From: Fibrobacter succinogenes
GTDB taxonomy: Bacteria; Fibrobacterota; Fibrobacteria; Fibrobacterales; Fibrobacteraceae
Assembly (NCBI GenBank): GCA_902756345.1
Contig: CACVQR010000004.1
Span: 1 to 64,000 of the forward strand
DNA length: 64,000 nucleotides
Direction of reading: 5' to 3'
In this document: positions 1-64,000 of the stretch, piece after piece
Position numbering within the stretch: the first letter of the stretch is position 1
Layout of the letters: every line of letters begins with the position of its first letter
Position numbers and translations under genes: made by a program
The notes under the pieces: generated by a model
Told to the model about the DNA's origin: nothing
Databases searched by the model: none
What the model saw: the letters and a program-made list of their open reading frames with translations, nothing else

Positions 1-8
1 CAAAAAAA

Positions 9-38
9 GCAAATTTTTCCCATAAAAGAAAAATTTGC
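9..38. repeat. Perfect 11-bp inverted repeat
   Basis: GCAAATTTTTC at 9-19 is repeated inverted at 28-38 with an 8-nt loop. It is AT-rich with no clear T-tract beyond the stem. It may be the terminator or attenuator of a gene lying to the left of the window; its function is unknown. Confidence 0.5.
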
Positions 39-120
39 TACAACGCCTTATAAATCAAAGGGTTACGAGAAATTTAGGTACCCAAATGTCATATAGGCCC
101 TCTTTTCATATGAACCAAAA

Positions 121-149
121 GGTGGAAACACAACGTTTCCACCTTTTTT
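121..149. terminator. Rho-independent terminator, probably bidirectional
   Basis: GGTGGAAAC (121-129) pairs with GTTTCCACC (135-143) and is followed by six T. Four A precede it, so it can also act on the minus strand, where it lies just downstream of the FISUMP lipoprotein gene ending at 209. Confidence 0.75.
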
Positions 150-154
150 ATAAT

Positions 155-190
155 ATCACGCTCTTGCTTCAATACGACAGAGCCGAGCAA
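155..190 (+). repeat. Partial copy of the modular GATATCA/GAGCCGAGC element
   Basis: The sequence ATATCAC, a short spacer and then AGAGCCGAGC match the 3' half of the elements at 6281-6533, 17337-17444 and within hrpB. The conserved 5' half (GTGAGCC and first stem) is missing, so this is a fragment, next to the stop of the gene at 209. Confidence 0.5.
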
Positions 191-208
191 CCTTACAAAG
201 TCTAGGGA

Positions 209-1774
209 TTAGTAGTCCTTGACGCAGCGGACATAAGAATAATCGTTGTTTGTTGTCACCTTGAACTGAAACGCATTGTACACCCATTCATATTGAAAAT
301 ACATATGATACTTGGTTTCTACACGTACGGTATCCACCATAAATTGGGCCGGAGCAGGTTCAACGTCGACATCACTTGAATCCAGGCCAACGGTATCAAC
401 AGGAACAGGGACCAACGTATCGACAACTATATAAGCCGTGTCCAACCTGTATGTCACCGACACCGAATCTCCACGGATCCAGAACCACGCTGCATTAAAC
501 GGACTGTTTTCCGGGGGTTCTTTAGCATTAGAAGTCGTCGTAATGGCGGTAAAGCCCGTAGAATTGGTCGCCTTGGCTTGAGAGACCCAGTTTCCATCAT
601 TCGCAAGCAAGTTTCCAGAGCCGTCAGCCACGTCAAGCAAGTCCTGCCATTCCAATTTAGAAGGCACATGCCAACCAGCCGGGCAAACTTCATCCAGCAA
701 AGTATCCGGATAATAAAGTCCTGTCTGGAAATACTTGACAGTATCTGCATAGAAACGCGTTACGCAACCCAAGTACTCTTCACAATAACTGTTATACAGT
801 CCCTTAAAGAAATACCTCATATTTTCGGCCATCCAGGTATAGTTACCGATTTGCAAGTAACCATAAGTCTGACCGTCGCGGGTATCCACAAATTCCCCAT
901 AATTCAAATCAGGATTAAAGTATTTCTTTGCGCCTTGCTGCACTCTCGCCCATTCGGCAGCAGAACTACTGCTGAGATACGCCTGGTAGGCGGCAGAACT
1001 GCTCAAGTACTCAATCATATTCTCGCGGCCCTTTAGGTAGTTATCCATGTAGGCTGCAGAGTCCACCTCGCTGCCCTTGACGCAACGCACGTAAAACAGG
1101 TTCCCCTTGGCTGCAAATTCAGCGCCGAAGGTATCGTAACCGTACGAATCCCGCAAGACATACATCACGGCATCGCTGCTGTTGGATCTATAAGTATACC
1201 CGTGGTCCGTATTGATACGCATGCCGGCGTCAGCCGAATTACTTGTCCAATAACGGGCTATGTTCGTTTCAGAGGAATGTTTTGCATTAAAACCGAACCT
1301 GTCGTTACCCGCAAAATCCCAACCCTCCGTAGACCTTAGGCAACTATCGACGGACGGGCAAAACTCAGAGACGAAGTTTTTCAAAACGTCAAATTCGGCC
1401 ATAGAGGGCAAATGCCAACCAACGGGGCAAATGCCTTCGTTGTAGCCGGAATCGATATAATCATGCCCGGCCATCGCCGCGCCATAAGTATAAAGACGGC
1501 CGTATTCATCGGCTTCGGAATTGTCAGGAAGCGTAGGACTCCAGAGAGTATCGTAAAAGCGCAAGTTCTCGGCCATCCAAAGCTGGTTACCGATTCGCAC
1601 CGTGCGATACTGTTCGCCATCGCGGACATCGATCAGCACAGACGGGTCCGAAGAACTATCCTTTTTCCAGTTGCTGTTGTTGGAATCGCCGGCATCGGCA
1701 CCGCTGTCACCACAAGCCACAAATGCAATTGAAAATAGCAACGAAATCGTCAAAGCAAAAATGCTTTTATTCAT
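209..1774 (-). CDS. Lipoprotein with two Fibrobacter major paralogous (FISUMP) domains
   Basis: A 521-residue protein with a lipoprotein signal peptide (hydrophobic core, then VAC with Cys21) and an Asp/Ser/Asn-rich linker. Two copies of the domain named for Fibrobacter succinogenes (TIGR02145-type) follow: the first at about residues 48-235 and the second at about 295-521. Each starts with a 'DxRDGxxY..xxIGxxxWMAEN' block, has an internal 'CPxGWHxPS' block and ends in 'YVRCVK'. A run of Ser (SSSAAYQAYLSSSSA) separates them. It is probably anchored on the cell surface or in the periplasm; the biochemical role of the domain is not known to me. The start is supported by GAGG a few bases upstream and a TATATTTG box 31 bp upstream. 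A single-gene unit ending at a terminator. Confidence 0.85.
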   Translation of the reverse strand: MNKSIFALTISLLFSIAFVACGDSGADAGDSNNSNWKKDSSSDPSVLIDVRDGEQYRTVRIGNQLWMAENLRFYDTLWSPTLPDNSEADEYGRLYTYGAAMAGHDYIDSGYNEGICPVGWHLPSMAEFDVLKNFVSEFCPSVDSCLRSTEGWDFAGNDRFGFNAKHSSETNIARYWTSNSADAGMRINTDHGYTYRSNSSDAVMYVLRDSYGYDTFGAEFAAKGNLFYVRCVKGSEVDSAAYMDNYLKGRENMIEYLSSSAAYQAYLSSSSAAEWARVQQGAKKYFNPDLNYGEFVDTRDGQTYGYLQIGNYTWMAENMRYFFKGLYNSYCEEYLGCVTRFYADTVKYFQTGLYYPDTLLDEVCPAGWHVPSKLEWQDLLDVADGSGNLLANDGNWVSQAKATNSTGFTAITTTSNAKEPPENSPFNAAWFWIRGDSVSVTYRLDTAYIVVDTLVPVPVDTVGLDSSDVDVEPAPAQFMVDTVRVETKYHMYFQYEWVYNAFQFKVTTNNDYSYVRCVKDY

Positions 1775-1804
1775 ATTCCTAACCTCATGTTTTTTTAATC
1801 ACGT

Positions 1805-1812
1805 CAAATATA
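1805..1812 (-). promoter_or_regulatory. -7-like promoter box TATATTTG
   Basis: Reads TATATTTG on the minus strand, matching the Bacteroidetes -7 consensus TAnnTTTG, 30 nt before the ATG at 1774. I see no clear -33 TTTG. Confidence 0.5.
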
Positions 1813-1852
1813 GATTTTCATTTTCGTCGTTGGCGAAACAAAACGCATTTAC

Positions 1853-1860
1853 TATATTTT
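1853..1860 (+). promoter_or_regulatory. -7-like promoter box TATATTTT for pfp
   Basis: TATATTTT about 75 nt before the phosphofructokinase start, implying a leader of roughly 65-70 nt. It matches the box seen before many genes in the window except for the last base. Confidence 0.4.
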
Positions 1861-1935
1861 AAAACGAAATTTTTTAACCCAAAGCCGACGAGTTTTGCAT
1901 CTTGCAAGCCGTCGCAAACTCAAAAGGAAGATACA

Positions 1936-3600
1936 ATGGCTGACAATCTGTCCGTCCTCGGCAAGGCCCGCAAGGCCTACCAGCCGAAACTCCCCGCCGC
2001 TCTCCGCGACGGCGCTCTCAAAGTTGCTCTCGTGAAGGGCAAGCCCACCCAGTCCGTCCGTGACCAGGCCAAGATCAAGGCCCTGTTCCCGAACACCTAC
2101 GGCGCTCCGTACATCGGCATGAAGAAGGCTACCAAGGCCGCTGCCGGTAAGGCTCTCAACGTGGGCGTGGTGCTCTCCGGCGGCCAGGCTCCTGGTGGAC
2201 ACAACGTGATCGCGGGTATCTTCGACGGTATCAAGAGCATCAGCAAGAATTCCAAGCTCCTCGGCTTCCTCGGCGGTCCGTCCGGCCTCGAAAACGGCAA
2301 GTTCATCGTGATCAACGAAAAGATCATGGACTCCTACCGCAACACTGGTGGATTCGACATCATCCAGTCCGGCCGAACCAAGCTCGAAACTGAAGAACAG
2401 TTCAAGAAGTGCATGGCTGTTGCCAAGGCCCAGAAGCTCGACGCTATCGTGATCATCGGTGGTGACGACTCCAACACCAACGCTGCTGTTCTCGGTGAAT
2501 ACTTCCAGGCCAACGGCGCAAGCTGCGTGGTTTGCGGCTGCCCGAAGACCATCGACGGCGACCTCAAGAACGAATACATCGAAACCTCCTTCGGTTTCGA
2601 CACCGCCGTCAAGACCTACTCCGAACTCATCGGCAACATCATGCGTGATGCCAACTCCGCTCAGAAGTACTGGCACTTCATCAAGCTCATGGGCCGTAGC
2701 GCTTCTCACATCGCTCTCGAAGCCGCTCTCCAGACCCACCCGAACATCTGCCTGATTTCTGAAGAAGTCAAGGCCAAGAAGATGAAGCTGAAGCAGGTCA
2801 TCAAGTACGTCGCAGACATCGTCGCTGCCCGTGCTGCTGACGGCAAGAACTTCGGCGTCTGCCTGATTCCGGAAGGCCTCCTCGAATTCATCCCGGATGT
2901 GGGCGTGCTCATTTCCGAACTCTCTGAAGCCCTCGCCCACCACGAAAAGGAAGTCGAAGGCCTCGACACCGCCGCCAAGGTGGAACTGCTCTGCAAGTGG
3001 ATTTCCAAGGCTTCTGCCGAAGTCCTCAAGAGCCTCCCCGCCACCACTCAGGGCCAGCTGATGCTCGACCGCGACAGCCACGGCAACGTGCAGGTTTCCC
3101 TCATCGAAACCGAAAAGCTCGTCATCGAAATGGTGAAGAAGGAACTCAAGAGCCGTAAGACCTTCAAGGGCAAGTTCTCTGCCCTCAACCACTTCTTCGG
3201 TTACGAAGGCCGCTGCGCCGCTCCGTCGAACTTCGACGCCGACTACTGCTACAGCCTGGGCTTCACCGCCTCCGTGCTCGCCTTCAACAAGATGAACGGC
3301 TACATGAGCTCTGTGCGTGACCTGACCAAGGGTATCGAAAAGTGGACTGCCGGTGGCATTCCTATCACCATGATGATGAACATCGAACGTCGTCACGGTG
3401 CCGACAAGCCGGTGATCCAAAAGGCTCTCGTGGAACTCGACGGTGCTCCGTTCAAGTTCTTCGCCAAGAACCGCGAAGTTTGGGCCAAGACTGAATCCTA
3501 CACCTACCCGGGTCCGATCCAGTACTGGGGTCCGAGCGAAGTTTGCGACGTCACCAACTTTACGATCAAGCTCGAACGCGGCGCCCTCAAGGTGAAGTAA
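1936..3600 (+). CDS. pfp: Diphosphate--fructose-6-phosphate 1-phosphotransferase (PPi-PFK)
   Basis: A 554-residue cytoplasmic glycolytic enzyme that reversibly phosphorylates fructose 6-phosphate with pyrophosphate instead of ATP. Seen: the phosphate-binding block 'LSGGQAPGGHN' at about residue 80, 'GGDDSNTNA' at about 175 and 'PKTIDGDLKN' at about 205. Family knowledge: Asp in GGDD (where ATP enzymes have Gly) and Lys in PKTIDGD mark PPi specificity. The length fits the long PFP class. The start is supported by AAAGGAAG. The gene is rich in preferred codons (GGC, CTC, AAG), suggesting high expression. It ends at a strong terminator and is convergent with prfB across an unusual hairpin array. 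Confidence 0.95.
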   Translation: MADNLSVLGKARKAYQPKLPAALRDGALKVALVKGKPTQSVRDQAKIKALFPNTYGAPYIGMKKATKAAAGKALNVGVVLSGGQAPGGHNVIAGIFDGIKSISKNSKLLGFLGGPSGLENGKFIVINEKIMDSYRNTGGFDIIQSGRTKLETEEQFKKCMAVAKAQKLDAIVIIGGDDSNTNAAVLGEYFQANGASCVVCGCPKTIDGDLKNEYIETSFGFDTAVKTYSELIGNIMRDANSAQKYWHFIKLMGRSASHIALEAALQTHPNICLISEEVKAKKMKLKQVIKYVADIVAARAADGKNFGVCLIPEGLLEFIPDVGVLISELSEALAHHEKEVEGLDTAAKVELLCKWISKASAEVLKSLPATTQGQLMLDRDSHGNVQVSLIETEKLVIEMVKKELKSRKTFKGKFSALNHFFGYEGRCAAPSNFDADYCYSLGFTASVLAFNKMNGYMSSVRDLTKGIEKWTAGGIPITMMMNIERRHGADKPVIQKALVELDGAPFKFFAKNREVWAKTESYTYPGPIQYWGPSEVCDVTNFTIKLERGALKVK

Positions 3601-3624
3601 TACAAATTCAAATTCTTGATCTTT

Positions 3625-3658
3625 ATTCCTGCAACATCTGTTGCAGGAATTTTTTTTG
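3625..3658 (+). terminator. Strong rho-independent terminator of pfp
   Basis: ATTCCTGCAAC (3625-3635) pairs with GTTGCAGGAAT (3640-3650) over a 4-nt loop, followed by a run of T. It lies 24 nt past the pfp stop codon. Confidence 0.9.
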
Positions 3659-3671
3659 CATTTTTTTGTCG

Positions 3672-3890
3672 GTACAGGTTAAACGAGAGCACAGCCCCTA
3701 TTTAGCCTGTACAAAATTAGTTTGTCAACAGTAAAAAGACGTGTTTTTACTCAACAATACAGGTCAAAAGGATATCATTCTCTCTTTTAGCCTGTATAAA
3801 ATTAGTTTATCAGAAACAAAAACAGGTGTTTTAATCCAATTGTACAGGCCAAACACACTCACAAGCGTATTTTAGCCTGTACAATTCAGC
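3672..3890. repeat. Three tandem 85-bp hairpin units
   Basis: Units start at 3672, 3757 and 3842, exactly 85 bp apart. Each opens with a 41-nt hairpin: GTACAGG/CCTGTAC in units 1 and 3, ATACAGG/CCTGTAT in unit 2, extended inward by AAA/TTT pairs, with unrelated loops. Units 1 and 2 add a second stem (ACAAA/TTTGT versus ATAAA/TTTAT around the loop ATTAG) and a third A/T-rich stem (3731-3750 and 3819-3832). The base changes between units are compensatory. Unit 3 lacks the downstream stems. The array fills the gap between the pfp terminator and the prfB stop. It contains no plausible coding frame. Whether it acts as RNA or DNA is unknown. Confidence 0.85.
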
Positions 3891-3911
3891 TAAATACAAC
3901 TTTATCAACCA

Positions 3912-5019
3912 CTACTTCTGCCCTTCGCTGGTGCTGAGCAGGTAGGCGTTGATGAACGGCTTGATTTTGCCGTCGAGCACGCCCGCGGTATCCGAGGTTT
4001 CCACGCCGGTGCGCAAGTCCTTCACCAACTGGTAAGGCTGCAGTACGTAGCTACGAATCTGGCTACCCCATTCGACCTTTTTCTTTTCAGCCATGCGGGC
4101 ATCGCGCTTGGCTTCTTCTTCCAATCGGTAATGTTCGGCGACCATGGTCTTGAGCATCTTGTAGCAGGTTTCGCGGTTCTGGATCTGGCTGCGTTCGGTC
4201 TGGCAGCTCGCCATAATGCCCGTGGGCAAGTGCGTCATACGCACGGCAGAATCCGTCTTGTTGATGTACTGGCCACCGGCACCGCTACTGCGGTAAGTAT
4301 CCACACGCACATCGGCCATATCCAAATCGAATTCGATGTCTTCGTGTTCGGGGTACAGGTACACGGCGGTAAAGCTCGTGTGGCGGCGGGCGTTTGCATC
4401 GAACGGGCTGATGCGCACCAGACGGTGCACGCCGATTTCCGAACGGAGGAGCCCATAAGCGTTTTCGCAAGTGACTTCGATGGTCGCACTCTTGAGGCCG
4501 GCGTCTTCCGCTTCCTGGAAATCGACCACCTTGAAGTCCATGTTTTCGCGTTCAAAGAAATGCGTGTACATACGGAAGAGCATGAGCGCCCAGTCTTGCG
4601 ACTCGGTGCCGCCTGCGCCCGGGTGAATGGACATCAGGCAGCTGCAGGCATCATCGGGGCCGTTCAGCATTTTCTTGAATTCCATCGCCTCAATCTTCGA
4701 CTTGAGTTCAGCGATGTCGGAATCAATCGATGCCGTCAGGTCGGCGGATTCTTCCGCCTTGCTCATTTCATAAAGTTCGGCGAGGTCATCGCAGCTCTGC
4801 GAGACTTCTTTCCACGAGTCCAGCAGGGCGCGCAGATTGCCGATTTTTTTCATCATGGACTGCGCCTTTTCCTGGTCATTCCACAGGTTCGGGTCGGCGG
4901 AGTCCTTTTCCAAAACGTAGAGTTCTTCGGTCTTGGCTTCTAAGTCAAAGATACCCCCAGAGCTTGTCGATGCGCGTACGCAAGTCAATCAGCCCGGTGT
5001 GCGTAGTATTGAATGCCAT
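3912..5019 (-). CDS. prfB: Peptide chain release factor 2, with programmed +1 frameshift
   Basis: RF2 recognises UGA and UAA stop codons and triggers peptide release. Translation starts at the ATG at 5019 (AGGTGA ribosome site upstream), reads 24 codons (MAFNTTHTGLIDLRTRIDKL then WGYL) and meets an in-frame TGA at 4945-4947. A +1 shift at CTT-TGA-C continues into DLEAKTEELY and on to the stop at 3912. The body has the GGQ loop ('GAGGQYINKTDSAVRMTHLP') and, in the anticodon-mimic region, 'HRLVRISPFDANARRHTSF'. Full length is about 368 residues, normal for RF2. RF2 itself reads UGA, so frameshifting is autoregulated in known examples. This is not a broken gene. Confidence 0.95.
4944..4959 (-). 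promoter_or_regulatory. prfB programmed frameshift site
   Basis: On the minus strand it reads TGGGGGTATCTTTGAC: a purine-rich internal Shine-Dalgarno-like stretch, the slippery CTT and the TGA followed by C. It is nearly identical to the classical RF2 site AGGGGGTATCTTTGAC. Confidence 0.95.
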
Positions 5020-5055
5020 TCAATTCACCTCAAAAAGCAAGTTATTCTACTAGAA

Positions 5056-5152
5056 GTGTCATCCTGAGTGGAGAACCGCAGGTTCGAAATCGAAGGATCT
5101 AATAAACCAGACTAGATTCTTCGACTTCGCTACGCTTCGCTCAGAATGACAC
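5056..5152. repeat. 97-bp imperfect palindrome (intergenic REP-like element)
   Basis: GTGTCATCCTGAG at 5056-5068 mirrors CTCAGAATGACAC at 5140-5152; inside, ATCGAAGGATCTA mirrors TAGATTCTTCGA. It lies just upstream of prfB and downstream of the prolyl isomerase gene. A related sequence (GGATTC, CTACGCTTCGCTTC, AGAATGAC) occurs inside the signal-peptide coding region near 8241-8290. Confidence 0.7.
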
Positions 5153-5155
5153 CAT

Positions 5156-5190
5156 TTCTAAGTTCTAAGATCTAATTACTAAGTTCTACT
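5156..5190. repeat. Heptamer array, TTCTAAG type
   Basis: Five consecutive 7-bp units: TTCTAAG, TTCTAAG, ATCTAAT, TACTAAG, TTCTACT. The last unit contains the TAG stop codon of the prolyl isomerase gene (5186-5188, minus strand). Confidence 0.75.
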
Positions 5191-6196
5191 TGCTAGCGCC
5201 GATAGCCTGCGGCGGAGTGTACTTGGCATCGAGGTACTGCACCTTGTAGACCTTTCCGAGGCCATCGAGGTAAGCCTTGAGCTGAGCCTGACGGTCCTGT
5301 TCGGCCTGCACACGCAGAATGTAGTCGATCTGATGCTTGTAGCTTTCGTACTTGCCGTCGTTCTTTTCGGTCAGCATAAAGATGGCGATACCGTCCTTGT
5401 CGGTATACGGTTCGGTGATTTCGCCGACCTTGACCTTGTTCACGGCCTTCACAAAAGCATCGCCCTTGGACTTGGCAACAAACTTAGCCATCACGCCACC
5501 AGTCTTCTTGGCGGTCTGGTCGTCGCTGTACATGGCAGCGAGCTGTGCAAAGGTAGCCTTCTTGCTGCGCACCTGTGCGGCAAGGCCCTGCAACATCACC
5601 TTGGCGTCTTCGATTTCCTGCTTGGACTTGCCCTTGGTGTAAATCACGATGCGGGCACCGCTAATGGAATCGTTAATGGCCACCTTCGTCTTGTTGAGTT
5701 CCCAAAAAGCTTCCTTCTGCTTTTCGGTCGGATCCTTCGGGTACGGCACCTTCTTTTCGAGGATTGCTTCGCTCTTCAGCTGGTCTTCGATCTTTTCCTT
5801 GAACTGGGCCATGGTGGTGTTAGACTTCTTGAGTTCCTTCTGGAAGGCGTCTTCGCTCGGGAACTGGGACTTGAAGAGTGCGGTCAGGCTGTCGACCTTG
5901 CCCTTGGAGACCTTGATGCCCATCTTCTTGGCTTCGAGCTTGATGAGTTCCTGACCGACCAGGTTGTCGATCACGGCATAACGGAGCTGGGTCATGGTCT
6001 TGTCGTCGATTTTCTTGCCGCGGAGCTGCTGTTCGCCGAGCATCTTGGCGAGGCTATCGATTTTACCTGCAGAAATACCGACTTTTTCCACACGGATTAC
6101 ATCCATGCTTTTGGAATTCAACAACTGAGCAGAAGCGATACCGGCAGCCAAAGCGACCGTCAGGATACCGCGAGAAACAAATTTAAAAGAACGCAT
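5186..6196 (-). CDS. Periplasmic PpiC/SurA-type peptidyl-prolyl isomerase
   Basis: A 336-residue protein with a Sec signal peptide (about residues 1-23, ending ASA-Q), an N-terminal helical SurA-like region ('QLRYAVIDNLVGQELIKLEAKK', residues 65-90) and one parvulin domain at about 180-285 ('GARIVIYTKGKSKQEIEDA...', 'FAQLAAMYSDDQTAKKTGGVM', 'VGEITEPYTDKDGIAIFML'). It is likely to fold or chaperone exported and outer-membrane proteins in the periplasm, fitting the many beta-barrel genes nearby. The start has AAGGA upstream and a TATATTTA box at 6225-6232. The usual His in 'ArHIL' is replaced by 'ARIVI', so isomerase activity is uncertain; a chaperone-only role is possible. Confidence 0.85.
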   Translation of the reverse strand: MRSFKFVSRGILTVALAAGIASAQLLNSKSMDVIRVEKVGISAGKIDSLAKMLGEQQLRGKKIDDKTMTQLRYAVIDNLVGQELIKLEAKKMGIKVSKGKVDSLTALFKSQFPSEDAFQKELKKSNTTMAQFKEKIEDQLKSEAILEKKVPYPKDPTEKQKEAFWELNKTKVAINDSISGARIVIYTKGKSKQEIEDAKVMLQGLAAQVRSKKATFAQLAAMYSDDQTAKKTGGVMAKFVAKSKGDAFVKAVNKVKVGEITEPYTDKDGIAIFMLTEKNDGKYESYKHQIDYILRVQAEQDRQAQLKAYLDGLGKVYKVQYLDAKYTPPQAIGASK

Positions 6197-6224
6197 TTTT
6201 ATTCCTTTTTAAAATTTTCCGGAG

Positions 6225-6232
6225 TAAATATA
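6225..6232 (-). promoter_or_regulatory. -7-like promoter box TATATTTA
   Basis: Reads TATATTTA on the minus strand, 28 nt before the prolyl isomerase start. Confidence 0.4.
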
Positions 6233-6280
6233 GCAAATTAGTTAGTAGAACACCATAATTCTAAGACTTCACAACCTTTT

Positions 6281-6533
6281 GTGAGCCATAAGCGACTCGT
6301 CTTAAGGAGTCGTGTTGGCGAAAGCGAGGCGATATCATAAGTTCTTATATGAAATAGAGCCGAGCGGTCTGTCGTGAGCCAAAGAAGACTCATATTAATG
6401 AGTCTTTGAAGGCGAGAGCGAGGCGATATCATAGGTTCTAACAAGAAAAAGAGCTCATATTAATGAGTCTTTGAAGGCGAGAGCGAGGCGATATCATAGG
6501 TTCTAACAAGAAAAAGAGCCGAGCGGTCTGTAA
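6281..6533 (+). repeat. Three joined copies of the modular GTGAGCC/GATATCA element
   Basis: Unit 1 (6281-6374) has GTGAGCC, a CGACTC/GAGTCG stem, GCGAGGCGATATCA, an ATAAG/CTTAT stem and AGAGCCGAGCGGTCT. Unit 2 starts with GTGAGCC at 6375 and has a 22-nt perfect palindrome as its first stem (about 6387-6408) and TTCT/AGAA as its second. A 65-bp segment of unit 2 (from 6389) is repeated exactly from 6454, giving a third partial unit that ends in GAGCCGAGCGGTCTGT. Stem sequences differ between units but pairing is kept. Confidence 0.8.
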
Positions 6534-7034
6534 AGGGGGGACGAATCCCCCTGCTTGCAGCCCCGGCTTATGCGCATGGCCTTCGCGATGTTGTTACCCG
6601 CTCACTATCACGGAAAATTCCGTGACTCGTTCGCTTGCTAACAACATTCGCTTCGGCTTGCACGTCATTGCGAGGAGCAAAACGACGAAGCAATCCATAG
6701 CCGGGTCTTCCAGCACCCCCTCGAACGGGCGCTCAATCGCCGCGCCCATAACGCCCTGGCTCTAATCAGGCCACCGCTAATTTGTCATGCCCGACTTGTT
6801 CGGGCATCTCCTTTTCCCATCCGAGAAAAATGCTTAGCAGGTAGCGCTCCGGCTCAGCCTGCTCCGCACGCGGACACATTACGGCCTTCGGCCTCTAATG
6901 TTCGCTCAACGACACATTTTCTTCCGCCTTAGGGCATTCATTTCCGGTTGTCTTGCCGCACTTGATGCGGCACCTCCTTTCGCCGTCGCTTTTCCTTAGA
7001 CATAGGTTCTCCTACCAAGTTAAAAGTTTGCCAA
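6534..7034. repeat. Gene desert packed with short palindromes
   Basis: I see no gene here. Recognisable pieces are GGGGGG...CCCCC near 6535-6551, CACGGAAAATTCCGTG near 6612, the widespread repeat core TCATTGCGAGGAGC...ACGACGAAGCAATCC near 6665-6697, TGCCCGACTTGTTCGGGCA near 6787-6806, GGCCTTCGGCC near 6882 and TTGCCGCACTTGATGCGGCA near 6952. It looks like a sink of intergenic repeats next to the triple element at 6281-6533. Confidence 0.6.
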
Positions 7035-7088
7035 GTGTGCACCCCTGCGCACACTCTTTTTAATTGTTATGTTTGTGATTTTAAGGGA

Positions 7089-8303
7089 TTATTTCCAAAA
7101 AGGATCTTCGTAGTCTTCTACACAACGGACAGACGCTGCATAATCCTTGCGGATATTCGCTTCACGATGAGCCGGATCCGTTATATAATGGCCTTTCGCG
7201 CCTGTCACATTAAACTCTTCTGGTTCAAAGAATATGGCCCATTCACCAAAATTAACGTACTCTCCATCCTTTAAATAACCAACAGGGAGCGCAGAAAAGC
7301 CGCTACTATTCCACCCTTGCCAAATAACCGAGGAACTCAACCCCCTATAGGACACATCATTTAAACGCAACCATTCGCGACCATTCATTACATGCCAGCC
7401 TTCAGGACAAACGCCCTGACGTTGAACATAAAAACCAAATTTTTCCGAATGTCCCTCAGGCGGAACAAAGCTATCCTTGCAAGCACTGCTACTATCCACA
7501 AATAGCGAATCGCATGCCTTGGGAAGTCCCATTGCCTCACTCCATGTATAAAGACCTCCAAAACCGTTATCACAATACCATTCATCATCGTTGTAGCAAT
7601 ATTTTTCTACAGCATCGTCATCAAAATTTAGAGAACCTTTCATTATCTGTTTACCATAGTTTAAATTTTCGGCAAATACACGATAAACATGACTCGAATC
7701 AAGGAAAACGTACGTTAGCGTTTTGTACACCTGCTTATCTCTTGGATCCGTATAATCTTCCGATGCATATTCACAATCCGGATAGCCGTTACAATAGAAT
7801 TGTTCCGTCATATCGTAATGGGCGTCAGAGGAACTTGATGGAGTCAAAACATCATAGTGATCCTTTACCCATGTACCACTTTCACATTTTCTGTATATAA
7901 TATACAACCCAGAACGAAGTGTATCCAAATCACCATCATTACATATAGCTTCAGAATTACTAGAAGATGACGAAACCACCCCCTCTTCAGAACTACTGGA
8001 ATTATTCCTTTTTTCGCTAGAACTAGAACTCTTATGCGAATCATCTCCTGGCTTCACAGAGCTAGAAGACCTCGAACTGCCACCGGAAGATGTTCCTTTG
8101 TCCGTAACGGAACTCGAGGAGAGATTTTCGTCATCACCGCCACTGCTCGAAACTTCCGCAATCGGATCAGGGTCGGCACTGCTGGAACTGCTGTCGCATG
8201 CAGTGAACGCCGCAAAGGCAAGAGCCATGGCAAGAAGTATGGATTCCCTACGCTTCGCTTCGAGAAAGACAGGCCAAGAATGACGCAATGTAAAAATCTT
8301 CAC
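7089..8303 (-). CDS. Lipoprotein with Ser-rich linker and one FISUMP-type domain
   Basis: About 404 residues. The start is set by GGAGG six bases before a GTG at 8303; the upstream in-frame ATG at 8327 would precede this ribosome site. A signal peptide ends in the lipobox FTAC (Cys36). Then comes a long low-complexity linker of Ser, Asp and Gly blocks (about residues 37-130) and a C-terminal FISUMP-type domain ('TDPRDKQVYKTL', 'AENLNYG', 'GVCPEGWHVMNGREW', 'AASVRCVED'). Probably a surface-exposed lipoprotein, a distant paralogue of the gene at 209-1774. The signal-peptide n-region (RHSWPVFLEAKRRES) is encoded by DNA resembling the intergenic palindrome at 5056-5152. Confidence 0.8.
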   Translation of the reverse strand: MKIFTLRHSWPVFLEAKRRESILLAMALAFAAFTACDSSSSSADPDPIAEVSSSGGDDENLSSSSVTDKGTSSGGSSRSSSSVKPGDDSHKSSSSSEKRNNSSSSEEGVVSSSSSNSEAICNDGDLDTLRSGLYIIYRKCESGTWVKDHYDVLTPSSSSDAHYDMTEQFYCNGYPDCEYASEDYTDPRDKQVYKTLTYVFLDSSHVYRVFAENLNYGKQIMKGSLNFDDDAVEKYCYNDDEWYCDNGFGGLYTWSEAMGLPKACDSLFVDSSSACKDSFVPPEGHSEKFGFYVQRQGVCPEGWHVMNGREWLRLNDVSYRGLSSSVIWQGWNSSGFSALPVGYLKDGEYVNFGEWAIFFEPEEFNVTGAKGHYITDPAHREANIRKDYAASVRCVEDYEDPFWK

Positions 8304-8338
8304 AGAAGACCTCCAAATAAGCCCCACCGATTTTTTGC

Positions 8339-8346
8339 GAAATATA
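8339..8346 (-). promoter_or_regulatory. -7-like promoter box TATATTTC
   Basis: Reads TATATTTC on the minus strand, 35 nt before the GTG start at 8303, with GGAGG between. Confidence 0.4.
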
Positions 8347-8531
8347 ACAAACTCAACGAAAATGGCTGTTCGTTTTAAACCGCAAACATATTTTTACACC
8401 AAAATTTGCCCACAAACGCCCCAAATTAGCGTGTATATATATGAATAGGGACAGTCTCTATTCGCCCGCGGGGGCGTTCCCGAAGAAAAAATAGAACATG
8501 AACATGTATTCTGTTGCATTTTGCAAAAAAT

Positions 8532-8550
8532 ATAATTATATTATAATTAT
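8532..8550. promoter_or_regulatory. Perfect 9-bp inverted repeat, putative BrnTA operator
   Basis: ATAATTATATTATAATTAT is a perfect palindrome around one central base, ending 15 nt before the BrnT start. Known brnTA operons are autorepressed by the antitoxin binding a palindrome over the promoter; the position here fits, but binding is inferred. Confidence 0.5.
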
Positions 8551-8565
8551 ACCGCGAGGTTCTGC

Positions 8566-8880
8566 ATGGAAGTAGAATTCGAGTGGGACGAACATAAGAA
8601 TGCGCTAAACCAAAAGAAACACGGAATTTCATTCGAAGAAGCCAAATCGTGCTTTGAAGATGAACACGCTAGAGTTTTCTTTGATGTAGAACATTCAAAA
8701 AACGAGGATAGGTCTATTCTGATTGGATTGTCAGAAAAACTTAGGACTCTTATTGTGGTTTATACGGAACGAAACCTTCTTGATGCCGAGATTATAGTCA
8801 ATCGAATCATCAGCGCTCGCAAGGCAACGAAAAAAGAATTCCAATACTATTGGAATGAACGAAAAGGAGACGGATTATGA
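8566..8880 (+). CDS. brnT: BrnT-type ribonuclease toxin
   Basis: A 104-residue protein of the BrnT family, toxins with a RelE-like fold that cleave RNA and are neutralised by BrnA. The N-terminus 'EFEWDEHKNALNQKKHGISFEEA' is the family hallmark; 'RSILIGLSEKLRTLIVVYTER', 'IRIISARKATKKE' and 'YYWNER' follow the typical order. GAGG lies 7 nt before the ATG. The stop overlaps the antitoxin start (ATGA), so the two are translationally coupled. Toxin-first order is typical of this system. Confidence 0.9.
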   Translation: MEVEFEWDEHKNALNQKKHGISFEEAKSCFEDEHARVFFDVEHSKNEDRSILIGLSEKLRTLIVVYTERNLLDAEIIVNRIISARKATKKEFQYYWNERKGDGL

Positions 8881-9092
8881 AAAAGGAGTATGATTTTGCG
8901 AGCATGAAGGCGGTTAAAAATCCCTATGCAGCCGCATTGAAAAAACAGATAACGATTCGTCTGAATTCAAGTACCATTGAATATTTCAAGAATATGGCGA
9001 AAGAAGTCGGCATTCCTTACCAGACGCTCATCGACTCATATCTGACAAATTGCGCCCAATGCAAGCGCAAACTGACCATGCATTGGAAATAA
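8877..9092 (+). CDS. brnA: BrnA-type antitoxin
   Basis: A 71-residue protein with a ribbon-helix-helix-like C-terminal half ('KKQITIRLNSSTIEYFKNMAKEVGIPYQTLIDSYL'), as in BrnA/CopG antitoxins that dimerise, bind the operator and block the toxin. It overlaps brnT by 4 nt and ends at a strong terminator, making a closed two-gene unit. The C-terminus carries two Cys (CAQC), unusual but of unknown meaning. Confidence 0.8.
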   Translation: MKKEYDFASMKAVKNPYAAALKKQITIRLNSSTIEYFKNMAKEVGIPYQTLIDSYLTNCAQCKRKLTMHWK

Positions 9093-9097
9093 AATGA

Positions 9098-9125
9098 GGC
9101 GGTCATTTGACCGCCTTTGCTTTTT
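9098..9125. terminator. Terminator between brnA and the nitroreductase gene
   Basis: GGCGGTCA (9098-9105) pairs with TGACCGCC (9108-9115), followed by TTTGCTTTTT. It overlaps the stop of the convergent nitroreductase gene and may serve both. Confidence 0.85.
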
Positions 9126-9645
9126 ACAGTTCTTCTGCGAATTCGCTCATGGGCTTGCGCACGGGGTGGCGCGGCGAGGGGCCGCCTTCGGCGGGGTCGG
9201 CGTAGCCCACATCCAAGAAGCACGCGAGTTTCAGGTTTGCCGGAAAATCGAAGGCGCGTTCGATTTCAGAGGCGTTGAAGCCACGGGCCCACAAGGTCGC
9301 AAGGCCCAAATCGGTCGCCTGCATCATCATCGAAGTCGTCACGATGCTTGAATCCATGTCGCCACTTACAAAATCGTCGTGGTAGGTCACGGGAGAATAG
9401 CACTTGTCCTTGTCGTAGCAGACCATGAGCACCACGGGGGCATTGTAGGCCATGCGGGTAATGCTGCGGAGCTTGGCTAGGGCGGCCTCGGACTTAAGCA
9501 CCTTCACCGTCACCGGCTGGCCATTCACGGCTGTCGGAGAAAGGCGCCCCGCTTCGAGCACGAGGGAGAGTTTTTCGGGTTCCACAGCCTTGTCGCTAAA
9601 TTTGCGGCAGCTGTAACGGTTTTGAGCGAGTTTAATGAATTCCAT
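9124..9645 (-). CDS. Nitroreductase-family flavoprotein
   Basis: A 173-residue protein of the FMN-dependent nitroreductase fold, reducing nitro or quinone-type substrates with NAD(P)H. Seen: 'NRYSCRKFSDKAVEPEKL' with the FMN-phosphate-binding Arg/Ser block, 'AGRLSPTAVNGQP' and the late 'DLGLATLWARGFN' loop. The substrate is not predictable; some members act in redox balance under anaerobic conditions. Single gene, convergent with brnTA. Confidence 0.85.
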   Translation of the reverse strand: MEFIKLAQNRYSCRKFSDKAVEPEKLSLVLEAGRLSPTAVNGQPVTVKVLKSEAALAKLRSITRMAYNAPVVLMVCYDKDKCYSPVTYHDDFVSGDMDSSIVTTSMMMQATDLGLATLWARGFNASEIERAFDFPANLKLACFLDVGYADPAEGGPSPRHPVRKPMSEFAEEL

Positions 9646-9741
9646 AGCATAATTTTAGCATTTTATTTTTTCCTATTCCGCCATTTTCAGTATAGATTTA
9701 TATAGAAATCCGCCCCCAAAACGGTATCAAAGGAGTCTTTT

Positions 9742-12105
9742 ATGGAAACATTCAGCATTCCTGGTTTTTGGTACACTGTTCCGGCAGCGTCAATCCTTGC
9801 CCTTGTAGCGGCATTCCTGTTTTTCAAATCCATGATGAAAATGGACGAAGGGACGCCGCGCATGATAGAGATTGCGGGTTATGTCCGCGAAGGGGCTCTC
9901 GCCTACCTCAAGCGCCAATACAGAACCGTTTCGGTCGTATTCGCCATTCTGTTCCTCATTTTCGTGATTCTCGCATTCCTCGGAATCCAGAACCCCTTCG
10001 TTCCGGTCGCATTCCTCACCGGCGGTTTCTTTAGCGGACTCTGCGGATTTTTAGGCATGAAAACGGCAACGCAGGCAAGTTCCAGAACGGCCGCCGGCGC
10101 AAGCAAGAGCCTGAACCAAGGGCTTGTCACGGCATTCCGTTCCGGCGCGGTCATGGGCCTCATTGTCGTCGGTTTCGGCCTGCTAGACATTTCCATTTGG
10201 TTCTATCTTCTGAACTTCATCTACGACCATAATATTTTCGGCATGGGAGCCACCCTGGCAAGCAAGATTTCGATGGATTTTTCGGACAGCTTGATTACGA
10301 ATTCCGCCTTCGGGCACGCCAAGATGGCCGAGGTGACAACCACCATGCTGACCTTTGGCATGGGAGCCTCGCTGCAGGCGCTCTTTGCCCGCGTTGGCGG
10401 GGGTATCTACACGAAGGCGGCCGATGTCGGCGCTGACTTGGTCGGTAAAGTCGAAGCGGGAATTCCCGAAGACGATCCGCGTAACCCCGCCACCATCGCC
10501 GACAACGTCGGCGATAACGTCGGAGACGTTGCGGGCATGGGAGCAGACCTCTACGAATCCTACTGCGGTTCCATCTTGGCGACAGCGGCCCTCGGCGCGG
10601 CACTCCCCGGCATGAGCATGCACCATGTCATTGCCCCGATGCTTGTCGCGGCAATAGGCATTGTCCTTTCGATTGTCGGCATTTTCATGGTGCGCACCAA
10701 AGATGACGCCAATACCAAGTCGCTCTTGCATTCCCTTCTCGTCGGAACGCTCGGATCTTCGATCCTTATTCTTTTGGCACTCCTTGTCTTTGTCAAGTTG
10801 GGACTCATTTCGTGGGGCATTTTCGGATCTGTCGTCGCGGGCCTTGCCGCTGGCGTCATCATAGGGCAGTTTACCGAATTCTACACCTCCGACGCCTACA
10901 AGCCCACCCGCGCTATCGCTTCGCGCACGCAGATGGGCCCCGCCACGACCATCATCGAAGGCATTTCGGTCGGCATGTACTCCACCGCCCTCCCGGTGAT
11001 CACTATCGTTCTCGGCATTCTCGCCTCCTTCGGTTTTGCGGGCGGTTTCGAAAACATTTCGCAGGGGCTTTACGGAGTCGGTTTCGCTGCCGTCGGTATG
11101 CTTTCGACCCTCGGCATCACGCTTTCGACAGACGCCTTCGGGCCCATTGCCGACAATGCGGGCGGTAACGCCGAAATGGCAGAACTCCCCAAGAAAGTCC
11201 GCGAACGCACCGACGAACTCGACATGCTCGGCAACACGACCGCCGCGACAGGTAAAGGGTTCGCCATCGGGTCTGCAGCCCTTACCGCCATGGCACTACT
11301 TGCCTCCTATGTCGAAGAAATCAAGCTCTGGCTCGGCAAATTCGCCCACGACGGCGCATTCGAATTCGGTGGCGTCACCTTCTTCAGCAGCTCTACGGCT
11401 CTCGCCTCTGGAGCAGCTACAAACAATTCGCATTGGCAAATTCTAGAAGGCGGCATCAAGGCCATCGCAAACGACGGTTCGCTCGCAGCGCTCTCTATTG
11501 CAGACGCTTCGTTCGGCGATTTCATGAACGCATTCAACCTGAACCTGATGAACCCCATGCTTCTTGGCGGCCTCTTTATCGGCTGCATGATGGCCTTCGT
11601 CTTCTGCGCCATGACCATCAAGGCGGTCGGCCGCGCAGCCTCTTCCATGGTCAAGGAAGTCCGCCGCCAGTTCAAGGAAATTCCCGGCATCATGGAAGGA
11701 ACGGGCAAGCCGGACTACGCCAAATGTGTTGAAATTTCGACTCACGGAGCCCAGCGCGAAATGCTCCTGCCGTCGCTCCTCGCTGTCATTGTTCCGGTTG
11801 TTGTTGGCTTGTTCATGGGTATCGCGGGCGTATTCGGCCTGCTCGCCGGTGGGCTCGCTTGCGGATTCTCGCTCGCCTGCATGCTCAACAACGCAGGCGG
11901 CGCCTGGGACAACGCCAAGAAATATATCGAAAAAGGCAACTTCGGCGGGAAAGGCTCCGATTGTCACAAGGCAGGCGTTGTCGGCGATACCGTAGGCGAC
12001 CCGTTCAAGGATACCGCAGGCCCCTCGCTGAACATCCTGATTAAATTGATGACGATGGTGAGTCTCGTTTTCGCAGGCGTCATCGTCGCGGTCGGCGGAC
12101 TCTAG
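9742..12105 (+). CDS. hppA: Membrane-bound, ion-pumping pyrophosphatase
   Basis: A 787-residue, roughly 16-helix inner-membrane enzyme that couples PPi hydrolysis to H+ or Na+ export. Seen: the PPi site '[22 protein letters not shown]' at about residue 228, '[20 protein letters not shown]' just after, '[18 protein letters not shown]' at about 465 and the late '[15 protein letters not shown]' loop near 750. In '[10 protein letters not shown]' the Ala and Gly fit the K+-dependent class (K+-independent pumps have Lys there). The pumped ion cannot be read by eye. AAAGGAG precedes the ATG. With pfp and ppa in the same window it points to a PPi-linked energy metabolism. Confidence 0.95.
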
Positions 12106-12122
12106 CCAAACGAACTCAAGCT

Positions 12123-12389
12123 TTACAGCACATAAAGCGCAAGCACGACAATAATTCCCGCAAAGAGCAGGAATACGGGCAACAGCAGCAAAAGGCAAAG
12201 CAGCCCGATTTTCAGGTCATAAAAGAACATGCGCCAGCAACCGCGCTTGGTCTTGCATGTTTCTGCACGGCAATCCGGGCAAATATTTCCGACCTTGTTC
12301 CGAACACGGATAGCAAGGTTGCTCTGCATCGGGGACATCCCCACCTTGTCGTTAAATTCCTTGTTGCAAACGGAGCATGTGCACTGCAT
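12123..12389 (-). CDS. Small zinc-ribbon membrane protein of unknown function
   Basis: An 88-residue protein with an N-terminal Cys-rich module (CTCSVC at residues 3-8, CPDC near 38, two more Cys after) that looks like a zinc ribbon, then one long hydrophobic stretch (about residues 58-88) able to span the membrane once or twice. Not recognised further. It ends 17 nt from the hppA stop (convergent). The sequence before the ATG is TATATTAC plus 4 nt, so the mRNA may be leaderless; a heptamer array lies directly upstream. Confidence 0.6.
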   Translation of the reverse strand: MQCTCSVCNKEFNDKVGMSPMQSNLAIRVRNKVGNICPDCRAETCKTKRGCWRMFFYDLKIGLLCLLLLLPVFLLFAGIIVVLALYVL

Positions 12390-12393
12390 GTCG

Positions 12394-12401
12394 GTAATAT
12401 A
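12394..12401 (-). promoter_or_regulatory. -7-like box TATATTAC, 4 nt before a start codon
   Basis: Weak match to TAnnTTTG, read on the minus strand. Its position implies transcription starting at or near the ATG at 12389. Confidence 0.25.
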
Positions 12402-12463
12402 GTAAATAGTAGAAAGTAGACAGTAGACAGTAGGCAGTAGGAAGTAGACGGTAGGAAGTAGAC
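12401..12463. repeat. Heptamer array, AGTAGAC type (9 units)
   Basis: Nine gap-free 7-bp units of pattern AGTAGNM (AGTAAAT, AGTAGAA, AGTAGAC, AGTAGGC, AGTAGGA and so on) fill the space between the zinc-ribbon gene and the stop of the DMT transporter gene. Confidence 0.85.
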
Positions 12464-12476
12464 GGGAATTAAAGGG

Positions 12477-13364
12477 TTATTTCTTTACCGCAATCAAAAT
12501 GGTGGAACAAAGGATCAAGATGATGCCCGCCATGATGCGTGTCGTCAAGGTTTCGGCAAACACGGTCACGCCTATCGTCACGGCGGTCACAGGCTCCAGA
12601 GCGCCCAAAATCGCCGTCGGCGTAGAACCCACGATACGCACCGCCTTCACCATGAAAATGAGCGAGAGCACCGTCGGCACAAGGCCCAGCATAAAGCCCC
12701 AGCCCCACGAACTTGCCTGCGTAAACACCGGCGGGAGGCCCGAACCGAGCGTCACCGAATAAAGTAACAAAAAGAACATGCAGAAGCAAATGGCGTAAAA
12801 AGTCATCTTGACCGACCCCATCTGCAAGTTGATGCGATTTGCCATCACCATGTAAATGGCGTAACTGATGGACGACAGGAACACGAGCAGGCACCCCACC
12901 GTGCTGAGCGTTGCGCCATCTCCCCCGCGGTACAAGAGGGCTATGCCCGCCATAGAAACCGCAATAGATACAACCGTCCAGATCTTGATTTTTTCCTTGA
13001 AGAAAACCGCCATGAGCACCGAGACTTCGAGCGGATAAAGGAACAAGAGCGTCGAGGCTAGCCCCGCATCCATGTACTTGAACGAGGCGTAATACGTGAG
13101 TGAACTCGCGGCAAACAAGAAGCCGAACGCCACAAGCGCACGGAACTCGCGAAACGAAATTTTAAAGTGCGAACCCTTGGAAAGCATGACGACCATCAGC
13201 AACAATGCCGCCGTAAAGAATCGGTAAAAAAGCACCGTCTCGGGCGAATAGTTCTGTGCATACAAGTGGAGCGCACCCAGCGGATTCGTGCCATAGCAAA
13301 TAGCCGAAATGGCTGCAAAAATAAAACCCTTGAGAGAGGCAATCACACGCTCAACCATATTCAA
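12477..13364 (-). CDS. DMT-superfamily (EamA) transporter
   Basis: A 295-residue inner-membrane protein with about ten hydrophobic segments in two EamA repeats (about residues 8-140 and 150-293). 'MDAGLASTLLFLYPLEVSVLMAVFFKEKI' and 'STPTAILGALEPVTAVTIGVTVFAE' are the conserved end-of-repeat helices. Family members export amino acids or other metabolites; the substrate is unknown. Single gene. The start codon is not preceded by a clear Shine-Dalgarno. Confidence 0.85.
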   Translation of the reverse strand: MNMVERVIASLKGFIFAAISAICYGTNPLGALHLYAQNYSPETVLFYRFFTAALLLMVVMLSKGSHFKISFREFRALVAFGFLFAASSLTYYASFKYMDAGLASTLLFLYPLEVSVLMAVFFKEKIKIWTVVSIAVSMAGIALLYRGGDGATLSTVGCLLVFLSSISYAIYMVMANRINLQMGSVKMTFYAICFCMFFLLLYSVTLGSGLPPVFTQASSWGWGFMLGLVPTVLSLIFMVKAVRIVGSTPTAILGALEPVTAVTIGVTVFAETLTTRIMAGIILILCSTILIAVKK

Positions 13365-13459
13365 TACCGATAAAATAGAAATAACATTATTTAAGATAAC
13401 AGACTACTTCTTTTTTTTCAAAAAATAAAAATCGACAACAAATGTAAAACAAATTTTTC

Positions 13460-13467
13460 TATCTTTG
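13460..13467 (+). promoter_or_regulatory. -7-like promoter box TATCTTTG
   Basis: Exact TAnnTTTG match 31 nt before the GTG of the large lipoprotein, with AAAGGAG between box and start. Confidence 0.55.
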
Positions 13468-13498
13468 CGTCCAAAAAAACAGAACAAAGGAGAATAAG

Positions 13499-16400
13499 GT
13501 GAATTTTAAACACCTTTCAATGGCTGCATTGTGCGCAGCATTTGCAATCAGTGTTACATCTTGTAGCAACGAAGAAACTATCACTAACGACAACCTCAGT
13601 ATCGTCAGTTCCCTAGATCCAGAAGACTGTAACGACAAAACCGAAGGAACCATGAACTTCGTGAAGCCCAAAGCCACGATGTACATCTGTTCCGAAGGCG
13701 AATGGGTCGCCATGAGTGATCACGAAGCCATCCAGTACCGCTGCGAATCCAAGGAACTGAAAGACAAGTCCGGATTTGCCATTATTTGCGACGGCGATAC
13801 GATTGGTATTGTCTACAATGGTAAGGACGGTGCCGACGGCAAGAATGGTGCCAATGGTAAAAATGGTGCTAACGGTACAAATGGCACAGACGGTCAAAAC
13901 GGTGTAAGTGCTGATACGGTCGCCATCAATAAGTTTATCAAAGATGCCTTGAACAGCACCTCGACAAAAAACCAAAAAGAACTCAACGACGCTATCCAAA
14001 AGTACAGTGAAGCCACTGACGCAAGCCAGCAGGAAATTGAGAAAGCTCTTAATGAACTGGACAATGCCTCGGCCAAGAACCAGAAGGATGTCGAAGAAGC
14101 AATCAAGAGCCTGAGCAGCGCCTCTACACAAAGTCTGAAGGACATCGATGACGCCCTCAAGAACTTGAGCTCTGCAACAAACAAGTTCGGCGAAGATATC
14201 GACAACAGGTTCAACGACGCCTACAGCAGCTGGAATGCAGAACTTGAAAATAAGTCTTGCGCCATCGTCAATACGGAACGCAACGACGAAACGGCAATCA
14301 TCACCGTGTTCATCAAGTGCGGCGAAGCCGAAACCGAGATGGAAATCCCGTTCATGCCCGTGAACGAGAACCTCGCCAAGGTGTACAAGAAGCATGTTGT
14401 CGTGCGTTTCCCGGTGCAGGCCAACAAGGAAACAAAAACCGATGACATCTACGAGGAAATCTGGAAGAACCTCAAGGGTGGCGACAATGCAGAACTTACC
14501 GTGACGGACCTTGACGAAAAGTTCGCCCCGAGCGGCAAGGTGTTTATGCAGGACTTGTTCGCCTCTGCCAATAAATCCTTTGTGACAATCGAAGAAACTA
14601 ACGAAAAGACGGTGGAATACAAGGTTGCACGCCTCGAAGGGGATCTCGACATCACGAACCTTACGACCCCGGTTGTGAAGCTCCGCGTCAAGCTGAACTT
14701 GAGTAACAACGCTTTCGGCGCCTTTGGCGGATTTGGCTCGAACGCAACGGATGTCATTTACAACGCCTATGCTGACTTGTCCGATGCGTCCGATACGGTT
14801 GTCATCGACTTCTTGACCGACTACAAGGCCGCCCGCGTAAAGAAGTTGGTTGACGATGGTAACGGTTTTGGAGTTGCAAACGAGCAGGCAAACAAGGAAC
14901 TTGCCCACGCCCTTTATTTGGAAAACAGCGAAGAATATCCGTCTTTCGAACATTATGCCCCCGATCAGATTGGCCTGGCCGAAAACTTCAACAGCATCGT
15001 GTGGGTAATGGCCCTCATTGACCAAAAGGACAAGACTCCGGGCTTTAACCCGGTCTATAACGCTTTCCGCAATGTCTTTGCCGAAAACGGCAACTTTAAC
15101 ACTGCCGTCAATACGACTTACGCAGGCAAGGAACACAGCATGTTCTTTGTAGACTACCTCGCTTTGCTTATCGACGCGAACTTCTTCAAGTGGAACCAAA
15201 TGCAGCATGGCGACTCTACTGCTGAAACGAATGTCTGGAGTGGTACGGATGCCGTCTATTACAAGATTTTGCAGAATGGATTTGTGGAAGCCTATAAGCT
15301 TAAAGTCGAAGACGCAAAGGATTTCAATGATCCGTCTGGCTATAGCAGCAAGGTATATAAGTCTGATGTCAAAGGGGGATATTTCCATTACTTTGAATAT
15401 ATCGAAAACGAACAAGGTTGGTATCCTGTAACACTTTGGGCTGTAGGTGTTGCAACGGTGGAAAAAGTTTGCGATGCTGACGCTGTTAATTCGACCTTCT
15501 TCTATAGCTTTGACGGTCTTGATGATAATGCCGTTTGTGTATGCGACGATGAAAACTGTGGCTGGCAATATACTGACAATGTATGCTTGGGCCGTAGTGA
15601 AGGCGATAAGGGATCGGCGTTCTTTGACGGGGAAATTCAAGAGTATGAGTGTGTCAAAGAGAAATGTAATCTGCCTGATTCTACTGCTTGCAATAATCTT
15701 GGACTTGTGCCTGGTGATCCTAGTTCTTCGAGTTCTTCCGGTGAATATTCTGAACAGGACGGCATGACTCCGGAAGAACTGGCTAACAATCCGGAATCCA
15801 AGCTTTACCTCGGTGAATGCAGCGCTACTGTAAACGAAGGCAAAGAAAAGCTGTTCGACACCAAGAATGCGGAACTTGCCACGACAACGAGCAAAAAGAC
15901 CTTTGTATGCGACGGCTCCAAATGGAGAGAGAAAGATGATCATGACGAGAAATATGGAACATGTTCAAAAGCCGTGATGGGAAAGGGCGAAGTCAAGGCA
16001 GAATCTGGTTCCGGATATTATAAGTGCGATTACCTTGATAAACAGGAAAAATACGAATGGATCGCTGCTGAAGTGCGTGACAATGCTTTAGGTGAAGCTT
16101 GCCATTATGGCAATGTCGATAAAAAAGTGGTTACTGAACCTGGTTATGAATACGTTTGTGAAACAGTAGAGGATTTAGACAACAACGGTAACCATATCCA
16201 TGAATGGCGTGAACTTAGCTTTGAGGATATCTATGGCGAATGCGATGAAGATAAGATGAAAAATCAAACCAAAGTAGCAGTTTACGGAGGAAAAAAATAC
16301 AAGTGTAACTACATTTCTGGAGGTTATTCCGGCGGATACTCTTGGGTTAAAGCAAGCGATTTGGATGAAGACGCTACGCTTGGAATTTGCACGAGAAATC

Positions 16401-17266
16401 GAAAAAAAGATGCCGCTATAGTCGGTGACGCATACTATGAATGTCTTAGTAATGGTAACGCAGAAGGAATCCCCGTAAGTTCTTCCTCCACAGATTGGCT
16501 AGAAATTGATGAAAATGAGTACCTTAACGCCAAGTTTGGTTATTGCGATACCGATAGAGGTAATACTAAAAACATTGCCGACATTAAGAGCGAAACCCTC
16601 AAGGATGGCGAAAGCCACAGTTTCAAGTGCTCTATAGCTAAAGAAGTCGTAAATGACTATGGTAAGTGGGTTGACGCCTCCACAGACATTGCTCTCAACC
16701 AGATTTGCAACAGAGATAACGAAGATGCAACTGTTACCAAAGAAAGCGTAATCTATGTCTGTGCGTACAAGGATGAATCATCCATGTATCAGTGGATTAC
16801 TTCTGATGAGTACTGCGAAAATAAAGGTGAAAATTTGACATATGGCGGGTATCTTGACAATTCGTCTAATTCTTCTAGTATGTCTCACTGTGGTGGACGT
16901 CTTGAATGTCAAACGGAAACCGACAAGAAAATCTGCTATGTCGGTACCGAGTCTTTCGTCAAATTGGATAGCGTGTGGCAATCTGTGGCAGAATATTGCG
17001 ATAAACATTCTACAGGTTACGCCTGTGAATTTCCAAAACACGTAGGTGATGATTTGGAGGCATCAACTCTTAAGTATTACGAACAAACGGAATACTACGT
17101 AAATACAGAACAAGGTTATAAGAAAGCAGAAACTGCAGAAGTATATTGCGAAGCGTTTAACCCGAATCATGAAGGGCGCTGCGTATTTGAATTTGGCGTT
17201 TATTCTTATTGCGAGAGTTCCAAGAAATGGATCCTTTTCCGTGAAGACTGCCCGACCCGCGAATAG
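13499..17266 (+). CDS. Large Cys-rich lipoprotein with collagen-like and coiled-coil segments
   Basis: 1,255 residues, GTG start with AAAGGAG. A lipobox (VTSC, Cys22) anchors it. Order: a small Cys module ending 'CDGDTIGIVYNGKDG'; a collagen-like Gly-X-Y run (about residues 110-140); a heptad coiled coil (about 145-240) made of imperfect 'NAxxxxxKdixxAlxxLssAs' repeats; a globular region (about 250-690); a Ser linker (near 745); then at least six modules of about 60 residues, each with 'GxC' and later 'YxCxxxxxxxW'. It has the look of a fibrous surface stalk with a disulfide-stabilised tip, perhaps for adhesion; that is inference. Codon use shifts from GC-rich to AT-rich toward the 3' end, so the tip modules may have a different origin or evolve faster. 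Confidence 0.8.
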   Translation: MNFKHLSMAALCAAFAISVTSCSNEETITNDNLSIVSSLDPEDCNDKTEGTMNFVKPKATMYICSEGEWVAMSDHEAIQYRCESKELKDKSGFAIICDGDTIGIVYNGKDGADGKNGANGKNGANGTNGTDGQNGVSADTVAINKFIKDALNSTSTKNQKELNDAIQKYSEATDASQQEIEKALNELDNASAKNQKDVEEAIKSLSSASTQSLKDIDDALKNLSSATNKFGEDIDNRFNDAYSSWNAELENKSCAIVNTERNDETAIITVFIKCGEAETEMEIPFMPVNENLAKVYKKHVVVRFPVQANKETKTDDIYEEIWKNLKGGDNAELTVTDLDEKFAPSGKVFMQDLFASANKSFVTIEETNEKTVEYKVARLEGDLDITNLTTPVVKLRVKLNLSNNAFGAFGGFGSNATDVIYNAYADLSDASDTVVIDFLTDYKAARVKKLVDDGNGFGVANEQANKELAHALYLENSEEYPSFEHYAPDQIGLAENFNSIVWVMALIDQKDKTPGFNPVYNAFRNVFAENGNFNTAVNTTYAGKEHSMFFVDYLALLIDANFFKWNQMQHGDSTAETNVWSGTDAVYYKILQNGFVEAYKLKVEDAKDFNDPSGYSSKVYKSDVKGGYFHYFEYIENEQGWYPVTLWAVGVATVEKVCDADAVNSTFFYSFDGLDDNAVCVCDDENCGWQYTDNVCLGRSEGDKGSAFFDGEIQEYECVKEKCNLPDSTACNNLGLVPGDPSSSSSSGEYSEQDGMTPEELANNPESKLYLGECSATVNEGKEKLFDTKNAELATTTSKKTFVCDGSKWREKDDHDEKYGTCSKAVMGKGEVKAESGSGYYKCDYLDKQEKYEWIAAEVRDNALGEACHYGNVDKKVVTEPGYEYVCETVEDLDNNGNHIHEWRELSFEDIYGECDEDKMKNQTKVAVYGGKKYKCNYISGGYSGGYSWVKASDLDEDATLGICTRNRKKDAAIVGDAYYECLSNGNAEGIPVSSSSTDWLEIDENEYLNAKFGYCDTDRGNTKNIADIKSETLKDGESHSFKCSIAKEVVNDYGKWVDASTDIALNQICNRDNEDATVTKESVIYVCAYKDESSMYQWITSDEYCENKGENLTYGGYLDNSSNSSSMSHCGGRLECQTETDKKICYVGTESFVKLDSVWQSVAEYCDKHSTGYACEFPKHVGDDLEASTLKYYEQTEYYVNTEQGYKKAETAEVYCEAFNPNHEGRCVFEFGVYSYCESSKKWILFREDCPTRE

Positions 17267-17285
17267 AATTTGTACTAGAACATGA

Positions 17286-17316
17286 AAACATCCCCGCAAA
17301 TGCGGGGATGTTTTTT
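17286..17316 (+). terminator. Rho-independent terminator of the large lipoprotein gene
   Basis: AACATCCCCGCA pairs with TGCGGGGATGTT over a 2-nt loop, followed by T residues, 20 nt past the stop codon. Confidence 0.9.
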
Positions 17317-17336
17317 ATAAGAGAATAGTTCGGACG

Positions 17337-17444
17337 AACCGAGCGGTCTTTCGTGAGCAACAAAGCCCTCGGGTGTTAACCGAGGGCGGTTGCGAGAGTG
17401 AGGCGATATCACATTCTTGCGAATGATGTAGAGCCGAACGGTCT
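17337..17444 (+). repeat. Modular GTGAGC/GATATCA element, single copy
   Basis: CCGAGCGGTCTTTC precedes GTGAGC; then come a GCCCTCGG/CCGAGGGC stem, GCGAGAGTGAGGCGATATCA, a CATTC/GAATG stem and AGAGCCGAACGGTCT. It ends in TATATCGC, which overlaps the TAA stop of smc on the other strand. Confidence 0.8.
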
Positions 17445-20400
17445 TATATCGCAAATTTGGTCGCATCAGCCAACTGCACGCTGGCGATGCGAGAAATACC
17501 CTTGATTTCCTGCGTCACACCGTAGAGCATGTCGGCTTCGGCCATGGTACGCTTGTTATGCGTCACCACGATAAACAAGGTCTGCTTGCTGAATTCGCGG
17601 AGCAGCGCCATGAAGCGGCCCACGTTAGCGTCATCAAGCGGACCGTCGACTTCGTCCAGCACGCAGTACGGCGACGGCTTTTCCATGTAAATGGCAAACA
17701 GCAAGGCCGTTGCAGTCAGGGCGTGTTCACCACCGGAAAGCGCCTTGATACCGCGCATCTTCTTACCCGTCGGGCGCACGTTGATTTCGATGTCGGCGTC
17801 GAGGATATCCATGGGCTTGCCCATTTCGTCCACCTTTTCGACAAGGCTCATCTTGGTTTCGCCGTTCAGGAACAGCTTACTGAACACGAACTGGAAGTTC
17901 TTCTGAATACGCGCAAACGTATCGAGGTAACGGCTGCGGGCAATGTCGTCGAGCTTGGTGATGGTGCGATCGAGCGAGGCGCGTGCGCGATCCAAGTCGT
18001 CGAACTGCGCTTCCACTTCCAACAGGCGCTTCTTTTCGTCTTCGTAGTCTTCCATCACGTTCACGTTGATGGGGCCCAGTTCCTTGATCTTTCCGCGGAG
18101 TTCGCGAATTTCACGGTCGGCTTCGGGCTGGCTGTATTCCACGCGCTCGATGTCGTCGGGGTTCGCAAGGTCCACGCTGTATTCGTTGGTGATACGTTCG
18201 GTGAGGCGGTCGAGGTTTGCCTGCAAGGCTTCCTGCCTGCGGCCCACATCGTTCAATTCCTTCATCTTCTCGATCATGTCGTCGCGGAGGCGGTTGACTT
18301 CGCTGCGCCATTCTTCGAGGTCGCCCGAAACAAGTTCGTACTTTTCGCGGGCCAGGTCGCGCTGGTTTTCCAGTTCGCGCAAGGCTGAATCCTTGCTCTG
18401 CACCTGGTCGGCGACTCCCTTGCCGTCTTCCTCGTTCTTCTGGATGGCGGCCTGGTTCTTTTCAATTTCTGCCTTGCGGCCCTGAATCGCGTTTTCCAGG
18501 AATTCCACCTGTTCGGCGATGTAATTCAGGCGGTTCGTATTCTGCGTGAGCTTTGCGGTCTTGTCCTGGGCGCTGCGCTCCAGTTCGCGAACGTCTTCTT
18601 CCTTTTCGCGGAACATCGTATCCTGTTCGCTAAGTTCGTCGTTCACGCGGGAATATTCTTCTTCGATCTTTTCGAGAGAAGCCTGGGCGTCCATGAGTTC
18701 CTGGTCGCTGTTCTTAGAGGCTTCTGCCGCCTGAATCTTGGATTCGGCGTTCTGCATTTCGCCCTGCAACTGCGCAAGTCTGCGGTCACAACCGGCGATA
18801 ATGTTATTCTGGATCGAAATGCCGGCGTTTCCGCCGCGCTTCATATCTTCTTTTTCGCGGATTTCGTCGACCAACGAGGCAAGCATCTGCGTGTCTTCGT
18901 CAACCAGATCCTGCAAGCGGCCAATTTCTTCTTCAGCTTGAGCCACTTCGAGGTTCACGCCTTCCAACAGGCTGTTCGCCTCGGCAATTTCGTTCTTGCG
19001 GCTGAGCGTTCCAGACGTCGCCGTACCGCTGCTCATGAGGCCGCTCGTACGCACAATGCCTTCAGGCGCCACAAAGCAAAGGTCTTCGCCGCGCATGGCT
19101 CGCGCAAGGCGCACCGCCGTCGAGAGAGAATCTACGACAAAGTAACGAGAAAGCAGCGCCTTGAGCCAGCCTGCAATCTGTTCGTCGGCTGTCACGTAAT
19201 CCTTGAGGCAACCCACTACGCCGTCGCCCTGGAGCGTGCCGGAATAGGGTTCGGCACCGGCACCCACCAGCGCGAGCACCGCCTTGCCTACGTTTTCGCC
19301 CTTCATGGCATCGACCGCGGCAATCGCGGCATCGTCCGAGGCTACGACCACGGCATCCATCAAGTCACCGAGGGCGGCCTCCACTTGAGCGGCATATTCG
19401 GGAGCAGCTTCGATACGTTCCGACAGGAGCCCGCCCACCAGGTCCGCCTTATGCTCCATGAGCCAGCGGCTTGCGTCGGTGCCCTCGTTGGCAACGCTCT
19501 GTAAAACGTCGATTCGAGAGGTGAGCCTTGCCACCTCGTTCTTCAGTTCCTGCAGTTTCTTCTGGGCTTCGAGCAAGTCGGCGCGTTCGGCATCGAGTCG
19601 CTCTTCGCGCGTCGAGCGCTGTTCCGTGAGGCGTTCCAGGTCGGCATCGGCGGCTTCAAGGCCAGCGTTAATATCTGCCAGGGCCGATTCGGCGCTCGCC
19701 TTCTGCGACTGCACCTGTTCCATTTCGCTACGCCACTTGGCGAGGTTCGCTTGCAACAGGCCCGATTCAGCGTCCATACGCTCGAAACGGCTCTTGAGGG
19801 AGTTCACCTGGTTCGTCTTCTGCAGGCGTTCGTTCGCAAGCTCCCTTGACTGGGTACGCAGGTCATCCACTTTGTCGCGCATGACCTGCAAAATTTCGCG
19901 TTCGCGCTCCAAAAGCGCGTTCATTTCATCGACGTCGCTGTCGGAACTAAGCACCGCATTTTCTTCTTCCAAACGGGCGCGTTCAGAAAGGAGTTCCTGC
20001 ACCTTGCCCGTGTTGCGGTCAATTTCTTCCTGGGACTTTTCGTTCGCGGCTTCCAAGTTCGAAATCGTATCGCGAATGCGGCCCATGCTGTTATTCAAGT
20101 CGTTGAGCTCGATGGTCGCCTTCTGCACCTCGCGTTCCAAGTCGCGGTAGGCGTTTTCGTCTTCGGCAATCAACAGTTTCTTTTCGTCAATCTTTGCCTG
20201 CAACACCGTCGCATTCGTCTTCGAATTTTCCACATCGTGGTTCAGACGGCGGGTCGCGGTATCGAGGGTAGCAAGCCCCTCTTTCATGTCCTCGAACTTG
20301 TCGATACTGACCGAGAGGTCCAGTTCGCGCAGGCGCTTGCTGAGGCGCTTAAATTCGTTGACCTTTTCGGCCTGGGTTTCGTACAGTTTTACGGAACGGC

Positions 20401-20998
20401 GCACGCTGCGCAGGTTGTCTTCCACACGTTCCATGTCCATCTGCACGCGCTCAAGCTGGCGGCGGGTTTCCTTGCGCTGCTGCTTGTACTTGCTCACGCC
20501 GGCGGCTTCTTCGAACAGCACGCGGCGGTCGTCCGCCTTGTCAGAAAGAACCGCCTTGATCATGTCGGCGTTCATCTGCGAATAGGTGCTGGAACCGAGG
20601 CCCGAGTCAAAAAGCAAGGCATGCACGTCGCGCAGGCGGCATTCCTGGTTGTTAATCAAGTATTCGCCCGAACCGTCTCGGTGCACGCGGCGGGTCACAA
20701 TCACTTCGGAATATTCTGAATTCAGGGTGCCGTCGCTGTTATCGATGACAATGGAAACTTCGGCAAGGCTCATGGCGGCACGTTCTTCGGTACCGCTAAA
20801 AATCACGTCCTGCATCTTGCTCATACGGAGGGATGCAGCCTTCTGTTCACCCAGAACCCAGCGGATAGCGTCGGTAATGTTCGACTTACCGCACCCGTTC
20901 GGACCCACCACGGCGGTGAGACCCTTCGTCGGGAAGTTGATTTCGGTCCTTTGCGCAAAGGACTTAAAGCCAAAAATCTTTAGTTTTGTAATCTGCAC
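17444..20998 (-). CDS. smc: Chromosome segregation ATPase SMC
   Basis: About 1,184 residues from the GTG at 20998, giving the usual start 'QITKLKIFGFKSFAQRTEI'. An alternative TTG at 21091 would add 31 atypical residues. Walker A 'GPNGCGKSN' lies near residue 33; two long coiled coils flank a hinge domain (about 500-650, 'GTDASRWLMEHKADLVGGLLSE...'); the C-terminal head has the signature 'LSGGEHALTATALLF' and Walker B 'YCVLDEVDGPLDDANV'. SMC dimers with ScpAB organise and separate chromosomes. The last codons and stop fall in the repeat element at 17337-17444. No scpA or scpB is in the window. Confidence 0.95.
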   Translation of the reverse strand: MQITKLKIFGFKSFAQRTEINFPTKGLTAVVGPNGCGKSNITDAIRWVLGEQKAASLRMSKMQDVIFSGTEERAAMSLAEVSIVIDNSDGTLNSEYSEVIVTRRVHRDGSGEYLINNQECRLRDVHALLFDSGLGSSTYSQMNADMIKAVLSDKADDRRVLFEEAAGVSKYKQQRKETRRQLERVQMDMERVEDNLRSVRRSVKLYETQAEKVNEFKRLSKRLRELDLSVSIDKFEDMKEGLATLDTATRRLNHDVENSKTNATVLQAKIDEKKLLIAEDENAYRDLEREVQKATIELNDLNNSMGRIRDTISNLEAANEKSQEEIDRNTGKVQELLSERARLEEENAVLSSDSDVDEMNALLEREREILQVMRDKVDDLRTQSRELANERLQKTNQVNSLKSRFERMDAESGLLQANLAKWRSEMEQVQSQKASAESALADINAGLEAADADLERLTEQRSTREERLDAERADLLEAQKKLQELKNEVARLTSRIDVLQSVANEGTDASRWLMEHKADLVGGLLSERIEAAPEYAAQVEAALGDLMDAVVVASDDAAIAAVDAMKGENVGKAVLALVGAGAEPYSGTLQGDGVVGCLKDYVTADEQIAGWLKALLSRYFVVDSLSTAVRLARAMRGEDLCFVAPEGIVRTSGLMSSGTATSGTLSRKNEIAEANSLLEGVNLEVAQAEEEIGRLQDLVDEDTQMLASLVDEIREKEDMKRGGNAGISIQNNIIAGCDRRLAQLQGEMQNAESKIQAAEASKNSDQELMDAQASLEKIEEEYSRVNDELSEQDTMFREKEEDVRELERSAQDKTAKLTQNTNRLNYIAEQVEFLENAIQGRKAEIEKNQAAIQKNEEDGKGVADQVQSKDSALRELENQRDLAREKYELVSGDLEEWRSEVNRLRDDMIEKMKELNDVGRRQEALQANLDRLTERITNEYSVDLANPDDIERVEYSQPEADREIRELRGKIKELGPINVNVMEDYEDEKKRLLEVEAQFDDLDRARASLDRTITKLDDIARSRYLDTFARIQKNFQFVFSKLFLNGETKMSLVEKVDEMGKPMDILDADIEINVRPTGKKMRGIKALSGGEHALTATALLFAIYMEKPSPYCVLDEVDGPLDDANVGRFMALLREFSKQTLFIVVTHNKRTMAEADMLYGVTQEIKGISRIASVQLADATKFAI

Positions 20999-21170
20999 TT
21001 CAAGGCGAAAGATAAAAATGATTTTCCCGTACAAATGGGCGAAAAAAAGCAAAAAAGGCCAAAAATCGCCTTTTCCACCAATATATTCCAACTTGGAGTA
21101 AGTTTTTCGTAAAAAAAAGAAAATTTACCTAACTAATAGATATATTATATTAAAGAAGGACGAATTTTCC

Positions 21171-23471
21171 ATGAGACTTACGTTTGCAATTATTTATGTC
21201 TTGCTAATAATCCTTTTAGGGGTTTTTGGAGTAATTGCGCGTAAATCGAAAAAGTCGATCGGATACGCCGTATCCCTTCTCCTGTTTTCGTTCATCGTTC
21301 CCATTATGGGAAACCTCTTTATTGTCCTTTCCACCAACCAGCTTCTTTCGACCATCGGTAGTTACATCTACTTTATAGGCATGGACCTGATGGCGTTCTG
21401 CCTGTTTGACTTTACCTTGGCCTATTGCAGCATATCTTGGCGAAAAAACAAAAAGAAATGCTATGTCATCTATGCGCTTTTAACCCTGGACATCATCCAA
21501 TATTTCTTTAACCCCTTCCTAGGGCAAGCATTCGGTATGGAAGCCATCACGGTAGACGGATCCCCCTACTACAGGCTCATTCCTTACATGGGGCAATTCT
21601 TCCACCGTATTGCAGTCTATCTAGCTTTCTTCGTATCGCTTTTCATATTCTGCATCAAGGCCATACGCGTTCCCCGCATTTACGCCGAAAAGTACAACGT
21701 CATTTTCTTCACCATGGTCGTGGCCGGGGTATGGCAATCGTACTACATCTTCTCGAGAACACCCATTGACCGTTCCATGATCGCCATGGCCGTTTGCGGG
21801 ATGTTCATTTTCTATTTTTCGCTATTCTTTAGGCCCTACAGGCTCCTGGACCGAATGCTTGCCAAAATCGCCTCCCAAATGCCCGAAGCCATCTACTTCT
21901 TTGATGCCAACGATCGTTGCATCTGGGCAAATAGCAACGGCTGCAAGCTCCTCGTTATCCGTAGCGATAACTACGAAAGCGTTCAGCACAGGCTTGCGGC
22001 CATGTTCGACGACTTTGGCGAAGGCATGGACAGTTGGTCGTCCAGGCAAACCGTAGGTTCCGGAAAAGACATTCGATATTTCTCACTAAAAAAACACCTT
22101 GTCTCAGACGAAAAGTACCGAAAAATCGGATCGTTCTTGACCGTTCAGGACAACACTGCCGATATTCTCAGGCAGCAAAAAGAAATGTACGAGGCAACCC
22201 ATGACAAGCTCACAGGTTTGTTCACCAAGGAGCACCTGTTCAACGCCATCAGGAGCAACCTTGACAACAAAAAAGATATCGACTATTCTATAGCCTACTT
22301 CGACATCAAGGATTTCAAAATGGTCAACGACATCTTCGGTAAAGATGTAGGCGACAACGTGCTTGTAAGAGTTGCAAACTGGATTCGCGAAGACGCCAGA
22401 GACAACTGGATTTACGGACGTATTGGCGGAGACGCCTTCGGTATTTGTTTTCCGACAAACCAAGTCCGCTTGCCTTTAATCGAAGACAAACTTGCGAAAT
22501 TCGTCATTTCAAACGGCACTATCGACCAGCACATCCTGATGCATGTGGGCATTTTCCGTGTAAACGACCCGAGTATCGACGTGTCAATCATGTTCGACCG
22601 AGCGCACCTCGCCCAGACAAGCATCAAGAACGAATACAACACGCACATCGCCATATACGACGACAAAATGCGTGACCAGGTGCTTTGGGGCCAAAAGATA
22701 TCGACAGAACTCAGCGACGCGATTAAGCAGCGTCAGATTGTCCCCTACCTACAGCCTATCGTAGACAACGAGGGCGTTATTATCGGAGCCGAAGCCTTGG
22801 TGCGCTGGATTCATCCCAAGGAAGGATTCCTCCCGCCGTTCACGTTCATTCCCATATTCGAAAAGAACGGCATGATTGCCGACGTGGACAAGTACATTTG
22901 GCGCTGCGCCTGCGAGATTCTGTCTTCTTGGACTGACGAAAAAGCGAAGCTCTTTATTTCGGTGAATATTTCGCCCAAGGACTTCTACTTCATGGATGTC
23001 TACGCAGAAATCAAGAACCTGGTAGACGAATTTGGGATTGACCCCGCGCGCCTACGAATCGAAATCACCGAAACCGTGATGATGACCGACGCCGAAAGCC
23101 GTATGGCCATCTTGAGCAAGTTCCGCGATTCCGGATTCATCGTAGAAATGGACGATTTCGGAAGCGGTTACTCTTCGCTGAACCAGCTCAAGGACATGCC
23201 GCTCGACGTCCTGAAAATCGACATGAAGTTCTTGAGCAAGGCCCAGGACAACAACAAGGCAGAAACCATTCTGCGCAATATACTCAGGCTTTCCAACGAC
23301 TTAGGACTTTTCTCGCTTACCGAAGGCGTAGAGACCAAAGATCAATACAAGAAATTGAACGAAATGGGTTGTAATCTGTTCCAGGGTTATTACTTTGCAA
23401 AGCCCATGTCTGTTACAGATTATGAAAAACTTCTAGGCACCCAGCAATTGGACAAAAAACGCTCCAATTGA
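21171..23471 (+). CDS. 7-TM / PAS-like / GGDEF / EAL protein, cyclic-di-GMP phosphodiesterase type
   Basis: 766 residues. About seven hydrophobic helices (residues 1-230), a PAS-like segment ('MLAKIASQMPEAIYFFDANDRCIWANSNG', about 232-330), a GGDEF domain (about 340-505) and an EAL domain (about 515-760). The GGDEF signature is degenerate (GGDAF), so diguanylate cyclase activity is unlikely. The EAL domain keeps EAL(VRW), 'NISPKD', 'EITETVM', 'DDFGSGYSS', 'LKIDMKF' and 'EGVET', so c-di-GMP hydrolysis is likely. It senses an unknown signal at the inner membrane. AAGGACG precedes the start. The C-terminal two thirds closely match the next gene, a tandem duplication. Confidence 0.9.
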   Translation: MRLTFAIIYVLLIILLGVFGVIARKSKKSIGYAVSLLLFSFIVPIMGNLFIVLSTNQLLSTIGSYIYFIGMDLMAFCLFDFTLAYCSISWRKNKKKCYVIYALLTLDIIQYFFNPFLGQAFGMEAITVDGSPYYRLIPYMGQFFHRIAVYLAFFVSLFIFCIKAIRVPRIYAEKYNVIFFTMVVAGVWQSYYIFSRTPIDRSMIAMAVCGMFIFYFSLFFRPYRLLDRMLAKIASQMPEAIYFFDANDRCIWANSNGCKLLVIRSDNYESVQHRLAAMFDDFGEGMDSWSSRQTVGSGKDIRYFSLKKHLVSDEKYRKIGSFLTVQDNTADILRQQKEMYEATHDKLTGLFTKEHLFNAIRSNLDNKKDIDYSIAYFDIKDFKMVNDIFGKDVGDNVLVRVANWIREDARDNWIYGRIGGDAFGICFPTNQVRLPLIEDKLAKFVISNGTIDQHILMHVGIFRVNDPSIDVSIMFDRAHLAQTSIKNEYNTHIAIYDDKMRDQVLWGQKISTELSDAIKQRQIVPYLQPIVDNEGVIIGAEALVRWIHPKEGFLPPFTFIPIFEKNGMIADVDKYIWRCACEILSSWTDEKAKLFISVNISPKDFYFMDVYAEIKNLVDEFGIDPARLRIEITETVMMTDAESRMAILSKFRDSGFIVEMDDFGSGYSSLNQLKDMPLDVLKIDMKFLSKAQDNNKAETILRNILRLSNDLGLFSLTEGVETKDQYKKLNEMGCNLFQGYYFAKPMSVTDYEKLLGTQQLDKKRSN

Positions 23472-23572
23472 ATTAAAAACAAATTAAATAATCTTTAGAA
23501 CAGAAAATTATAACAAACGAATTTACTTTATTAGTCTATATTCTTCTCATAGAACAAAGTAAAAAAACATCT

Positions 23573-25033
23573 ATGAGTAAGATTTTATCGTTTGCGTTTC
23601 TTTTTTTGGCTGTCGGGCTACTGGTTTTGCAACTTTTCGTTGGAAACTATTTAATGCTAGACCTTACGGCAGCCGCCTTAATCATCATAGCAATTTTACG
23701 CATTGAAAAGCTCCAGAAAGAAGCTTCCATCGCAAAAGAAAAGGTTATCAAGCGTCAGCGTGAAATCTACAACGTCACCCATGACAAATTGACCGGCTTG
23801 TACACCAAGGAAGCCCTTTTCGAAAAAATCAGGGACAGCATCGCCAAGCACCCCGATGTCAACTACTGGATTGCATACTTCGACATCAAGGATTTCAAGA
23901 TTGTGAACGACATTTTCGGCAGCGACATGGGCGACAGCGTTTTGCTAAAGGTAGCCTCCTGGCTTCGCGAAAATTCCACCAAGGAATGGGTGTTCGGGCG
24001 CCTCGGCGGCGACGACTTCGGCATTTGCCTGCCGGCCGGAGACGCAAACCTTCAGCACCTTGAACGCCGATTCACTCGATACGTCATTTCCAACGGATCC
24101 ATCGAGCATCGCATTCTAATGCACATGGGCATCTACAAGATTACCGAGCGCGACATTGACGTATCGATCATGTTCGACCGCGCACAGCTCGCCCTCGCCT
24201 CTGTCAAGAACGAATACAACAAGCATATCGCCTTTTACGACGACAAAATGCGTGACCAGGTGATGTGGGACCAGATGATTTCAGCACAAATCGAAAAAGC
24301 CATCGAAGAAAAACAAGTGCACCCCTATTTACAGCCCATCGTAGACTGCGACGGTAAAATTATCGGGGCAGAAGCGCTCATCCGCTGGGATCACCCCAAA
24401 GAAGGGTTCTTGCAGCCCGAAACATTCATTCCCACCTTCGAAAGAAACGGCATGATTGCCGACCTGGACAAGTACATTTGGCGAAGCGCCTGCGAAATCC
24501 TTTCGACATGGACCGGAAAAAAATCGAACCTGTTTATTTCCATCAATATTTCGCCGAAGGACTTCTTGTTCATGGATGTCTTTGCTGAAATAAACGCCTT
24601 GATTAAAGAATTCAAGATTGAACCATCCCGCCTGCGCATTGAAATTACCGAAACCGTGATGATGACCGAAGTCGAAAACCGCATGGCCATTTTGAACCGC
24701 TTCCGTGAATCGGGATTCATCGTCGAGATGGATGATTTTGGCAGCGGCTATTCCTCGCTGAACCAGCTCAAGGACATGCCGCTTGACGTCCTGAAAATCG
24801 ACATGAAGTTCCTGAGCAGTTCCAAGAACAGTCAAAAGGCAGAAATTATCTTGCGCAACGTGTTAAAGCTTTCTGGAGATCTCGGACTTTCTTCCCTTAC
24901 CGAAGGCGTAGAAACCGAAGACCAGTATAACATGCTGAGCCAAATGGGCTGCAACCTTTTCCAAGGTTACTTCTTTGCCAAGCCCATGACTGTAAATGAA
25001 TTCGAAAAAGTCTGCGACAGCAGAGTCGCTTAA
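23573..25033 (+). CDS. GGDEF-EAL protein, paralogue of the preceding gene
   Basis: 486 residues: two short N-terminal hydrophobic segments (about 1-45), a GGDEF domain with the altered signature GGDDF (about 60-220) and a complete EAL domain ('AEALIRWDHPKEGF', 'NISPKDF', 'EITETVMM', 'DDFGSGYSS', 'LKIDMKFL', 'EGVETED'). It lacks the 7-TM/PAS input of the neighbour, so the pair shares an output but differs in sensing. Predicted role: c-di-GMP breakdown. The gap between the two genes (101 bp) has its own TATATTCT box near 23537, so it may be transcribed separately. Confidence 0.9.
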   Translation: MSKILSFAFLFLAVGLLVLQLFVGNYLMLDLTAAALIIIAILRIEKLQKEASIAKEKVIKRQREIYNVTHDKLTGLYTKEALFEKIRDSIAKHPDVNYWIAYFDIKDFKIVNDIFGSDMGDSVLLKVASWLRENSTKEWVFGRLGGDDFGICLPAGDANLQHLERRFTRYVISNGSIEHRILMHMGIYKITERDIDVSIMFDRAQLALASVKNEYNKHIAFYDDKMRDQVMWDQMISAQIEKAIEEKQVHPYLQPIVDCDGKIIGAEALIRWDHPKEGFLQPETFIPTFERNGMIADLDKYIWRSACEILSTWTGKKSNLFISINISPKDFLFMDVFAEINALIKEFKIEPSRLRIEITETVMMTEVENRMAILNRFRESGFIVEMDDFGSGYSSLNQLKDMPLDVLKIDMKFLSSSKNSQKAEIILRNVLKLSGDLGLSSLTEGVETEDQYNMLSQMGCNLFQGYFFAKPMTVNEFEKVCDSRVA

Positions 25034-25036
25034 GAT

Positions 25037-25408
25037 CTACTTGAATTCGTAGTGTAGAGAACCGTCTTCGTCATCCGAAAGAACCATATATTCACTTCCG
25101 CCGTCAAACGACAAGTTCTGAATGTCGAAATCGGCGCCCAAAGTCCTGATACGCAAGGTGAACGTTCCGACCCAGTCTTCTTCGTACACGCGGCTCTTTT
25201 CGCCTGTGCGGAGAGTATCTTGAATCCATGCCCTGTAAGAACCGTCTTCGGCAAGAATATCGACTTCGACAACCGTCTTAGACGATTTGTTTTCGATCTG
25301 GAGTCGAGTGGTTGAATCCAGGAACCAGTGCGTAAGGCAGCCCGAAAGCGTAATGCAGCAGGCAATCAATACCGCAAGCACCGAAATCTTTTTCATTGCA
25401 CCCTTCAT
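25037..25408 (-). CDS. Small lipoprotein of unknown function
   Basis: 123 residues with a lipoprotein signal peptide (LSGC, Cys24). The mature part is predicted beta-rich ('TRLQIENKSSKTVVEVDILAEDG', 'FTLRIRTLGADFDIQNL'). Not recognised. The ATG overlaps the stop of the upstream gene (TAATG) and is preceded by GGAGG, fixing the start and indicating translational coupling. It probably works with the preceding envelope protein. Confidence 0.75.
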   Translation of the reverse strand: MKGAMKKISVLAVLIACCITLSGCLTHWFLDSTTRLQIENKSSKTVVEVDILAEDGSYRAWIQDTLRTGEKSRVYEEDWVGTFTLRIRTLGADFDIQNLSFDGGSEYMVLSDDEDGSLHYEFK

Positions 25409-26634
25409 TAATTGCCTCCTTCAGAGCCGACCTTTTCGTAGCGGATTCCCTTGGCTTCGATAGTCTTGGGAGCCCCCTTAGCAGAGCCAATCGGGGTGAT
25501 TTCGTTGGAGCCGGCCTTCTTATCGAATTGCTTAACGACATCCGTTTGCATCGGAGCGCTACGTGCAGCACCGCGGTTGAACAACCAGCCGTCAATCGTG
25601 GCGAGGTTGAACTTGAATTCAACAAGGAACGTGCCCTTGGCGCCAAAGAAGTTTTCGTAATCGTAAGCGGCATTGTAGGCAAAGCGGGCAAACAGCAAGT
25701 CGATTGCACCACCCCACAACAAGTCGCTTTCTTCTTCAACGAAATCATCGGAAAGCTGTTTATGTCTGACACGGTTCAAGCATGTCGCCTCGAAACCGAT
25801 CATGCGGGAGGGATCCGGGTAAAACTTGAGGGCCGCGCTATGGAACCAAGTGTCGTTCAAGTCTATCGCGACTTCGGCATAAAGGCGTTGGTCGTATAGA
25901 TTCTGTTCCCAATTAATGCGCATGGAATCGATATCGTTTTCGTCGTCGGTATTGTACATGGAAAGCGACACGTTCGGCAAGTACGTAAGCAGGCCGGATT
26001 TTCTGCCGCCGTAAATGGCGCGGCTTTCCAAGTCAAGCGAAACACGGAACAGACGCCAATCGGTGCGGTAGAAATTCGCCTGGGCGCTCAACTTGCTAAA
26101 GCGCAAATGAGCCCAGCTGTAAGCCAGGGAGTCGCTTTCGTCGGGGTAAAGTTTGCCGTGGTGTTCCAGATTCTGGTGCTGCATACCGGCTGCAAGAGTC
26201 CAATTCATGCGGGCATCTGTAAAGGTCAAGCCCCAAGTAACAACCGAGCGTTGCAGGCCGAAATCGTTATACTGCGGGAAAAGGAAGAAGTCTTCGCCAT
26301 CCCAGCCGGAACGGTCAAACCAGAGGAGCGCACCCATGTGGCGGTTTTTAGCCACTTCGCCTGCGCCAAAGGCCGCAAAATGATGATTGAAAGCAAAGCC
26401 GTCGTGTTCGCCATACTGACTTTCCAAGGGCAACTGCTCACGGCTCGGCGTGTAATAAAATCCAAAGTCGATATAACCGCCTCGCCCACCGCGCATAATA
26501 TCGCGGATTTCGGTAAGGTGACGGTCACGCGTGACGGCACCATCTTTAGCTAAAGCGTCAGGTTTGATGCCGTCGGCCAAAACAATCCCGACAAGCACAA
26601 GCGAAATCAAAGCGGACTTCAAAACAAACTGCAT
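25408..26634 (-). CDS. Exported, probably outer-membrane beta-barrel protein of unknown function
   Basis: 408 residues with a signal peptide (about 1-20). The rest alternates aromatic and polar residues in many short strands ('GGYIDFGFYYTPSRE', 'GALLWFDRSGWDGEDFFLFPQYNDFGLQ', 'LSAQANFYRTDWRLFRVSLDLESRAIYGG'), as in beta-barrels. The C-terminus is extended and does not end in a typical barrel-closing aromatic. Not recognised. First gene of a two-gene operon with the small lipoprotein. TACATTTC stands only 4 nt before the ATG with no Shine-Dalgarno, suggesting a leaderless mRNA. Confidence 0.65.
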   Translation of the reverse strand: MQFVLKSALISLVLVGIVLADGIKPDALAKDGAVTRDRHLTEIRDIMRGGRGGYIDFGFYYTPSREQLPLESQYGEHDGFAFNHHFAAFGAGEVAKNRHMGALLWFDRSGWDGEDFFLFPQYNDFGLQRSVVTWGLTFTDARMNWTLAAGMQHQNLEHHGKLYPDESDSLAYSWAHLRFSKLSAQANFYRTDWRLFRVSLDLESRAIYGGRKSGLLTYLPNVSLSMYNTDDENDIDSMRINWEQNLYDQRLYAEVAIDLNDTWFHSAALKFYPDPSRMIGFEATCLNRVRHKQLSDDFVEEESDLLWGGAIDLLFARFAYNAAYDYENFFGAKGTFLVEFKFNLATIDGWLFNRGAARSAPMQTDVVKQFDKKAGSNEITPIGSAKGAPKTIEAKGIRYEKVGSEGGN

Positions 26635-26638
26635 ACGT

Positions 26639-26646
26639 GAAATGTA
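26639..26646 (-). promoter_or_regulatory. -7-like box TACATTTC, 4 nt before a start codon
   Basis: Read on the minus strand; only ACGT separates it from the ATG at 26634. Divergent to the box at 26740-26747. Confidence 0.4.
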
Positions 26647-26652
26647 GTAAAA

Positions 26653-26687
26653 ATGTGTGATGTGTAATGTGTGATGTGGAATGAGAG
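26653..26687. repeat. Heptamer array, ATGTGTG type (5 units)
   Basis: ATGTGTG, ATGTGTA, ATGTGTG, ATGTGGA, ATGAGAG in continuous 7-bp phase, between two divergent genes and hence in their promoter region, unlike most other arrays here. Confidence 0.75.
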
Positions 26688-26739
26688 AATCTCACATTTA
26701 GCATTGCCAGTTATAGTTCTAGTTTATAACGCTTATTGC

Positions 26740-26747
26740 TATATTTG
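26740..26747 (+). promoter_or_regulatory. -7-like box TATATTTG, 5 nt before a start codon
   Basis: Exact TAnnTTTG; followed by GACGC and the ATG at 26753. No room for a ribosome-binding site, so a leaderless mRNA is likely. Confidence 0.55.
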
Positions 26748-26752
26748 GACGC

Positions 26753-27628
26753 ATGAATGAACAGGAAAAGGCATTAATTGCAGCGTGGAGCAGCCACCCC
26801 CGCGAATGGGAAAACAACACCTGGGTGTACCCGGTGATTAGCCGTCGTGCAGGCGGGCTTTCCTTGGGCGTCAACTTAAACCCCGACCACCACTGTTCTT
26901 TTTCTTGCGCCTACTGCCAGAGCGGTCCGCAAGAGGGCCACAAACGCATTCCCGTCGACATCGATGCCGTGGAACGCGAACTGCGCAATTTTCTTGACTA
27001 CTACGAATCCGGCGAATTTTTCAAGTGCAAGGCTTTCGAAAACGTACCTGAACAGAACAAGCAACTCAAGGACATTTGCCTTTCGGGCGATGGCGAATCC
27101 ACAATCGTCAAGGAATTCCCGGAAATTTGCCAGCGTATGCGCAAAATTCAAGAGGAATACACGCCAAAGCTAGGTGCTTTTAAGTTGCGTCTCATAACAA
27201 ACGCTAGCCATCTCGAAAGCCCTGCGGTAGAACTTGGGCTTTCTCACCTGCTGGCAAGTGAAGGCGAAATCTGGGCAAAGCTTGACGCCGGCACCGAAGA
27301 ATGGTTCAAGAAAATGAACCGTTCTCCCCTGCATTTATCCAAGATTTTAGACAACCTAACTAAGGCGATCAAAATTTATCCGATTTGCATCCAGACCATG
27401 CTCTGCGATTTGCAAGGCGAAATTCCGAGTGACCAGGAAATCGAGCGCTACATCGAAAACCTGGCAGCTATTCATTCCGCAAGCCCGGACCACCTTGTTG
27501 AAATCCAGCTGTACACGGTTATCCGCGACACCTTGCTAAAGGGAGTCGAACCCTTGCCCAAGGAATTCCTGGAAAGCGTCAAAACAAAAATCACCGACGC
27601 ATTGACGGTGAAAGTAAGATGCTTTTAA
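26753..27628 (+). CDS. Radical SAM protein, COG0731-like
   Basis: 291 residues. 'YPVISRRAGGLSLGVNLNPDHHCSFSCAYCQSGP' holds the [4Fe-4S]/SAM motif CxxxCxxC in the setting typical of COG0731 (wyosine-related Fe-S oxidoreductases). 'DICLSGDGESTIVKEFPEI' is the SAM-contacting Gly-rich strand and 'LRLITNASHL' follows. The substrate is unknown; similarity to tRNA-wyosine enzymes does not prove tRNA as target in bacteria. Single gene. Confidence 0.85.
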   Translation: MNEQEKALIAAWSSHPREWENNTWVYPVISRRAGGLSLGVNLNPDHHCSFSCAYCQSGPQEGHKRIPVDIDAVERELRNFLDYYESGEFFKCKAFENVPEQNKQLKDICLSGDGESTIVKEFPEICQRMRKIQEEYTPKLGAFKLRLITNASHLESPAVELGLSHLLASEGEIWAKLDAGTEEWFKKMNRSPLHLSKILDNLTKAIKIYPICIQTMLCDLQGEIPSDQEIERYIENLAAIHSASPDHLVEIQLYTVIRDTLLKGVEPLPKEFLESVKTKITDALTVKVRCF

Positions 27629-27638
27629 TTGATAAAAA

Positions 27639-28229
27639 TTAAATCAGTTCGTCTGGCGGCAAGTGGTCGACACTTTCCGGTTCCTGGTAGCAAGTTTCAG
27701 GCACCTGAACCTGCATCTGGAAGTAGGCCTTGTGTGCGGCAATCACCTTTTCGCGGGCAAAGGCGGCATTCTGCCATTCGCCAATCTGAACGTCCTTGCC
27801 TTCCAGTTCCTTGTAGTTCTGGAAGAAGTTACGCGTAATGCGCAGGAACATCTGGTCCACGTCGGTAATGTCCTTGATCGGGCGCGGATTGAACACGGGC
27901 ACGCCCAAGACCTTATAGTCCTTGCGACCGCCGTCGGTCATGTCAAGCGCACCAATCACGCGGCAGGTGCAAACCGTCCCCGTCATCATCGAAGCCGGGC
28001 TATAAATCAGCATATCGATAGCATCGCCATCGTCGGCCTTGGTGCTCGGGATAAAGCCATAAGTACAGGGGTAGCTCATGGAGCTCAGCAAGCAGCGGTC
28101 CAGGCGGAACACGTGCAGGCGTTCATCATATTCGTACTTGAGATTGGTGTCTTTACCGATTTCCACGACGCAGTCCACTTCAAACGGGTACTTGCGACCA
28201 ATCGGGAGATCCAGATAATTAATTGCCAT
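27639..28229 (-). CDS. ppa: Soluble inorganic pyrophosphatase, family I
   Basis: 196 residues. Hydrolyses PPi to phosphate in the cytoplasm. Seen: 'VEIGKDTNLKYEYDE' and 'YPCTYGFIPSTKADDGDAIDMLIYSP', which corresponds to the metal-binding signature DxDPxD with Ala in place of the common Pro, and 'DYKVLGVPV' with 'DITDVDQM' for further metal and PPi contacts. GGAG precedes the ATG. Its presence beside PPi-PFK and the membrane PPase raises the question of how cytosolic PPi is protected from waste. Confidence 0.9.
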   Translation of the reverse strand: MAINYLDLPIGRKYPFEVDCVVEIGKDTNLKYEYDERLHVFRLDRCLLSSMSYPCTYGFIPSTKADDGDAIDMLIYSPASMMTGTVCTCRVIGALDMTDGGRKDYKVLGVPVFNPRPIKDITDVDQMFLRITRNFFQNYKELEGKDVQIGEWQNAAFAREKVIAAHKAYFQMQVQVPETCYQEPESVDHLPPDELI

Positions 28230-28348
28230 TTATACTCCAAAAGGCCCACTTTGAGCCCATATTATCTTTTTATTATAAATATGAGTCCTAATTTAGTATT
28301 TATTAGAAATTTGTAAAGGGTTGTTTACTTTATTTACGTCGGAAATGG

Positions 28349-29647
28349 TCATCTACTGCGCCAGCGAGATGTCGAAACCTTTTCAATCATGCCAAAGAAG
28401 AACTTGGGTTCCCCCCTGTCGGGACTATACCCCACCTCGAAACGCAAGCGGTCCACGGCGGGCACCACTAGATGAACGCCGCCGTAAACGGCTCCTTCGT
28501 AATTTTTCCAACCAGGGCCGCCAGAATTCCACAACAGGCTTCCGTCAAAGCCAGCCACCAGTTGCAGACCATAGAAGAAATTCACGCCCGCGATACTCGC
28601 CGGCTGACGGTCTAGCAAGATAAAGCGTTCTTCCAAGTTGAGCAAAGCCTCATGCACGCCCAGGCGTTCGCCATCGGCATAACGACCCCGGTAGGTATTC
28701 ACGCCACCATGCGAAAAATAATCATAGAATTCCACATCGCCCGGGCGGTAGCGCACCAGCGCCGTCGCCCCCGTCACAAAGCGACTGACGGTATAATAGG
28801 CTCGGGCATCCGTCAGGAGCTCCCAGAAGTTTTCGCCCCCCATACCCTTGCAGCTAGAACCTTCCTCAACAAGGCAATTGGAATCGCTATCGTCGCCTTC
28901 GCCTACGTGAGTAAGCATGTATTCAAAGTAAACTCCCTTGCGGGTATCCAACTTAGAGTCGCGAAAATCAAAGGCAAATCCCATCCCCAGTTCCGGCAAG
29001 AAGGCGGCATCTTGCAAGTCGCGGCCAGCCACAGTCCACAAAAGCGAAAGGTGCGGTAAAATCTTGTAGTCCAAATCAAGGTCCACCAAGATGCTCTTTT
29101 CTTCAAAATCGTGAACCTCGTCATAACTGTCGGTCACGAGGAACTCAAAATTCCAGCCGAGCGGGAGCCCGAACAAATAAGGCGAGCTGACATAAACCGC
29201 ATATTCATTCTTGTCGAAAAGCGGATCCAGGGCCGTACGGTACTGGACCTCGGCACGGATATCTTCGCCAAGCACATTCAGGTTCGCAAGCGCAACGCCA
29301 AGCATCAGGCCGTCGCGGTCAGTCGTTTTACCTGCCGGGGCCGGAATCCAGCGGAAGATTTCCACGAACGAGTATGTCAGAGTTCCGCCATCACACCTAG
29401 CCGAGACACTCGTAAACAAGTCCAGGTCTTGCAGGCGGCGCTTTTCAAGTTCAAACTTTTCGGCAGAGAACGTCTCCCCCGCCTTATTCAACAGTTCGCG
29501 ATCCACCACGCGTTTCTTGGTATGCTCCAGTCCTTCGTACTGAATAGACGAAATGACCGTACCATCAGGACAAGCCGCAACATCAGCAAAGGCTGCAACA
29601 GCAGCTATTCCAAAAGCAAGGCAAACTATTTTCACATATTCTTTCAC
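28349..29647 (-). CDS. Omp85-family outer-membrane protein with one POTRA domain
   Basis: 432 residues: a signal peptide (about 1-25), one POTRA-like domain ('ISSIQYEGLEHTKKRVVDRELLNKAGETFSAEKFELEKRRLQDLDLFTSVSA', about 32-85) and a 16-strand-like barrel. 'FSHGGVNTYRGRYADGERLGVHEALLNLEERFIL' resembles the conserved Omp85 lid-loop region (GG-xxxRGY). Family members insert or secrete proteins across the outer membrane. With only one POTRA it is not BamA itself. Single gene, TATATTTT box upstream. The ORF ends 'MIEKVSTSRWRSR', so the barrel is not terminal-Phe type. Confidence 0.75.
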   Translation of the reverse strand: MKEYVKIVCLAFGIAAVAAFADVAACPDGTVISSIQYEGLEHTKKRVVDRELLNKAGETFSAEKFELEKRRLQDLDLFTSVSARCDGGTLTYSFVEIFRWIPAPAGKTTDRDGLMLGVALANLNVLGEDIRAEVQYRTALDPLFDKNEYAVYVSSPYLFGLPLGWNFEFLVTDSYDEVHDFEEKSILVDLDLDYKILPHLSLLWTVAGRDLQDAAFLPELGMGFAFDFRDSKLDTRKGVYFEYMLTHVGEGDDSDSNCLVEEGSSCKGMGGENFWELLTDARAYYTVSRFVTGATALVRYRPGDVEFYDYFSHGGVNTYRGRYADGERLGVHEALLNLEERFILLDRQPASIAGVNFFYGLQLVAGFDGSLLWNSGGPGWKNYEGAVYGGVHLVVPAVDRLRFEVGYSPDRGEPKFFFGMIEKVSTSRWRSR

Positions 29648-29655
29648 TTTTTGAA

Positions 29656-29663
29656 AATATAGA
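29656..29663 (-). promoter_or_regulatory. -7-like promoter box TATATTTT
   Basis: Read on the minus strand, 8 nt plus a short leader before the Omp85-family start at 29647. Confidence 0.35.
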
Positions 29664-29692
29664 AATCTCCCTTAACAAGCACTTATTTTTCA

Positions 29693-29724
29693 CTGTCTAC
29701 TGTCTACTGCCTACTGCCTACTTT
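29693..29724. repeat. Heptamer array, GTCTACT type (about 4.5 units)
   Basis: CACT, then GTCTACT twice and GCCTACT twice: the reverse complement of the AGTAGAC array at 12401-12463, 17 kb away. It lies between two divergent genes, just upstream of the TATATTTG box at 29729. Confidence 0.8.
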
Positions 29725-29728
29725 TCTA

Positions 29729-29736
29729 TATTTGCG
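29729..29736 (+). promoter_or_regulatory. -7-like promoter box TATATTTG
   Basis: Exact TAnnTTTG, 27 nt before the ATG at 29764, with CGAGG as ribosome site. Confidence 0.5.
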
Positions 29737-29763
29737 AGCGTAAAACAGAATCCCGAGGTTTTT

Positions 29764-30228
29764 ATGTTAGATTTTCTCGCCAACTATTGGCCATTCATTA
29801 TTGCCCTTGTCCTGATCGTGCTCGGCGTGTTTGCATTCCGCGGTGTCCGCAAGGCTCTCAAGGAAGGCGGTGGTGCATTCAGCCTTGAAACCATCAAGAA
29901 GAACACCGAGCCCAACTTTGCCGCCCTCAAGCAGAAGTCCCGCGCCTTGCTGGCCGATGCCGACATGATTTGCGAAGTCAAGGAAGGTTCTCACCTCGTG
30001 GTGCCCAAGAAAGAAGACCTCAAGTTCTTCCGCCGCGCCGTGTCCCAGAAGTACAAGCTCGCCATGTTCCTGGTGCCCGGCACCAACAAGGTCGCTTACT
30101 TCTTCTGCAAGACCGAACAGGGCCTGCGCCGCCGTATCGACAATTTGGTGATTAACCAGAAGTTCCACGAAGGCAAGAAGCCTTACAACGACGTTGCCAC
30201 CGGCGAAAAGCTCAAGTTCCCAAGGTAG
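29764..30228 (+). CDS. Small membrane-anchored protein of unknown function
   Basis: 154 residues: one N-terminal transmembrane helix (about 7-25, 'YWPFIIALVLIVLGVFAF') and a basic cytoplasmic part with a predicted alpha/beta pattern ('LVVPKKEDLKFFRRAVSQKYKLAMFLVPGTNKVAYFFCKTEQGLRRRIDNLV'). Not recognised. Codon use is strongly biased (AAG, CTC, GGC), suggesting high expression. GAGG precedes the ATG. Confidence 0.7.
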   Translation: MLDFLANYWPFIIALVLIVLGVFAFRGVRKALKEGGGAFSLETIKKNTEPNFAALKQKSRALLADADMICEVKEGSHLVVPKKEDLKFFRRAVSQKYKLAMFLVPGTNKVAYFFCKTEQGLRRRIDNLVINQKFHEGKKPYNDVATGEKLKFPR

Positions 30229-30233
30229 TAGCG

Positions 30234-30391
30234 AGCACGGCGCAAAGCGCCTCTGAGCTATGAGGCCGCTCATTTCATTCGCTCTGAGCAAAAAGCACCG
30301 AAGGTGCAATTATTAAACCCAAAGGTTTCTTTCAAGAAACCGGACTCACACCTCAAAGCGACCCATTAGGGGAGCGACCTCACGCCTCAAT
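30234..30391. repeat. Chain of short hairpins ending in GACCTCA heptamers
   Basis: Fills the gap before hrpB. Seen: GAGCTATGAGG, GCACCGAAGGTGC (30296-30308), AAACC/GGTTT and GGTTTC/GAAACC stems, then GACTCACACCTCA and GACCTCACGCCTCA in 7-bp phase up to the hrpB ATG. The same parts occur inside hrpB (32043-32080) and at 33053-33224 and 53819-53875. Confidence 0.65.
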
Positions 30392-33058
30392 ATGAATTAC
30401 AAAGACTTAGCACTCGCCGAAGAAGAAGGCAAACTGGAAGCCGCGATAGCGGCTTCTCGCAATTTATTGATTGAAGCGCCCACCGGCTCGGGCAAGTCGC
30501 TGTTCATCCCCTACTTTTTAAGCAAGCATTGCAAAGGCCGCGTCGTCGTACTGCAGCCCCGCCGCATTGCGGCGCTCGCACTCGCACAGTTCTCGGCAAA
30601 ACTCCACGGAGAGCCCTGCGGCAAGACCGTCGGCTACCAGTTCAGGCAAGACAGCTGCAAAAGCGCAGACACGCGCATTCTCTTTCAGACCTACGGTAAC
30701 TTTCTGCAAGAGCTCTTGCACGGCAAACTGGACGCCGACTGGATTGTGTTCGACGAATACCACGAACGCAAAGCTGACATGGACTTGTTGTTCGCGTATT
30801 TTAGACGAGAGAACGCTCGCAAGCTCGCTACAGACGAGAGACGAGAGGGACCGCGTGTGAGCCAGAGCGACCAAGCGGAAGCTGGTCGTGAAGGCGAGAG
30901 TGAGGCGATATCACATTGCTTTAGTAACAATAGAGCCGAACGGCCTCGTATCGCAGTAATGTCGGCGGCGTTGAACCGTTCCGAACTCGAAACGGTTCTC
31001 GGCGTCAAGTGTCTGAGTCTCGGTCACCCGCTCTACCCCGTGCAAATTATCAACCAGACGCCTGCCACGGGGAATTCGCTTGTTTCGGGCGTTGGACTTG
31101 ACGCCGAAGTGGTGCGGGCGCTCCGCACACTTTACCGCAACAACATCTGGCAGACCACGCTGGTATTCTTACCGGGCAAAGCCGAAATCGCCCGCTGCCA
31201 CACCGCCGCCGCCGAAGCACTCGGCAACAACTGCGCCGAATTCCTGGAACTCTACGGTGGCCAAGACCGCGAAACGCAAGACCGCATCTTCGAAGTCACC
31301 GAACGCCCGCGCGTGATTTTCACGACAAACATCGCCGAAACATCCATCACCGTTCCAAACGTCACGGGCGTTGTCGATAGCGGTATCGAACGTGTAAGCA
31401 TCTACGACGACAGCGAAAAGGTGAACGTCCTGCGCACGCTTCCCATTTCGATGCAGAATGCAATCCAGCGCAGCGGCCGTAGCGGCCGTACGCAAAACGG
31501 TTGCGCCATTCGCCTCTGGAGCGAAGAATCCGAAAAGCGCATGCCTCAAGGAATCGTGCCCGAAGTCTTGCAAATCGAGCCCTCGGAATTGATTCTGCAG
31601 AAAGCGGCGTTAGAGGATCTCGGCGAGGAGAGGAGATCCCGGATCAAGTCCGGGATGACAGATGGCATAGTACTTCCGACGGCGATTCCGGAAGCCCGCG
31701 AAAAGACGGCGACAGCACTCCTTGAAAATTTCGGGATGCTTCAGGACGGCGCCATCACCGAACTTGGCCTCAAGGCAATCCGCACGCCCGTTTCCAGCAT
31801 TCCGCTCGCGCTGCTCCTTGCATCGGCAAAAAACAAAGAAGACCTTCCCGACTTGCTCCTCGCCGCGCTCGCCTGGATTCATTCCGGCACCGAATTCTTG
31901 CAGAAGTCCAAAGTCGCCTACGACATTCTGACTCTCGCAAGCGACACGTTATCTAAAAGCCGCGACATTCCCCGCGAAGTCAGCTTTACGCTCCGACAGC
32001 TCCGCGACTACCGCGAAAAAATTGCAAGCCCCACACCCCAAAGGTGCGAAGCACCGACCTCAGACCTCATAGCGCATAGCCTTCTTAAGGCTTTCCCGGA
32101 CAGGCTCGCTACTCCGAGCGGCAACGCCTATAAGCTCGCCAACCAGAACGTGATTCGCCTGCAAGTTGCAGAACCGCCTTATGCGATTCTCGCCCTCAGC
32201 ATGCTCCGTACCGGCGGCGGTAGCAAATCGGAACTTAAAGTTAATTTATACGCACCTATCGCCAAGGAACTTCTCGGCGGCGAAAGTGCCAAGACCCGCT
32301 ACGAACTCTTGTGGCGCAGCGGTCAAGAAAGATTCATCGGTGTCGAAATCAGCGAATCCGAAAACGCCGACGGCTCCACTACCGAACTTTCCCGCAAAGA
32401 AATCCTCACACAAGAAGCTTCGCCTAAAGTTCTTGAAGAACTCAAGAAGCTTACCGTTGATGCCTGGCGCGAAAAAATCGAGAAAGAAAACTGGAGCGGC
32501 AAGTTCCTGACCGAAGCCGTGCAAACGCAGCTCATCAAAATGCGTCTTGCAGCCAAGCTCTATCCGGAATACGGCCTTCCCGAATTCAACGAAGAAGACA
32601 TGGAACTCATCTTCGATGAATTCGCAGAAGGCAAGTTCCTGCTCCGCGACATAAACGAAGACCGTTATAGGAACATTGTCGAAGATTACTTTGGCAAGTC
32701 CATGCTGCAATGGCTAGGCAAGACATTCCCCGACCACTACGTGCTCCCCAACGGCAAACGCGCCCGCTACAGCTATCAAGAAGTCGCTGTCAGTGACGAC
32801 GGAAAATCTGTGCAAAGCATCGAAGGCGTCCTCGTCGAAATTTCGGCCCGCATCGAAGACTTGATGCAGCTCCGCGGCGAGCACAGAATCGCCGACGGCA
32901 AATTAAAAGTCCGGTACGACATTCTGGCACCGAACTTCCGGACGATTCAAAAGACATGGGACTTGACCGGATTCTGGCAAAACACTTATGCCGAAGTCCG
33001 CAAGGAGCTGCGCGGTCGCTACCCCAAGCATCCCTGGCCCGAGAGGATTGAGCAATGA
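30392..33058 (+). CDS. hrpB: ATP-dependent helicase HrpB, with repeat-derived insertions
   Basis: 888 residues, a DExH-box helicase. Walker A 'APTGSGKS' at about 29-36, the DExH motif 'DEYH' near 119-122, 'VMSAALN' (motif III) near 190, 'TNIAETSITVPNVTGVVDSG' near 312 and 'QRSGRSGR' (motif VI) near 362; the C-terminal part is HrpB-like ('YPKHPWPE' near the end). Three in-frame repeat insertions interrupt it: residues about 137-186, 412-425 and 550-565. All motifs stay intact, so the enzyme is probably functional. The start lies in repeat sequence without a Shine-Dalgarno. HrpB's cellular role is poorly defined in bacteria. Confidence 0.9.
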   Translation: MNYKDLALAEEEGKLEAAIAASRNLLIEAPTGSGKSLFIPYFLSKHCKGRVVVLQPRRIAALALAQFSAKLHGEPCGKTVGYQFRQDSCKSADTRILFQTYGNFLQELLHGKLDADWIVFDEYHERKADMDLLFAYFRRENARKLATDERREGPRVSQSDQAEAGREGESEAISHCFSNNRAERPRIAVMSAALNRSELETVLGVKCLSLGHPLYPVQIINQTPATGNSLVSGVGLDAEVVRALRTLYRNNIWQTTLVFLPGKAEIARCHTAAAEALGNNCAEFLELYGGQDRETQDRIFEVTERPRVIFTTNIAETSITVPNVTGVVDSGIERVSIYDDSEKVNVLRTLPISMQNAIQRSGRSGRTQNGCAIRLWSEESEKRMPQGIVPEVLQIEPSELILQKAALEDLGEERRSRIKSGMTDGIVLPTAIPEAREKTATALLENFGMLQDGAITELGLKAIRTPVSSIPLALLLASAKNKEDLPDLLLAALAWIHSGTEFLQKSKVAYDILTLASDTLSKSRDIPREVSFTLRQLRDYREKIASPTPQRCEAPTSDLIAHSLLKAFPDRLATPSGNAYKLANQNVIRLQVAEPPYAILALSMLRTGGGSKSELKVNLYAPIAKELLGGESAKTRYELLWRSGQERFIGVEISESENADGSTTELSRKEILTQEASPKVLEELKKLTVDAWREKIEKENWSGKFLTEAVQTQLIKMRLAAKLYPEYGLPEFNEEDMELIFDEFAEGKFLLRDINEDRYRNIVEDYFGKSMLQWLGKTFPDHYVLPNGKRARYSYQEVAVSDDGKSVQSIEGVLVEISARIEDLMQLRGEHRIADGKLKVRYDILAPNFRTIQKTWDLTGFWQNTYAEVRKELRGRYPKHPWPERIEQ
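30801..30952 (+). repeat. Composite repeat inserted in frame in hrpB
   Basis: First part (30801-30849) is a 49-bp element shared with the aminotransferase gene at 63434-63482, encoding RRENARKLATDERREG. Second part (about 30855-30951) is the modular GTGAGCC/GATATCA element with a CGACCA/TGGTCG first stem and an ATTG/CAAT second stem, ending in GAGCCGAACGGCCT and TATCGC. Together they add about 48 residues between the DExH motif and motif III. Confidence 0.9.
31636..31656 (+). repeat. REP-like palindrome inserted in hrpB
   Basis: ATCCCGGA (31636-31643) mirrors TCCGGGAT (31649-31656), followed by GACAGATGGC. CCCGGATCAAGTCCGGG-type palindromes are common intergenic repeats. Here it is translated as 'RRSRIKSGMTDGI'. 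Confidence 0.75.
32043..32080 (+). repeat. Hairpin plus GACCTCA heptamers inserted in hrpB
   Basis: GGTGC-GAA-GCACC (32043-32055), then GACCTCA, GACCTCA, TAGCGCA, TAGC in 7-bp phase. Same design as the repeats flanking hrpB. Translated as 'RCEAPTSDLIAHS'. Confidence 0.75.
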
Positions 33059-33224
33059 GCACGGCACTATAGTGCCTTCGAGGTCGCTTCGCTTAGAGTT
33101 CAAGGCTTTCTACAAAAAAACATTTTCTATCGCGAAATCGTCACCAAACTTTTTCTCAAAGCCTTGTATAACAAGGCGACCTCATCACTCAAAGAGAGCC
33201 GAAGGCGATCGACCTCGCACCTAT
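33053..33224. repeat. GACCTCG-type element between convergent genes
   Basis: Starts at GAGCAATGAGCAC, which contains the hrpB stop (TGA at 33056-33058); includes GGCACTATAGTGCC, GAGGTCGC and a GACCTCATCACTCA segment; ends with GAAGGCGATCGACCTCG and CACCTAT, which contains the TAG stop of the convergent gene (33221-33223). Confidence 0.65.
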
Positions 33225-34771
33225 TTCACTGTATAAATCGTCAGGGTCTTGCTGTATTCATAGCCGACGACAAGTAATGCTTGGCCTTTCATCGGGCTAT
33301 TTTCAGCAGGAATGAAGAGAATTCCTTCGGGGCCGCGATCTAGCGGATCCAAATAGTAATCCACCAGCTTAGGCGCTTCCGGGTCCGTAATATCGAACAC
33401 CGCCACACCGCTCGTACGTTCCAAGCCTACAAAAGCGTAGCGACGTCTATCGACCTCACCCACGGTCACATTCTCGGGTTCGCAACCCTTATCCGAGCTG
33501 CGCTTGTCCATCTTCGCCTTGCCTTTCTTGGAATTCCAGTTAAAGTATTCCGGCGCAATTTTTGCCAAAACTCGTTCAAACATTTCTCCGGAATCCCAGA
33601 GCAGTTTTCCCGTTTCGCCGTCAAAAATGCTCACGGAGCGAGAACCGAACGTATAGGCGTAAGGACACTTGCCGTTATGGGTGCGGTACTTACCCTCATC
33701 GCAACGCTCCAGCGCGCTGACAGAAAGATCCTTCAAGTCTGTCGTTATCTTTTCCGTAAACACGGTTTCATCCAAACGGCCCTGTGCCACAAGTTCCTGC
33801 ACGCTCGTTACATCGGTCCATGCCTTGTAATCATTTACAGGAGCACCTTCGTTTGCCGTCAGCACAAAGTGTCTGTCGCCTGCCGTAAAAGCGGCAATGC
33901 CATCAGGCTGGCGAAGTCCACGCAGCGGGTAATAATTCTTGATATCAATCTTTCCGTCGCTCACGGCATCGATTGCAAAACCATTTCTGGAATGGTCTAC
34001 AAAACCCAACGGGAAAACCTTCTTGATTTTCTTGGCCGGCACATCGATGATCGCCATGGCGTTATTTTCTTGCAGGCTCACCCACGCCAGCTTGGAATCG
34101 TCAGAAACCGTAATGTATTCCGGTTCCAGTGATTTCAAAAAGCCCTGATTTCCAGGAGCACGTACGCCAGCATTCTTAAGTCTATTCGTGTCGAGATGAT
34201 CAAATCCGGCCACAGCAAATTCCGCAGTTTTCCACGATTCGGCGTCCGCCTTAGCAACTGTCAAGAATCCAATACCGCCATCAGGGTCTACCGCAAAATC
34301 CGTACTCGGCGAGCCTTCGCAGGCCACCAGCAAGTTCTTGCCATCGGGCGTAAACTTGATCATGTCCGGCTGGCTGCAGACCGTATACAATCCAAGCACT
34401 TCGAGATTGTCCGTGTAACGCATCACCTGTACCTGGCCATTGCGCCATTCTTCGACTTCAAGCATACTGACCGCGACCAAGTCTCCATGAACCGTCACGC
34501 TAGAGGCATTACCCGGAATCTGTACTTCAGAAATCTTTTTGGCTTCGCTCGGGTTGCTCAAGTCCACCACTTCGACGACATTAGCATCACCTACGACAAA
34601 CAGTTTTTTCTTGGCAGGCATATAAGCCGAAATTTCTGCCGTAGACATTTTAGTCGTCGAAAGCGGTTTAAGCGTATGCCCCCACTGGAACGGTCCGGCA
34701 GGCACTGCATTTTTAGCAAAACAAAAGCCTGCGCACAAAAGCAGGCTTGCACTCAAAAGAATCTTATTCAT
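33221..34771 (-). CDS. Secreted beta-propeller protein, choice-of-anchor I type
   Basis: 516 residues with a signal peptide (about 1-19). WD/YVTN-like strand repeats run throughout ('KKLFVVGDANVVEVVDLSNPSEAKKI', 'DNLEVLGLYTVCSQPDMIKFTPDGKNLLVACEGSPS', 'EPEYITVSDDSKLAWVSLQENNAMAIIDV', 'FVGLERTSGVAVFDITDPEAPKLVDYYL', 'GPEGILFIPAENSPMKGQALLVVGYEYSKTLTIY'). This is the choice-of-anchor I / alkaline-phosphatase-like propeller family; catalytic activity is unproven. Located in the periplasm or outside. No C-terminal anchor is visible. The stop lies in a heptamer unit. Confidence 0.8.
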   Translation of the reverse strand: MNKILLSASLLLCAGFCFAKNAVPAGPFQWGHTLKPLSTTKMSTAEISAYMPAKKKLFVVGDANVVEVVDLSNPSEAKKISEVQIPGNASSVTVHGDLVAVSMLEVEEWRNGQVQVMRYTDNLEVLGLYTVCSQPDMIKFTPDGKNLLVACEGSPSTDFAVDPDGGIGFLTVAKADAESWKTAEFAVAGFDHLDTNRLKNAGVRAPGNQGFLKSLEPEYITVSDDSKLAWVSLQENNAMAIIDVPAKKIKKVFPLGFVDHSRNGFAIDAVSDGKIDIKNYYPLRGLRQPDGIAAFTAGDRHFVLTANEGAPVNDYKAWTDVTSVQELVAQGRLDETVFTEKITTDLKDLSVSALERCDEGKYRTHNGKCPYAYTFGSRSVSIFDGETGKLLWDSGEMFERVLAKIAPEYFNWNSKKGKAKMDKRSSDKGCEPENVTVGEVDRRRYAFVGLERTSGVAVFDITDPEAPKLVDYYLDPLDRGPEGILFIPAENSPMKGQALLVVGYEYSKTLTIYTVK

Positions 34772-34793
34772 TCACTCCTCAACACAAATCCAA

Positions 34794-35213
34794 TTATTTC
34801 ATGATCAGCCACATGATCAGCAGGCCGATACCGACACCGCCCAAGAACGAAGACGAAGCCGCCATGGCAGCGGACCTACGATCCTCCTGCTCCTTTTCTT
34901 GCTTCTTTTCATTCATGCCAATCGAGGTGACAAGCATTTGGGCACAAGTTTCATTATCTTTCTTGACGGTATTGTAGCTCTTTTCCCAATTTTCGCTTTT
35001 GGCTTTTTCCGATTCGATGACAGAACGCAAGGAATCTTTTTCAAGCGTACAGGCATCTCCCTGCACCTGCATCACGCTGTCGCGCACTGCAAGTTCCTGT
35101 TTCAATTCGGTTTCTGCAGTCGATGTCTGAGAAGCTACGGCAGGTTCTTCGGCTAGTGCCATTGAACCACAGAACAAAAAGGTAATCGCAAGAATTTTAA
35201 TCAAACGCATCAT
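34794..35213 (-). CDS. Signal-peptide, coiled-coil, C-terminal TM protein of unknown function
   Basis: About 139 residues from the ATG at 35213 (a second ATG follows at 35210). A signal peptide (to ALA-EE), a charged coiled coil (about 30-100, 'TAETELKQELAVRDSVMQ' through 'EKAKSENWEKSYNTVKKD') and a C-terminal hydrophobic helix ('FLGGVGIGLLIMWLIM'). Not recognised. TATATTTA ends 4 nt before the ATG; no Shine-Dalgarno, so probably leaderless. It ends 22 nt upstream of the beta-propeller gene's start, on the same strand, so the two may be cotranscribed. Confidence 0.65.
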   Translation of the reverse strand: MMRLIKILAITFLFCGSMALAEEPAVASQTSTAETELKQELAVRDSVMQVQGDACTLEKDSLRSVIESEKAKSENWEKSYNTVKKDNETCAQMLVTSIGMNEKKQEKEQEDRRSAAMAASSSFLGGVGIGLLIMWLIMK

Positions 35214-35217
35214 GCCG

Positions 35218-35225
35218 TAAATATA
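35218..35225 (-). promoter_or_regulatory. -7-like box TATATTTA, 4 nt before a start codon
   Basis: Minus strand; CGGC separates it from the ATG at 35213. Confidence 0.45.
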
Positions 35226-35229
35226 CAAA

Positions 35230-35265
35230 AAAAAGACAAGTTCCCGGCAAACGCAGCCGGGAACT
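35230..35265 (-). terminator. Rho-independent terminator of the gene at 35297-36304
   Basis: AGTTCCCGGC (35239-35248) pairs with GCCGGGAACT (35256-35265). On the minus strand it is followed by TGTCTTTTTTTT. Confidence 0.85.
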
Positions 35266-35296
35266 CGCCGTAAAAGAATTTTACGCGATCAAAATC

Positions 35297-36304
35297 TTAC
35301 GGCAATTCAACTTGCTTTTTCCAGCGGCCGTCAAAGCCCTTCACGTAATACACGCCTGGTACAAGCGCTTCACCTGCCTTAACTACGGAACCGTCGAGCC
35401 TGCGGATCGCTCGGGCCGCGCCGAATGCGCGAGGAGTTGCCTGCAAGCGGCCAATCGCTGTCGACGATTCCGAAGATGCCGGCTCCACAGAGGAACTGGA
35501 TTCAACAGAGGAACTCGACACCACACTGCTAGACGACTCCGCCACAGAAGAAGAACTGTTCACCGCTTTTTTATTCGGGTCAGTCAAGACCGAGCGTAAA
35601 ACCTGAACCTGTATTTTAGAAAGTGTATCTGGAATTTCCGTCCTTTTATTTAAAGAAGCAAGCGCGGCAGCAACGGCTTCCGCAGAATCAAGCCTGAATG
35701 CCGAGCCAGAATAGAGCGTAGCGCCCCCATCGCTTTTTTTCACTCTAGCCAAAGCAATGGCCTGCCATGAATCAAAAGCGAACTCAAAGGTTCTAGACAC
35801 CATCAAGTCTTCAGCCGAGAAAGAAAGCTCCTCGGAATTGACGCCACCCTTTTTTACCACCAGGACATTATTCGAATTGGTTGAATCAAAGCCGGGAATA
35901 TTATAGAGGTTGACATCTATAATCCATGAGCCGTAATCGTCATTTTCATCGTTCAGAGTCCATTTTTTGCCATTCTGGTCCCATTCCCCATACTTGAAAA
36001 GATTATAATTGCTAGTTACGCAGCCTGCATTGATAGAATAGGGAATTCTAAGACTGATTTTCTGCATGATCGGCGTGATAGAACCATAATCTTCATGCAG
36101 ATTCACCTTAACGGAATCAGTCTTCTTCAAATCACGGGAACCATACCAAAGGGTTTCCTCAACGCGATTCAGCTTGAGTTCCACCTTCGGAGTCGCCGAA
36201 TTGGACAACGTATCGCAAATATTGCGAATATAGGTTTCCGTCTCTTCCTGGGCAAAAGAGAACGCAAAGGCTGTAAGGCCGGCTAGGCATACTTTCTTAA
36301 ACAT
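35297..36304 (-). CDS. Secreted protein with Ser-rich linker and C-terminal sorting-like domain
   Basis: 335 residues: a signal peptide (about 1-18), a beta-rich globular domain (20-235, not recognised), a Ser/Val linker ('SSSSVAESSSSVVSSSSVESSSS' region, about 252-280) and a C-terminal module 'RRLDGSVVKAGEALVPGVYYVKGFDGRWKKQVELP'. That tail resembles Por/T9SS type A sorting domains ('L.PGvYfvk') and is basic. Probably secreted or surface-attached. RBS TAGGAG and a TATATTTA box precede it; a terminator follows, so it is a single-gene unit. Confidence 0.7.
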   Translation of the reverse strand: MFKKVCLAGLTAFAFSFAQEETETYIRNICDTLSNSATPKVELKLNRVEETLWYGSRDLKKTDSVKVNLHEDYGSITPIMQKISLRIPYSINAGCVTSNYNLFKYGEWDQNGKKWTLNDENDDYGSWIIDVNLYNIPGFDSTNSNNVLVVKKGGVNSEELSFSAEDLMVSRTFEFAFDSWQAIALARVKKSDGGATLYSGSAFRLDSAEAVAAALASLNKRTEIPDTLSKIQVQVLRSVLTDPNKKAVNSSSSVAESSSSVVSSSSVESSSSVEPASSESSTAIGRLQATPRAFGAARAIRRLDGSVVKAGEALVPGVYYVKGFDGRWKKQVELP

Positions 36305-36320
36305 AATATTCTCCTAGCCT

Positions 36321-36328
36321 TAAATATA
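36321..36328 (-). promoter_or_regulatory. -7-like promoter box TATATTTA
   Basis: Minus strand, 16 nt before the ATG at 36304, leaving just enough room for TAGGAG. Confidence 0.4.
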
Positions 36329-36337
36329 TACAAAAAT

Positions 36338-37300
36338 TTACGAAAGCGTAGCTAAAATTCGCTTCCAGCCGTCTTCCGGAATCTGGGCACCCATCACCTG
36401 GACCACTTCGTTACTCACGACGCTGCCCAAATTGCCCGATTTTTCCATATCCCAGCCGTTCATGTAGCCATAAAGGAATCCCGATGCCCACAAGTCGCCG
36501 GCACCGGTGGTATCGATAGCCTTGGCAGGGCCCGCCTGCACATGCACCACCTTGCCATCTTTGGCAATCAAGGCGCCGCGCTTGCCGATTTTCACCACGG
36601 CAACTTTCGCCTTCTTGGCAAGCACATCGAGAGCTGCTTCTTCCTTGACTCCCGCATAGGCGTAAGCTTCGTCTTCGTTTGCGATGATGATATCGATCAT
36701 TTTTTCAGCAAAGAGTTCGTCAAAGAGCTTGCGGCAGGCCTCCACCACGCCAAAGCTGCTAAAGTCGAGAGCGGTTTCGACACCCAGGCTACGGGCCAAA
36801 GTAAAGGACTTCTTGAAGCAGTCGGCATTAAAGGCGCGGTAGCCTTCGGCATACAGCAGGCCTACGCCATCGTAAAGAGCCGGTACAAAGTCGTCGCTGG
36901 ACAGGAAATCGGAGGCGCCCAGGTAAGTCCACATGGAGCGCTGCGCATCGGGCGTCACGGCGCTAAAGACGCAACCGGTAGCGGCATCGGAAAGACCGAG
37001 CTTCGATTCCACGCCGTTATCTTGCAAATGCTTCTTGAAAATGTTGCCGAGTTCGTCGTTGCCAATCTTCGAGATAAAGGCAGCCTTGCCTCCCAGGCGA
37101 GAAAGACCGACCATGGTATTGCAGGTAGAACCACCCGGCACGCGCAGCGGATTCTGGAGGGCACCCAGGAACTTTTCCATCTGGGGCCAATCCACCATGT
37201 TCATGCCACCCTTCTGTACGCCCTGGGCCGCAATCCAAGCGTCATCCACATTGGCCAAAATATCAACGAGGGCTGCGCCCATACCTAAAACTTTCTTCAC
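36338..37300 (-). CDS. PfkB-family carbohydrate or nucleoside kinase, adenosine-kinase-like
   Basis: 320 residues, GTG start with GGAGG 7 nt upstream; the GTG overlaps the rhomboid stop (TAGTG). Seen: 'GGMNMVDWPQMEKFL', 'VPGGSTCNTMVGLSRLGGKAAFISKIGNDELG' (PfkB signature 1 region) and 'AIDTTGAGDLWASGFLYG' (signature 2 with the catalytic Asp in GAGD). The overall layout is nearer to adenosine/sugar kinases of the COG0524 group than to phosphofructokinase. The substrate is uncertain. Co-transcribed with rhomboid. Confidence 0.85.
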   Translation of the reverse strand: MKKVLGMGAALVDILANVDDAWIAAQGVQKGGMNMVDWPQMEKFLGALQNPLRVPGGSTCNTMVGLSRLGGKAAFISKIGNDELGNIFKKHLQDNGVESKLGLSDAATGCVFSAVTPDAQRSMWTYLGASDFLSSDDFVPALYDGVGLLYAEGYRAFNADCFKKSFTLARSLGVETALDFSSFGVVEACRKLFDELFAEKMIDIIIANEDEAYAYAGVKEEAALDVLAKKAKVAVVKIGKRGALIAKDGKVVHVQAGPAKAIDTTGAGDLWASGFLYGYMNGWDMEKSGNLGSVVSNEVVQVMGAQIPEDGWKRILATLS

Positions 37301-38190
37301 TAGAAACCTCCTCTACGGCGGCGCAACTTTTCGCTCGCCTGTAGTAAGAATTGACGTTCAGACTCGTTCAGCGAATTGATTCCCTCGCGATTGACTTTCT
37401 TGAGGATTTCGTCCATCCGCTTGTTTTCGTCCACATAAAAAACTTCACCCTCGATGGCATCGGAATCCTCGCTAGACTTTTCGCCGGATTCGCTTTCGGA
37501 TCGGCCGCCACGGTGCACTTTGAACTTGGGACCGCGGAATTTTGCGAAAGCCTTGCCAAGGTTACCAAAACCGCGTTCATAAAAGTGCATGTAAAGGAAT
37601 CCGCCTACGACACCGCCCAAGTGGGCCAAGTGCGCAATGCCATCTCCCGAATGCGCCATGAACACGTCGACTGCCACCATGAACCACATGGCATACTTGA
37701 TTCGCATCGGGAAAAAGAAGAACATCAAAAGCATGCGGTTCGGGAAGAACTTGTAATACGCCACAAAGATACCCATGAGGGCTCCCGAAGCGCCGATAAT
37801 CGGGGCATTCGTCATACCGAGCCAGAACATGACCAGGCTAAAGACCGCCGCAAAAATTCCGCAGAAGAAATACATTCCCGTAAAATGCTTGGCGCCCATC
37901 ATGTCGGCGACTTCGCTACCGAACATCCAGAGCATGAGCATGTTGAACAAGAAATGCCAAAAATCCACATGCACGAACATGTAGGTCACAAAGCGCCAAG
38001 CCTGCTCCGGTGCAAACGGCCAGAAGGCTCCAAAGTAAGCGATGTATTCGGCAAGGCTGCCATACCCGAGCCCCGGTAAATTCAAATGTAGTCCAAGAAT
38101 CTTGCCACCTACAAAAGCAAGTCCAAAGACAACCGCATTTATAATCAGCAGAACTCGCAGAACTTTGGGTAAAAATCTAAAAGGTCTCAT
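37300..38190 (-). CDS. Rhomboid-family intramembrane serine protease
   Basis: 296 residues with six or seven transmembrane helices. 'FLFNMLMLWMFGSEV' has the conserved HxxxN-type helix, 'IIGASGALMGIFVAYY' the catalytic Ser (GxSG, about residue 155) and 'HLAHLGGVVGGFLY' the catalytic His (about 205). A cytoplasmic charged tail (about 225-296) follows. It cleaves membrane proteins within the bilayer; its substrate here is unknown. The region before the ATG is entirely heptamer repeat (ACTAACC next to ATG) with no Shine-Dalgarno; translation may depend on coupling to coaD upstream. Confidence 0.9.
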   Translation of the reverse strand: MRPFRFLPKVLRVLLIINAVVFGLAFVGGKILGLHLNLPGLGYGSLAEYIAYFGAFWPFAPEQAWRFVTYMFVHVDFWHFLFNMLMLWMFGSEVADMMGAKHFTGMYFFCGIFAAVFSLVMFWLGMTNAPIIGASGALMGIFVAYYKFFPNRMLLMFFFFPMRIKYAMWFMVAVDVFMAHSGDGIAHLAHLGGVVGGFLYMHFYERGFGNLGKAFAKFRGPKFKVHRGGRSESESGEKSSEDSDAIEGEVFYVDENKRMDEILKKVNREGINSLNESERQFLLQASEKLRRRRGGF

Positions 38191-38239
38191 GGTTAGTAGG
38201 AAGTTGGAAGTAGACAGTGGTTAGTGGTTGGTGGTTAGT
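38191..38239. repeat. Heptamer array, GGTTAGT/AGGAAGT type (7 units)
   Basis: GGTTAGT, AGGAAGT, TGGAAGT, AGACAGT, GGTTAGT, GGTTGGT, GGTTAGT in perfect 7-bp phase. It begins at the base next to the rhomboid start codon and runs 19 bp into coaD, encoding its last residues LLTTNH and its TAA stop. Confidence 0.85.
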
Positions 38240-38721
38240 AAAGGTACAGTTTCAGCGGGAACGTATTTCGCAAGTTTTGCACAGCCCTGCTTTGTTTTGG
38301 CGATTCCCACCTTCAAGAGTTCTCGCACCACGGTGCTGGACACATTCAAATGTTCGGGAGCGCTCGACAAGAAGATTGTTTCGCATTCAGGGTAAAGCAC
38401 CTTATTGTTCCAAGCAACGGTCTGCTCATATTCCACATCGGCACTTCCGCGGATTCCCCGCACCAGGAACTTCGCTCCCACACACTGCATAAAATCAACC
38501 GTCAAGCCGTCAAAGCAATCCACCTTCACGTTCGGAATTCCCTTGACCGCCGTTTTGACAATTTCGACTCGAGCCGATTCGGTCAGCAAATATTTCTTGG
38601 AAGCATTCACCGCCAAAAGCACATAAAGTTCGTCAAACAGCGCCGCAGCGCGCTTTACGATATCGAGGTGACCCAGGGTGAACGGATCGAACGACCCTGC
38701 AAATACGGCGATTTTCTTCAT
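38221..38721 (-). CDS. coaD: Phosphopantetheine adenylyltransferase
   Basis: 166 residues; joins ATP and 4'-phosphopantetheine to dephospho-CoA in coenzyme A synthesis. Seen: 'GSFDPFTLGHLDIVKRA' with the TxGH motif, 'FLVRGIRGSADVEYE' and 'NVSSTVVREL' (ISSTxVR). The C-terminal residues (TTNH) come from a heptamer array, an example of a repeat shaping a protein end. TAAATTGT lies 4 nt before the ATG and there is no Shine-Dalgarno, so it may be leaderless. It heads a coaD-rhomboid-kinase group. Confidence 0.95.
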   Translation of the reverse strand: MKKIAVFAGSFDPFTLGHLDIVKRAAALFDELYVLLAVNASKKYLLTESARVEIVKTAVKGIPNVKVDCFDGLTVDFMQCVGAKFLVRGIRGSADVEYEQTVAWNNKVLYPECETIFLSSAPEHLNVSSTVVRELLKVGIAKTKQGCAKLAKYVPAETVPLLTTNH

Positions 38722-38725
38722 GACT

Positions 38726-38733
38726 ACAATTTA
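38726..38733 (-). promoter_or_regulatory. -7-like box TAAATTGT, 4 nt before a start codon
   Basis: Minus strand; a one-base departure from TAnnTTTG-like boxes. AGTC separates it from the coaD ATG. A heptamer array starts 3 bp upstream. Confidence 0.3.
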
Positions 38734-38736
38734 GAA

Positions 38737-38818
38737 AAGTAGGAAGTGAGAAGTAGGAAGTACGAAGTTATATTCAAGAAAAACTGTCTACTTCCTACCG
38801 TCTACAGTCTACTTTCTA
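38737..38818. repeat. Paired inverted heptamer arrays
   Basis: Five AAGTAGG-type units (38737-38771), a short spacer and five CTTCCTA/CTGTCTA-type units (38784-38818) in opposite orientation, so the two halves can pair into one long imperfect stem. The second half contains the rsmD stop codon (TAG, 38809-38811). Confidence 0.8.
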
Positions 38819-39357
38819 TAGATCACTAGCGAGGATTCGCCGTAGCGGCGGACTTGCACCATTCCCGTTTCGTCAGCTTCTTTCACCCAGGCTGGTAAAT
38901 TCCGGCTGGGGGCTTCGAACACGGCAACGCCACCCGGATTCAGCCAATCCCAATAGGGGCGCAGATCCGGGTAATCCATGTCCTTGAATGGAGGGTCGGC
39001 ATAAATCAAGTCAAAGCCTTCACTTGCGCAAAGAGATTCTTTATCAAGCGTCAAGGCATTTTTTTCTAACAAAGTAAGCTTAGATTCTAGGGACAGCGCC
39101 TTATAAGCCTGCAGCACCAGTCTCGCCTGAGCATGCGCCATTTCGACAGCCACCACACTTGCAGCACCACGGCTCAAAGCCTCGATTCCCATAATGCCGG
39201 TACCAGCGAACAAGTCGAGCACGCGAAATTTTTCAACACCCTGCAGAATGTTGAAGAGAGCTTCTCTTGTACGAGAAGCTGTAGGTCTTGTCTTGGAGGT
39301 ATCCGGGGACGGAACGTTCCTTCCCCGCATCAGTCCACCCGTAATGCGAATAGGCAT
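38809..39357 (-). CDS. rsmD: 16S rRNA (guanine(966)-N2)-methyltransferase
   Basis: 182 residues. 'RITGGLMRGRNVPSPDTSKTRPTASRTREALFNIL' is the RsmD N-terminal hallmark; 'VLDLFAGTGIMGIEALSRGAASVVAVE' binds SAM; 'DLIYADPPFKD' is the catalytic (D/N)PPF motif. Methylates G966 of 16S rRNA in the 30S subunit. The last codons (R-K-stop) are heptamer sequence. rsmD next to coaD is a common bacterial arrangement, but here 87 bp of repeat separates them. Confidence 0.95.
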   Translation of the reverse strand: MPIRITGGLMRGRNVPSPDTSKTRPTASRTREALFNILQGVEKFRVLDLFAGTGIMGIEALSRGAASVVAVEMAHAQARLVLQAYKALSLESKLTLLEKNALTLDKESLCASEGFDLIYADPPFKDMDYPDLRPYWDWLNPGGVAVFEAPSRNLPAWVKEADETGMVQVRRYGESSLVIYRK

Positions 39358-39363
39358 CTGGTA

Positions 39364-40377
39364 TTACTTTATCACAAGCATTTCAAAAAGGACTGTCGTG
39401 AACATATCCTTCTTGGCAAGTTTCATTTCGACATTGCGAATACCGATACGAGACGGCGAGTTCACAAACGCAGTGACAAAGCCGTTGAGTTCGGCAAAGT
39501 CCGCAGTCGTGGTAGCCTTAAGCGTATAGCGCTTGTACACACCAAATTCTTCAATCGCCGGTTTGTCAAGTCCGGAGAACTGCACCTTCTGGGTTGCCGC
39601 CAAAGCCTTCATGGACTTGATTTCGTTGTTCACTTCGGAAGACGGTACAAACGATGAAACTGCAGCCAGATTCACGTTGTTCACGTTGTACATACCGAAA
39701 GCGGTAATGTCGGTAGCCGGAGCGTTTTCGGGCAGAGGCGGAGTCCTGAAATCGGAACTGACCGCGCGCATACGATCGAGGAAAGCCTTCTGGGAATTCG
39801 GGTTACCGGCCACGCCGCGTACATAGAAGTAGTTCGGAGCCTGGTAAATACAATCCGAGAAACCCACGTCATCAGGTGTTGCCGTATTCAAGAATGCGAA
39901 GAACTGGCCGACAGAAGCCTTCTGGAACGAAAGCTTTTCCAGCGGCAAGTAGCTATTGTAATCCGAGCGTTTGTTGTTGAACAAGGCCTGCGGATTGATT
40001 TCGCCCACGACCTGCTTGACCGTCACATTGTCTCGCTGACGGATCATGGCGGCAGCGGCAGCAGCTTCGGCTTCAAGCGAACCACCGGCGGAGGTACGCT
40101 GTCCAGCACCGATAGCAAGAGCGGAACGGGTCGGGTCTTCGGCGCCAATCAAATCCAGATAAGGCGGCGGCAACAAGCCCTGCAACTGCTTGGGAACGCC
40201 CGCAACACTCAAGAAGCAGCTGAATGCAACAAACACAAACAGGGCGGCCACAAGAACCGTCAAAGCCTTCTTGCGAGACTTTTTCTGCAGTTCCTTGACG
40301 CTTGTCACGTTGACCGGAGCCACAGTTTCGACTTCGACCAAGCGCTCGGCAGCGTCAATCAAGTTCAAATGAATCAT
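39364..40377 (-). CDS. Inner-membrane type IV pilus assembly protein, PilN/PilO-like
   Basis: 337 residues from the ATG at 40377, which overlaps the pilM-like stop (ATGA) and has GGAGGG upstream. A short cytoplasmic N-terminus ('MIHLNLIDAAERLVEVE', in the position of the PilN segment that binds PilM), one TM helix (about 38-58), an Ala-rich segment ('GGSLEAEAAAAAAMIRQ', about 95-115) and a periplasmic ferredoxin-like part ending 'RIGIRNVEMKLAKKDMFTTVLFEMLV'. It may combine PilN and PilO roles, since no separate pilO or pilP is next to it. Assigned by context and layout rather than clear motifs. Confidence 0.6.
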   Translation of the reverse strand: MIHLNLIDAAERLVEVETVAPVNVTSVKELQKKSRKKALTVLVAALFVFVAFSCFLSVAGVPKQLQGLLPPPYLDLIGAEDPTRSALAIGAGQRTSAGGSLEAEAAAAAAMIRQRDNVTVKQVVGEINPQALFNNKRSDYNSYLPLEKLSFQKASVGQFFAFLNTATPDDVGFSDCIYQAPNYFYVRGVAGNPNSQKAFLDRMRAVSSDFRTPPLPENAPATDITAFGMYNVNNVNLAAVSSFVPSSEVNNEIKSMKALAATQKVQFSGLDKPAIEEFGVYKRYTLKATTTADFAELNGFVTAFVNSPSRIGIRNVEMKLAKKDMFTTVLFEMLVIK

Positions 40378-41288
40378 ACACCCTCCATCACATTCAAGGC
40401 AGCCCCGATTGCACCAGCGCAAGAAAGCACGGCGGCAGAATCTTCTTCTTCAATCGGGAGCCTCAAGTTAGAGAAAGAATCCATCAAAGAAAGCTGGTAT
40501 TCGGGCAACTTAGCACGGACGTCTTCCACGAACAGCAAATCGCTAGCCATTTCACCGCACAGACGGATTGACTTCGTCGAGACCGAGGCGTTTTCCTGTT
40601 GGGCAACCGCAATCTGTTCAGCAATTTCCCTAGCCAGAATCTGGTAAGCTTCTTCCTTGGTGTTGTTCACCAGCGAAAGAGTGGACACGCAGCGGAGCGC
40701 ATGCAGGTTGTCCTTAGTGAGCCAAAGGAGCGTCACACCGGCATAGTCAGCCTTGACTATACATGTCAGTTCGGACACATTTTCGGCATAATCCATCAGG
40801 TTCATGAGCGAGAGCACGTCCACATCCATGGCCTTAGGAGCTAAAGCCTTGTTACGGAAGCCTTTACGTAAATTATCGACCCATTGTTCACGGACAGCAA
40901 TCAGCATAATCGTGTATCCGAGTTCGGGGTCACCGCTCATGATTTTGTAATCAATTACATACGCATTGGATTCAGCGTTCGTAATCAGCGAAACATACCA
41001 CTTTACATAGTCGTCAACGTTCTTTGTGGCTTCAGCCGGGACAAAGATTTGGCGGATAATCGACCTAAATGCAGGAATTGCCACCGAAACGGCTTCGACA
41101 GATTCAATCTGGTTGAACTCCATCCATCCCTGGAGGACGGTTTCAAAAGTATAGACATCGTCAAGGGGGGCGGTTTCCGTATCGAGAACGGCCGTCTTCA
41201 GAACACGGCGTTCAGCCGCATCCACAAGGGCAACTTTCAGAGAAGCGTCCCCTGCTTCTATACCCATGTAAATCTTCGTATCACTCAT
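40374..41288 (-). CDS. PilM-like actin-fold protein of type IV pilus assembly
   Basis: 304 residues with an actin-like ATPase layout: 'MGIEAGDASLKVALVDAAERRVL' (phosphate 1 motif), 'VSVAIPAFRSIIRQIFVP', 'KAMDVDVLSLMNLMDY', 'CIVKADYAGVTLLWLTKDNLHALRCVSTL' and a late 'LCGEMASDLLF'. In known pili PilM is cytoplasmic and binds the N-terminus of PilN. It overlaps the downstream PilN/O-like gene by 4 nt. The usual Gly-rich adenosine motif is weak. Confidence 0.7.
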   Translation of the reverse strand: MSDTKIYMGIEAGDASLKVALVDAAERRVLKTAVLDTETAPLDDVYTFETVLQGWMEFNQIESVEAVSVAIPAFRSIIRQIFVPAEATKNVDDYVKWYVSLITNAESNAYVIDYKIMSGDPELGYTIMLIAVREQWVDNLRKGFRNKALAPKAMDVDVLSLMNLMDYAENVSELTCIVKADYAGVTLLWLTKDNLHALRCVSTLSLVNNTKEEAYQILAREIAEQIAVAQQENASVSTKSIRLCGEMASDLLFVEDVRAKLPEYQLSLMDSFSNLRLPIEEEDSAAVLSCAGAIGAALNVMEGV

Positions 41289-41325
41289 ATTATCAACGAC
41301 TTATGAAAAAAACTACACTCTAAAA

Positions 41326-41775
41326 CTAATCAAAAATTACCCCTGGAAGGAGCTTTTCCAATTTTTTCTTGCCAATTCCAGGCACTTTTTGCAAATCTTC
41401 GGCATTTTTGAAGGCTCCAAGGGCATTTCTGACCTCCAAAATCTTCTCGGCGAGCTTCGGACCGACCCCATTCAGGGCGCAAAGTTCGTCCAGGGAGGCC
41501 GTATTGACATGGACAGGCAAATTCACTTTTTTTGACGGTTTTCGCTCTTTTTGGGGTCGACTTACCGAATTAGCGTCATTTTTTGACACTTGCGAACTAT
41601 CTACGGCAACACGGTCCCTAACGACTGCCTGGGGGGCCTCGTTCGCCACAATGAACGTCTCCCCCACCTCAAAATGCTCGATAGACGGGAGTCCCCACGG
41701 GAGAACCCGGACAATGATTCCAATGACCAAAAGGCAGAACGCCAATCGGACTACGTTTTTTTCAGGTGCATTCAT
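41326..41775 (-). CDS. ComEA-like helix-hairpin-helix DNA-binding protein
   Basis: 149 residues: one N-terminal TM helix (about 8-27), a low-complexity linker (30-85) and a helix-hairpin-helix pair ('VNTASLDELCALNGVGPKLAEKILEVRNALGAFKNAEDLQKVPGIGKKKLEKL'). ComEA proteins bind double-stranded DNA in the periplasm during natural transformation, and its placement with pilus genes fits DNA uptake. GGAGG precedes the ATG. Competence in this organism is inference. Confidence 0.85.
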   Translation of the reverse strand: MNAPEKNVVRLAFCLLVIGIIVRVLPWGLPSIEHFEVGETFIVANEAPQAVVRDRVAVDSSQVSKNDANSVSRPQKERKPSKKVNLPVHVNTASLDELCALNGVGPKLAEKILEVRNALGAFKNAEDLQKVPGIGKKKLEKLLPGVIFD

Positions 41776-41793
41776 AAGGACAACCTCCGTTGG

Positions 41794-42504
41794 TTATCCT
41801 CGACCAAAGGACTTCTTAAGCGCCTCCTCCACCGCATTCACGTCTGAAGGGACATCCACCGAAATCGACGGGTACTTGCTCTGGACAATGCGAATAGGGC
41901 GTTTGCCCAGAATGCGCATCTGCTCCAGAGAGCGTTCCTTTTCGACATCGGTTTGCGGCAAAGACGAAAATTCGTCGCGGCACACCCTGGAATAAGCATA
42001 GATTCCCTGGTGCTGGAACCAGCGGGGAGCGTCCTCATTCGCCACCCACCGGGTAAAGTCCACCGCGTAATCGTCTTTTACCAAAACCTTGACTACCGTC
42101 TTGAGTCCCGCCTCGGTAGGATTCAAGGGGCACGCGACCGTCACCCATTCATCAGGGTGCTTTTCGAGCATCATTGCCACTTCGCACAGCACAGAAGGTT
42201 CCACCAACGGTTCGTCGCCCTGCAAGTTCACCACGAGGTCCAAATCGAGGGCCCGGGCCGCAAAGGCGACGCGGTCAGAACCAGTTGCCGCATCTGGAGT
42301 CAAGATAAATTCAAAACCCGCCCGAGAAACCACGTCTGCAATTTCTTCGGAATCGGTAGCACAAACAATGCGTTCAAAACATTCGGCCAAAAGCGCACGT
42401 TCCAGGGTGCGCACAATCATTTCTTTGCCTGCAATCTTGATCAAGGGTTTGCCCGGAAAGCGGGACGACCCCATTCGGGCTGGCACAACGCAATGAACTG
42501 CCAT
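41794..42504 (-). CDS. kdsB: 3-deoxy-manno-octulosonate cytidylyltransferase
   Basis: 236 residues; activates Kdo as CMP-Kdo for lipopolysaccharide inner core, so the cell is Gram-negative with LPS. Seen: 'VVPARMGSSRFPGKPLIKIAGKEMI', 'RIVCATDSEEIADV', 'GSDRVAFAAR', 'VVNLQGDEPLVEP' and 'GIYAYSR'. It ends 18 bp before the comEA-like start and starts 24 bp after gatC, all on the same strand. Confidence 0.95.
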   Translation of the reverse strand: MAVHCVVPARMGSSRFPGKPLIKIAGKEMIVRTLERALLAECFERIVCATDSEEIADVVSRAGFEFILTPDAATGSDRVAFAARALDLDLVVNLQGDEPLVEPSVLCEVAMMLEKHPDEWVTVACPLNPTEAGLKTVVKVLVKDDYAVDFTRWVANEDAPRWFQHQGIYAYSRVCRDEFSSLPQTDVEKERSLEQMRILGKRPIRIVQSKYPSISVDVPSDVNAVEEALKKSFGRG

Positions 42505-42528
42505 GGGCTAATTTTTCAAGCCGAGAAT

Positions 42529-42816
42529 TTAGCCGCCGATGACCTTCGGAATGGCGAAGTGATCGTTTTCCACAGCCGGAGCGTTCATGAAGGCCTTTTC
42601 AAGCGAGAGACCCGGCACAGGCACGTCTTCGCGGAGAATCGTCGCACCGTTTTCGACAGCGGTCATCGGTTCCACGTCGGAAAGGTTCAAGGCCTTGAGA
42701 GCTTCAAGGTGGTTGAGCATCTTGTCCAAGTGACCCTTCACGGATTCAATATCTTCTTCGGCAACTTCGAGCCTGGAAAGCTTCGCGAGTTTCAAAACTT
42801 CTTCACGTTCGAGCAT
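42529..42816 (-). CDS. gatC: Aspartyl/glutamyl-tRNA amidotransferase subunit C
   Basis: 95 residues from the ATG at 42816 (GAGG 7 nt upstream; a farther start would add 18 unusual residues). 'LEREEVLKLAKLSRLEVAEEDIE' and 'LDKMLNHLEALKALNLSDVEPM' are GatC hallmarks; the C-terminus has 'LREDVPVPGLSLEKAFMNAPAVENDHFAIPKVI'. GatC stabilises GatA in the enzyme that makes Gln-tRNA or Asn-tRNA by transamidation. gatA and gatB are not in the window. Confidence 0.9.
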   Translation of the reverse strand: MLEREEVLKLAKLSRLEVAEEDIESVKGHLDKMLNHLEALKALNLSDVEPMTAVENGATILREDVPVPGLSLEKAFMNAPAVENDHFAIPKVIGG

Positions 42817-42887
42817 AAAACCTCTTTTCTTACGTCCACAAAATAGCAAATTATTTTGGCGAAAAAGCAACCCAGAGTTGCATAATC

Positions 42888-42969
42888 AATTCGGATTCCA
42901 GATTTCGAAGTTCGGAATTATAATTTTCAGCTTAAAAATCCGAATTCTGAATTCCGCATTCCGAGTTAA
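42888..42969. repeat. Paired heptamer arrays, ATTCGGA / TCCGAAT type
   Basis: AATTCGG, ATTCCAG, ATTTCGA, AGTTCGG, AATTATA (42888-42922), a spacer, then TCCGAAT, TCTGAAT, TCCGCAT, TCCGAGT (42939-42966) in opposite sense. The right edge touches the TAA stop of the helicase gene (42966-42968). Confidence 0.7.
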
Positions 42970-45473
42970 CCGACTATTTGCAGCGCCGCATACTTCAAAA
43001 TAATCGTACGGACCGTCGGGTCGCTACCGAAACGCACATCTACACGGGCATTGTCGCCAGAACCATAGCACTTGACAATCGTGCCCACACCATACTTCAT
43101 GTGGCGCACGCGTACGCCCGGATGGTACGGATTCTCGCTGTATTCGTCGTAGACCACGCGCGGGCCCGAAGGTTCCGCCGGCTTGACAGGAGCTGCCACC
43201 TTCACCGGATTGCGGTAAACGATATGCTTGTCATTTTTCTTGACAGAATTCGGAACCGCCGAGGAGCGGTTGTAACCGTAAGAGCCAAAATTGCTCGGGC
43301 GAGACGAAGCTCCACCGTAACCACCGCCAAAGCTTCCGGACGGTCTACGCGGATAAGACGGAATGTTCGGACGCGGCGGGCGCGAAAATCCCGACGAGCC
43401 ACCGGCAAAGTCCTGATTGAAATCGAATCCCGAGCCGCCGAAACCAGAATCGGTGCAAGGCGTAAAGTCGACTACCGACGGATCCAGTTCCTTAAGAAAA
43501 CGGGACGGCGCAAACGGGCGAATGTTCCCTTGGAAGAATCGGCGTTCCGCATGATACAGGTACAATTTCTTTTCGGCGCGGGTGCAGCCCACGTAAAACA
43601 GGCGGCGTTCTTCTTCCATCTGCTCGTTCATCTCGGCGCCAGACAGAGTAGACGACGCGCGAATCAGCGGGAAGATTTCTTCGTCGCAGCCGGCAATATG
43701 CACGGTGTTGAATTCCAGACCCTTCGCCATGTGAATCGTCATGAGCGTCACCTGGCCCTTGGAATTGTCCACCTTCTTGTCGGCATCGGTGAGTAGCGAA
43801 ATATCCTGCAAGAATGCGTCGAGTGTGGCCCCCGGATGTTCTTCGTCGAATTCACGGATGGCGTTCACCATTTCATCCAAGTTACCGATGCGTTCGTCGG
43901 CGGTGAGTTCGTCTTCTTTGCGCAGGAATTCCTTGTAACCCACGTCATTGATGATTTTTTCGGCCAAAATCGGAAGCGGAGTTTCGCCCGCGGCAAGCAA
44001 AGATTTCCAGCCCTGCACCAAGTCCGTAAAGCCCTTAAGCTTGATTGCCGAGCGGCTTCCGCTGTTGACTTCGGCAAGCAAGTTATCCCAGAAGGAGCCT
44101 TCGCCTTGGCGTTCTCTTTCCAAGATGTTTTCGACAGTCGTCTTTCCAATGGCGCGAGGCGGCGTATTGATGACGCGCAGGTAGGCGGCATCGTCACGCT
44201 CGTTTGCCAGCAGGCGCAAGTATGCAAGTACGTCCTTGATTTCTTTGCGGTCCCAGAATCGCATGCCGCCAAAAATGACCGACGGTATACGGCGGTCATT
44301 CAGCGCCTTTTCCAAGGCGCGGGACTGCGCGTTGGTGCGGTAGAACACGGCCGTTTTGGCATAAAAATCCTCGCCCGCTTTTGCAATCGTGTCTGCAATG
44401 GTAGACGCTTCGGAGCGGTCGTCCATAAAGTGGCGCACGTGAATCAAGTCGCCCGCATCTTCTTTAGAGAACACGTTCTTCTGCATTTCTTGCGGACGAA
44501 TGTTGTGCGCAATCACGGAGCCTGCGCCCTTCACGATGTTTGCGGTCGAGCGATAATTGCGTTCGAGCTTGACAATCGTTACTGGCGCAAAGTCGCGGTG
44601 GAAGTTACGGATAATTTTGATGTTTGCGCCGCGCCAGCCATAAATACTCTGGTCGTCGTCACCCACCACCGTTACGTTCTTATTTTCGTTTATCAGCAAT
44701 TTTAACAGTTCGTACTGAACGTCGTTCGTATCCTGATATTCGTCCACCACCACATAGCGGAAACGCTGCGCCAACTGGCTTGCCAAATTCGGAATCTTCT
44801 GCAGCATGTAAACCGTGTTGAACAACAAGTCGTCAAAGTCCATGGCGTTAGATTCTTTAAGGCGTTTCTGGTATTCGGCGTAAATCTTTGCACGCAGCTC
44901 TTCGTCTGGGAAGTTTGCCAATTCCTGCGCCACATCGGGAGTCTGCAGCTGAGCGACCTTTCCACGGTACAAAATCGTGTTCTTGTACTTCGAAATGGCG
45001 CCATGCATTTTCTTGACTTCGGAGGGCTCAAAATTGTCGCCCACCTGTTCCTTCATGATTTCTTTTAGGAGACGCTTCTGGTCGTCGTCATCGTAAATCG
45101 AGAAATTGCCGTCGTACCACGTGCCGCCCAAGGCATCAAGCACGGATTGTTTCGAAAGGCAAAGTTTCAAAAGACGCAAGCACACGGAATGGAACGTTCC
45201 CATCCAGGCAAAGTTCATGTTGCTGTCGAGTAACTTCTGGATACGCGACTTCATTTCGCGCGCAGCCTTGTTCGTAAAAGTCACCGCCAAAATGCGGTCC
45301 GGTTCCACGCGATACTGCGAAACGAGGTGAGCAATCTTATAGGTAATGCAACGCGTCTTTCCCGAACCGGCACCCGCCAAAATCAGCATCGGGCCATCAA
45401 TCTTTTTAGCCGCCGCGGCCTGTTCCGGGTTCAGTTCTTTATCTAAAACAGCATTATCTACAATATTCGCCAT
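42966..45473 (-). CDS. UvrD/PcrA-type superfamily 1 DNA helicase
   Basis: About 835 residues from the ATG at 45473 (AAGGGA upstream). Seen: 'LNPEQAAAAKKIDGPMLILAGAGSGKTRCI' (Q motif and Walker A), 'VVVDEYQDTNDVQYELL' (Walker B), 'VVGDDDQSIYGWRGANI', 'LERNYRSTANI', 'VTLMTIHMAKGLEFNTVHIAG' and 'EERRLFYVGCTRAEKKLYLYH'. A 3'-5' helicase of repair and replication restart. The Gly/Ser/Pro/Arg-rich segment (about 690-770) before the C-terminal Tudor-like domain ('VRVRHMKYGVGTIVKCYGSGDNARVDVRFG') is longer and more disordered than usual. Confidence 0.93.
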   Translation of the reverse strand: MANIVDNAVLDKELNPEQAAAAKKIDGPMLILAGAGSGKTRCITYKIAHLVSQYRVEPDRILAVTFTNKAAREMKSRIQKLLDSNMNFAWMGTFHSVCLRLLKLCLSKQSVLDALGGTWYDGNFSIYDDDDQKRLLKEIMKEQVGDNFEPSEVKKMHGAISKYKNTILYRGKVAQLQTPDVAQELANFPDEELRAKIYAEYQKRLKESNAMDFDDLLFNTVYMLQKIPNLASQLAQRFRYVVVDEYQDTNDVQYELLKLLINENKNVTVVGDDDQSIYGWRGANIKIIRNFHRDFAPVTIVKLERNYRSTANIVKGAGSVIAHNIRPQEMQKNVFSKEDAGDLIHVRHFMDDRSEASTIADTIAKAGEDFYAKTAVFYRTNAQSRALEKALNDRRIPSVIFGGMRFWDRKEIKDVLAYLRLLANERDDAAYLRVINTPPRAIGKTTVENILERERQGEGSFWDNLLAEVNSGSRSAIKLKGFTDLVQGWKSLLAAGETPLPILAEKIINDVGYKEFLRKEDELTADERIGNLDEMVNAIREFDEEHPGATLDAFLQDISLLTDADKKVDNSKGQVTLMTIHMAKGLEFNTVHIAGCDEEIFPLIRASSTLSGAEMNEQMEEERRLFYVGCTRAEKKLYLYHAERRFFQGNIRPFAPSRFLKELDPSVVDFTPCTDSGFGGSGFDFNQDFAGGSSGFSRPPRPNIPSYPRRPSGSFGGGYGGASSRPSNFGSYGYNRSSAVPNSVKKNDKHIVYRNPVKVAAPVKPAEPSGPRVVYDEYSENPYHPGVRVRHMKYGVGTIVKCYGSGDNARVDVRFGSDPTVRTIILKYAALQIVG

Positions 45474-45508
45474 GGGGGTCCCTTTTAATACACATATGTG
45501 CAATATAG

Positions 45509-45538
45509 AAAAAAAGAAAGACTCTCGAAGAGAGTCTT
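45509..45538 (-). terminator. Rho-independent terminator after the GspE/PilB gene
   Basis: AAGACTCTC (45518-45526) pairs with GAGAGTCTT (45530-45538); on the minus strand it is followed by TCTTTTTTT. It separates the ATPase gene from the helicase gene. Confidence 0.85.
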
Positions 45539-45565
45539 CCTTTAAATTTGAATCAGGGGCTTCGA

Positions 45566-47500
45566 CTAGTCATCCGACGTAGAGGCGCCAATAGCCTGTT
45601 CGAGCGTCGTGTGTCCATCAAGTGCCTTCTGGATACCGTCCATACGCAAGGTAATCATGCCGCATTCCTGCATGGCGGCGCGTTTGATAACGTCGCCCGA
45701 AGAACGCTTGATAATCAGGTTACGCACGGTTTCGTTCGGCACCAGGAATTCGTAAATACCGCAACGCCCCTTGTAGCCCGAACCATCGCACTTGTCGCAA
45801 CCCTTACCATGGTAGAACTGCATGTCGGGACTCAAGTGGAATTCGTCGCGCATGGCCTGCGAAATTTCGACAGGTTCCTTACAATACTTACAAATGCGGC
45901 GCACAAGACGTTGTGCAAGCACGCCCTTAATAGCGGTAGACACAAGGAACGGTTCCAGACCCATTTCGAGCAAACGCGGGAATGCACCGGCAGCATCGTT
46001 GGTATGGAGCGTACTGAAGACCAAGTGACCAGTCAAAGCTGCTTCGATAGCCATGGACGAAGTTTCTTGGTCACGCATTTCACCGATCATAATCACATCC
46101 GGGTCCTGACGCAAGAGGGCGCGAATGCCCGCCGCAAAGGTAAAGCCAGCGGCGTTGTTGATCTGTCCTTGGTTCACACCATCAATATTCAATTCCACCG
46201 GGTCTTCCATCGTAGAGATGTTGATGGTGGAATCCAAAATTTCTCGAATAGAAGCGTAAAGCGTGGTAGACTTACCGGAACCGGTAGGACCGGTCACCAG
46301 CACAATACCGTTAGGAGCATTAATCGCATCGATAAACTGCTTGAGTACGCGCGGGTCAAAGCCCATGTCCTTCAAGGGGAACTGACCCGAGTTCGGGTCC
46401 AAGATACGCATAACAATCTTTTCGCAAACGCCGCGCTTACGGAGCGATATCGGGAAGGAGCTCACACGAAGGTCCACCTCGGAGCCCTTGTAACGCACCG
46501 TGAAACGACCGTCCAAGGGTTTACGCTTTTCAGCGATGTCCATCTTGGAAAGAAGCTTGATACGGGAAAGAATCTGAGGCATCAAGCGGGCAGGAATGGG
46601 AGACATGACCTGCAGGTCGCCGTCAATACGGTAGCGGAGCTTGAGGAATGTCTCCTGGGGTTCCAGGTGAATATCGGATGCGTGACGGGCAATGGCTTCG
46701 TGAATCAGCGTGGTCACGATTCGCACCACCTGGCGGCCTTCTTCGTCGGTCAGTTCCGGTTCGTCATTACCGCCCTGACCGCGTTCCACGGTTTCAAGTT
46801 CTTCACCGTCCTTAGATTCACTGATAAGTTCGGCGAGAGACTCTTCGGTAGGACCATGACCTGCAAACACGCGTTCAATGGCCTTCATCACGTCCGCTTC
46901 GGAGGCCATCACGATGTCCACGTCCATACGGACCTTGAACTTCACGATGCTAATCGTGCGCATGTTCGTCGGGTCCGTCATGGCAATCGTCATCACGGAG
47001 CGGACCTGACGACGATCATCTTCACCCTTCTGCACGAACAGCGGCACCACCTTGTACTGCTTGCACATGTCTTCGGGCAAGAAGGTATAGGCGTTCGGGT
47101 CAATATTGAAATTGTCGAGCTTTACATACGGAACTTCGAACTGCCTCGAAAGAATTTCAACAAGGCGTTCCTCGGGCATGTAGCCCAGGTCCACCAATGT
47201 ACGGCCAAGGCGCTTGCCGGTCGTCTTCTGCGTCTCGAGCGCCTTGTCTAGCTGCTCCTGCGTAATGTACCCTTGAGCGAGGAGCATTTCACCGATACGC
47301 ATCTTGGTCGAAGACTGCATCTGCGACCCGAGGATGTTCGTTAGCGTTTCTTCGCTCACCATGCCAAGGCGCACCAGAATCTTACTGAGCATAAGTCCGG
47401 TACGTTTGTGTTCGGCCATGGCATGAGCCAACTGGTCTTCGTCCAATACGCCTTGACGAAGCAACAACTGGCCCAAGTTCATCTTATTGCTATTTATCAT
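45566..47500 (-). CDS. GspE/PilB-family secretion or pilus assembly ATPase
   Basis: About 644 residues from the ATG at 47500, overlapping the thiL stop (ATGA). Two N-terminal MshEN-like modules ('LGQLLLRQGVLDEDQLAHAM', 'IGEMLLAQGYITQEQLDKAL'), then the ATPase core: Walker A 'GPTGSGKSTTLYA', Asp box 'TISTMEDPVE', Walker B 'LLRQDPDVIMIGEMRD' and His box 'TGHLVFSTLHTNDA'. A four-Cys zinc site ('CKYC' and 'CDKC') precedes 'GRCGIYEFL'. It powers type IV pilus extension or type II secretion; the PilM- and PilN/O-like genes favour a pilus. Confidence 0.9.
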   Translation of the reverse strand: MINSNKMNLGQLLLRQGVLDEDQLAHAMAEHKRTGLMLSKILVRLGMVSEETLTNILGSQMQSSTKMRIGEMLLAQGYITQEQLDKALETQKTTGKRLGRTLVDLGYMPEERLVEILSRQFEVPYVKLDNFNIDPNAYTFLPEDMCKQYKVVPLFVQKGEDDRRQVRSVMTIAMTDPTNMRTISIVKFKVRMDVDIVMASEADVMKAIERVFAGHGPTEESLAELISESKDGEELETVERGQGGNDEPELTDEEGRQVVRIVTTLIHEAIARHASDIHLEPQETFLKLRYRIDGDLQVMSPIPARLMPQILSRIKLLSKMDIAEKRKPLDGRFTVRYKGSEVDLRVSSFPISLRKRGVCEKIVMRILDPNSGQFPLKDMGFDPRVLKQFIDAINAPNGIVLVTGPTGSGKSTTLYASIREILDSTINISTMEDPVELNIDGVNQGQINNAAGFTFAAGIRALLRQDPDVIMIGEMRDQETSSMAIEAALTGHLVFSTLHTNDAAGAFPRLLEMGLEPFLVSTAIKGVLAQRLVRRICKYCKEPVEISQAMRDEFHLSPDMQFYHGKGCDKCDGSGYKGRCGIYEFLVPNETVRNLIIKRSSGDVIKRAAMQECGMITLRMDGIQKALDGHTTLEQAIGASTSDD

Positions 47501-48492
47501 AAATGCGACCACGCCCGAGGTTGAACGGGCATTTTTTCTCCATTTTTGCAAAGCATGTTGACCGGGTCGCCCGCAGATTTTTCTACGGCAAATCCAATTT
47601 CACACACCTCGCCCAATTGGGTATTTGCTTTAAATATACTTTTTGGGCTAGAATTTGCAAATAGCAGGTGATATTCCTCACCCCCATTTAATGCAAAATT
47701 TAGGGGATTTTGGCCATATTTTTCGCACAAGCGCGTAACTTCGGGGTCTATCGGGAGTTTGTTTTCAAGAATTTGCAAATCTACGTTCGAAGAAAGCGCC
47801 AAATGGTTCAACTCCGACGAAAGTCCGTCGCTAATGTCCATGCATGCGCCGGCCGCCCCCAAACGCAAAAGTTCAGCCCCGGCAGATTCGCAAATTTTAG
47901 GAGCCAAGTGGTATTCCACCAGCGTCGGGAATTCGTCTTTGGCCTCGGGGTGGTTCATCAAAAGCCAAAGGCCCGCACCCGACTTGCCTAGCGTTCCGTT
48001 TACATACAATGTATCACCGGGTCTTACAGCCGAGCGCAACAGAGGTTTCGAATTTTCATTTTCGAGCGCTCCCAAGAGCGTTGTCGAAAACATTCCCACA
48101 TCGCCCACCACGGTGTCGCCGCCAATCAAGGCGATTCCACGCCGCGCAAAGCCCTGCGAAAGAGCGGCCTGCATGCGGGTGCGAGTTTCCGGCGACCAAT
48201 TCTTGTTGATACAAAGCCCAAGCACCGCAAAGCGCGGAATGCCGCCCATGGAATTAATGTCCGACACGTTCGAAACGATATGCTTTTCGACCGCCTGTTC
48301 CGGCGTTGACCAATCCAGCCTGAAATGCGTATTTTCGACTGACAAATCCTTGGTCACGAGCCAGCCGTCGAATTGGGCGCAGTCATCGCCCACACCGAGC
48401 CAGCCTCTTGTTGCGGGAGGTTCTTTTTTAAAGGCGGCAGCATCTTTTAAAAGGGCCTGAATAAAATTGAATTCACCTAAATTAGGAAACAT
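47497..48492 (-). CDS. thiL: Thiamine-monophosphate kinase
   Basis: 331 residues; makes thiamine diphosphate from thiamine monophosphate. Seen: 'LGVGDDCAQFD' (metal and nucleotide binding), 'DLSVENTHFRLDWSTPEQ', 'SNVSDINSMGGIPRFAVLGL', 'GGDTVVGD' and 'ACMDISDGLSSELNHLA', all in ThiL order. No TPP riboswitch is evident in the 31-nt leader after the TATATTTT box. Translationally coupled to the GspE/PilB gene, with no obvious functional link. Confidence 0.93.
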   Translation of the reverse strand: MFPNLGEFNFIQALLKDAAAFKKEPPATRGWLGVGDDCAQFDGWLVTKDLSVENTHFRLDWSTPEQAVEKHIVSNVSDINSMGGIPRFAVLGLCINKNWSPETRTRMQAALSQGFARRGIALIGGDTVVGDVGMFSTTLLGALENENSKPLLRSAVRPGDTLYVNGTLGKSGAGLWLLMNHPEAKDEFPTLVEYHLAPKICESAGAELLRLGAAGACMDISDGLSSELNHLALSSNVDLQILENKLPIDPEVTRLCEKYGQNPLNFALNGGEEYHLLFANSSPKSIFKANTQLGEVCEIGFAVEKSAGDPVNMLCKNGEKMPVQPRAWSHL

Positions 48493-48522
48493 CTTTTTAA
48501 ATCATCAAAAAGCTTTTTCTTT

Positions 48523-48530
48523 AAAATATA
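48523..48530 (-). promoter_or_regulatory. -7-like promoter box TATATTTT for thiL
   Basis: Minus strand, 30 nt before the thiL start. Confidence 0.35.
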
Positions 48531-48760
48531 ATTTTTAATGAGGGAGGGGCTTTTTTACGCTCCCCATCCTAGGCCGACGCTTCCATTTCCTCTCCGCATA
48601 AACCACTTTTTTATTCACTATCATCCCCACTTTTTCTATTAAAAAAAATTTCAAAAAAACAGTTTGGCGGTAAGTTGTTGATAAATTGAGTGTTTCTTTT
48701 TGACAAAAAATATTTTTTGAAAAAAGCGAAAAAATCTATCCACAATTTGGGAGAATTACC

Positions 48761-48768
48761 TATCTTTT
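48761..48768 (+). promoter_or_regulatory. -7-like box TATCTTTT, 5 nt before a start codon
   Basis: AGGCC separates it from the ATG at 48774, so a leaderless mRNA is likely. AGG here is too close to the ATG to act as a normal ribosome site. Confidence 0.45.
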
Positions 48769-48773
48769 AGGCC

Positions 48774-49196
48774 ATGGGACACATTTTCTTCATCGCTCCG
48801 TCCTCCCCCGGTAGCTTAGACCGCCTCAGTCAATGGACTTTCCGTTGGCTTTTGGAGCACGGCGATTTGGCAGAAGATTCCACCATGTACACTTGCAATT
48901 CGATCGAAGACGCAACGAACCTACTGGAATCGGCCCTGATTATCGGACAGTCCCCCGCACTTATCATTCTCGACCACGCAGACCGCCCGCACGAACAGAA
49001 CCTCAAGTTCAGCAAGCTCTTGCACGACGGCATTCCTGAATCGTGGATTGTGGAATTGGTGCCCGACAACATGCCGCTCCCCCAGTGCGACGAAAATTAT
49101 TACTGGGTCCGCAAACCCGTGAGTGAAGACGAATGGTACAGCACGCTCGAACAGGTGTTGCTCAAGAGCGGATCGCCCCAATGGGCTAATAACTAG
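48774..49196 (+). CDS. Small alpha/beta protein of unknown function
   Basis: 140 residues. Alternating strands and helices ('HIFFIAPSS', 'LLESALIIGQSPALIILDHADRPHEQ', 'IPESWIVELVPDNM', 'YWVRKPVSEDEWYSTLEQVLL') resemble a receiver-like fold: 'LIILDHAD' sits where the phosphoacceptor strand would be and 'RKPVSEDEW' where the conserved Lys-Pro (KP) occurs. It lacks the N-terminal acidic pair of true receivers, so a pseudo-receiver is my best guess. No partner kinase is nearby. Confidence 0.55.
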   Translation: MGHIFFIAPSSPGSLDRLSQWTFRWLLEHGDLAEDSTMYTCNSIEDATNLLESALIIGQSPALIILDHADRPHEQNLKFSKLLHDGIPESWIVELVPDNMPLPQCDENYYWVRKPVSEDEWYSTLEQVLLKSGSPQWANN

Positions 49197-49209
49197 TGCC
49201 TGCGGCACA

Positions 49210-49292
49210 GTTGGTAGAGCTTAGTTGGTAGAACTTAGACATTTTCTAAGTTCTAAGCTCTAAGTTCTAAATTCTAAATACTACATTACCCA
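49210..49292. repeat. Heptamer array, GAACTTA / TCTAAGT type (about 12 units)
   Basis: GTTGGTA, GAGCTTA, GTTGGTA, GAACTTA, GACATTT, then TCTAAGT-type units continue in unbroken 7-bp phase to within 2 bp of the ATG at 49295. The halves are inverted (GAACTTAGA versus TCTAAGTTC), giving a long imperfect hairpin. It fills the gap between two plus-strand genes. Same family as 5156-5190. Confidence 0.85.
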
Positions 49293-49294
49293 TT

Positions 49295-50272
49295 ATGATT
49301 AAAGGCGTAAGTTATTTTGGCGTGCGTTCGCCTAAGCATGTTCTTGCCGATATGCAAGACATCAAGGCGGCGGGTTTTAACGCGGTGCTCCACACCTGGA
49401 GCGAAGAAGACCAGCAATACTACTACGGCACCATGAAGGATATCGTGGACCAGTCCGCAGACCTCGGTCTGACAGTCTACGTGAACCCATGGGGCGTGGG
49501 CCGCGTGTTTGGCGGTGAAGCGTATTCGGAACTGACTGCACGCAACCACGACTTATGCCAGGTGGCGCTCGACGGCAAGCCCAAGGTGGCCGCCTGCCCG
49601 AACCATCCGGAGTTCCGCGCCTACATGCACAAGTGGATTGAAAGCGTATGCGCCACGAAAGTGAGCACGATTTTCTGGGACGAGCCGCATTTTTACTTTG
49701 AGAAGGGCGGGCTTAGCAACTGGAGCTGCCGCTGCCCGCATTGTCGCGAGAAGTTCCGCGCCCAGTTCGGCTACGAGATGCCCGCCGAACTCACCGACGA
49801 CGTGAAGAAATTCCGCGAGGATTCGCTCATTGACTTTTTGAGGGAAATGACCGAGGACGTTCATGCCCGCGGCAAGCGCAACTGCGTTTGCATGCTGCCG
49901 CCGTGGTTCCCCGCAGGTCTTGACGACTGGGGCCGCGTTGCAGGCCTTGAAAGCGTAGACGAAGTCGCATCTGACCCGTATTGGGAAAAGGGTGCCACCG
50001 AAGAATGGGTCCGCGAAAAATACGCCGAGACTGCTCGCAAGCTGACCGAAGTCGCCGCCAAGTACGGCAAGGCCGTGCAGATGTGGATCAAGGCGTACCA
50101 GATCGAGGCCGGCCGCGAAAACGACCTAGCCATCGCCGTCGAGGAAAGCCGCAAAGCAGGTATCGACAACATCTTCGCGTGGAGCTACCGCGGCACAGAA
50201 ACGCTCAGCTGGCTAAAAAGCGACAACCCGGACGAAGTCGCCCGGGTGTTCAGGAAATCGCTCAGTCTCTAA
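49295..50272 (+). CDS. Putative glycoside-hydrolase-like TIM-barrel protein
   Basis: 325 residues, no signal peptide. The pattern suggests a (beta/alpha)8 barrel: 'GVSYFGVRSPKHVLADMQDIKAAGFNAVLHTWSEED', 'DLGLTVYVNPWGVGRVFGG', 'STIFWDEPHFYF' (an acidic strand end that could be catalytic), 'CVCMLPPWF', 'VDEVASDPYW', 'VQMWIKAYQI', 'GIDNIFAWSYRG'. A CxCPHC segment (about 142-148) may bind metal. Hypothetical proteins of this type exist beside carbohydrate genes; no activity is claimed. Its 5' region is a heptamer array with a weak TACATTAC box 5 nt before the ATG. Confidence 0.6.
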   Translation: MIKGVSYFGVRSPKHVLADMQDIKAAGFNAVLHTWSEEDQQYYYGTMKDIVDQSADLGLTVYVNPWGVGRVFGGEAYSELTARNHDLCQVALDGKPKVAACPNHPEFRAYMHKWIESVCATKVSTIFWDEPHFYFEKGGLSNWSCRCPHCREKFRAQFGYEMPAELTDDVKKFREDSLIDFLREMTEDVHARGKRNCVCMLPPWFPAGLDDWGRVAGLESVDEVASDPYWEKGATEEWVREKYAETARKLTEVAAKYGKAVQMWIKAYQIEAGRENDLAIAVEESRKAGIDNIFAWSYRGTETLSWLKSDNPDEVARVFRKSLSL

Positions 50273-50291
50273 CGGAACGCGCGAACGCTAA

Positions 50292-51872
50292 TTACTTCAT
50301 CACGCGTATCGTCGTGGAGCCTGCGCGGGATTTTGCGATGAACGTGCCGCCAGTTTTCACGAGGGCTTTCGCGCTGGCACGGAGTTCCTGCAATCCAGAG
50401 GCTCGCACCTTTCCCAAATAGTTGCCGTTCATGTCGAAGATGCGGTAGCTTTCGGTTCCGGCCGCATGCGATAGCGCGGGCTTTACAAAGGCTGTGCATT
50501 CATCAACGCAAACGACTTCATCCTCTCCGAACACAAAGTAATCCACGTCCATCCAGGAACCGGTTACCGTAAAGCGCAATATGTGTTCGCCCGCAGGGAG
50601 GTTCACCGTCGCCCGCACCTTGTTGTAGTCGTCGTAGTTGTCCTCGCCTTCGTTTTTCGGGACAGAGATTACGTCCGTGATGTTCTTGCCGTCAAGCGAC
50701 ATCTGGAAGTCCGAAGTCTCGTTTGCGGATGCGACCGACGCATAGAAGGAATATTCGCCCGCTTCCTTCACGTTCACGGTGTATTCGAGCCATTCGCCTT
50801 CCTGGTTGTAGCCCACGATGTAGCCCGTCGCCTTCTTGTAAATGTCGACGCCCGTCCCTTCGCGGTAATTGCTACCGCCATGGTCTTCGGAATCGTTTTC
50901 CTTGTAGGAGTCATTGCCCGAGCCGACACCCGGAATGTCGAAGTCTTCCGCCTCAATTTTGCCCGGAATTTCAAACGCCTTACCCTTGAAAGGCTTTTGC
51001 GGTTCGGGAACCACCGGAGCGCGGTTTATTGCCTTGAGCATCTGCTCCGCATAGCGCTTGCCGAACGTCACGTAGGCATCGTGACCGAAGTGGTAGCGGT
51101 CCACGCCATTGCCGCCAAGGCCCTCGGACGACGCGTAGTAAGTGTTGTCCATCGTATTCGGGAGTTTCGACACGCGGTCGGAATAGCAGCAGCCCGAACG
51201 CAGGAGCTCGCCCGCCACGAACGGCACCGTGTCGGAACTCATATTGAGCGCCTTCAGAATATCGTCGCGGGTCTTCTTCACGATTTTCGGCCAGTCCGGG
51301 TAGCCGCCGTCGGTTTCGCCCTGATGGAAGATGAATCCCTTGATGACGCCCACCTGCTGCGCCTTCTTCGCGATATCGATAATCGTCTTCGTCACATTGC
51401 CATCGCTGGCGTATTCTTTCGCGTAATTCTGGAGCCAGCTTTCGGCGCCCGCGAGGTAACTTGCATACTGATCTTGATCAAAGAGCTTGATGCTAGCGCC
51501 GCCCACCGCAACCGGGATAATCCCGATGGTCACGTCAGGCATGCTGTCGGCCATCGTGCGCCCGAACCAGTCGGCAATCGAAATCGTGTTGCCGCAGTTG
51601 AAGAGCGAGGGTACCGCCGGATAAACCTCACCCAACGTGTTGCGCCCCTTACCCGAGCACTTTTGCGTCGCAAAAATCTTGAACCGCGAATTTTCGACCT
51701 TATCGGCGCTCTGGGCATCGGCAGTGCCGCCCATGTTGGACTGGCCGTATGCGATGTAAATGTGGAAATTCGGGTCCGGAGCGGCATTCGCCAGAATTGC
51801 TCCGAACGACAACAAGCCCGCAGCAAAACATGCTGCCGGCACGAAACCTGAGAATTTATTTAAAAATCTCAT
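50292..51872 (-). CDS. Secreted CE6-type acetylxylan esterase with CBM6 and basic C-terminal domain
   Basis: 526 residues. Signal peptide (about 1-30); esterase domain (35-295) with 'IYIAYGQSNMGG' (nucleophile Ser block), 'PVAVGGASI', 'FIFHQGETDGG' and 'DRYHFGHDAYVTFGKRYAEQM' (catalytic His block); CBM6 (about 310-450, 'GKIEAEDFD', 'GYIVGYNQEGEWLEYTVNV', 'MDVDYFVFGE'); then a Lys/Arg-rich tail (about 465-526, 'YRIFDMNGNYLGKV') matching the basic terminal domain of F. succinogenes hemicellulases and resembling T9SS sorting domains. It probably deacetylates xylan outside the cell or on its surface. Confidence 0.88.
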   Translation of the reverse strand: MRFLNKFSGFVPAACFAAGLLSFGAILANAAPDPNFHIYIAYGQSNMGGTADAQSADKVENSRFKIFATQKCSGKGRNTLGEVYPAVPSLFNCGNTISIADWFGRTMADSMPDVTIGIIPVAVGGASIKLFDQDQYASYLAGAESWLQNYAKEYASDGNVTKTIIDIAKKAQQVGVIKGFIFHQGETDGGYPDWPKIVKKTRDDILKALNMSSDTVPFVAGELLRSGCCYSDRVSKLPNTMDNTYYASSEGLGGNGVDRYHFGHDAYVTFGKRYAEQMLKAINRAPVVPEPQKPFKGKAFEIPGKIEAEDFDIPGVGSGNDSYKENDSEDHGGSNYREGTGVDIYKKATGYIVGYNQEGEWLEYTVNVKEAGEYSFYASVASANETSDFQMSLDGKNITDVISVPKNEGEDNYDDYNKVRATVNLPAGEHILRFTVTGSWMDVDYFVFGEDEVVCVDECTAFVKPALSHAAGTESYRIFDMNGNYLGKVRASGLQELRASAKALVKTGGTFIAKSRAGSTTIRVMK

Positions 51873-51914
51873 GACATCCCTTCTTTTTCAAACATCCTTC
51901 TTAAAGATATCTTG

Positions 51915-51947
51915 AAAAAAACACAAAAGGCGCCCCCGGCGCCCTTA
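51915..51947. terminator. GC-rich hairpin upstream of the CE6 gene
   Basis: GGCGCC-CCC-GGCGCC flanked by AAAA and TTATTTT. It reads better as a plus-strand terminator, though no plus-strand gene ends just before it; it may block antisense or act as a boundary. Confidence 0.4.
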
Positions 51948-51954
51948 TTTTATA

Positions 51955-52165
51955 GACAGATTGTCAATGCATACAAAGAAAGTTAATCCCACGAAGTAAA
52001 TTCTGTTTATCGTCACACGAATTGTACAGTCACTTCGTTCCTGTACCAAATGCTCGCTTCGGTCATGACAATACAAGTATTGTCGCAACACTCAGCTTAC
52101 GCATTTGTCGGGAAAAAAATTCAAATCAGATTTTACGTTAGTAAAATCGAATCAGTGTGACACTC
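51955..52165. other. Gene-free region with several short hairpins
   Basis: No gene seen. Inverted repeats: GTACAG/CCTGTAC around 52024-52047, GACAATAC/GTATTGTC around 52068-52085, GATTTTAC/GTAAAATC around 52131-52149 and GTGTGACAC around 52155-52163. GTACAG/CCTGTAC recalls the stem of the 85-bp units at 3672-3890 but the rest does not match. Confidence 0.45.
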
Positions 52166-52168
52166 ATA

Positions 52169-52199
52169 CAAAAAAGCCCCGTCGCTTGGACGAGGCTTT
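52169..52199 (-). terminator. Rho-independent terminator of efp
   Basis: AGCCCCGTC (52175-52183) pairs with GACGAGGCT (52189-52197); on the minus strand it is followed by six T. Confidence 0.88.
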
Positions 52200-52221
52200 T
52201 AATGTCGTTTTTTATAAAAGA

Positions 52222-52806
52222 TTACTTAGCTCTTTCGAGGTAAGAACCGTCGCGGGTGTCCACGCGGATCTTGGTGTTGTTCTCGATGAAGAGCGGAATC
52301 ATCACCTTGGCGCCGGTTTCAACGGTGCATTCACGCATCACGTTACCGCTGGTGTTGCCCTGGACTGCCGGAGGAGCGTCGATGATCATGAGGTCAACGA
52401 AGGTAGGCGGAATCACTTCGATCGGAAGCGTAGCGCCGGACTTCGGGTCCTTCCACCAAGTGACTTCGACAGTAGCGCCGTCGAGGAGCCAAACTTCGCA
52501 GCCATTGAGAGCTTCCTTGGAGATTTCTTCAGTTTCCTGAGTTTCGTTGTTCAAGAAATACCAAGTAGAACCGTCATTGTAGAGGTAGGTCATTTCGGTG
52601 AAGGTCACGTCGGCTTCTTCAACCGTATCGCCACTCTTCCAGGTGCGTTCGAGGGTGCGGCCGGTCACCAAGTTCTTGATGCGAACGCGGTTAAAGGCCT
52701 GGCCCTTACCCGGCTTCACGAACTGGTTTTCGATGATTTCGTACGGCTGACCATCAACCATGATTTTAAGTTTCTTGCGGAATTCGTTGGTGCTTACAGT
52801 ACCCAT
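52222..52806 (-). CDS. efp: Elongation factor P
   Basis: 194 residues, three-domain beta-barrel protein that relieves ribosome stalling at polyproline. 'KPGKGQAFNRVRIKNL' has the tip Lys34 that EpmA/EpmB-type enzymes beta-lysylate; the C-terminal OB domain has 'GNVMRECTVETGAKVMIPLFIENNTKIRVDTRDGSYLERAK'. AGAGG precedes the ATG. Divergent from epmB, 41 bp apart, sharing a palindromic -7 box. Polyproline targets in this window include the MglA tail and the helicase linker, which is suggestive only. Confidence 0.95.
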   Translation of the reverse strand: MGTVSTNEFRKKLKIMVDGQPYEIIENQFVKPGKGQAFNRVRIKNLVTGRTLERTWKSGDTVEEADVTFTEMTYLYNDGSTWYFLNNETQETEEISKEALNGCEVWLLDGATVEVTWWKDPKSGATLPIEVIPPTFVDLMIIDAPPAVQGNTSGNVMRECTVETGAKVMIPLFIENNTKIRVDTRDGSYLERAK

Positions 52807-52831
52807 ATTATCCTCTTGTTGATTTTGATTC

Positions 52832-52839
52832 TAAATTTA
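52832..52839. promoter_or_regulatory. Palindromic -7-like box TAAATTTA shared by efp and epmB
   Basis: TAAATTTA reads the same on both strands and fits TAnnTTTA in each direction: 25 nt before the efp ATG (minus) and 8 nt before the epmB ATG (plus). One box could serve both genes. Confidence 0.4.
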
Positions 52840-52847
52840 GCAATATA

Positions 52848-53822
52848 ATGGACGACTCCTCAAAAGTTTTCACGCAAATCCCTGACTTTTTGGACTATTT
52901 GGGATCCGATTTGGCGACAGTCATTGCCAAAACGACCGCACTTGCCGACCTTGACCTGAATCCGAAGTTTCCGTTTCTTTGTTCTAGGCATTACGCCGAC
53001 CTGATCAAGAAGGCTGGCGACCCAGCCGCCCTGTTGCGCGAAATTTTGCCCACCAAGGACGAACTCAAGAAGGTCGAAGGCTTTGTAGACGATCCCGTGG
53101 GCGATTTACCGGCCGGAAAATCCGACTGCGTGATCCAGAAATACGACCAACGAGCCCTGATTGTCTCGACCGCCACCTGCGGTGCCCGTTGCCGTTTCTG
53201 TTTCCGCAAGAACTACCCGTTCCAGAACACACCCGACGTTGCACGCCAGGTGAGCCACTGGCTCGACACCCATACCGACGTCTGGGAAGTGATTCTTTCG
53301 GGCGGTGACCCGCTGACTCTCGGTCCCGGCGCCTTCCGCGAACTGATTGAAGCGATTGCGATGCACCCCTCGGTTACCACGCTCAGAATCCACACGAGAC
53401 TCCCCGTGATGCGCCCGGACCTGGTGATGCAGCATTTTGAACTGCTGCGCGAACTGCCGGCTAGGTTTAGCTGCGTGCTGGTGTCGCATGTAGACCACGC
53501 CGACGAACTCGACGAAGAATCGGCAAGCGTGTTTGCACAACTGCGCTTTAGCGGTTGGACGCTTCTGAACCAGAGCGTGCTGCTAAGGGGAATCAGCGAT
53601 GACGCCCTCAAGCTCACCGCCTTGTGCCGCAAACTTTTTGAGCAGGGTGTGCTCCCCTACTACCTGCACCAGCTGGACCACGCAAACGGGGTCGCCCACT
53701 TCGAAGTAGCTGATGACGAAGCCCGCGAGCTGATTGCAGAAATCCGCACCAAGCTGCCCGGCTATCTGGTGCCGAAACTTGTACGAGAAATCGCCGGCGA
53801 GAAGAGTAAAACTCCTATTTAG
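52848..53822 (+). CDS. epmB: EF-P--(R)-beta-lysine ligase partner: lysine 2,3-aminomutase-like EpmB
   Basis: 324 residues, the short class of the KamA family. Radical SAM motif 'CGARCRFCFR' near residue 110, 'EVILSGGDPLTL' near 145, 'RIHTRLPVMRPD' and, near the end, 'PYYLHQLDHANGVAHFEV' with the PLP Lys region. EpmB converts (S)-alpha-lysine to (R)-beta-lysine for attachment to EF-P Lys34 by EpmA. Placement next to efp supports EpmB over a free lysine aminomutase. No epmA in the window. No Shine-Dalgarno; nearly leaderless. Confidence 0.92.
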   Translation: MDDSSKVFTQIPDFLDYLGSDLATVIAKTTALADLDLNPKFPFLCSRHYADLIKKAGDPAALLREILPTKDELKKVEGFVDDPVGDLPAGKSDCVIQKYDQRALIVSTATCGARCRFCFRKNYPFQNTPDVARQVSHWLDTHTDVWEVILSGGDPLTLGPGAFRELIEAIAMHPSVTTLRIHTRLPVMRPDLVMQHFELLRELPARFSCVLVSHVDHADELDEESASVFAQLRFSGWTLLNQSVLLRGISDDALKLTALCRKLFEQGVLPYYLHQLDHANGVAHFEVADDEARELIAEIRTKLPGYLVPKLVREIAGEKSKTPI

Positions 53823-53875
53823 CAATGAGCTCGTGCCGGAGGCGATCGACCTCGCAGCTCATAGCTCACACCTAA
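53819..53875. repeat. GACCTCG/TAGCTCA heptamer element between convergent genes
   Basis: TTAGCAATGAGCTCG at the left contains the epmB stop (TAG); then GGAGGCGATC, GACCTCG, CAGCTCA, TAGCTCA, CACCTAA. The last unit holds the TAG stop of the Omp85 gene (53872-53874). Left and right arms (TGAGC versus GCTCA) are complementary. Same design as 33053-33224. Confidence 0.75.
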
Positions 53876-55245
53876 AATAAAGTTTTTAGGCCGAAACCTA
53901 TAATGCCGTCAAGGTAATTCTCGCCGTTGCGTAGCGCGTAATACAGGTTCACGCTCCAGTTGCCGCGGTACTGCGTAAAGGCCACACCATAATCATGTTC
54001 GCGCTTCCAGCCATGTTCCGGCGCAAATGCGCGGTAAAGCCCCGGCTGGTAGAAAGCCTCGATGCTCAAGTCGTAGCCATCTTGCCATAGAATCGCGAAT
54101 TCGGAATACCCGTAGGCGCGGCTCCGCATAAAGCGTACGTCCATGCCCTTGAAGCTATCCATGCCCCCCAGCGCGAAATAATCGAAGCGGTCCAAGTCCG
54201 CATCGGTCGGGAATATTCCGCCGGCAGCCCCGCTAAAGCGAGTTATCCAGTTGCCATAAATCGGCAAGTACCGCGAGAATTTGGCTGACGCCTTCAGGTA
54301 ATTGTCCAAGGAATCCGGGCGGTCCATATTCCAAACAATCGAGCCGTTGAATCGCGTACCCGAGCGCGGCAATACAAATCGGTCAAGCGACACATAAGAG
54401 AGTTCAAAGGTCGATGTTTTTCGGTTGCTACCGATGCCGAGGAACACGCCCAAGGTAAAGTCAAAGCCGATGTCGCGGGAAATTCCGATTTCGCCGTAGG
54501 CATCGCGTTCCGAAGAATCTTCGTCGAAATAGCCGCGGGCAAACACGTTCCATTCAGAACCGAAAATCCACGGTTCCTTGTACGAACCTTCTAGCCTGCG
54601 GGCATTATCTGCAGTATAGCCTTCTAGAGTCAAGTCGCGGGCTGTTCCGCGAATGTTATAGAGAGCCACATTCACGTTGCCTTCCCACTCGTCGGTTTCG
54701 CTGGAATACGTGAGTAACGCATATGCCTCGGAAACGGCGGCCGCCTGCATGTGGTACACCGGGATTATGCGGTTGCGCACCGGGTCACGGAAGATTTGTG
54801 CCGGAGCCGTACGGTTGTAATAGCCCAAGCTCGCAAGCTTCATGTCGGAGCGTTCCAATTCCAGCGGTGACACGAGTTTTCCCGGTTCGATTTTCGTTTG
54901 CCGGCGGAACACCTCGATGTCGCTACCCGAGGAATCCATGTTCTCGGGATCTGCCCAGACCCAAGGAATACCGCGATCTAATTGAACCGTCAGCACGCCA
55001 GCCGAATCCAGCTCGCCAGAAAGTTTTGCCGACAAGAATCCCCGATTTTCATAATAGCTCACAATACGGTCTCGCATAAGCAGCCAACTTTCGCAGGATT
55101 TGCCCACCAGCGCCTGCACTTGGGTTTCTTCGTACAATTCGCGCTCGCCCACCCACTGCACCGCCGTAATGCGGCACCCTTCCGAAGCAGAAGATGCAAC
55201 AACAACGAAAAGCATTGTTGCAATAAAAAGGAAACTCTTCACCAT
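53872..55245 (-). CDS. Omp85-family outer-membrane assembly/translocation protein
   Basis: About 457 residues from the ATG at 55245 (start of the signal peptide 'MVKSFLFIATMLFVVVASSA'); a farther ATG at 55299 would add 18 residues encoded by heptamer repeats. POTRA-like N-terminus ('CRITAVQWVGERELYEETQVQALVGKSCESWLLMRDRIVSYYENRGFLSAKL', then a second weaker one), followed by a barrel with 'FALGGMDSFKGMDVRFMRSRAYGYSEFAILW' as the lid loop and a terminal Phe ('GFGLKTLF'). Possibly a dedicated assembly factor for the large OMP just upstream in the same operon. Confidence 0.82.
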   Translation of the reverse strand: MVKSFLFIATMLFVVVASSASEGCRITAVQWVGERELYEETQVQALVGKSCESWLLMRDRIVSYYENRGFLSAKLSGELDSAGVLTVQLDRGIPWVWADPENMDSSGSDIEVFRRQTKIEPGKLVSPLELERSDMKLASLGYYNRTAPAQIFRDPVRNRIIPVYHMQAAAVSEAYALLTYSSETDEWEGNVNVALYNIRGTARDLTLEGYTADNARRLEGSYKEPWIFGSEWNVFARGYFDEDSSERDAYGEIGISRDIGFDFTLGVFLGIGSNRKTSTFELSYVSLDRFVLPRSGTRFNGSIVWNMDRPDSLDNYLKASAKFSRYLPIYGNWITRFSGAAGGIFPTDADLDRFDYFALGGMDSFKGMDVRFMRSRAYGYSEFAILWQDGYDLSIEAFYQPGLYRAFAPEHGWKREHDYGVAFTQYRGNWSVNLYYALRNGENYLDGIIGFGLKTLF

Positions 55246-55270
55246 ACAGATGCTATGCACACAAAACAAA

Positions 55271-55305
55271 TTCCGAACTCTGAATTCCGAATTACGCATT
55301 AGAAG
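55271..55305. repeat. Heptamer array, TTCCGAA type (5 units)
   Basis: TTCCGAA, CTCTGAA, TTCCGAA, TTACGCA, TTAGAAG in 7-bp phase. The last unit holds the TAA stop of the large OMP gene (55299-55301). Same family as 42888-42969. Confidence 0.8.
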
Positions 55306-58187
55306 TACGCCCTCGCTTCGGTGCTAAGCTTCTGGAAGATATTCTCTTCGGCGTCGCCAAACCGCAAAATGTAACTGCAACCCATCGTCAAGAAATCATT
55401 CAAATCCACAGAGAGCGAAAATTCAAAACGATACGTACGGCCATCGCTGTAGCCATCCATCACCTGGTACGGGATTATGTCGCCATGGCTTTTGACTTGC
55501 ACCACCGAGAAGTTCGCATAAGAATTCACCTTTTTCTGGCGATTGTAACCGACACGCAAGGCACCTTCCCAAAGGTCGGCATCAAACAGGCCTTCTTCGC
55601 GACCAGAGCCATCGCCCCCTTCGCCAGTGCGGTAACGCCCGAGCGGTTGCACAAAGAATCCCTGCAAAAAGTCAAAGCGGTAGCGCAGCGTTCCGTCGTA
55701 AATATCCCAGTTCCATTCCTGCATGGCCGAAAGTTCGTTTTCTTGAATCAGGAGCGTGCCGCCCACAAAATGATCCAGATTGATGCGGTAGCCCGCTTCG
55801 AATTCATGCGAGTAAGAGGTCTCGTAATACGAAATCGAAGAAAGTTTTTTATCGAATGTGGCGCCCGGCTTGTACGTAAGCGAAACGCCCGAAGGATGTT
55901 GCCAGTCCACCAAGCCCTCCACCGCCATACGGCCCGATGTCATGCGGTGCAGTTGCGAAGTCGTGACCGGCGGGAAGTATATTTTTTTGCCCGTAGTATC
56001 GCTCCCTTCGCCCTCATACGAACCGCCGAAAGTCACATCGCGCAAGAATCCGTCGCGCACGCCAAAGACAAGCCCCGGATTAAAACGAAGTTCAATATTG
56101 AATGCAGCATCTGACGAAAGAACGGCGCCCACGGAATCGTTGCGGCCCATGCCTTCGTACACAAAGTCGCCGTTATCCACTCCTTCAATGTAACTGGATG
56201 TCAAGCTGTCATAGCGCACATCGCCCGTACCCGGCGCAACCGCCTTGTAGACGGCTGTATAAATCTGTTCTTCGGTCAAGCCCAATTTATACGCCACATT
56301 GCCCAGCCAGCCCAGTTCTTCGCCACCAAAGCGAGAATTCAAATTGGCGAGCCAGCTATTTTCGCTTTCCGAAGAATCAGTGCGCATGCGTTCGTATTGC
56401 AGCAAGTGCGCCAAGGTAAAGTAGCGGCTATTGTAATTTGCCTCTTGCACCCAGGTGGCAGCCCACAAGGAATCAGCCCATTCATCGCCATAGGTATCGC
56501 CACGGCGCTTGGCCATTCGCCCGCTTACGCTTTCACGTATCTCGCCGCGGTCAAAATAAATTCCTAAGCCGCTCGAAGACTTGCCGTAAACCACCTCGTC
56601 TTCCACTTCGTCCAAATTGATTTTCGTAAAACGCAAGTCGCCGGCACCAAACGGGCGAACCATTCCTTGCAAGAATTCGGCATTCGCCGTTCCTTGATAG
56701 CGTTCCATTTCGCGTTCTTGCAAACTCGCCACACGAATCAAAGCGAGTTCTCCCAAGGCATTCCGGTTGCGGTGCTGCACGCCTAACTGCACACGCGAAG
56801 AATTCCAGTCTTCTCCGGCATTACGGCGGTAACCCCACTGCGCAGACCCGTACCATTCTTTTGCAAACCGCGCACGCATCGTGAATTCATCGTGCAACAA
56901 GTCGTCATCCAGGAAAGCGGAATCACTATACGCCAAGTCCCAGCTATCGCGCAGGCCGTAAAGGTTCCAGTCCAAATCAGCCCCCGGATGTTTCAGAATA
57001 TCAAAGCCCTGATGCACGCGGTTTCCGTACACCGACATCGCAATCGGGAAATGCACCAGGTCGCGGGTAGAATCACTCGATACATACCAACGGAAGGCTT
57101 TGCCCTCGTTTCCGCCAACATGCTTTGATACGATGTTTGTGTCAGTGCGGTTCATCGCCATTTCAAAGTCGGCATAGAACTGTCTATTCTGTTGCACACG
57201 AATGCGGGCGTTCATGCGTTCCGTCCTGTCGGGCCTGTTCAAAGGGGGCAACGTATCATCACGCACAAAATCGTCACCGCGGTCTGCCTTAAGCATTGCA
57301 TAATCTTCATCGGTCCACACGCCGCGCTTTAAGCGGTCTACATCGTTTTCGAGTCTAAAGCCCGACACATCCAAATACAGGTTCGGGTGTCTGTAGTTTG
57401 CCGCAGCGCCCTTGAGCATGTAGATATTGTCATTTTCGTAAGCGTCGTACTCCACGCGGATTTCGTCATCGAAACTCGGCAACACTGAGCCCTTAAAATC
57501 GAGCATGCCGCCCGCGTAATTCACCAGGTAATCCTTACCGCGCGTGAGTTTAACGCCATTCAGCCACACGGTTTCGGACTGCGGCACCACCGCAACAAAA
57601 CTGCCGGAGCCGTCCAGCGAATAGCCCAATTGTTGGCCACTTACACCGTTAAACGTCCGCATAAAATGTTTCACTTCGTCAGTACCGATAACGCCACGCA
57701 CCTGCGTGTATCCGCCACCAAAGTCGCCGCGCACTCCACCCATGGCGCCAAGAGACGCTCGCGAAATTCCGGTGAAACCCATCGAAGAATCCACCCAGGT
57801 CAAATCGCCCAAGTGCAAAAAGTAATGCGGTGATTCCACGCGAAAATAAATCTGGTCCACCTCGCGGAGAGTCGCCGTCGTCTGGTCGCCCGCGCGACGC
57901 CCCACATCAGAAAGCAAAGCGTCAATATACACACTGTCGGTCAAGCGCCCCGTAATCGAAAGGCGCAATTCCTGATCCACTTGCGTACCGCCATCGCCAA
58001 CAGTCACTTGGACCATTTTGTAGCCGTGCGTTTCAAGGGAATCCTTGCGGGCCGAAGTATCCGCATTTTGAGCATAAGAATTTCCGCGGACAAGTAAGGC
58101 CGGATCCCATACCGGCAAAGAATCCGTATCCATACCCCATGCGAGTACAGAAAGCAGAAAGAGTCCCAACCAGAACTGCCGGGACAT
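55299..58187 (-). CDS. Large outer-membrane beta-barrel protein of unknown function
   Basis: 962 residues with a signal peptide (about 1-17). The N-terminal half has 'SETVWLNGVKLTRGKDYLVNYAGGMLDFKGSVLPSFDDEIRVEYDAYE' (about 205-255), a strand-rich motif also found in large surface beta proteins such as SprA-type translocons; then many amphipathic strands typical of a big barrel, ending in an aromatic 'LSTEARAYF'. It is coupled to a DUF2914-like membrane protein (5 bp apart) upstream and an Omp85 protein downstream, in an operon led by MglA. I do not assign a function; a channel or surface-machine component is possible. Confidence 0.7.
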   Translation of the reverse strand: MSRQFWLGLFLLSVLAWGMDTDSLPVWDPALLVRGNSYAQNADTSARKDSLETHGYKMVQVTVGDGGTQVDQELRLSITGRLTDSVYIDALLSDVGRRAGDQTTATLREVDQIYFRVESPHYFLHLGDLTWVDSSMGFTGISRASLGAMGGVRGDFGGGYTQVRGVIGTDEVKHFMRTFNGVSGQQLGYSLDGSGSFVAVVPQSETVWLNGVKLTRGKDYLVNYAGGMLDFKGSVLPSFDDEIRVEYDAYENDNIYMLKGAAANYRHPNLYLDVSGFRLENDVDRLKRGVWTDEDYAMLKADRGDDFVRDDTLPPLNRPDRTERMNARIRVQQNRQFYADFEMAMNRTDTNIVSKHVGGNEGKAFRWYVSSDSTRDLVHFPIAMSVYGNRVHQGFDILKHPGADLDWNLYGLRDSWDLAYSDSAFLDDDLLHDEFTMRARFAKEWYGSAQWGYRRNAGEDWNSSRVQLGVQHRNRNALGELALIRVASLQEREMERYQGTANAEFLQGMVRPFGAGDLRFTKINLDEVEDEVVYGKSSSGLGIYFDRGEIRESVSGRMAKRRGDTYGDEWADSLWAATWVQEANYNSRYFTLAHLLQYERMRTDSSESENSWLANLNSRFGGEELGWLGNVAYKLGLTEEQIYTAVYKAVAPGTGDVRYDSLTSSYIEGVDNGDFVYEGMGRNDSVGAVLSSDAAFNIELRFNPGLVFGVRDGFLRDVTFGGSYEGEGSDTTGKKIYFPPVTTSQLHRMTSGRMAVEGLVDWQHPSGVSLTYKPGATFDKKLSSISYYETSYSHEFEAGYRINLDHFVGGTLLIQENELSAMQEWNWDIYDGTLRYRFDFLQGFFVQPLGRYRTGEGGDGSGREEGLFDADLWEGALRVGYNRQKKVNSYANFSVVQVKSHGDIIPYQVMDGYSDGRTYRFEFSLSVDLNDFLTMGCSYILRFGDAEENIFQKLSTEARAYF

Positions 58188-58192
58188 GGGGC

Positions 58193-58654
58193 TTACCTTT
58201 CGTTAGGTTCTACGATAAACTGGCGGGTTGCAAGCAGCTTGCGCCCGGCCACCAGGTCCACACTCCACTCGCCCGGCTTCAAAAGATTCGGAACAATGGT
58301 CGTGAGACATACATCCTGCGACATATCGCAAGCAAGCTTTTGCACCGTATCGGCTCCGTTAAACCAAATATGCATTAGGGAGTCGTCCCCGAGTTGCAAC
58401 GCCGACGAGACCGTGGAGTAGTAGTAAAGACGCATGCCCTCTTCGAACACGCTATCGACACCGAACGGAGAGCCATTCACAATATGGCTACAGACAACGC
58501 TTTGCGCCATCGAAAGTTCCGTATCGGCAGAATTCCAAATGGTTTCGGCGCCGTGCAAGGCAACCACAATTCGGTGAATCAAAAAGCCAAGAAAGACCAC
58601 CATCACGACAATCGTCGTTTTCCGCAAATTGCGAAGCGGAGGAAGTTTTGTCAC
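58193..58654 (-). CDS. DUF2914-like single-pass membrane protein
   Basis: 153 residues, GTG start with AGGA upstream. One TM helix (about 14-33), then a periplasmic part with 'GMRLYYYSTVSSALQLGDDSLMHIWFNGADTVQKLACDM' and 'LLKPGEWSVDLVAGRKLLATRQFIVE', the order seen in DUF2914 domains (hxW-nG, pGxWxV, fxV). Two Cys pairs may form disulfides. The function of the domain is unknown. Part of the MglA-to-Omp85 operon; it could link the inner-membrane side to the outer-membrane protein. Confidence 0.6.
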   Translation of the reverse strand: MTKLPPLRNLRKTTIVVMVVFLGFLIHRIVVALHGAETIWNSADTELSMAQSVVCSHIVNGSPFGVDSVFEEGMRLYYYSTVSSALQLGDDSLMHIWFNGADTVQKLACDMSQDVCLTTIVPNLLKPGEWSVDLVAGRKLLATRQFIVEPNER

Positions 58655-58676
58655 AAGGCAGTCCTAGATCAAAAGT

Positions 58677-59096
58677 TTAACGAACCAGGCGGCTTGTATT
58701 CTGCGTAAAGGCAGGAACAGCATCGACCAGTTTTTCGACCAACAGGCGGTTAAAGTCTTCGATACGGTTCGGAAGCTTGGAACCCGGGAAAATCTGCACC
58801 AACAAGAGCGCCTGGTCTACAGGAGCAATGTAAATGGAACGGGATTCACCGCTGAAAGAAACAGCCTGGAAGTTTTCGCCACCGAGCATCATGCCCACCT
58901 GGCGGGCAGAGTCGAAAGACGCCGTGCTAAGCACGGCAAGCGGAGTAGCATCGATTCCCAAAGAACCGACTTCTGCAATAATGGATCCGTCACGATGGCA
59001 AAGAACAATATATTCAGCTTTGACGCTCGCCTGGTATGCAGTCATTAAACGCTGGACCTTGGCGGCATCATCGGAATAAATGGTAAAATCGCTCAT
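58677..59096 (-). CDS. Roadblock/LC7 protein, MglB-like
   Basis: 139 residues of the roadblock fold: 'AEYIVLCHRDGSIIAEVGSLGIDATPLAVLSTASFDSARQVGMMLGGENFQAVSFSGESRSIYIAPVDQALLLVQIF'. In Myxococcus MglB is the GTPase-activating protein of MglA and marks the lagging pole. Here it follows the MglA gene by 17 bp, so the same pairing is likely. GAGG precedes the ATG. Confidence 0.88.
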   Translation of the reverse strand: MSDFTIYSDDAAKVQRLMTAYQASVKAEYIVLCHRDGSIIAEVGSLGIDATPLAVLSTASFDSARQVGMMLGGENFQAVSFSGESRSIYIAPVDQALLLVQIFPGSKLPNRIEDFNRLLVEKLVDAVPAFTQNTSRLVR

Positions 59097-59113
59097 TATG
59101 CACCCTCGTTAAA

Positions 59114-60079
59114 TTACTTCTTCTTAGGTACGTACGGACGCAATTCAATTTCGTCATCGGCATCGGCAGCGGGCTTAGCGACATCGCGACCGAAGGTCGG
59201 CATACGAGGTACTGCAGTTGCTGCACGCGGGCGACCGAACGGCGACGACGTAGCCCCCTTTTGGAACAGACCGGCGCCGGCAGTCGAAGGCTGGGCAGGA
59301 GCTGCAGAAGGCGGTCTTGCCGCAAACGAAGGCATGCGGAACGGGGATGCCGGCTGTGCAGGGGCGGCAGGCTGGGCAGCATGCGGAGCCGGAGCAGCGG
59401 GCTGAGTTGCCTGGACCGAAACACCTTCCTTGGTGAGCGACACATCGTGAACGCCGGTATTACCGACATTGGCAGCCGCCTGACGGAGGAATCCCTGCTT
59501 GACGTTAAACTTTTCAATCACGAGCATGGCAATCGTCTTAAGCGTCGTCACGACACCCTTACCATTGTGGGCGGTAGCCGGGAAGAAAGGCACATTGCGC
59601 GGATTAAGTTCGGCATTCAGTTCGTCAAGCGTGAACACGTTGTCCATATCGCGCTTGTTGTACTGAAGCACAAAAGGCATATCGTCCAGATCCATGCCAT
59701 AGTCTTGCAAGTTCTGGCGCAGGTTCTGCAAACTTTCCAGGTTTTCGGCCTGACGGGACCTCTGGGAGTCCGCCACAAAAACAATGCCGTCTACACCACG
59801 AAGCACAAGCTTACGGGTACTATTATAATAGACCTGACCAGGAACAGTATAAAGCTGGAACCTTGTTTTGAACCCCTTGATATCCCCCAAGTTCAGCGGC
59901 AAAAAGTCAAAAAAGAGCGTACGGTCACCTTCAGTCGCGAGGGACACCATGTCGGTACGCTTGTCCTGGGGCATCTTCTGGTGGATCACCTGCAAATTGG
60001 TGGTCTTACCGCTAAGGCCCGGTCCGTAGTAAACGACTTTACAACTAATTTCTCGTGTAGCAAAGTTTATCGAAGACAT
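59114..60079 (-). CDS. MglA-like small Ras-type GTPase with long Pro/Ala-rich tail
   Basis: 321 residues. The GTPase domain (1-195) has P-loop 'GPGLSGKTTN' (19-28), 'YTVPGQVYYNSTRKLVLRGVDGIVFVADSQ' (Thr replaces the Walker B Asp, as in known MglA) and 'QYNKRD' for guanine. Myxococcus MglA is about 195 residues; here about 125 more follow, rich in Pro, Ala and Gln with Arg/Phe spots and an acidic then basic end ('DDEIELRPYVPKKK'). MglA sets cell polarity for gliding and pilus switching. AAGGA precedes the start. First gene of a five-gene operon. Confidence 0.92.
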   Translation of the reverse strand: MSSINFATREISCKVVYYGPGLSGKTTNLQVIHQKMPQDKRTDMVSLATEGDRTLFFDFLPLNLGDIKGFKTRFQLYTVPGQVYYNSTRKLVLRGVDGIVFVADSQRSRQAENLESLQNLRQNLQDYGMDLDDMPFVLQYNKRDMDNVFTLDELNAELNPRNVPFFPATAHNGKGVVTTLKTIAMLVIEKFNVKQGFLRQAAANVGNTGVHDVSLTKEGVSVQATQPAAPAPHAAQPAAPAQPASPFRMPSFAARPPSAAPAQPSTAGAGLFQKGATSSPFGRPRAATAVPRMPTFGRDVAKPAADADDEIELRPYVPKKK

Positions 60080-60103
60080 TACACATCCTTGATATATCTA
60101 CTT

Positions 60104-60111
60104 CAAATCTA
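60104..60111 (-). promoter_or_regulatory. -7-like promoter box TAGATTTG for the mglA operon
   Basis: Exact TAnnTTTG on the minus strand, 24 nt before the MglA start. Confidence 0.5.
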
Positions 60112-60175
60112 ATAAAAAAATTAATTTCGTAGACCACAAAATATGCTTTTTTAGCATTCTAATCAGGAATACCGG

Positions 60176-61009
60176 TCAAACAGGACCTTGGGGGCGATCC
60201 ACGAAATGGACGACGCGCTGCGGAAACGGAATTGTAATTTTTTCTTCAACAAAGCGTTTCTTGATTTCAGCAGTATATTTCCAGCGCAAGTTGAAGTAGT
60301 CCTGGGTTCGGGTCCAGGCCCTGAAAGTCACGTTCACGGCGCTATCTTCGAGGCCCGAAACAAAGAACTGGGGTTCAGGCTTGCGCATAAACAGGGGCTC
60401 GCCCGCCACCACGTCGCGCATGATATCGAGCGCCTTTTCCGGAGAATCTCCATAGTCGATTCCCACCGTAATTTCGAGCCTTCGGAGCGGATTCTTGCTA
60501 AAGTTCACGATCGGCTGCCCCCACAAGGAGGTATTCGGTGCTGAAACATAAAGTCCATCCAAAGTACGGAGCGTGGTATTAAAGAGGCCGATTCCCACGA
60601 TGTTGCCCTTGATATTACCGCATTCGATGTAATCGCCGGCTTTAAACGGGCGCAAAAACAGCAGCAACAGACCCGAAGCTATGTTTGCCAGGGCATCTTT
60701 CAAGGCGAGACCCACCGCCAAGCTCGCCGCACCTACAAGAGCAACAATGCCTGCGGTATTCACGCCTAGCACATGCAGCACTAACAACAAAGTAACGATA
60801 TAAATGCAGTATGAGAATAACGAATAGACCAGCGGTTTTGCCGAAGAATCTAGCCCCCGGTTTTCTGCATGGTTTATGACATACTTCAAGAAAATCAAAA
60901 GAAGGCGCGCCGCCACCAGGAGCAGCAACGCAATAAACAGGCGCTGAATCACGGAATGATCGAACACTCCGCCAAAACGAGTTTCTAGAAAAAGCCTAAT
61001 CGAATCCAT
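60176..61009 (-). CDS. Small-conductance mechanosensitive channel (MscS family)
   Basis: About 277 residues from the ATG at 61009 (an upstream start would add 16 Cys-rich residues and sits before the promoter box). Three TM helices (about 20-115); TM3 and pore 'VNTAGIVALVGAASLAVGLALKDALANIASGLLLLFLRPFKAGDYIECG' has the Gly/Ala-packed pattern; a beta domain follows ('IVGIGLFNTTLRTLDGLYVSAPNTSLWGQPIVNFSKNPLRRLEITVGIDYGDSPEKAL'). It opens under osmotic downshock. TATATTTG lies 6 nt before the ATG and there is no Shine-Dalgarno, so probably leaderless. Confidence 0.93.
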   Translation of the reverse strand: MDSIRLFLETRFGGVFDHSVIQRLFIALLLLVAARLLLIFLKYVINHAENRGLDSSAKPLVYSLFSYCIYIVTLLLVLHVLGVNTAGIVALVGAASLAVGLALKDALANIASGLLLLFLRPFKAGDYIECGNIKGNIVGIGLFNTTLRTLDGLYVSAPNTSLWGQPIVNFSKNPLRRLEITVGIDYGDSPEKALDIMRDVVAGEPLFMRKPEPQFFVSGLEDSAVNVTFRAWTRTQDYFNLRWKYTAEIKKRFVEEKITIPFPQRVVHFVDRPQGPV

Positions 61010-61015
61010 TGTGGA

Positions 61016-61023
61016 CAAATATA
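61016..61023 (-). promoter_or_regulatory. -7-like box TATATTTG, 6 nt before a start codon
   Basis: Exact match on the minus strand; TCCACA separates it from the mscS ATG at 61009. Confidence 0.55.
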
Positions 61024-61104
61024 GAAAATTGAATATACACGAACAGCCGACACACACTGTGTATCGGCTTATTCAAATTCGCACTAAATCGACTTAGCGA
61101 TTAA

Positions 61105-61365
61105 TTAGGCGAGACCGTTAACGACCTTAGCGGCCTTGGCCTTGTAGTTAGCGACGCGGTTAGCGCAGAAACCGGCACGACCCTTGGCAGCAGCCTTGTC
61201 GAGCATGCTGAACAGAGCCGGCATGGCCTTGAGGGCTTCTTCCTTAGAAGTTGCGCTACGGACAGCCTTGAGGGCGGTGCGGATAGCGGAACGGGTAGAA
61301 CGGTTCATGGCATTGGCCTTTTCGGCCTGAAGCAGACGCTTTTTGCAAGATTTGTGTTGAGGCAC
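61105..61365 (-). CDS. rpsT: 30S ribosomal protein S20
   Basis: 86 residues, basic, all-helical: 'MPQHKSCKKRLLQAEKANAMNRSTRSAIRTALKAV' and 'LDKAAAKGRAGFCANRVANYKAKAAKVVN'. The common S20 start 'MANxKSAxKRxRxxxKxxxxNxxxxSxxRTxxK' is recognisable. GTG start with CGGAGA about 9 nt upstream. Binds 16S rRNA in early 30S assembly. Codon use is typical of highly expressed genes. Confidence 0.95.
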   Translation of the reverse strand: MPQHKSCKKRLLQAEKANAMNRSTRSAIRTALKAVRSATSKEEALKAMPALFSMLDKAAAKGRAGFCANRVANYKAKAAKVVNGLA

Positions 61366-61406
61366 CTTATTATCTCCGGGTGAAAACCTACTTAAAAATG
61401 TTGGTT

Positions 61407-61414
61407 CAAAGTTA
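61407..61414 (-). promoter_or_regulatory. -7-like promoter box TAACTTTG for rpsT
   Basis: Exact TAnnTTTG on the minus strand, 41 nt before the rpsT start; leaves a leader long enough for control of translation, though I see no structure. Confidence 0.5.
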
Positions 61415-61454
61415 GTAAATATTGGAAATTTTTCAAGGGGTGGGCAAAAATTTA

Positions 61455-61462
61455 TATCTTTG
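61455..61462 (+). promoter_or_regulatory. -7-like box TATCTTTG, 5 nt before a start codon
   Basis: Exact match; GGCGC separates it from the ATG at 61468. Compare GACGC after the box at 26740-26747. Confidence 0.55.
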
Positions 61463-61467
61463 GGCGC

Positions 61468-62607
61468 ATGATTTCCTTTGTAAATTTAACTGCACAACGC
61501 GAAAAATACCGTTTTGAACTGGAAAAAGCCGAACGAGAGGTGTTGGACAGCGGTTGTTACATAGGAGGCCCCCAGGTACAGGCACTCGAAAAGGAACTTT
61601 CGGAGTATCTGGGCGGAAAAATCCACACGATTACCTGCGCAAGCGGCACGGACGCCCTCACGATCGCCCTGATGGCCATGGATTTACGCCCCGGCGACGA
61701 AGTAATTGTCCCCGATTTCACCTTTATCGCCCCTGCAGAATGCGTCGCCCTTCTCGGCGGGCCCCCCCAATTTGCCGATATTGACCGAGAAACCTTGCAA
61801 ATTGACCCCGAAAGCGTCAAGAAACTGATTGGACCGCGCACCAAGGGCATTATAGCGGTGAACCTGTTCGGCCAGTGCGCCCCGTTCAAGGAACTGCGCG
61901 AAATCGCCACCGAACACAAGCTCTGGATTATCGAAGACAGCGCCCAGGCATTCGGTGCCCGCACCAACCAGATGGCATGCACATTCGGAGATATTGCCAT
62001 CACCAGTTTTTACCCGAGCAAGCCGCTCGGCTGTTACGGTGACGGCGGCGCCCTGTTTACCGAAAACGAAGAATTCGCCAAAAAAATCCGCATGATTGCA
62101 AACCACGGGAGCACCGGGCGTTACCAGCACGAAATGATCGGCATGAACAGCCGACTTGACGCACTGCAAGCGGCAGTCCTTAGAGTCAAGCTTAGGCACC
62201 TCGATGAAGAACTTGCGGTCAGGCGCCAAAATGCGGCCAAGTACGACGCCTACTTTACCGAATACAACAGCACCGCGGCTGCAAGCGAGAAGATTGTTCC
62301 TCAAAAAATCGAAACCGGATGCAAGTGCACCTACGCCCAATATACGGTTTTGGCCGAGAACCGCGAAGGATTCATCCAGAAACTGAACGCAGCCGAAATT
62401 CCTTACTGCATCCACTACCCCAGCGCCCTGCGAAATCAGCCTTGTTTTATGCAATTTTACCAAGAACCCCTGGGCGGCATCATTTGGATTCCAGAGGAAC
62501 ATCCCGACCCGAATTCAGTAAAGGTTTCAAAGCAAGCCATCAGCTTGCCCGTATGCGCCTTCACCAATGTAGATGAAATTATCGAAAAGCTAAAAGTTCA
62601 CCTGTAG
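61468..62607 (+). CDS. DegT/DnrJ/EryC1/StrS-family sugar aminotransferase
   Basis: 379 residues, PLP-dependent; transfers amino groups to nucleotide-linked keto sugars for LPS, capsule or glycan synthesis. Seen: 'GGPQVQALEKELSEYLG', 'CASGTDALTIALMAMDLRPGDEVIVPDFTFIAPAECVALLGGPPQFADID', 'IIEDSAQAFGA', 'ITSFYPSKPLGCYGDGGA' (Schiff-base Lys in SK) and 'NHGSTGRYQHEMIGMNSRLDALQAAVLR'. Length is normal. No other sugar-nucleotide genes adjoin, so the exact sugar is unknown. Leaderless by position of the box. Confidence 0.92.
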   Translation: MISFVNLTAQREKYRFELEKAEREVLDSGCYIGGPQVQALEKELSEYLGGKIHTITCASGTDALTIALMAMDLRPGDEVIVPDFTFIAPAECVALLGGPPQFADIDRETLQIDPESVKKLIGPRTKGIIAVNLFGQCAPFKELREIATEHKLWIIEDSAQAFGARTNQMACTFGDIAITSFYPSKPLGCYGDGGALFTENEEFAKKIRMIANHGSTGRYQHEMIGMNSRLDALQAAVLRVKLRHLDEELAVRRQNAAKYDAYFTEYNSTAAASEKIVPQKIETGCKCTYAQYTVLAENREGFIQKLNAAEIPYCIHYPSALRNQPCFMQFYQEPLGGIIWIPEEHPDPNSVKVSKQAISLPVCAFTNVDEIIEKLKVHL

Positions 62608-62622
62608 CTTTAAAATCTGCTA

Positions 62623-63906
62623 TTACAATTCTTTCATTCGCTGCACCGCATCCTTGAAAATCGCGGGCTCTTGCAGTAAGCTGATTACCACCCAGCCGTC
62701 TTCGTCGAAATCGAAGAAGAACCCGGGTTGCACCAGCACATGCTTTTCGCGGAGCAAACGGAGCGTGAGTTCCTCGTCGTCTTCGCCGAGGCGAACAACC
62801 GCATACCAACCGCCGAGAACCTCGGGGCAGTACTTGGAGGGGAAAGCTTCGCGGAGCGTCTGCCAGTTGGCAAGCAAGCGTTCCTTGACGCGCGATTCGT
62901 AAGCGGCGGCCGCGGGCAACAGCGACGTACCCAGCGCCTGCGCCGGAGCAGATACACTCAAGTAGGCATCTTCCACGAATTCGAGCGCCGCGCGAATTTC
63001 TTCGAAGCGTTCGCGGGGCGCGTAAAAAGCCATCCAGCCGAGCTTGAGCTGCGGGGAACCCACTGCCTTGCTTAAGCCGTTCAGCCAGAAGATGGGGCAC
63101 TTGGGACCGTCTTCCGGGAGGTTGATGAAGTCGTTACCGCCCGCATCCCATAGATTATTTGATTTTTCCTCAATGGATTGCTTCCCCCCTTCGGGGGTCG
63201 CAATGACGTATTGCCAAGTACGCTTTACTTTATCCGTAAGCGCATAATCGCCGAAGACTTCGTCCACCACGAGAATCATGTCGTTTTCTTCGCAGAAACG
63301 GACCGCCGCATTCCACTCTTCGCGCGACACGCAATGCCCGGTCGGGTTATGCGGCGAAACCAGCAGCAGGATTTTCGCTTTCTCGGGAGCCGCCAACAAG
63401 CTGTCGGAATCGAGAACGAATCTAAACGCCGCGCCCTCTCGTCTCTCGTCTGTAGCGAGTTTACGAGCGTTCTCTCGTCTAAGTTGCAGAAAATAGGGCG
63501 CACATTCCAAATGTTCGAGCTGTGCAAGCGTATCGAGCAGCGGGTAGCCGGGCATCGGCGTCAGAATCACATCGCCCGGATCGCAGAATGTCTTGAACAA
63601 AACCGAATACGCTTCGCTGGTGCTCGCCGTAAGGATAATCTGACCAGCCGTAAAATTGCCCCCGCGTTCGCGGTAATACTCCACCACCGCTTCGCGGGCC
63701 GACTTCCAACCCGCCGCATCCGGATTCCAGCAACCAAAAGACTCGCGGCCTTCATCGACAGCGGCATCCAGCTCCACCGGCAGTCCCGCCTTCACAGGCG
63801 AAGAAACCGTCATGTCAATAAACGGCGCTGACTCAGCCTTCGCACGCTCCAATTCGGCAAAGAACGGCGATGGCGAAAGATCTTTAGGCAAGCGGGAAGA
63901 AAGCAT
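62623..63906 (-). CDS. Class I/II PLP aminotransferase with in-frame repeat insertion
   Basis: 427 residues. Seen: 'DMTVSSPVKAGLPV', 'ILTASTSEAYSVLFKTFCDPGDVILTPMPGYPLLDTLAQLEHLE', 'LLLVSPHNPTGHCVSREEW', 'LVVDEVFGDYAL' and 'FWLNGLSKAVGSPQLKLGWMAF' (PLP Lys in LSK). It fits the aspartate/alanine aminotransferase group; substrate uncertain. Residues about 142-158 (RRENARKLATDERREG) are a 49-bp repeat also present in hrpB, placed between the small-domain strand 'PYFLQL' and 'FRFVLDSDSLL', a likely surface loop. The start overlaps the stop of the upstream gene (TAATG). Confidence 0.9.
   Translation of the reverse strand: MLSSRLPKDLSPSPFFAELERAKAESAPFIDMTVSSPVKAGLPVELDAAVDEGRESFGCWNPDAAGWKSAREAVVEYYRERGGNFTAGQIILTASTSEAYSVLFKTFCDPGDVILTPMPGYPLLDTLAQLEHLECAPYFLQLRRENARKLATDERREGAAFRFVLDSDSLLAAPEKAKILLLVSPHNPTGHCVSREEWNAAVRFCEENDMILVVDEVFGDYALTDKVKRTWQYVIATPEGGKQSIEEKSNNLWDAGGNDFINLPEDGPKCPIFWLNGLSKAVGSPQLKLGWMAFYAPRERFEEIRAALEFVEDAYLSVSAPAQALGTSLLPAAAAYESRVKERLLANWQTLREAFPSKYCPEVLGGWYAVVRLGEDDEELTLRLLREKHVLVQPGFFFDFDEDGWVVISLLQEPAIFKDAVQRMKEL
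63434..63482 (-). repeat. 49-bp element inserted in frame in an aminotransferase gene
   Basis: Minus-strand copy of the element at 30801-30849, with two differences (CGC/CGT and AAG/AAA), both synonymous in the shared reading frame. It contains AGACGAG three times. It lacks the modular GTGAGCC part that follows in hrpB. Confidence 0.9.
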
Positions 63907-64000
63907 TATTTTCTATGTCTGTGGAAAATGCCGGCGAGCACCACTGCGATAAAAATGCCCGCGGGAAGCACCACTGCAATCGTAAGGAGAATCAGCTTTT
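63906..64000 (-). CDS. C-terminal end of a membrane protein (partial)
   Basis: Open frame on the minus strand entering from the right edge: a hydrophobic segment (ILLTIAVVLPAGIFIAVVLA) and a basic end (FHRHRK) before TAA, which overlaps the aminotransferase ATG (TAATG). The last 30 residues look like a terminal transmembrane helix. The rest lies outside the window; the family cannot be told. Confidence 0.6.
   Translation of the reverse strand, partial: KLILLTIAVVLPAGIFIAVVLAGIFHRHRK

Follow-up and report, generated by a model that had tools for sequence, protein, structure and literature searches.

The window analysed here, a stretch of 64,000 nucleotides from Fibrobacter succinogenes (positions 1-64000 of contig C4 of the source genome G000; 3.36 Mb, 27 contigs, 99.2% complete), carries arrays of heptamers between its genes. 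At 12399-12465 AGTAGAC/AGTAGGA heptamers are continuous and free of indels, and this arm takes up an 87-bp spacer bounded by two minus-strand genes, the left one with its start and the right one with its stop. Period-7 arrays were located by TRF at 5156, 12408, 26653, 29692, 38195, 38216, 38737, 38783, 42939 and 49244, and the array at 55269-55291 was detected at lower stringency than TRF score 30. They belong to families F1 to F4:

12399-12465, plus strand: single arm of F1 (AGTAGAC/AGTAGGA), from sequence reading and TRF
29692-29722, minus strand: single F1 arm in a divergent spacer, from TRF and an intergenic scan
38195-38239, plus strand: F1 arm running into AGTGGTT units, from TRF and the intergenic scan
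38737-38818: F1 palindrome with left arm 38737-38768 and minus-strand right arm 38783-38818, from TRF
49209-49287: F2 palindrome with a left arm of AGTTGGT/AGAACTT and a right arm of TTCTAAG, from TRF and the intergenic scan
5156-5195, minus strand: degenerate single array of the F2 right-arm type, from TRF and the intergenic scan
26652-26683, plus strand: left arm of F3 (ATGTGTG), from TRF and the intergenic scan
42887-42964: palindrome of F4 (AATTCGG) with a degenerate left arm at about 42887-42920 and a right arm at 42939-42964, from TRF and the intergenic scan
55269-55291, minus strand: single F4 arm adjoining a stop codon, from the intergenic scan

A preliminary description of this DNA had named twelve heptamer loci, nine of which were recovered by TRF at score 30 together with the lower-stringency scan. 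These are AGTAGAC at 12401, 29697 (minus strand) and 38737, GGTTAGT in the 38191 region, TTCCGAA in the 42888 region and at 55271, ATGTGTG at 26653, and TTCTAAG, which is degenerate at 5156 and also present at 49244. At score 30 TRF reports no array at the three GACCTCA/TAGCTCA loci (32056, 33211 and 53848). Position 32056 lies within an 888-aa ORF and 33211 at an ORF edge; at 53848 two units (AGCTCAT AGCTCAC) face GAGCTCG and are perhaps a decayed pair. The claim that length 7 is kept across variable units was borne out. Inside the 888-aa frame, at 32056-32110, G000, G030 and G010 differ from G003 and G005 in short repeat-type sequences at the same place.

The array positions were compared with relatives. 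The spacer of the 12399-12465 arm measures 32 bp without an array in G003 and G005, and 130 bp with another insert in G030. At the place of the arm at 29692-29722 a degenerate F1 stretch occurs in G005 and unrelated sequence in G003, G010 and G030. The palindrome at 38737-38818 (predicted fold z -2.5) is kept in G010 and G030, and G003 has a 16-bp spacer without it. The F2 palindrome at 49209-49287 is the same in G003, 14 bp shorter in G005 and absent from the 17-bp spacer of G030. The array at 5156-5195, which adjoins another dispersed repeat, is absent in G030, G003 and G005, and the F4 palindrome at 42887-42964 is absent in G003, G005, G010 and G030. The F3 arm at 26652-26683 is followed by a short inverted stretch, CACATTTAGCATT, at about 26692-26704, and its place is occupied by F1 in G010; the place of the F4 arm at 55269-55291 harbors F3 arrays in G030. 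Two further repeats were seen. A dispersed repeat of about 95 bp, unrelated to the heptamers, lies at 6281-6519 and 17267-17443 of the window, where it is tandem with periods of 65 and 94 bp, and at C4:169804-170143 and C1:370803-371027 of G000. The other, CTTCGACTTCGC...TCAGAATGACA, often stands beside heptamer arrays (window 5100-5152, C1:144098-144337, C1:319743-319898).

Short periods from 5 to 11 were scanned in 303 intergenic regions of G000 (C1:1-380000 and C4:1-184000, 564 kb), based on gene calls of a simple custom caller rather than a published one. Runs of period 7/14 were present in 52 of the 303 regions, compared with 3 for 5/10, 5 for 6/12, 1 for 8/16, 7 for 9/18, 6 for 10/20 and 8 for 11/22. 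Period 7 and its multiples are the sole short periods in clear excess in these regions. The preliminary description had stated that a period 7 no commoner than 6 or 8 in intergenic DNA would speak against it; since 52 regions with period 7 stand against 1-8 with any other, this test does not refute it. In the window plus C1:1-380000 (444 kb) 10 strong period-7 runs were found, all intergenic; periods 5, 8, 9 and 10 and shuffled sequence gave 0 runs, and period 6 gave 1, inside a gene. Throughout G000, three copies of AGTAGAC with up to 3 mismatches matched 180 times versus 0 for the reversed control, AATTCGG 217 versus 0 and CTTAGAA 118 versus 0; for ATGTGTG the control was not clean (74 versus 27). 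Among other Fibrobacterota G039 was positive (5 runs in 60 kb), and no period-7 runs were found in about 40 kb each of G052, G053, G055, G056 and G057.

By eye, the arrays often occupy the whole spacer, beginning at the stop codon of one gene and ending shortly upstream of the start, or of a promoter-like box, of the next. Arms were searched with profiles; threshold 9 passed 67 of 303 shuffled spacers, and thresholds of 11-13 were used. At 13, arms were found in 53 of the 303 G000 spacers versus 2 of 303 shuffled ones. Neighboring arms of the same family form 25 convergent inverted pairs (F1 9, F3 8, F4 6, F2 2) and 0 divergent pairs; the remaining neighbors are direct (F4 8, F3 1) or of different families (4). 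This inverted pairing had not been noticed in the preliminary description. In five species, of the two flanking gene edges 109 of 138 arms lie closer to the one that their G-rich strand points away from. At the outer ends, F1 arms start at AGTAG in 34 of 63 cases and F4 arms at AATTC in 17 of 23, and the phase of arm ends is not random. The commonest arm length is 30-32 bases, seen in 70 of 215 arms.

Stop triplets recur at +7 in 18 of 240 G000 gene ends versus 3-7 at lags of 3-6 and 8-13. Seeding of arrays by stop codons was rejected as an explanation, as this recurrence is expected if an array enters the gene end and supplies the stop, and array-poorer relatives show little of it. Arms of AGTAGGA and GTAGAC flavor number 7 and 23 next to stops, and 37 and 28 next to starts (Fisher p 0.004), with tandem plus-strand spacers being mixed. 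Due to this mixture, arm flavor with respect to gene side was set aside as proof.

Three genes of G000 encode members of the IVP/S23 family (23S rRNA intervening-sequence protein, PF05635), at C4:77030, C3:175777 and C8:13091. All score above the curated cut-off (best E 2.0e-39) and none lies in the window. In the spacer C4:76977-77392 a PF05635 frame of about 127 codons is positioned between inverted GAGTTTT-type arrays. The three genes have F1, F2 and F5 arms, F1 and F2 belonging to the two other than C4:77030. F1 and F2 arms are thus common to gene-less arrays and IVP elements of G000, and in F2 the difference between left and right arms of the IVP element recurs in the gene-less arms. The idea that a fixed right arm of 30 bases is copied was considered for F1 and dropped, as the unit-order test was not significant (order of unit variants in gene-less arms versus the 5' end of the IVP element, 7 against a shuffled mean of 4.2 and maximum of 8 in 200 shuffles). 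PF05635 was present in 34 of 60 relatives searched versus 0 of 14 control genomes. Fifty Fibrobacterota IVP loci were read; 42 had period-7 arrays upstream, 44 downstream (both counts with up- and downstream swapped for the minus-strand matches L097-L126) and 37 on both sides, a number unaffected by the swap. Control windows from the same 50 loci contained an array in 9 of 560 cases.

A scan of named genomes selected loci by the protein pattern alone, blind to arrays. It confirmed 573 relatives, of which the best 80 were analysed. Arrays were located upstream in 55 of these 80, downstream in 56, on both sides in 47 and on either side in 64; the period test detected none in the other 16. Controls gave 24 of 661, and periods 5, 6 and 8-11 were found on either side of at most 6 of the 80. 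Phylum labels were taken from record titles ('CPR' and 'SAR324' denote groups, and two loci are unplaced). Among these best 80 of 573, arrays on either side occurred in

Pseudomonadota 13/16, Bacteroidota 15/21, Bacillota 7/9, Acidobacteriota 7/7, Planctomycetota 5/6
CPR 3/5, Fibrobacterota 3/3, Cyanobacteria 2/2, Kiritimatiellota 2/2, unplaced 2/2
Poribacteria, Chloroflexota, Desulfuromonadota, Gemmatimonadota and SAR324 1/1 each
Kapaibacteria 0/1, Desulfobacterota 0/1

Array-flanked IVP genes in this sample thus come from 13 phylum-level groups besides Fibrobacterota. Of 24 records found for cyanobacterial plasmids (Nostoc, Calothrix, Anabaena, Trichormus) six IVP loci were read, and all 6 have arrays. 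In the order containing Rhodanobacter PF05635 is present in 51 of 150 genomes; 25 of 30 loci examined there have arrays on either side and 17 on both, versus 8 of 252 controls, with L298 repeating L151 of the survey. Three of these 30 have inward-reading GGGAATC, the Xanthomonas heptamer of PMC4692102. IVP was also searched for in phages, with no match.

Several IVP elements share their place with others. The junction between a lysyl-tRNA-synthetase-like and a permease-like gene holds elements of different heptamer families (L127, L112, L117, L102 and others), as do, depending on the species, the GEAAK-stop / MEGLLIL junction (L109, L103, L133, L141) and the YWIYQEIYDG / MLFLLLTIGPAF junction (L128, L131, L142). 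In the Rhodanobacter order, apparently one recurrent junction accommodates several IVP elements whose arms are GGGAATC- or GGGATTC-like (L297, L299, L305, L307), and on plasmid pANA02 of Anabaena sp. 90 a CAGGTGA-armed element lies between cas6 and cas4 (L279). AGACGAG, the arm heptamer of several IVP elements of other species, also forms perfect 16-bp AGACGAG / CTCTCGT runs inside ORFs of the window (30832-30847 and 63436-63451).

The relation between heptamers and proteins was analysed in 150 pooled loci (70 Fibrobacterota loci out of 81 places listed, and the best 80 of 573) after correction of orientation; these include L147, apparently the same place as L102, and several same-slot orthologues. 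Both arms were present in 101. The two arms of a locus match as inverted complements at 5.73 and 6.02 of 7 positions, versus 3.73 and 3.83 for arms of other loci, and inverted beats direct orientation by 45:2 and 43:5. At each end 108 of 118 arms have more G than C on the inward-reading strand. For 126 loci in which the frame was clean and one or both arrays were present, the share of IVP pairs with a heptamer similarity above 0.7 is 0.01-0.04 below 60% protein identity, 0.40 at 60-70%, 0.79 at 70-85% and 0.97 above 85%. The Mantel correlation is 0.30, and 0 of 2000 permutations were as high. This indicates that the heptamer sequence follows the IVP lineage. The earlier proposal that different heptamers share one underlying system is supported. 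F1 matches number 60-201 in the 7 congeners with an F1-armed (AGTAGGA) IVP gene and at most 38 in the other 30; the congeners share descent, and this split does not amount to 37 independent trials. Three genomes with F4-like-armed IVP genes have 44, 124 and 215 F4 matches. Outside the phylum the AGTGGTT count is a weak test: matching genomes gave 19, 13 and 65 (the last with 63 in the reversed control), and 2 of 11 non-matching genomes gave 11 and 28. Six IVP pairs with dS above 0.1 have dN/dS of about 0.015-0.10 (dN 0.004-0.144, dS 0.177-2.283), which is indicative of purifying selection on IVP; the closest pair (dN 0.009, dS 0.015) is uninformative.

Turnover was assessed in 97 spacers of C4:1-184000, of which 58 could be anchored in G030, 71 in G003, 57 in G005 and 24 in G010. 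Nine spacers that hold an element in G000 (38722, 49197, 76977, 88167, 112531, 128406, 132090, 152906 and 176952) are short in one or more relatives, ranging from overlapping genes to 48 bp, and contain no period-7 run there. Comparison of orthologous slots showed a switch of family between species at six others (26635, 55246, 101403, 113450, 116891 and 177896). Spacer 113450, for example, contains ATGTG in G000, AGTAG in G030 and AGAACTT in G003 and G005, with the left flank almost unchanged. Where the element differs, the neighboring gene often has another stop codon, and insertions replace a few target bases. No target-site duplication was seen by eye in comparisons of empty and filled sites, where short ones could be missed because the flanks differ between species, and no transposition event was observed.

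Structures of IVP/S23 proteins have been solved, and to our knowledge neither a function nor an enzymatic activity is known for them. The AlphaFold model of the F1 IVP protein of G000 is a four-helix bundle (mean pLDDT 95.9). Foldseek matched it to XCC0516 of Xanthomonas campestris (2gsc; TM-score up to 0.90 by query, sequence E 5.5e-26), to BT_0352 (2rld; TM 0.76-0.80) and to Avd of a Bordetella phage retroelement (4dwl, TM 0.79 by query length; 8ub7 and relatives about 0.75). The predicted IVP fold is shared with Avd. With Foldseek E of 0.04-0.5 and a sequence identity of about 10%, homology of the two is plausible and the sequence gives no proof of it. The preliminary description had suggested a linked reverse transcriptase or polymerase gene. 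PF00078 (RVT_1) has 0 matches in G000 and in the array-rich G004 and G010, and 9 of 37 genomes searched have one; the gene linked to the arrays is PF05635. A reverse transcriptase link was rejected due to the absence of PF00078 in G000, and the idea is echoed by the predicted resemblance of IVP to Avd, the partner of reverse transcriptase in diversity-generating retroelements.

Five features can be read directly from the sequences: the architecture, its association with IVP across many phyla, the joint variation of heptamer and protein lineage, the constraint on IVP, and presence/absence with family replacement at orthologous spacers. The arrays probably represent the termini of small mobile elements with an IVP/S23 gene at their core, together with derivatives that lack the gene. 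A full element of about 450 bp has three to five heptamers in an array, a single IVP gene and then that array as inverted complement. Every IVP lineage has its own heptamer, and the element sits between genes, often exactly between a stop codon and the next start. G000 has three IVP genes beside hundreds of gene-less arrays, many of them single-family palindromes. IVP may bind its own heptamers, as DNA or as an RNA hairpin formed by the arms, and may mobilize gene-less copies in trans with the use of host enzymes. The number seven could be the spacing read by an Avd-like IVP oligomer. Against this explanation stands the abundance of F3 and F4 (217 matches) in G000, where neither F3-armed nor F4-armed IVP genes were found, and likewise of F4 in G022 (85 matches, no F4-armed IVP gene). 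The F1 unit-order test, the 16 of 80 IVP loci without an array, the weak AGTGGTT count outside the phylum and the lack of an observed transposition event or target duplication also count against it. No IVP remnant was found inside any gene-less palindrome of the sampled stretches, so that their derivation by internal deletion is conjectural.

Heptamer palindromes of the host might pre-exist and attract IVP genes as favored sites of insertion. In agreement with such an order of events, gene-less arrays are more numerous than IVP elements, and G003, G005, G026 and G029 have heptamer arrays or matches without a PF05635 match. However, the heptamer sequence tracks the IVP lineage, the combination of heptamer and IVP that occupies the slot after the lysyl-tRNA-synthetase-like gene varies with the species (F1, AGACGAG or AGTGGTT arms), and the empty site of a relative at spacer 76977, in a comparison between species, lacks heptamers. 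Arrays preceding IVP are therefore unlikely. Selection of the arms as bidirectional terminators, mRNA ends or regulatory sites would fit their strong predicted hairpin folding (z below -2 in 29 of 34 paired elements), the terminator-like hairpin at the center of some elements and the adjoining stop codons. This is quite unlikely as well, since elements also occur between divergent genes (arms in 10 of 67 such spacers) and vanish or switch family at orthologous spacers with conserved genes.

Replication slippage alone, in which heptamer runs grow in neutral spacers under a polymerase contacting about seven bases, goes back to a hypothesis from 2007 as told in PMC4692102. The dominance of period 7 and the whole-unit differences between relatives (98, 98 and 84 bp in G000, G003 and G005 at spacer 49197) agree with it. 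Slippage explains the number of units, but not the repeated use of a few units at hundreds of places, their pairing as inverted complements of one polarity or their presence on both sides of one protein family in many phyla. As sole cause it is largely refuted and very improbable, and independent slippage at each place was rejected because shared units and inverted pairs would be left unexplained. Heptamers could also be added to both 3' ends of a break, which are then joined, by a polymerase or reverse transcriptase that uses a template of seven bases. The G-rich strand reads inward from both flanks, the target is replaced without duplication, and the two ends of an arm often carry the same short word. 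Considering the absence of RVT_1 matches noted above for G000, G004 and G010, and that palindromes with a center of 40-80 bases or an IVP gene are hard to make in this way, we give this mechanism hardly any credence.

Mobile elements built around IVP remain the preferred explanation, and together the arrays and array-flanked IVP genes suggest one overlooked mobile-element family. Among open-licence literature, searched for this link and for heptamers in general or in Fibrobacter, no paper was found that describes the IVP-heptamer link as a general rule. Heptamer repeats of bacteria have been noted for decades without an agent, and the link provides a testable partner for both the repeats and the IVP/S23 proteins, as each IVP gene is accompanied by its own candidate binding sequence at its two flanks. 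Should the elements move, they would do so in many phyla without a recognized transposase or reverse transcriptase. Spacers and stop and start codons are rewritten by the insertions, which matters for the prediction of terminators and promoters. A wider reading, which we regard as tentative and put at slightly less than an even chance, is that IVP elements are a class of bacterial mobile elements without a known recombinase, in which an Avd-fold oligomer recognizes about five short words at seven-base spacing at both ends, and that they have left the unexplained heptamers of cyanobacteria, Xanthomonas, Beggiatoaceae and others behind as non-autonomous footprints. The peak of arm length at 30-32 bases corresponds to four heptamers plus about three bases and so to five words, which would be consistent with a pentamer in which each subunit takes one; a homopentamer is what the account of the Xanthomonas IVP protein in PMC4990558 gives.

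MITEs and REP/RAYT sequences are short non-coding palindromes between genes that are perhaps mobilized by a related full element. The gene-less arrays resemble them as short scattered intergenic palindromes, and they possess terminal inverted repeats as MITEs do; like STRR-type sequences they are tandem, multi-copy and intergenic. In contrast to MITEs no target duplication was seen, and we know of no transposase for the present elements. They differ from REP/RAYT in that the Y1 transposase PF01797 is absent from G000, G006 and G010, and a RAYT link was rejected due to its absence in G000. Avd (4dwl, 8ub7), similar to IVP in predicted structure alone, works with a reverse transcriptase, of which none was found in G000. 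The preliminary description had heptamer repeats known from cyanobacteria, which is correct and too narrow, as they also occur in Xanthomonas (PMC4692102), in Beggiatoaceae and Bacteroidetes (PMC4679880) and in the 23S insert of Coxiella (PMC4990558). The TAACTGA repeats of Beggiatoaceae, cyanobacteria and Bacteroidetes share with the present arrays their scattered intergenic occurrence, a patchy distribution, strain indels in 7-nt steps and the lack of an evident mechanism; PMC4679880 reads them as possible translational-regulator sites, and its main text lacks the terms S23, four helix and intervening. GGGAATC of Xanthomonas and GGGGAYT of Nostoc are, in PMC4692102, intergenic heptamers with many convergent inverted pairs and stop-codon overlap, and they follow the same strand rule relative to genes as the present arrays. 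That study is on G-quadruplexes and generally found no association with mobile elements; here, GGGAATC accompanies the 3 of 30 IVP loci noted above for the Rhodanobacter order. The intervening sequence of Coxiella burnetii (428 nt), called selfish by its authors, carries an S23p/IVP gene, terminal inverted repeats and, upstream of the gene, heptameric direct repeats of strain-variable number (PMC4990558). It thus shares with the present elements the protein family, terminal inverted repeats and heptamers by the gene; that account does not present heptamers as a general feature of the IVP family. The Coxiella insert, however, lies inside the 23S rRNA gene and is excised by RNase III, whereas the present elements lie between protein genes (as C4:77030 in G000, L127 and L128), have heptamer arrays at both ends with lineage-specific heptamers, and are accompanied by abundant gene-less copies.

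Follow-up and report, generated by a model that had tools for sequence, protein, structure and literature searches.

Why do two unrelated enzymes carry the same 16-residue peptide? The window, the whole stretch of 64,000 nucleotides analysed here (C4:1-64000 of a 3.36 Mb Fibrobacter genome), holds two copies of a 49-bp repeat, one inside hrpB and one inside an aminotransferase gene (Table 1). The original prediction described one repeat that is read in a single frame in both genes and differs only synonymously. Coordinates, strands and translations agree with this description: 2 of 49 bases differ (CGC/CGT and AAG/AAA), both changes are synonymous, and each copy is translated as RRENARKLATDERREG in the frame of its host gene. 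The HrpB insert follows residue 137, a short way past the DEYH motif, at the point where the protein ceases to align with the solved E. coli HrpB. The aminotransferase insert follows residue 142.

Table 1. Repeat copies, host genes and neighbouring repeats in the window
Feature	Position	Strand	Reading or best model
Element copy in hrpB, CTCG-CAAG-CTCG type	30801..30849	+	RRENARKLATDERREG
Element copy in aminotransferase gene, CTCG-TAAA-CTCG type	63434..63482	-	RRENARKLATDERREG, same frame
Host gene hrpB (DEAH helicase, HrpB_C)	30392..33058	+	TIGR01970
Host gene, PLP-dependent class I/II aminotransferase	62623..63906	-	PF00155
Remainder of hrpB hot-spot segment	30850..30945	+	PRVSQSDQAEAGREGESEAISHCFSNNRAERPR
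Aminotransferase second hot spot, other dispersed repeat	63175..63205	-	CATTGCGA..GAAGCAATCC

The repeat family and its hairpin

The pair belongs to a family. The window's own genome holds eight recognisable copies by similarity and nine by a strict pattern, plus further diverged copies, and several congeners hold 22 or more each. The strict pattern was run on 121 genomes of the phylum. It matches in 38 of the 49 that belong to the genus Fibrobacter and in one of the 18 from other genera of the family, G128, which has 49 copies; the other 54 have no match. Reversed as a control, the pattern matches nothing in any of the 121 genomes. Hence, given the copies in its own genome and in the congeners, the repeat goes beyond chance. 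Among the matches listed in a scan of a genome collection, all record titles name Fibrobacter or Fibrobacterales.

Copy number varies between genomes. G001, G019, G020 and G128 are rich in copies; G002, G011 and G061 have none. In G128 most copies have one of two stem types (GCAC and GGCC), whereas stems are mixed elsewhere, and a second genome of the same genus has no strict copy. Many of the G128 copies (L351-L380) lie close to contig ends. One further copy (L155, 189-226) sits on an IMG/VR contig classed as viral.

The consensus reads TTAGACGARAGAACG, then a middle segment of 5-19 nt, then CTACAGACGARAGACGARAG. The element thus consists of the heptad word GACGARA plus a hairpin, with heptads flanking the hairpin. 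In most copies the middle segment forms a four-pair stem with a three-base loop (mostly TNC) and a constant G-C closing. The sequence of the stem varies freely while its complementarity is kept: 98.8% of it is paired, 41 changes are two-sided (cells changed on both sides), and covariation is 0.68 compared to 0.13 after shuffling, with 0 of 500 shuffles reaching the observed score. The flanks look invariant in part by construction, because the search pattern fixes them; a relaxed search yields decayed copies and hairpin-free arrays. Copies of the CTCG-N4-CTCG type, the type in the window, do not form the four-pair stem when folded. The bases at which the two window copies differ mirror each other within the central tetranucleotide (CAAG to TAAA) and may be a paired change.

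A complementary arm, CTYTCGTC, lies downstream of 37 of 145 copies and upstream of 2. One whole unit with this arm has a much more stable fold than its shuffled versions (z = -6.0). Some copies have the ends TTAGACGARAG / CTYTCGTCTAA, which are candidates for the terminal inverted repeats of a MITE. No Rfam family matches in the window at gathering score. At the orthologous stop codons of L049/L103, L042/L115 and L044/L134 the whole stem differs between species and is still complementary, as if the hairpin had been swapped as a unit.

Copies at stop codons and inside genes

Merging the 157 strict copies by orthologous place leaves 102 distinct sites: 84 intergenic, 14 genic in sense and 4 genic in antisense orientation, with genes called by a purpose-written simple codon-score caller rather than a published one. 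For 66 copies the upstream gene lies on the same strand, and 55 of them begin no more than 3 nt from the stop codon of that gene. Of the 66, 28 supply the stop through the TAG of the element itself, and another 27 start 0-3 nt beyond a stop. At the 3' ends of antisense genes, no copy out of 28 lies within 7 nt (Fisher 3e-15 against the sense copies). Truncation alone would produce about 7 TAG stops (half of the 14 internal sense sites in the two open frames), compared to the 28 observed. In several orthologue pairs the stop keeps its place where this element is absent. We conclude that this is a real, genus-level, stop-codon-associated hairpin repeat.

Copies inside genes have different lengths. 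Of the 18 genic sites, 16 have a middle segment of 9, 12 or 15 nt, but only 15 of the 84 intergenic sites do (Fisher 2e-8). This is the pattern that insertion followed by the loss of frame-breaking copies would leave. Besides the two genes in the window, hosts include a cobA-hemD fusion, an RlmL-like methyltransferase, an HrpA-like helicase, a Glu/Gln tRNA synthetase-like protein, RsgA and a CoaBC-like flavoprotein. The claim that a dispersed element enters protein genes in frame, as Rickettsia palindromic elements do in another phylum, is therefore supported by the length pattern and by the 14 sense sites among 102.

The claim of a preferred frame is not supported. The 14 sense sites use two frames in a ratio of 10:4, so their peptides differ (RRENARKLATDERRE or LDERTLASSLQTRDER), and four sites are antisense. 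The aminotransferase gene of G001 even carries two copies in two different frames, and the insert in the cobA-hemD fusion (L011/L153) is read in another frame as LDERTLASSLQTRDERD.

The original prediction also took the synonymous differences as a hint of selection on the peptide. If the peptide were functional and had spread as a protein module, the purely synonymous divergence of the window pair would make sense, and the insert should be conserved elsewhere. In nine aminotransferase orthologues, however, the insert has pS 0.105 and pN 0.057, while the 150 nt upstream have pS 0.546 and pN 0.027, giving pN/pS ratios of 0.54 in the insert and 0.05 in the flanking codons; part of the low pS in the insert is an ascertainment effect, as the comparison used only copies that pass the pattern. 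The changes include A>V, K>R, L>I, R>Q and E>K/T. For the cobA-hemD insert, pS/pN is 0.147/0.035 compared to 0.671/0.022 in the flank. Nothing here favours peptide selection. Together with the other frames, the antisense copies and the replacement or loss of the insert in sister species, these values make a functional peptide hardly credible. The original prediction had named, as evidence against itself, copies inside genes that use other frames and drift nonsynonymously; such copies do exist, although the number of genic sites (18) is modest. Most copies lie at gene ends and the window pair is among the few tolerated in frame, so the peptide that the two enzymes share is incidental to the DNA and not a product of selection.

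The loops themselves are hot spots. After residue 142 of the aminotransferase, sister species carry KREKSS (nothing recognisable), KKKIPACAGMT, KNVILSGAKNP, VRDDKKES repeats and others. The hrpB loop shows a similar turnover, with unrelated repeats or none in sister species and hairpin-free GACGARA arrays at the same spot in other species. A unit related to the rest of the hrpB segment occurs twice at that spot in L245 and is missing in L227 and L229. At the other aminotransferase hot spot, where the window has a different repeat, the element is present a second time in G001 and G020, in another frame. Outgroup aminotransferase and HrpB proteins have no such insert at these loops. Across the orthologues of both genes (L225-L278), the loops gather unrelated in-frame repeats (IPACAGMT, VILSGAKNP, NVIASEAKQS, VRDDKKES, VRQAHQP..), in L274 more than 100 residues of repeats at one loop.

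The heptad background

The element does not stand alone. In the intergenic DNA of G000, 7/14/21-bp periodicity reaches 0.300/0.293/0.294 compared to about 0.265, and every array with a period of 4 to 12 in 39 kb of this DNA has period 7. The words of these arrays include AGTAGGA, TAGAACT, ATGTGAA and TTCGGAA. Periodicity in G004 is similar, in G020 and G005 it is weaker, and in an outgroup there is none. With its GACGARA heptads and this lag-7 signal in G000 and G004, the repeat shows the tandem degenerate 7-bp units of STRR-like heptad DNA. Arrays tend to pair a G-rich arm on the left with a C-rich arm on the right that complements it (33 pairs; complement similarity 0.39 compared to 0.17 +/- 0.05 after shuffling).

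At three pairs of orthologous stop codons (L090/L172, L097/L171 and L133/L182), one species has the GACGARA hairpin and the other an AGTAGGA array. Heptads of the form TAGNNNN in G128 frequently continue, in phase, into the element's TAGACGA. Given these array swaps, the in-phase heptads and the 7-bp periodicity, the 49-bp repeat is a single word family within a broader heptad system. The intergenic arrays of the window belong to this genus-wide system with complementary arms. Degenerate 7-bp arrays lie at 12399-12461, 26653-26683, 29692-29722, 38737-38768, 42936-42963 and 49244-49286, with the words AGTAGGA/TAGACAG, ATGTGTG, ACTGTCT, TCCGAAT and TTCTAAG.

Two readings of the arrays were rejected. 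As a cassette of stops in all three frames, the heptads look promising (58% of G-rich arrays compared to 12% of random intergenic windows), but 46% persists after permuting heptad columns, so the stops come mostly from period 7. Telomerase-like end addition, suggested by G-rich arrays to the left and C-rich arrays to the right of intergenic regions, was dropped because a palindrome yields the same polarity.

Origin of the repeat and comparison with known systems

We think that the element is probably a non-autonomous, REP/MITE-like palindromic repeat of the Fibrobacteraceae, made of GACGARA heptads round an exchangeable hairpin, that spreads as DNA and encodes peptides only as a by-product. 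Such an element would spread with fixed ends, as its dispersed copies, patchy presence and near-uniform burst in G128 indirectly suggest. Since its 5' end, TTAG, contains TAG, a copy landing at a stop codon would spare the protein, and most surviving copies are found there. Inside genes, only frame-keeping lengths in loops that tolerate extra residues would survive, as the lengths and the hot-spot loops indicate, and the encoded peptide would be incidental. Copies would later be swapped for other repeats or be given new stems at the same spot, as seen at orthologous sites, perhaps through ectopic conversion or re-insertion. Mobility is likely. A clean empty site with a target duplication was not recovered at orthologous sites; the alternatives there are mostly occupied by a different repeat, so the transposition ends are putative. 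Many copies could also be explained by heptad duplication or slippage.

A rival explanation is replication slippage. In that case heptanucleotide satellite DNA would build up passively at gene ends, the hairpin would be one outcome and nothing would be mobile. The strong periodicity of G000, where all arrays have period 7, and the hairpin-free arrays at the hrpB spot fit this explanation. Yet slippage does not bring one exact hairpin sequence of 38-49 bp into unrelated genes, and 49 near-uniform copies in G128 with none in another genome of its genus are not what it would produce. We therefore consider a purely passive satellite unlikely.

A functional RNA element at the 3' end is a possibility that we take seriously, even if we doubt it. 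The repeat would be transcribed at the stop codon, its hairpin and purine heptads would act on the mRNA (stability, translation termination or a protein-binding site) and selection would keep it. Stop-codon anchoring is strand-specific, stem changes are compensatory, and the complementary arm, which lies almost always downstream, gives some loci a very stable fold. However, at the same stop codon sister species have no copy or unrelated words, and several congeners have no copies at all. Some copies are also followed by terminator-like hairpins with T runs, so the element is not itself the terminator. The most elaborate combination, in which a mobile hairpin element targets stop codons with its own stop, exchanges its hairpin as a unit, acts as a 3'-end RNA element throughout the genus and is sometimes read as protein inside genes, is offered very tentatively.

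REP elements are dispersed GTAG-type hairpins near gene 3' ends that are moved by RAYT. The Fibrobacter repeat shares the position, and its minus strand reads GTAG followed by a hairpin. A classical REP moved by RAYT is nevertheless highly improbable here. In REPs the stem is constant and the flanks vary, the reverse of what we observe. The window's genome has no match to the Y1 transposase (PF01797) or to reverse transcriptase (PF00078), and both were rejected as the copying enzyme for this reason and because neither tracks copy number. PF01797 has no match in the copy-bearing genomes G000, G003, G006, G010, G013 and G015; its matches in Fibrobacter are open frames of 157-165 aa. Cyanobacterial STRR heptanucleotide repeats are degenerate heptad arrays too, a likeness by description and not by sequence. 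STRR repeats are not known to carry the hairpin unit or to have the stop-codon position.

Rickettsia palindromic elements (RPEs) are short palindromic repeats that lie in frame inside unrelated housekeeping genes and are tolerated there (Ogata et al. 2000, as summarised in PMC10969869). The Fibrobacter repeat is likewise tolerated in frame inside unrelated genes, and likewise palindromic: its hairpin covaries, and the minority of copies with a complementary arm form a full palindrome. It is about one third as long, occurs in another phylum, has no fixed frame or conserved peptide and is mostly anchored at stops. Hence it acts like a palindromic element inside genes but fails the RPE test of a fixed frame and a conserved peptide.

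Among repeats of 5-11 nt, heptanucleotides form the most frequent class in most of the repeat-rich bacteria that have been surveyed, and slippage has been proposed as their source (PMC4679880, citing Mrazek 2007). TAACTGA heptamers of Beggiatoaceae, Cyanobacteria and Bacteroidetes are abundant intergenic direct repeats, and forward repeats contain stops in all three frames (PMC4679880). They resemble the Fibrobacter repeat as intergenic 7-bp units but consist of one fixed word, lie mostly just upstream of start codons and lack a hairpin unit. Geobacter metallireducens has 49 dispersed tandem-heptamer elements, some intergenic and others inside genes, where one gene may hold several (PMC2700814). 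These are dispersed heptamers as well; their word is GGACCGG, and the sections consulted report neither an exchangeable hairpin nor stop anchoring. The F. succinogenes S85 genome paper (PMC3079729) does not describe such repeats in its main text.

A phylum outside the Rickettsiales thus has short palindromic repeats built into housekeeping enzymes. Because many congeners are sequenced, insertion, tolerance and turnover can be traced site by site. Stop-codon anchoring and whole-stem swaps are testable and bear on the evolution of bacterial gene 3' ends. Annotators should be aware that Fibrobacter proteins hold repeat-derived linkers. In L075 (about 6960-7040), and also in L041 and L077, CTCTCGT heptad arrays are seemingly read as the hydrophobic core of a signal peptide (e.g. 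LSSFVFRLSSLVLLAAC in L075).

Follow-up and report, generated by a model that had tools for sequence, protein, structure and literature searches.

The hrpB gene and its three loops

The window, meaning the whole stretch of DNA that was analysed, is the first 64 kb (64,000 nucleotides) of contig C4 of a Fibrobacter genome, here called G000. The genome is 3.36 Mb long, lies in 27 contigs and is 99.2% complete. The window contains hrpB, a gene for a DEAH-box helicase. Short repeat elements lie inside three loops of this gene, and related repeats lie around it and elsewhere in the window.

30392–33058, plus strand: hrpB, 888-aa DEAH-box helicase; Pfam HrpB_C, Helicase_C and DEAD
30800–30848, plus strand: element A in loop 1, about 49 bp; TTTA and GACGAGA heptamers around a short core; encodes RRENARKLATDERRE
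30856–30946, plus strand: element B in loop 1, 91 nt, two hairpins; encodes RVSQSDQAEAGREGESEAISHCFSNNRAER; covariance model R1, 75.8 bits, E 3.9e-14
31632–31661, minus strand: element C in loop 2, a TGTC-tagged palindrome, TGTCATCCCGGACTTGATCCGGGAT on the minus strand; RSRIKSGMT encoded on the plus strand
32032–32070, plus strand: element D in loop 3; CCCCAAAG block, GGTGC/GCACC hairpin, CGACCTC block, GACCTCA heptamers
30352–30381, plus strand: D-family composite, intergenic, upstream of hrpB
33080–33098, minus strand: D-like composite, intergenic, just past the hrpB stop
33155–33183, plus strand: D-family composite, intergenic, downstream of hrpB, 6-bp stem
33188–33216, plus strand: D-family composite, intergenic, downstream of hrpB
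6280–6370, plus strand: element B, intergenic copy, covariance model match
17352–17444, plus strand: element B, intergenic copy that abuts the following gene at its 3' end
63434–63482, minus strand: element A within an aminotransferase gene (CDS 62623–63813), in the same frame as in HrpB and with the identical peptide RRENARKLATDERRE

An earlier note on this DNA placed repeat-derived segments at residues of about 137–186, 412–425 and 550–565 of HrpB, and all three are found there. It counted three insertions. There are indeed three sites, but they hold four elements, since loop 1 carries both A and B. The note also described the same repeat families on both sides of the gene. This holds for the D family, with the four intergenic composites listed above; elements A, B and C were not found flanking hrpB.

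The identity of the protein is supported by HrpB_C, which scores 94.1 bits (Pfam cut-off 25), and by matches to Helicase_C and DEAD. The nearest solved structures, both by sequence and by fold, are those of E. coli HrpB, 6eud and 6heg. These two also come out on top in a Foldseek search with the model of the protein, and 6eud is the best fold match. The NCBIfam equivalog model for HrpB, TIGR01970, scores 328.8 bits, under its cut-off of 546. Because no other model scores better, the protein is classed here as a member of a divergent HrpB lineage, not as an equivalog. Its closest named relatives are Fibrobacter metagenome-assembled genomes (MAGs), many of them from rumen and gut.

The missed equivalog cut-off could also be taken as a sign of decay, with the inserts marking a dying gene. 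This is highly improbable. The frame is open across Fibrobacter and the helicase motifs are invariant, as the earlier note had said for the window copy. The core of the protein has a dN/dS of 0.02–0.09 in a comparison between relatives, which corresponds to strong purifying selection and rules decay out. The same low ratio indicates that HrpB is a translated and constrained protein, and the protein with its inserts is probably made and works normally. For the loop codons, pN/pS is about 0.78 in the aligned codons, which is near neutral, a value that is sensitive to the loop alignment, itself uncertain.

The earlier note raised the question of whether the inserts are surface loops. An AlphaFold2 model of HrpB has a mean pLDDT of 86.7. 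Within this confident model, the inserts lie between secondary-structure elements, running from helix to helix or from helix to strand. Loop 1 lies between motifs II and III, loop 2 after the second RecA domain, and loop 3 in the C-terminal part, between two helices. The pLDDT drops below 50 at residues 160–180, and is below that of the surroundings at about 411–420 and 541–560. Since the inserts fall between secondary-structure elements and have reduced pLDDT, they are predicted to be loops on the protein surface.

Repeat elements and their copies

Copies of the four elements were searched for in the entire genome. Each of the repeats in HrpB, as the earlier note had it, also occurs elsewhere: A, B and C have copies in the genome, and D is a member of a composite family.

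Element A has about eight further strong copies, with 85–96% identity. Most of these are within predicted coding sequences and are read in several frames, giving RRENARKLATDERRE or DERT..SLQTRDER, and SLSSLVCSELASVLS on the opposite strand. The DERT..SLQTRDER frame is also found in loop 2 or loop 3 of HrpB from other species. A stem of at least four pairs is present in 3 of 11 cores of element A, a weaker case for a hairpin than that of element D. The trinucleotide TTA directly precedes 28 of 73 distinct copies of the heptamer or element A, compared with about one expected by chance, the 73 copies not being mutually independent. Empty hrpB loops already read TTAG or TTAA. Together, the TTA excess and the empty loops suggest TTA or TTAG as a possible preferred insertion target.

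Element B has a fixed layout, consisting of GTGAGC, a hairpin of variable sequence, GCGAGAGYGAGGC, a loop of about 28 nt, and GCCGARCGGTC. Its covariance model was built from 17 copies, the hrpB copy included among them. The model finds 47 copies in G000. Searched with the same model, each of 19 Fibrobacter genomes has copies, and a set of 12 relatives from outside the genus has none. The stems of element B covary. Among the 17 copies, the proposed pairs are formed in 91.8% of cells, compared with 77.8% when partners are shuffled, and pairing falls to 28–42% when the columns are slid by one to three. Double changes number 41, with 15 expected from the shuffles.

Although the window has three copies of element B, it gives no Rfam match at the gathering threshold, and the idea that B is a known RNA family was dropped. 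The element is often found at gene 3' ends and may be a structured RNA or a REP-like element itself. At 6389–6518, a 65-bp unit that includes part of element B is tandemly duplicated without any change.

Element C has the form TGTC-ATCCCGGA-CTTGA-TCCGGGAT, with a folding z-score of -2.8. It has 26 further BLAST matches in the genome at E up to 1. At three mismatches or fewer, 15 sites occur in G000, while the reversed control gives none. Among the genomes searched, sites of element C were not found outside the genus Fibrobacter. The copies show matched changes in the two arms of the stem, namely CCCGG/CCGGG, CCCCG/CGGGG and CCCGC/GCGGG.

Element D clearly belongs to a composite repeat family. 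Its GGTGC hairpin is flanked by a CTCAAAG-like block and a CGACCTC block. In the sequence examined, there are 17 copies with exact flanks, and these have 17 different cores. A stem of at least four pairs is formed in 9 of the 17, where 0.5 would be expected.

Heptamer arrays are distributed according to their stop codons in a 420-kb sample. Exact (GACGAGA)n arrays, which are open in all six frames, occur only in coding sequences. Arrays of TCTAAGT, AGTAGGA, AGTAGAC, ACTCATA and ATGTGAA, which have stops on at least one strand, occur only between genes. Such stop-bearing intergenic arrays are found on C4 at, for example, 5155–5195, 29693–29730 and 49243–49297. A gene near hrpB in other Fibrobacter (L038:11008-12381, L041:1578-2900, L052:3530-4999) has GACGAGA heptamers on the opposite strand, giving SLSSLVSRLSSNTDS repeats.

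The segments could in principle be ancestral HrpB sequence, with matches to repeats arising by chance or low complexity. The earlier note named this as the finding that would overturn its claim. The small number of BLAST relatives of element D in the genome fits such a reading, which is nonetheless vanishingly improbable. For A, B and C it is refuted, by the covariation and copy number of B and the excess of C sites over the reversed control among other things. In addition, HrpB from other families of Fibrobacterota has short, unrelated sequence at all three loop sites, and close relatives have loops that are empty or otherwise filled. In place of the A and B of G000, for instance, the relatives G003 and G010 have FRGAERPRIAV. 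Loop 1 has A alone in the MAG L162 and B alone in the MAG L167. These outgroup and sister comparisons rule out an ancestral origin.

Turnover of the inserts across Fibrobacter

To place the window gene among its relatives, 60 Fibrobacter hrpB genes were compared with 1.1 Mb of other Fibrobacter DNA. This gave 127 matching segments, 33 of them reflecting paralogy with HrpA near motif V, 93 located within the loops and a single one C-terminal. Thus 93 of the 94 non-homologous repeat matches fall inside the three loops. Loop 1 has matches in 22 of the 60 species, loop 2 in 33 and loop 3 in 26. Within Fibrobacter, the aligned loop stretches range from 6–18 up to 81–83 residues.

Among the families found in the loops are (GACGAGA)n, A, B and TGTC/CGTC palindromes, along with GGTTCGACAGGCTCACC-type repeats. 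One and the same family occurs in differing loops and frames, and different families share a loop between species. Element A, for instance, occupies loops 1, 2 and 3 in various species. In one case (L158 compared with L164), a hairpin landed within a heptamer array. No defined family is present in 19 of the 60 species, among them the early-branching lineages, and the gene is intact in these.

On a quick tree of the core protein, 13 family-by-loop traits require at least 69 state changes. The pattern used for element A missed variants (in loop 2 of G010 and L152), and its change counts are therefore lower bounds. The density of repeats is 0.77 per kb in hrpB, 0.034 in other coding sequences and 0.41 between genes, in a sample made up of the hrpB neighbourhoods of 22 species and 460 kb of G000; the patterns for A and B were partly defined from hrpB, which favours hrpB for these two, and the CGTC matches in other coding sequences mostly look like chance, so that 0.034 is if anything an overestimate.

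The earlier note regarded one gene as a landing site for three families as striking. This was, if anything, understated, since at least five families are involved and the hotspot extends across the genus, so that the window gene is not one curious allele. Very probably, hrpB in Fibrobacter is a recurrent site for the landing and turnover of several short, non-autonomous families of hairpin repeats.

In the proposed mechanism, TGTC/CGTC palindromes, heptamer-flanked variable hairpins and the 91-nt element B would be spread through the genome by some agent. Copies in genes would persist if they have no stop in the host frame, if their net length keeps the frame, and if the site is a surface loop. 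A loop filled in this way could then take up nested repeats, or swap them by slippage and recombination. That the elements move at all is inferred from the pattern of their copies.

One candidate for the agent is a RAYT/Y1 transposase. This was rejected, as a search with PF01797 gives no match in G000. The matches in relatives are open frames of 157–165 aa with the look of ordinary IS200-type genes. One of these has a copy of element A about 200 bp downstream, which looks coincidental. Overall, none of the elements could be tied to a transposase, a reverse transcriptase or any other mover.

An alternative is that the contents of the loops spread mostly by recombination of hrpB alleles between species, together with slippage, and that true insertions are few. 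In G000 and G003, loop 2 has near-identical DNA although the cores differ more, and the species with element B in loop 1 are dispersed across the tree. Whole-loop homologous recombination between strains could thus account for some of the changes. Allele exchange cannot, however, bring the same element into different loops and frames, as seen for A, or into unrelated genes. As the main explanation it is rather unlikely.

The inserts are also found outside hrpB. HrpA orthologues carry the same elements at residues of about 50–87, 218–234, 806–823 and 836–850, and at about 995 in one species. The hrpA gene of G000 (L080:512-4528) contains copies of A and D together with heptamer-like inserts, and the HrpA proteins of other Fibrobacter (L219–L238) have inserts at recurrent loops of their own. 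Further hosts in G000 are the aminotransferase, an RluD-like pseudouridine synthase, RsmB, RlmL, TrpC/F, an M18 peptidase and a maltokinase-like protein. HrpB is thus not the only enzyme to carry these elements.

Several of these hosts are RNA enzymes, in a list that is small and partly selected. The survey of the genome covered 460 kb, namely C4 1–420000 and 40 kb of C6, and the C6 piece was chosen for hrpA, which skews the list toward HrpA. In other bacteria, too, RNA helicases and pseudouridine synthases are reported to hold REPs (PMC3733652), so that a bias toward RNA enzymes may be general.

Selection on the loops themselves would be a further explanation. Here, diversification of HrpB and HrpA by repeats would alter the binding of partners or RNA, or evade a factor of phages or competitors, and would be adaptation rather than tolerance. 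The density of repeats in hrpB exceeds that between genes and turnover is rapid, which goes beyond what mere tolerance might give, and the hosts lean to the RNA enzymes HrpB, HrpA, RluD-like, RsmB and RlmL. Such adaptation is nevertheless quite improbable. The loop pN/pS of 0.78 is not above 1, the peptides encoded by the inserts show no relation from one species or frame to another, and the 19 species without defined families keep an intact hrpB.

A broader reading, put forward only tentatively, goes beyond a landing site in hrpB. Fibrobacter may have undescribed tiny mobile elements, namely hairpins that vary freely inside a conserved pair of heptamers, and the 91-nt element B. These would target short sites such as TTAG and continually supply proteins with new segments, and their favoured hosts would be RNA helicases and enzymes that modify rRNA.

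Comparison with known repeat systems

Several known systems resemble the Fibrobacter repeats in part. Rickettsia palindromic elements (RPEs) are palindromic repeats that lie in frame in conserved proteins, where they are tolerated, and also between genes; in the case of Gmk, the protein is translated and active (PMC2229807). The likeness of the Fibrobacter repeats to RPEs is one of behaviour, as they too are in frame in conserved proteins and have intergenic copies. RPEs are 105–146 bp long with long stem-loops, as reviewed in PMC2229807. In contrast, the Fibrobacter elements are about 25–91 nt long, belong to several unrelated families and share, throughout a genus, three loops of a single protein.

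Another system is that of the small dispersed repeats (SDRs) of Nostoc, which were reportedly described by Elhai in 2008 as tiny hairpins with compensatory changes, embedded in tandem heptamer arrays. The likeness to these SDRs (or STRRs) is one of features, as covarying hairpins occur in heptamer arrays, clearly for element D and less so for element A. Elements A and D probably differ from them in sequence; they come from another phylum and are frequently in coding DNA.

Element C recalls the CGTC-tagged REP palindromes (CGTC-REPs). These are defined by a CGTC or TGTC tag at one end, a stem of 8–9 bp starting with AT and a loop of 4–5 nt, and a tail CCA fits most of them but not all (PMC3733652). 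Element C has the tag in its variant TGTC, an 8-bp stem starting with AT, a 5-nt loop and many dispersed copies. Its window copy reads CTCC after the stem, not CCA. For the CGTC-REPs, no dedicated transposase is known, intragenic copies are reported, and RPE-4 and RPE-6 belong to them (PMC3733652). The phyla given are Proteobacteria, Chlorobi, Bacteroidetes, Spirochaetes and Thermotogae (PMC3733652). Fibrobacter is not mentioned in the main text of that paper.

Finally, REPIN/RAYT systems consist of short hairpin repeats that are thought to spread non-autonomously (PMC3116915). The Fibrobacter elements are without the GTAG tag, and no Y1/RAYT gene was found in G000. In the open-access literature, nothing relevant was found on Fibrobacter repeats or on HrpB insertions, which speaks only weakly for novelty.

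Palindromic repeats inserted in frame are documented chiefly in Rickettsia and some REP-rich bacteria, as a rule one or two inserts among scattered genes. The hrpB genes of Fibrobacter provide dozens of natural replicates, with the same three loops, at least five families and several frames. Gains and losses in the loops separate species that are only a few percent apart in the core. With such replicates, the change from noncoding repeat to protein, the frames that are tolerated and any continuing movement can all be measured. In this sense, hrpB would be a natural record of tiny mobile sequences, elsewhere mainly intergenic, turning into protein. The behaviour itself is, by analogy, that already known from RPEs and intragenic REPs (PMC2229807, PMC3733652). 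What appears to be new is the genus, the covarying element B and, above all, that several families have repeatedly used the same three loops of a single enzyme.
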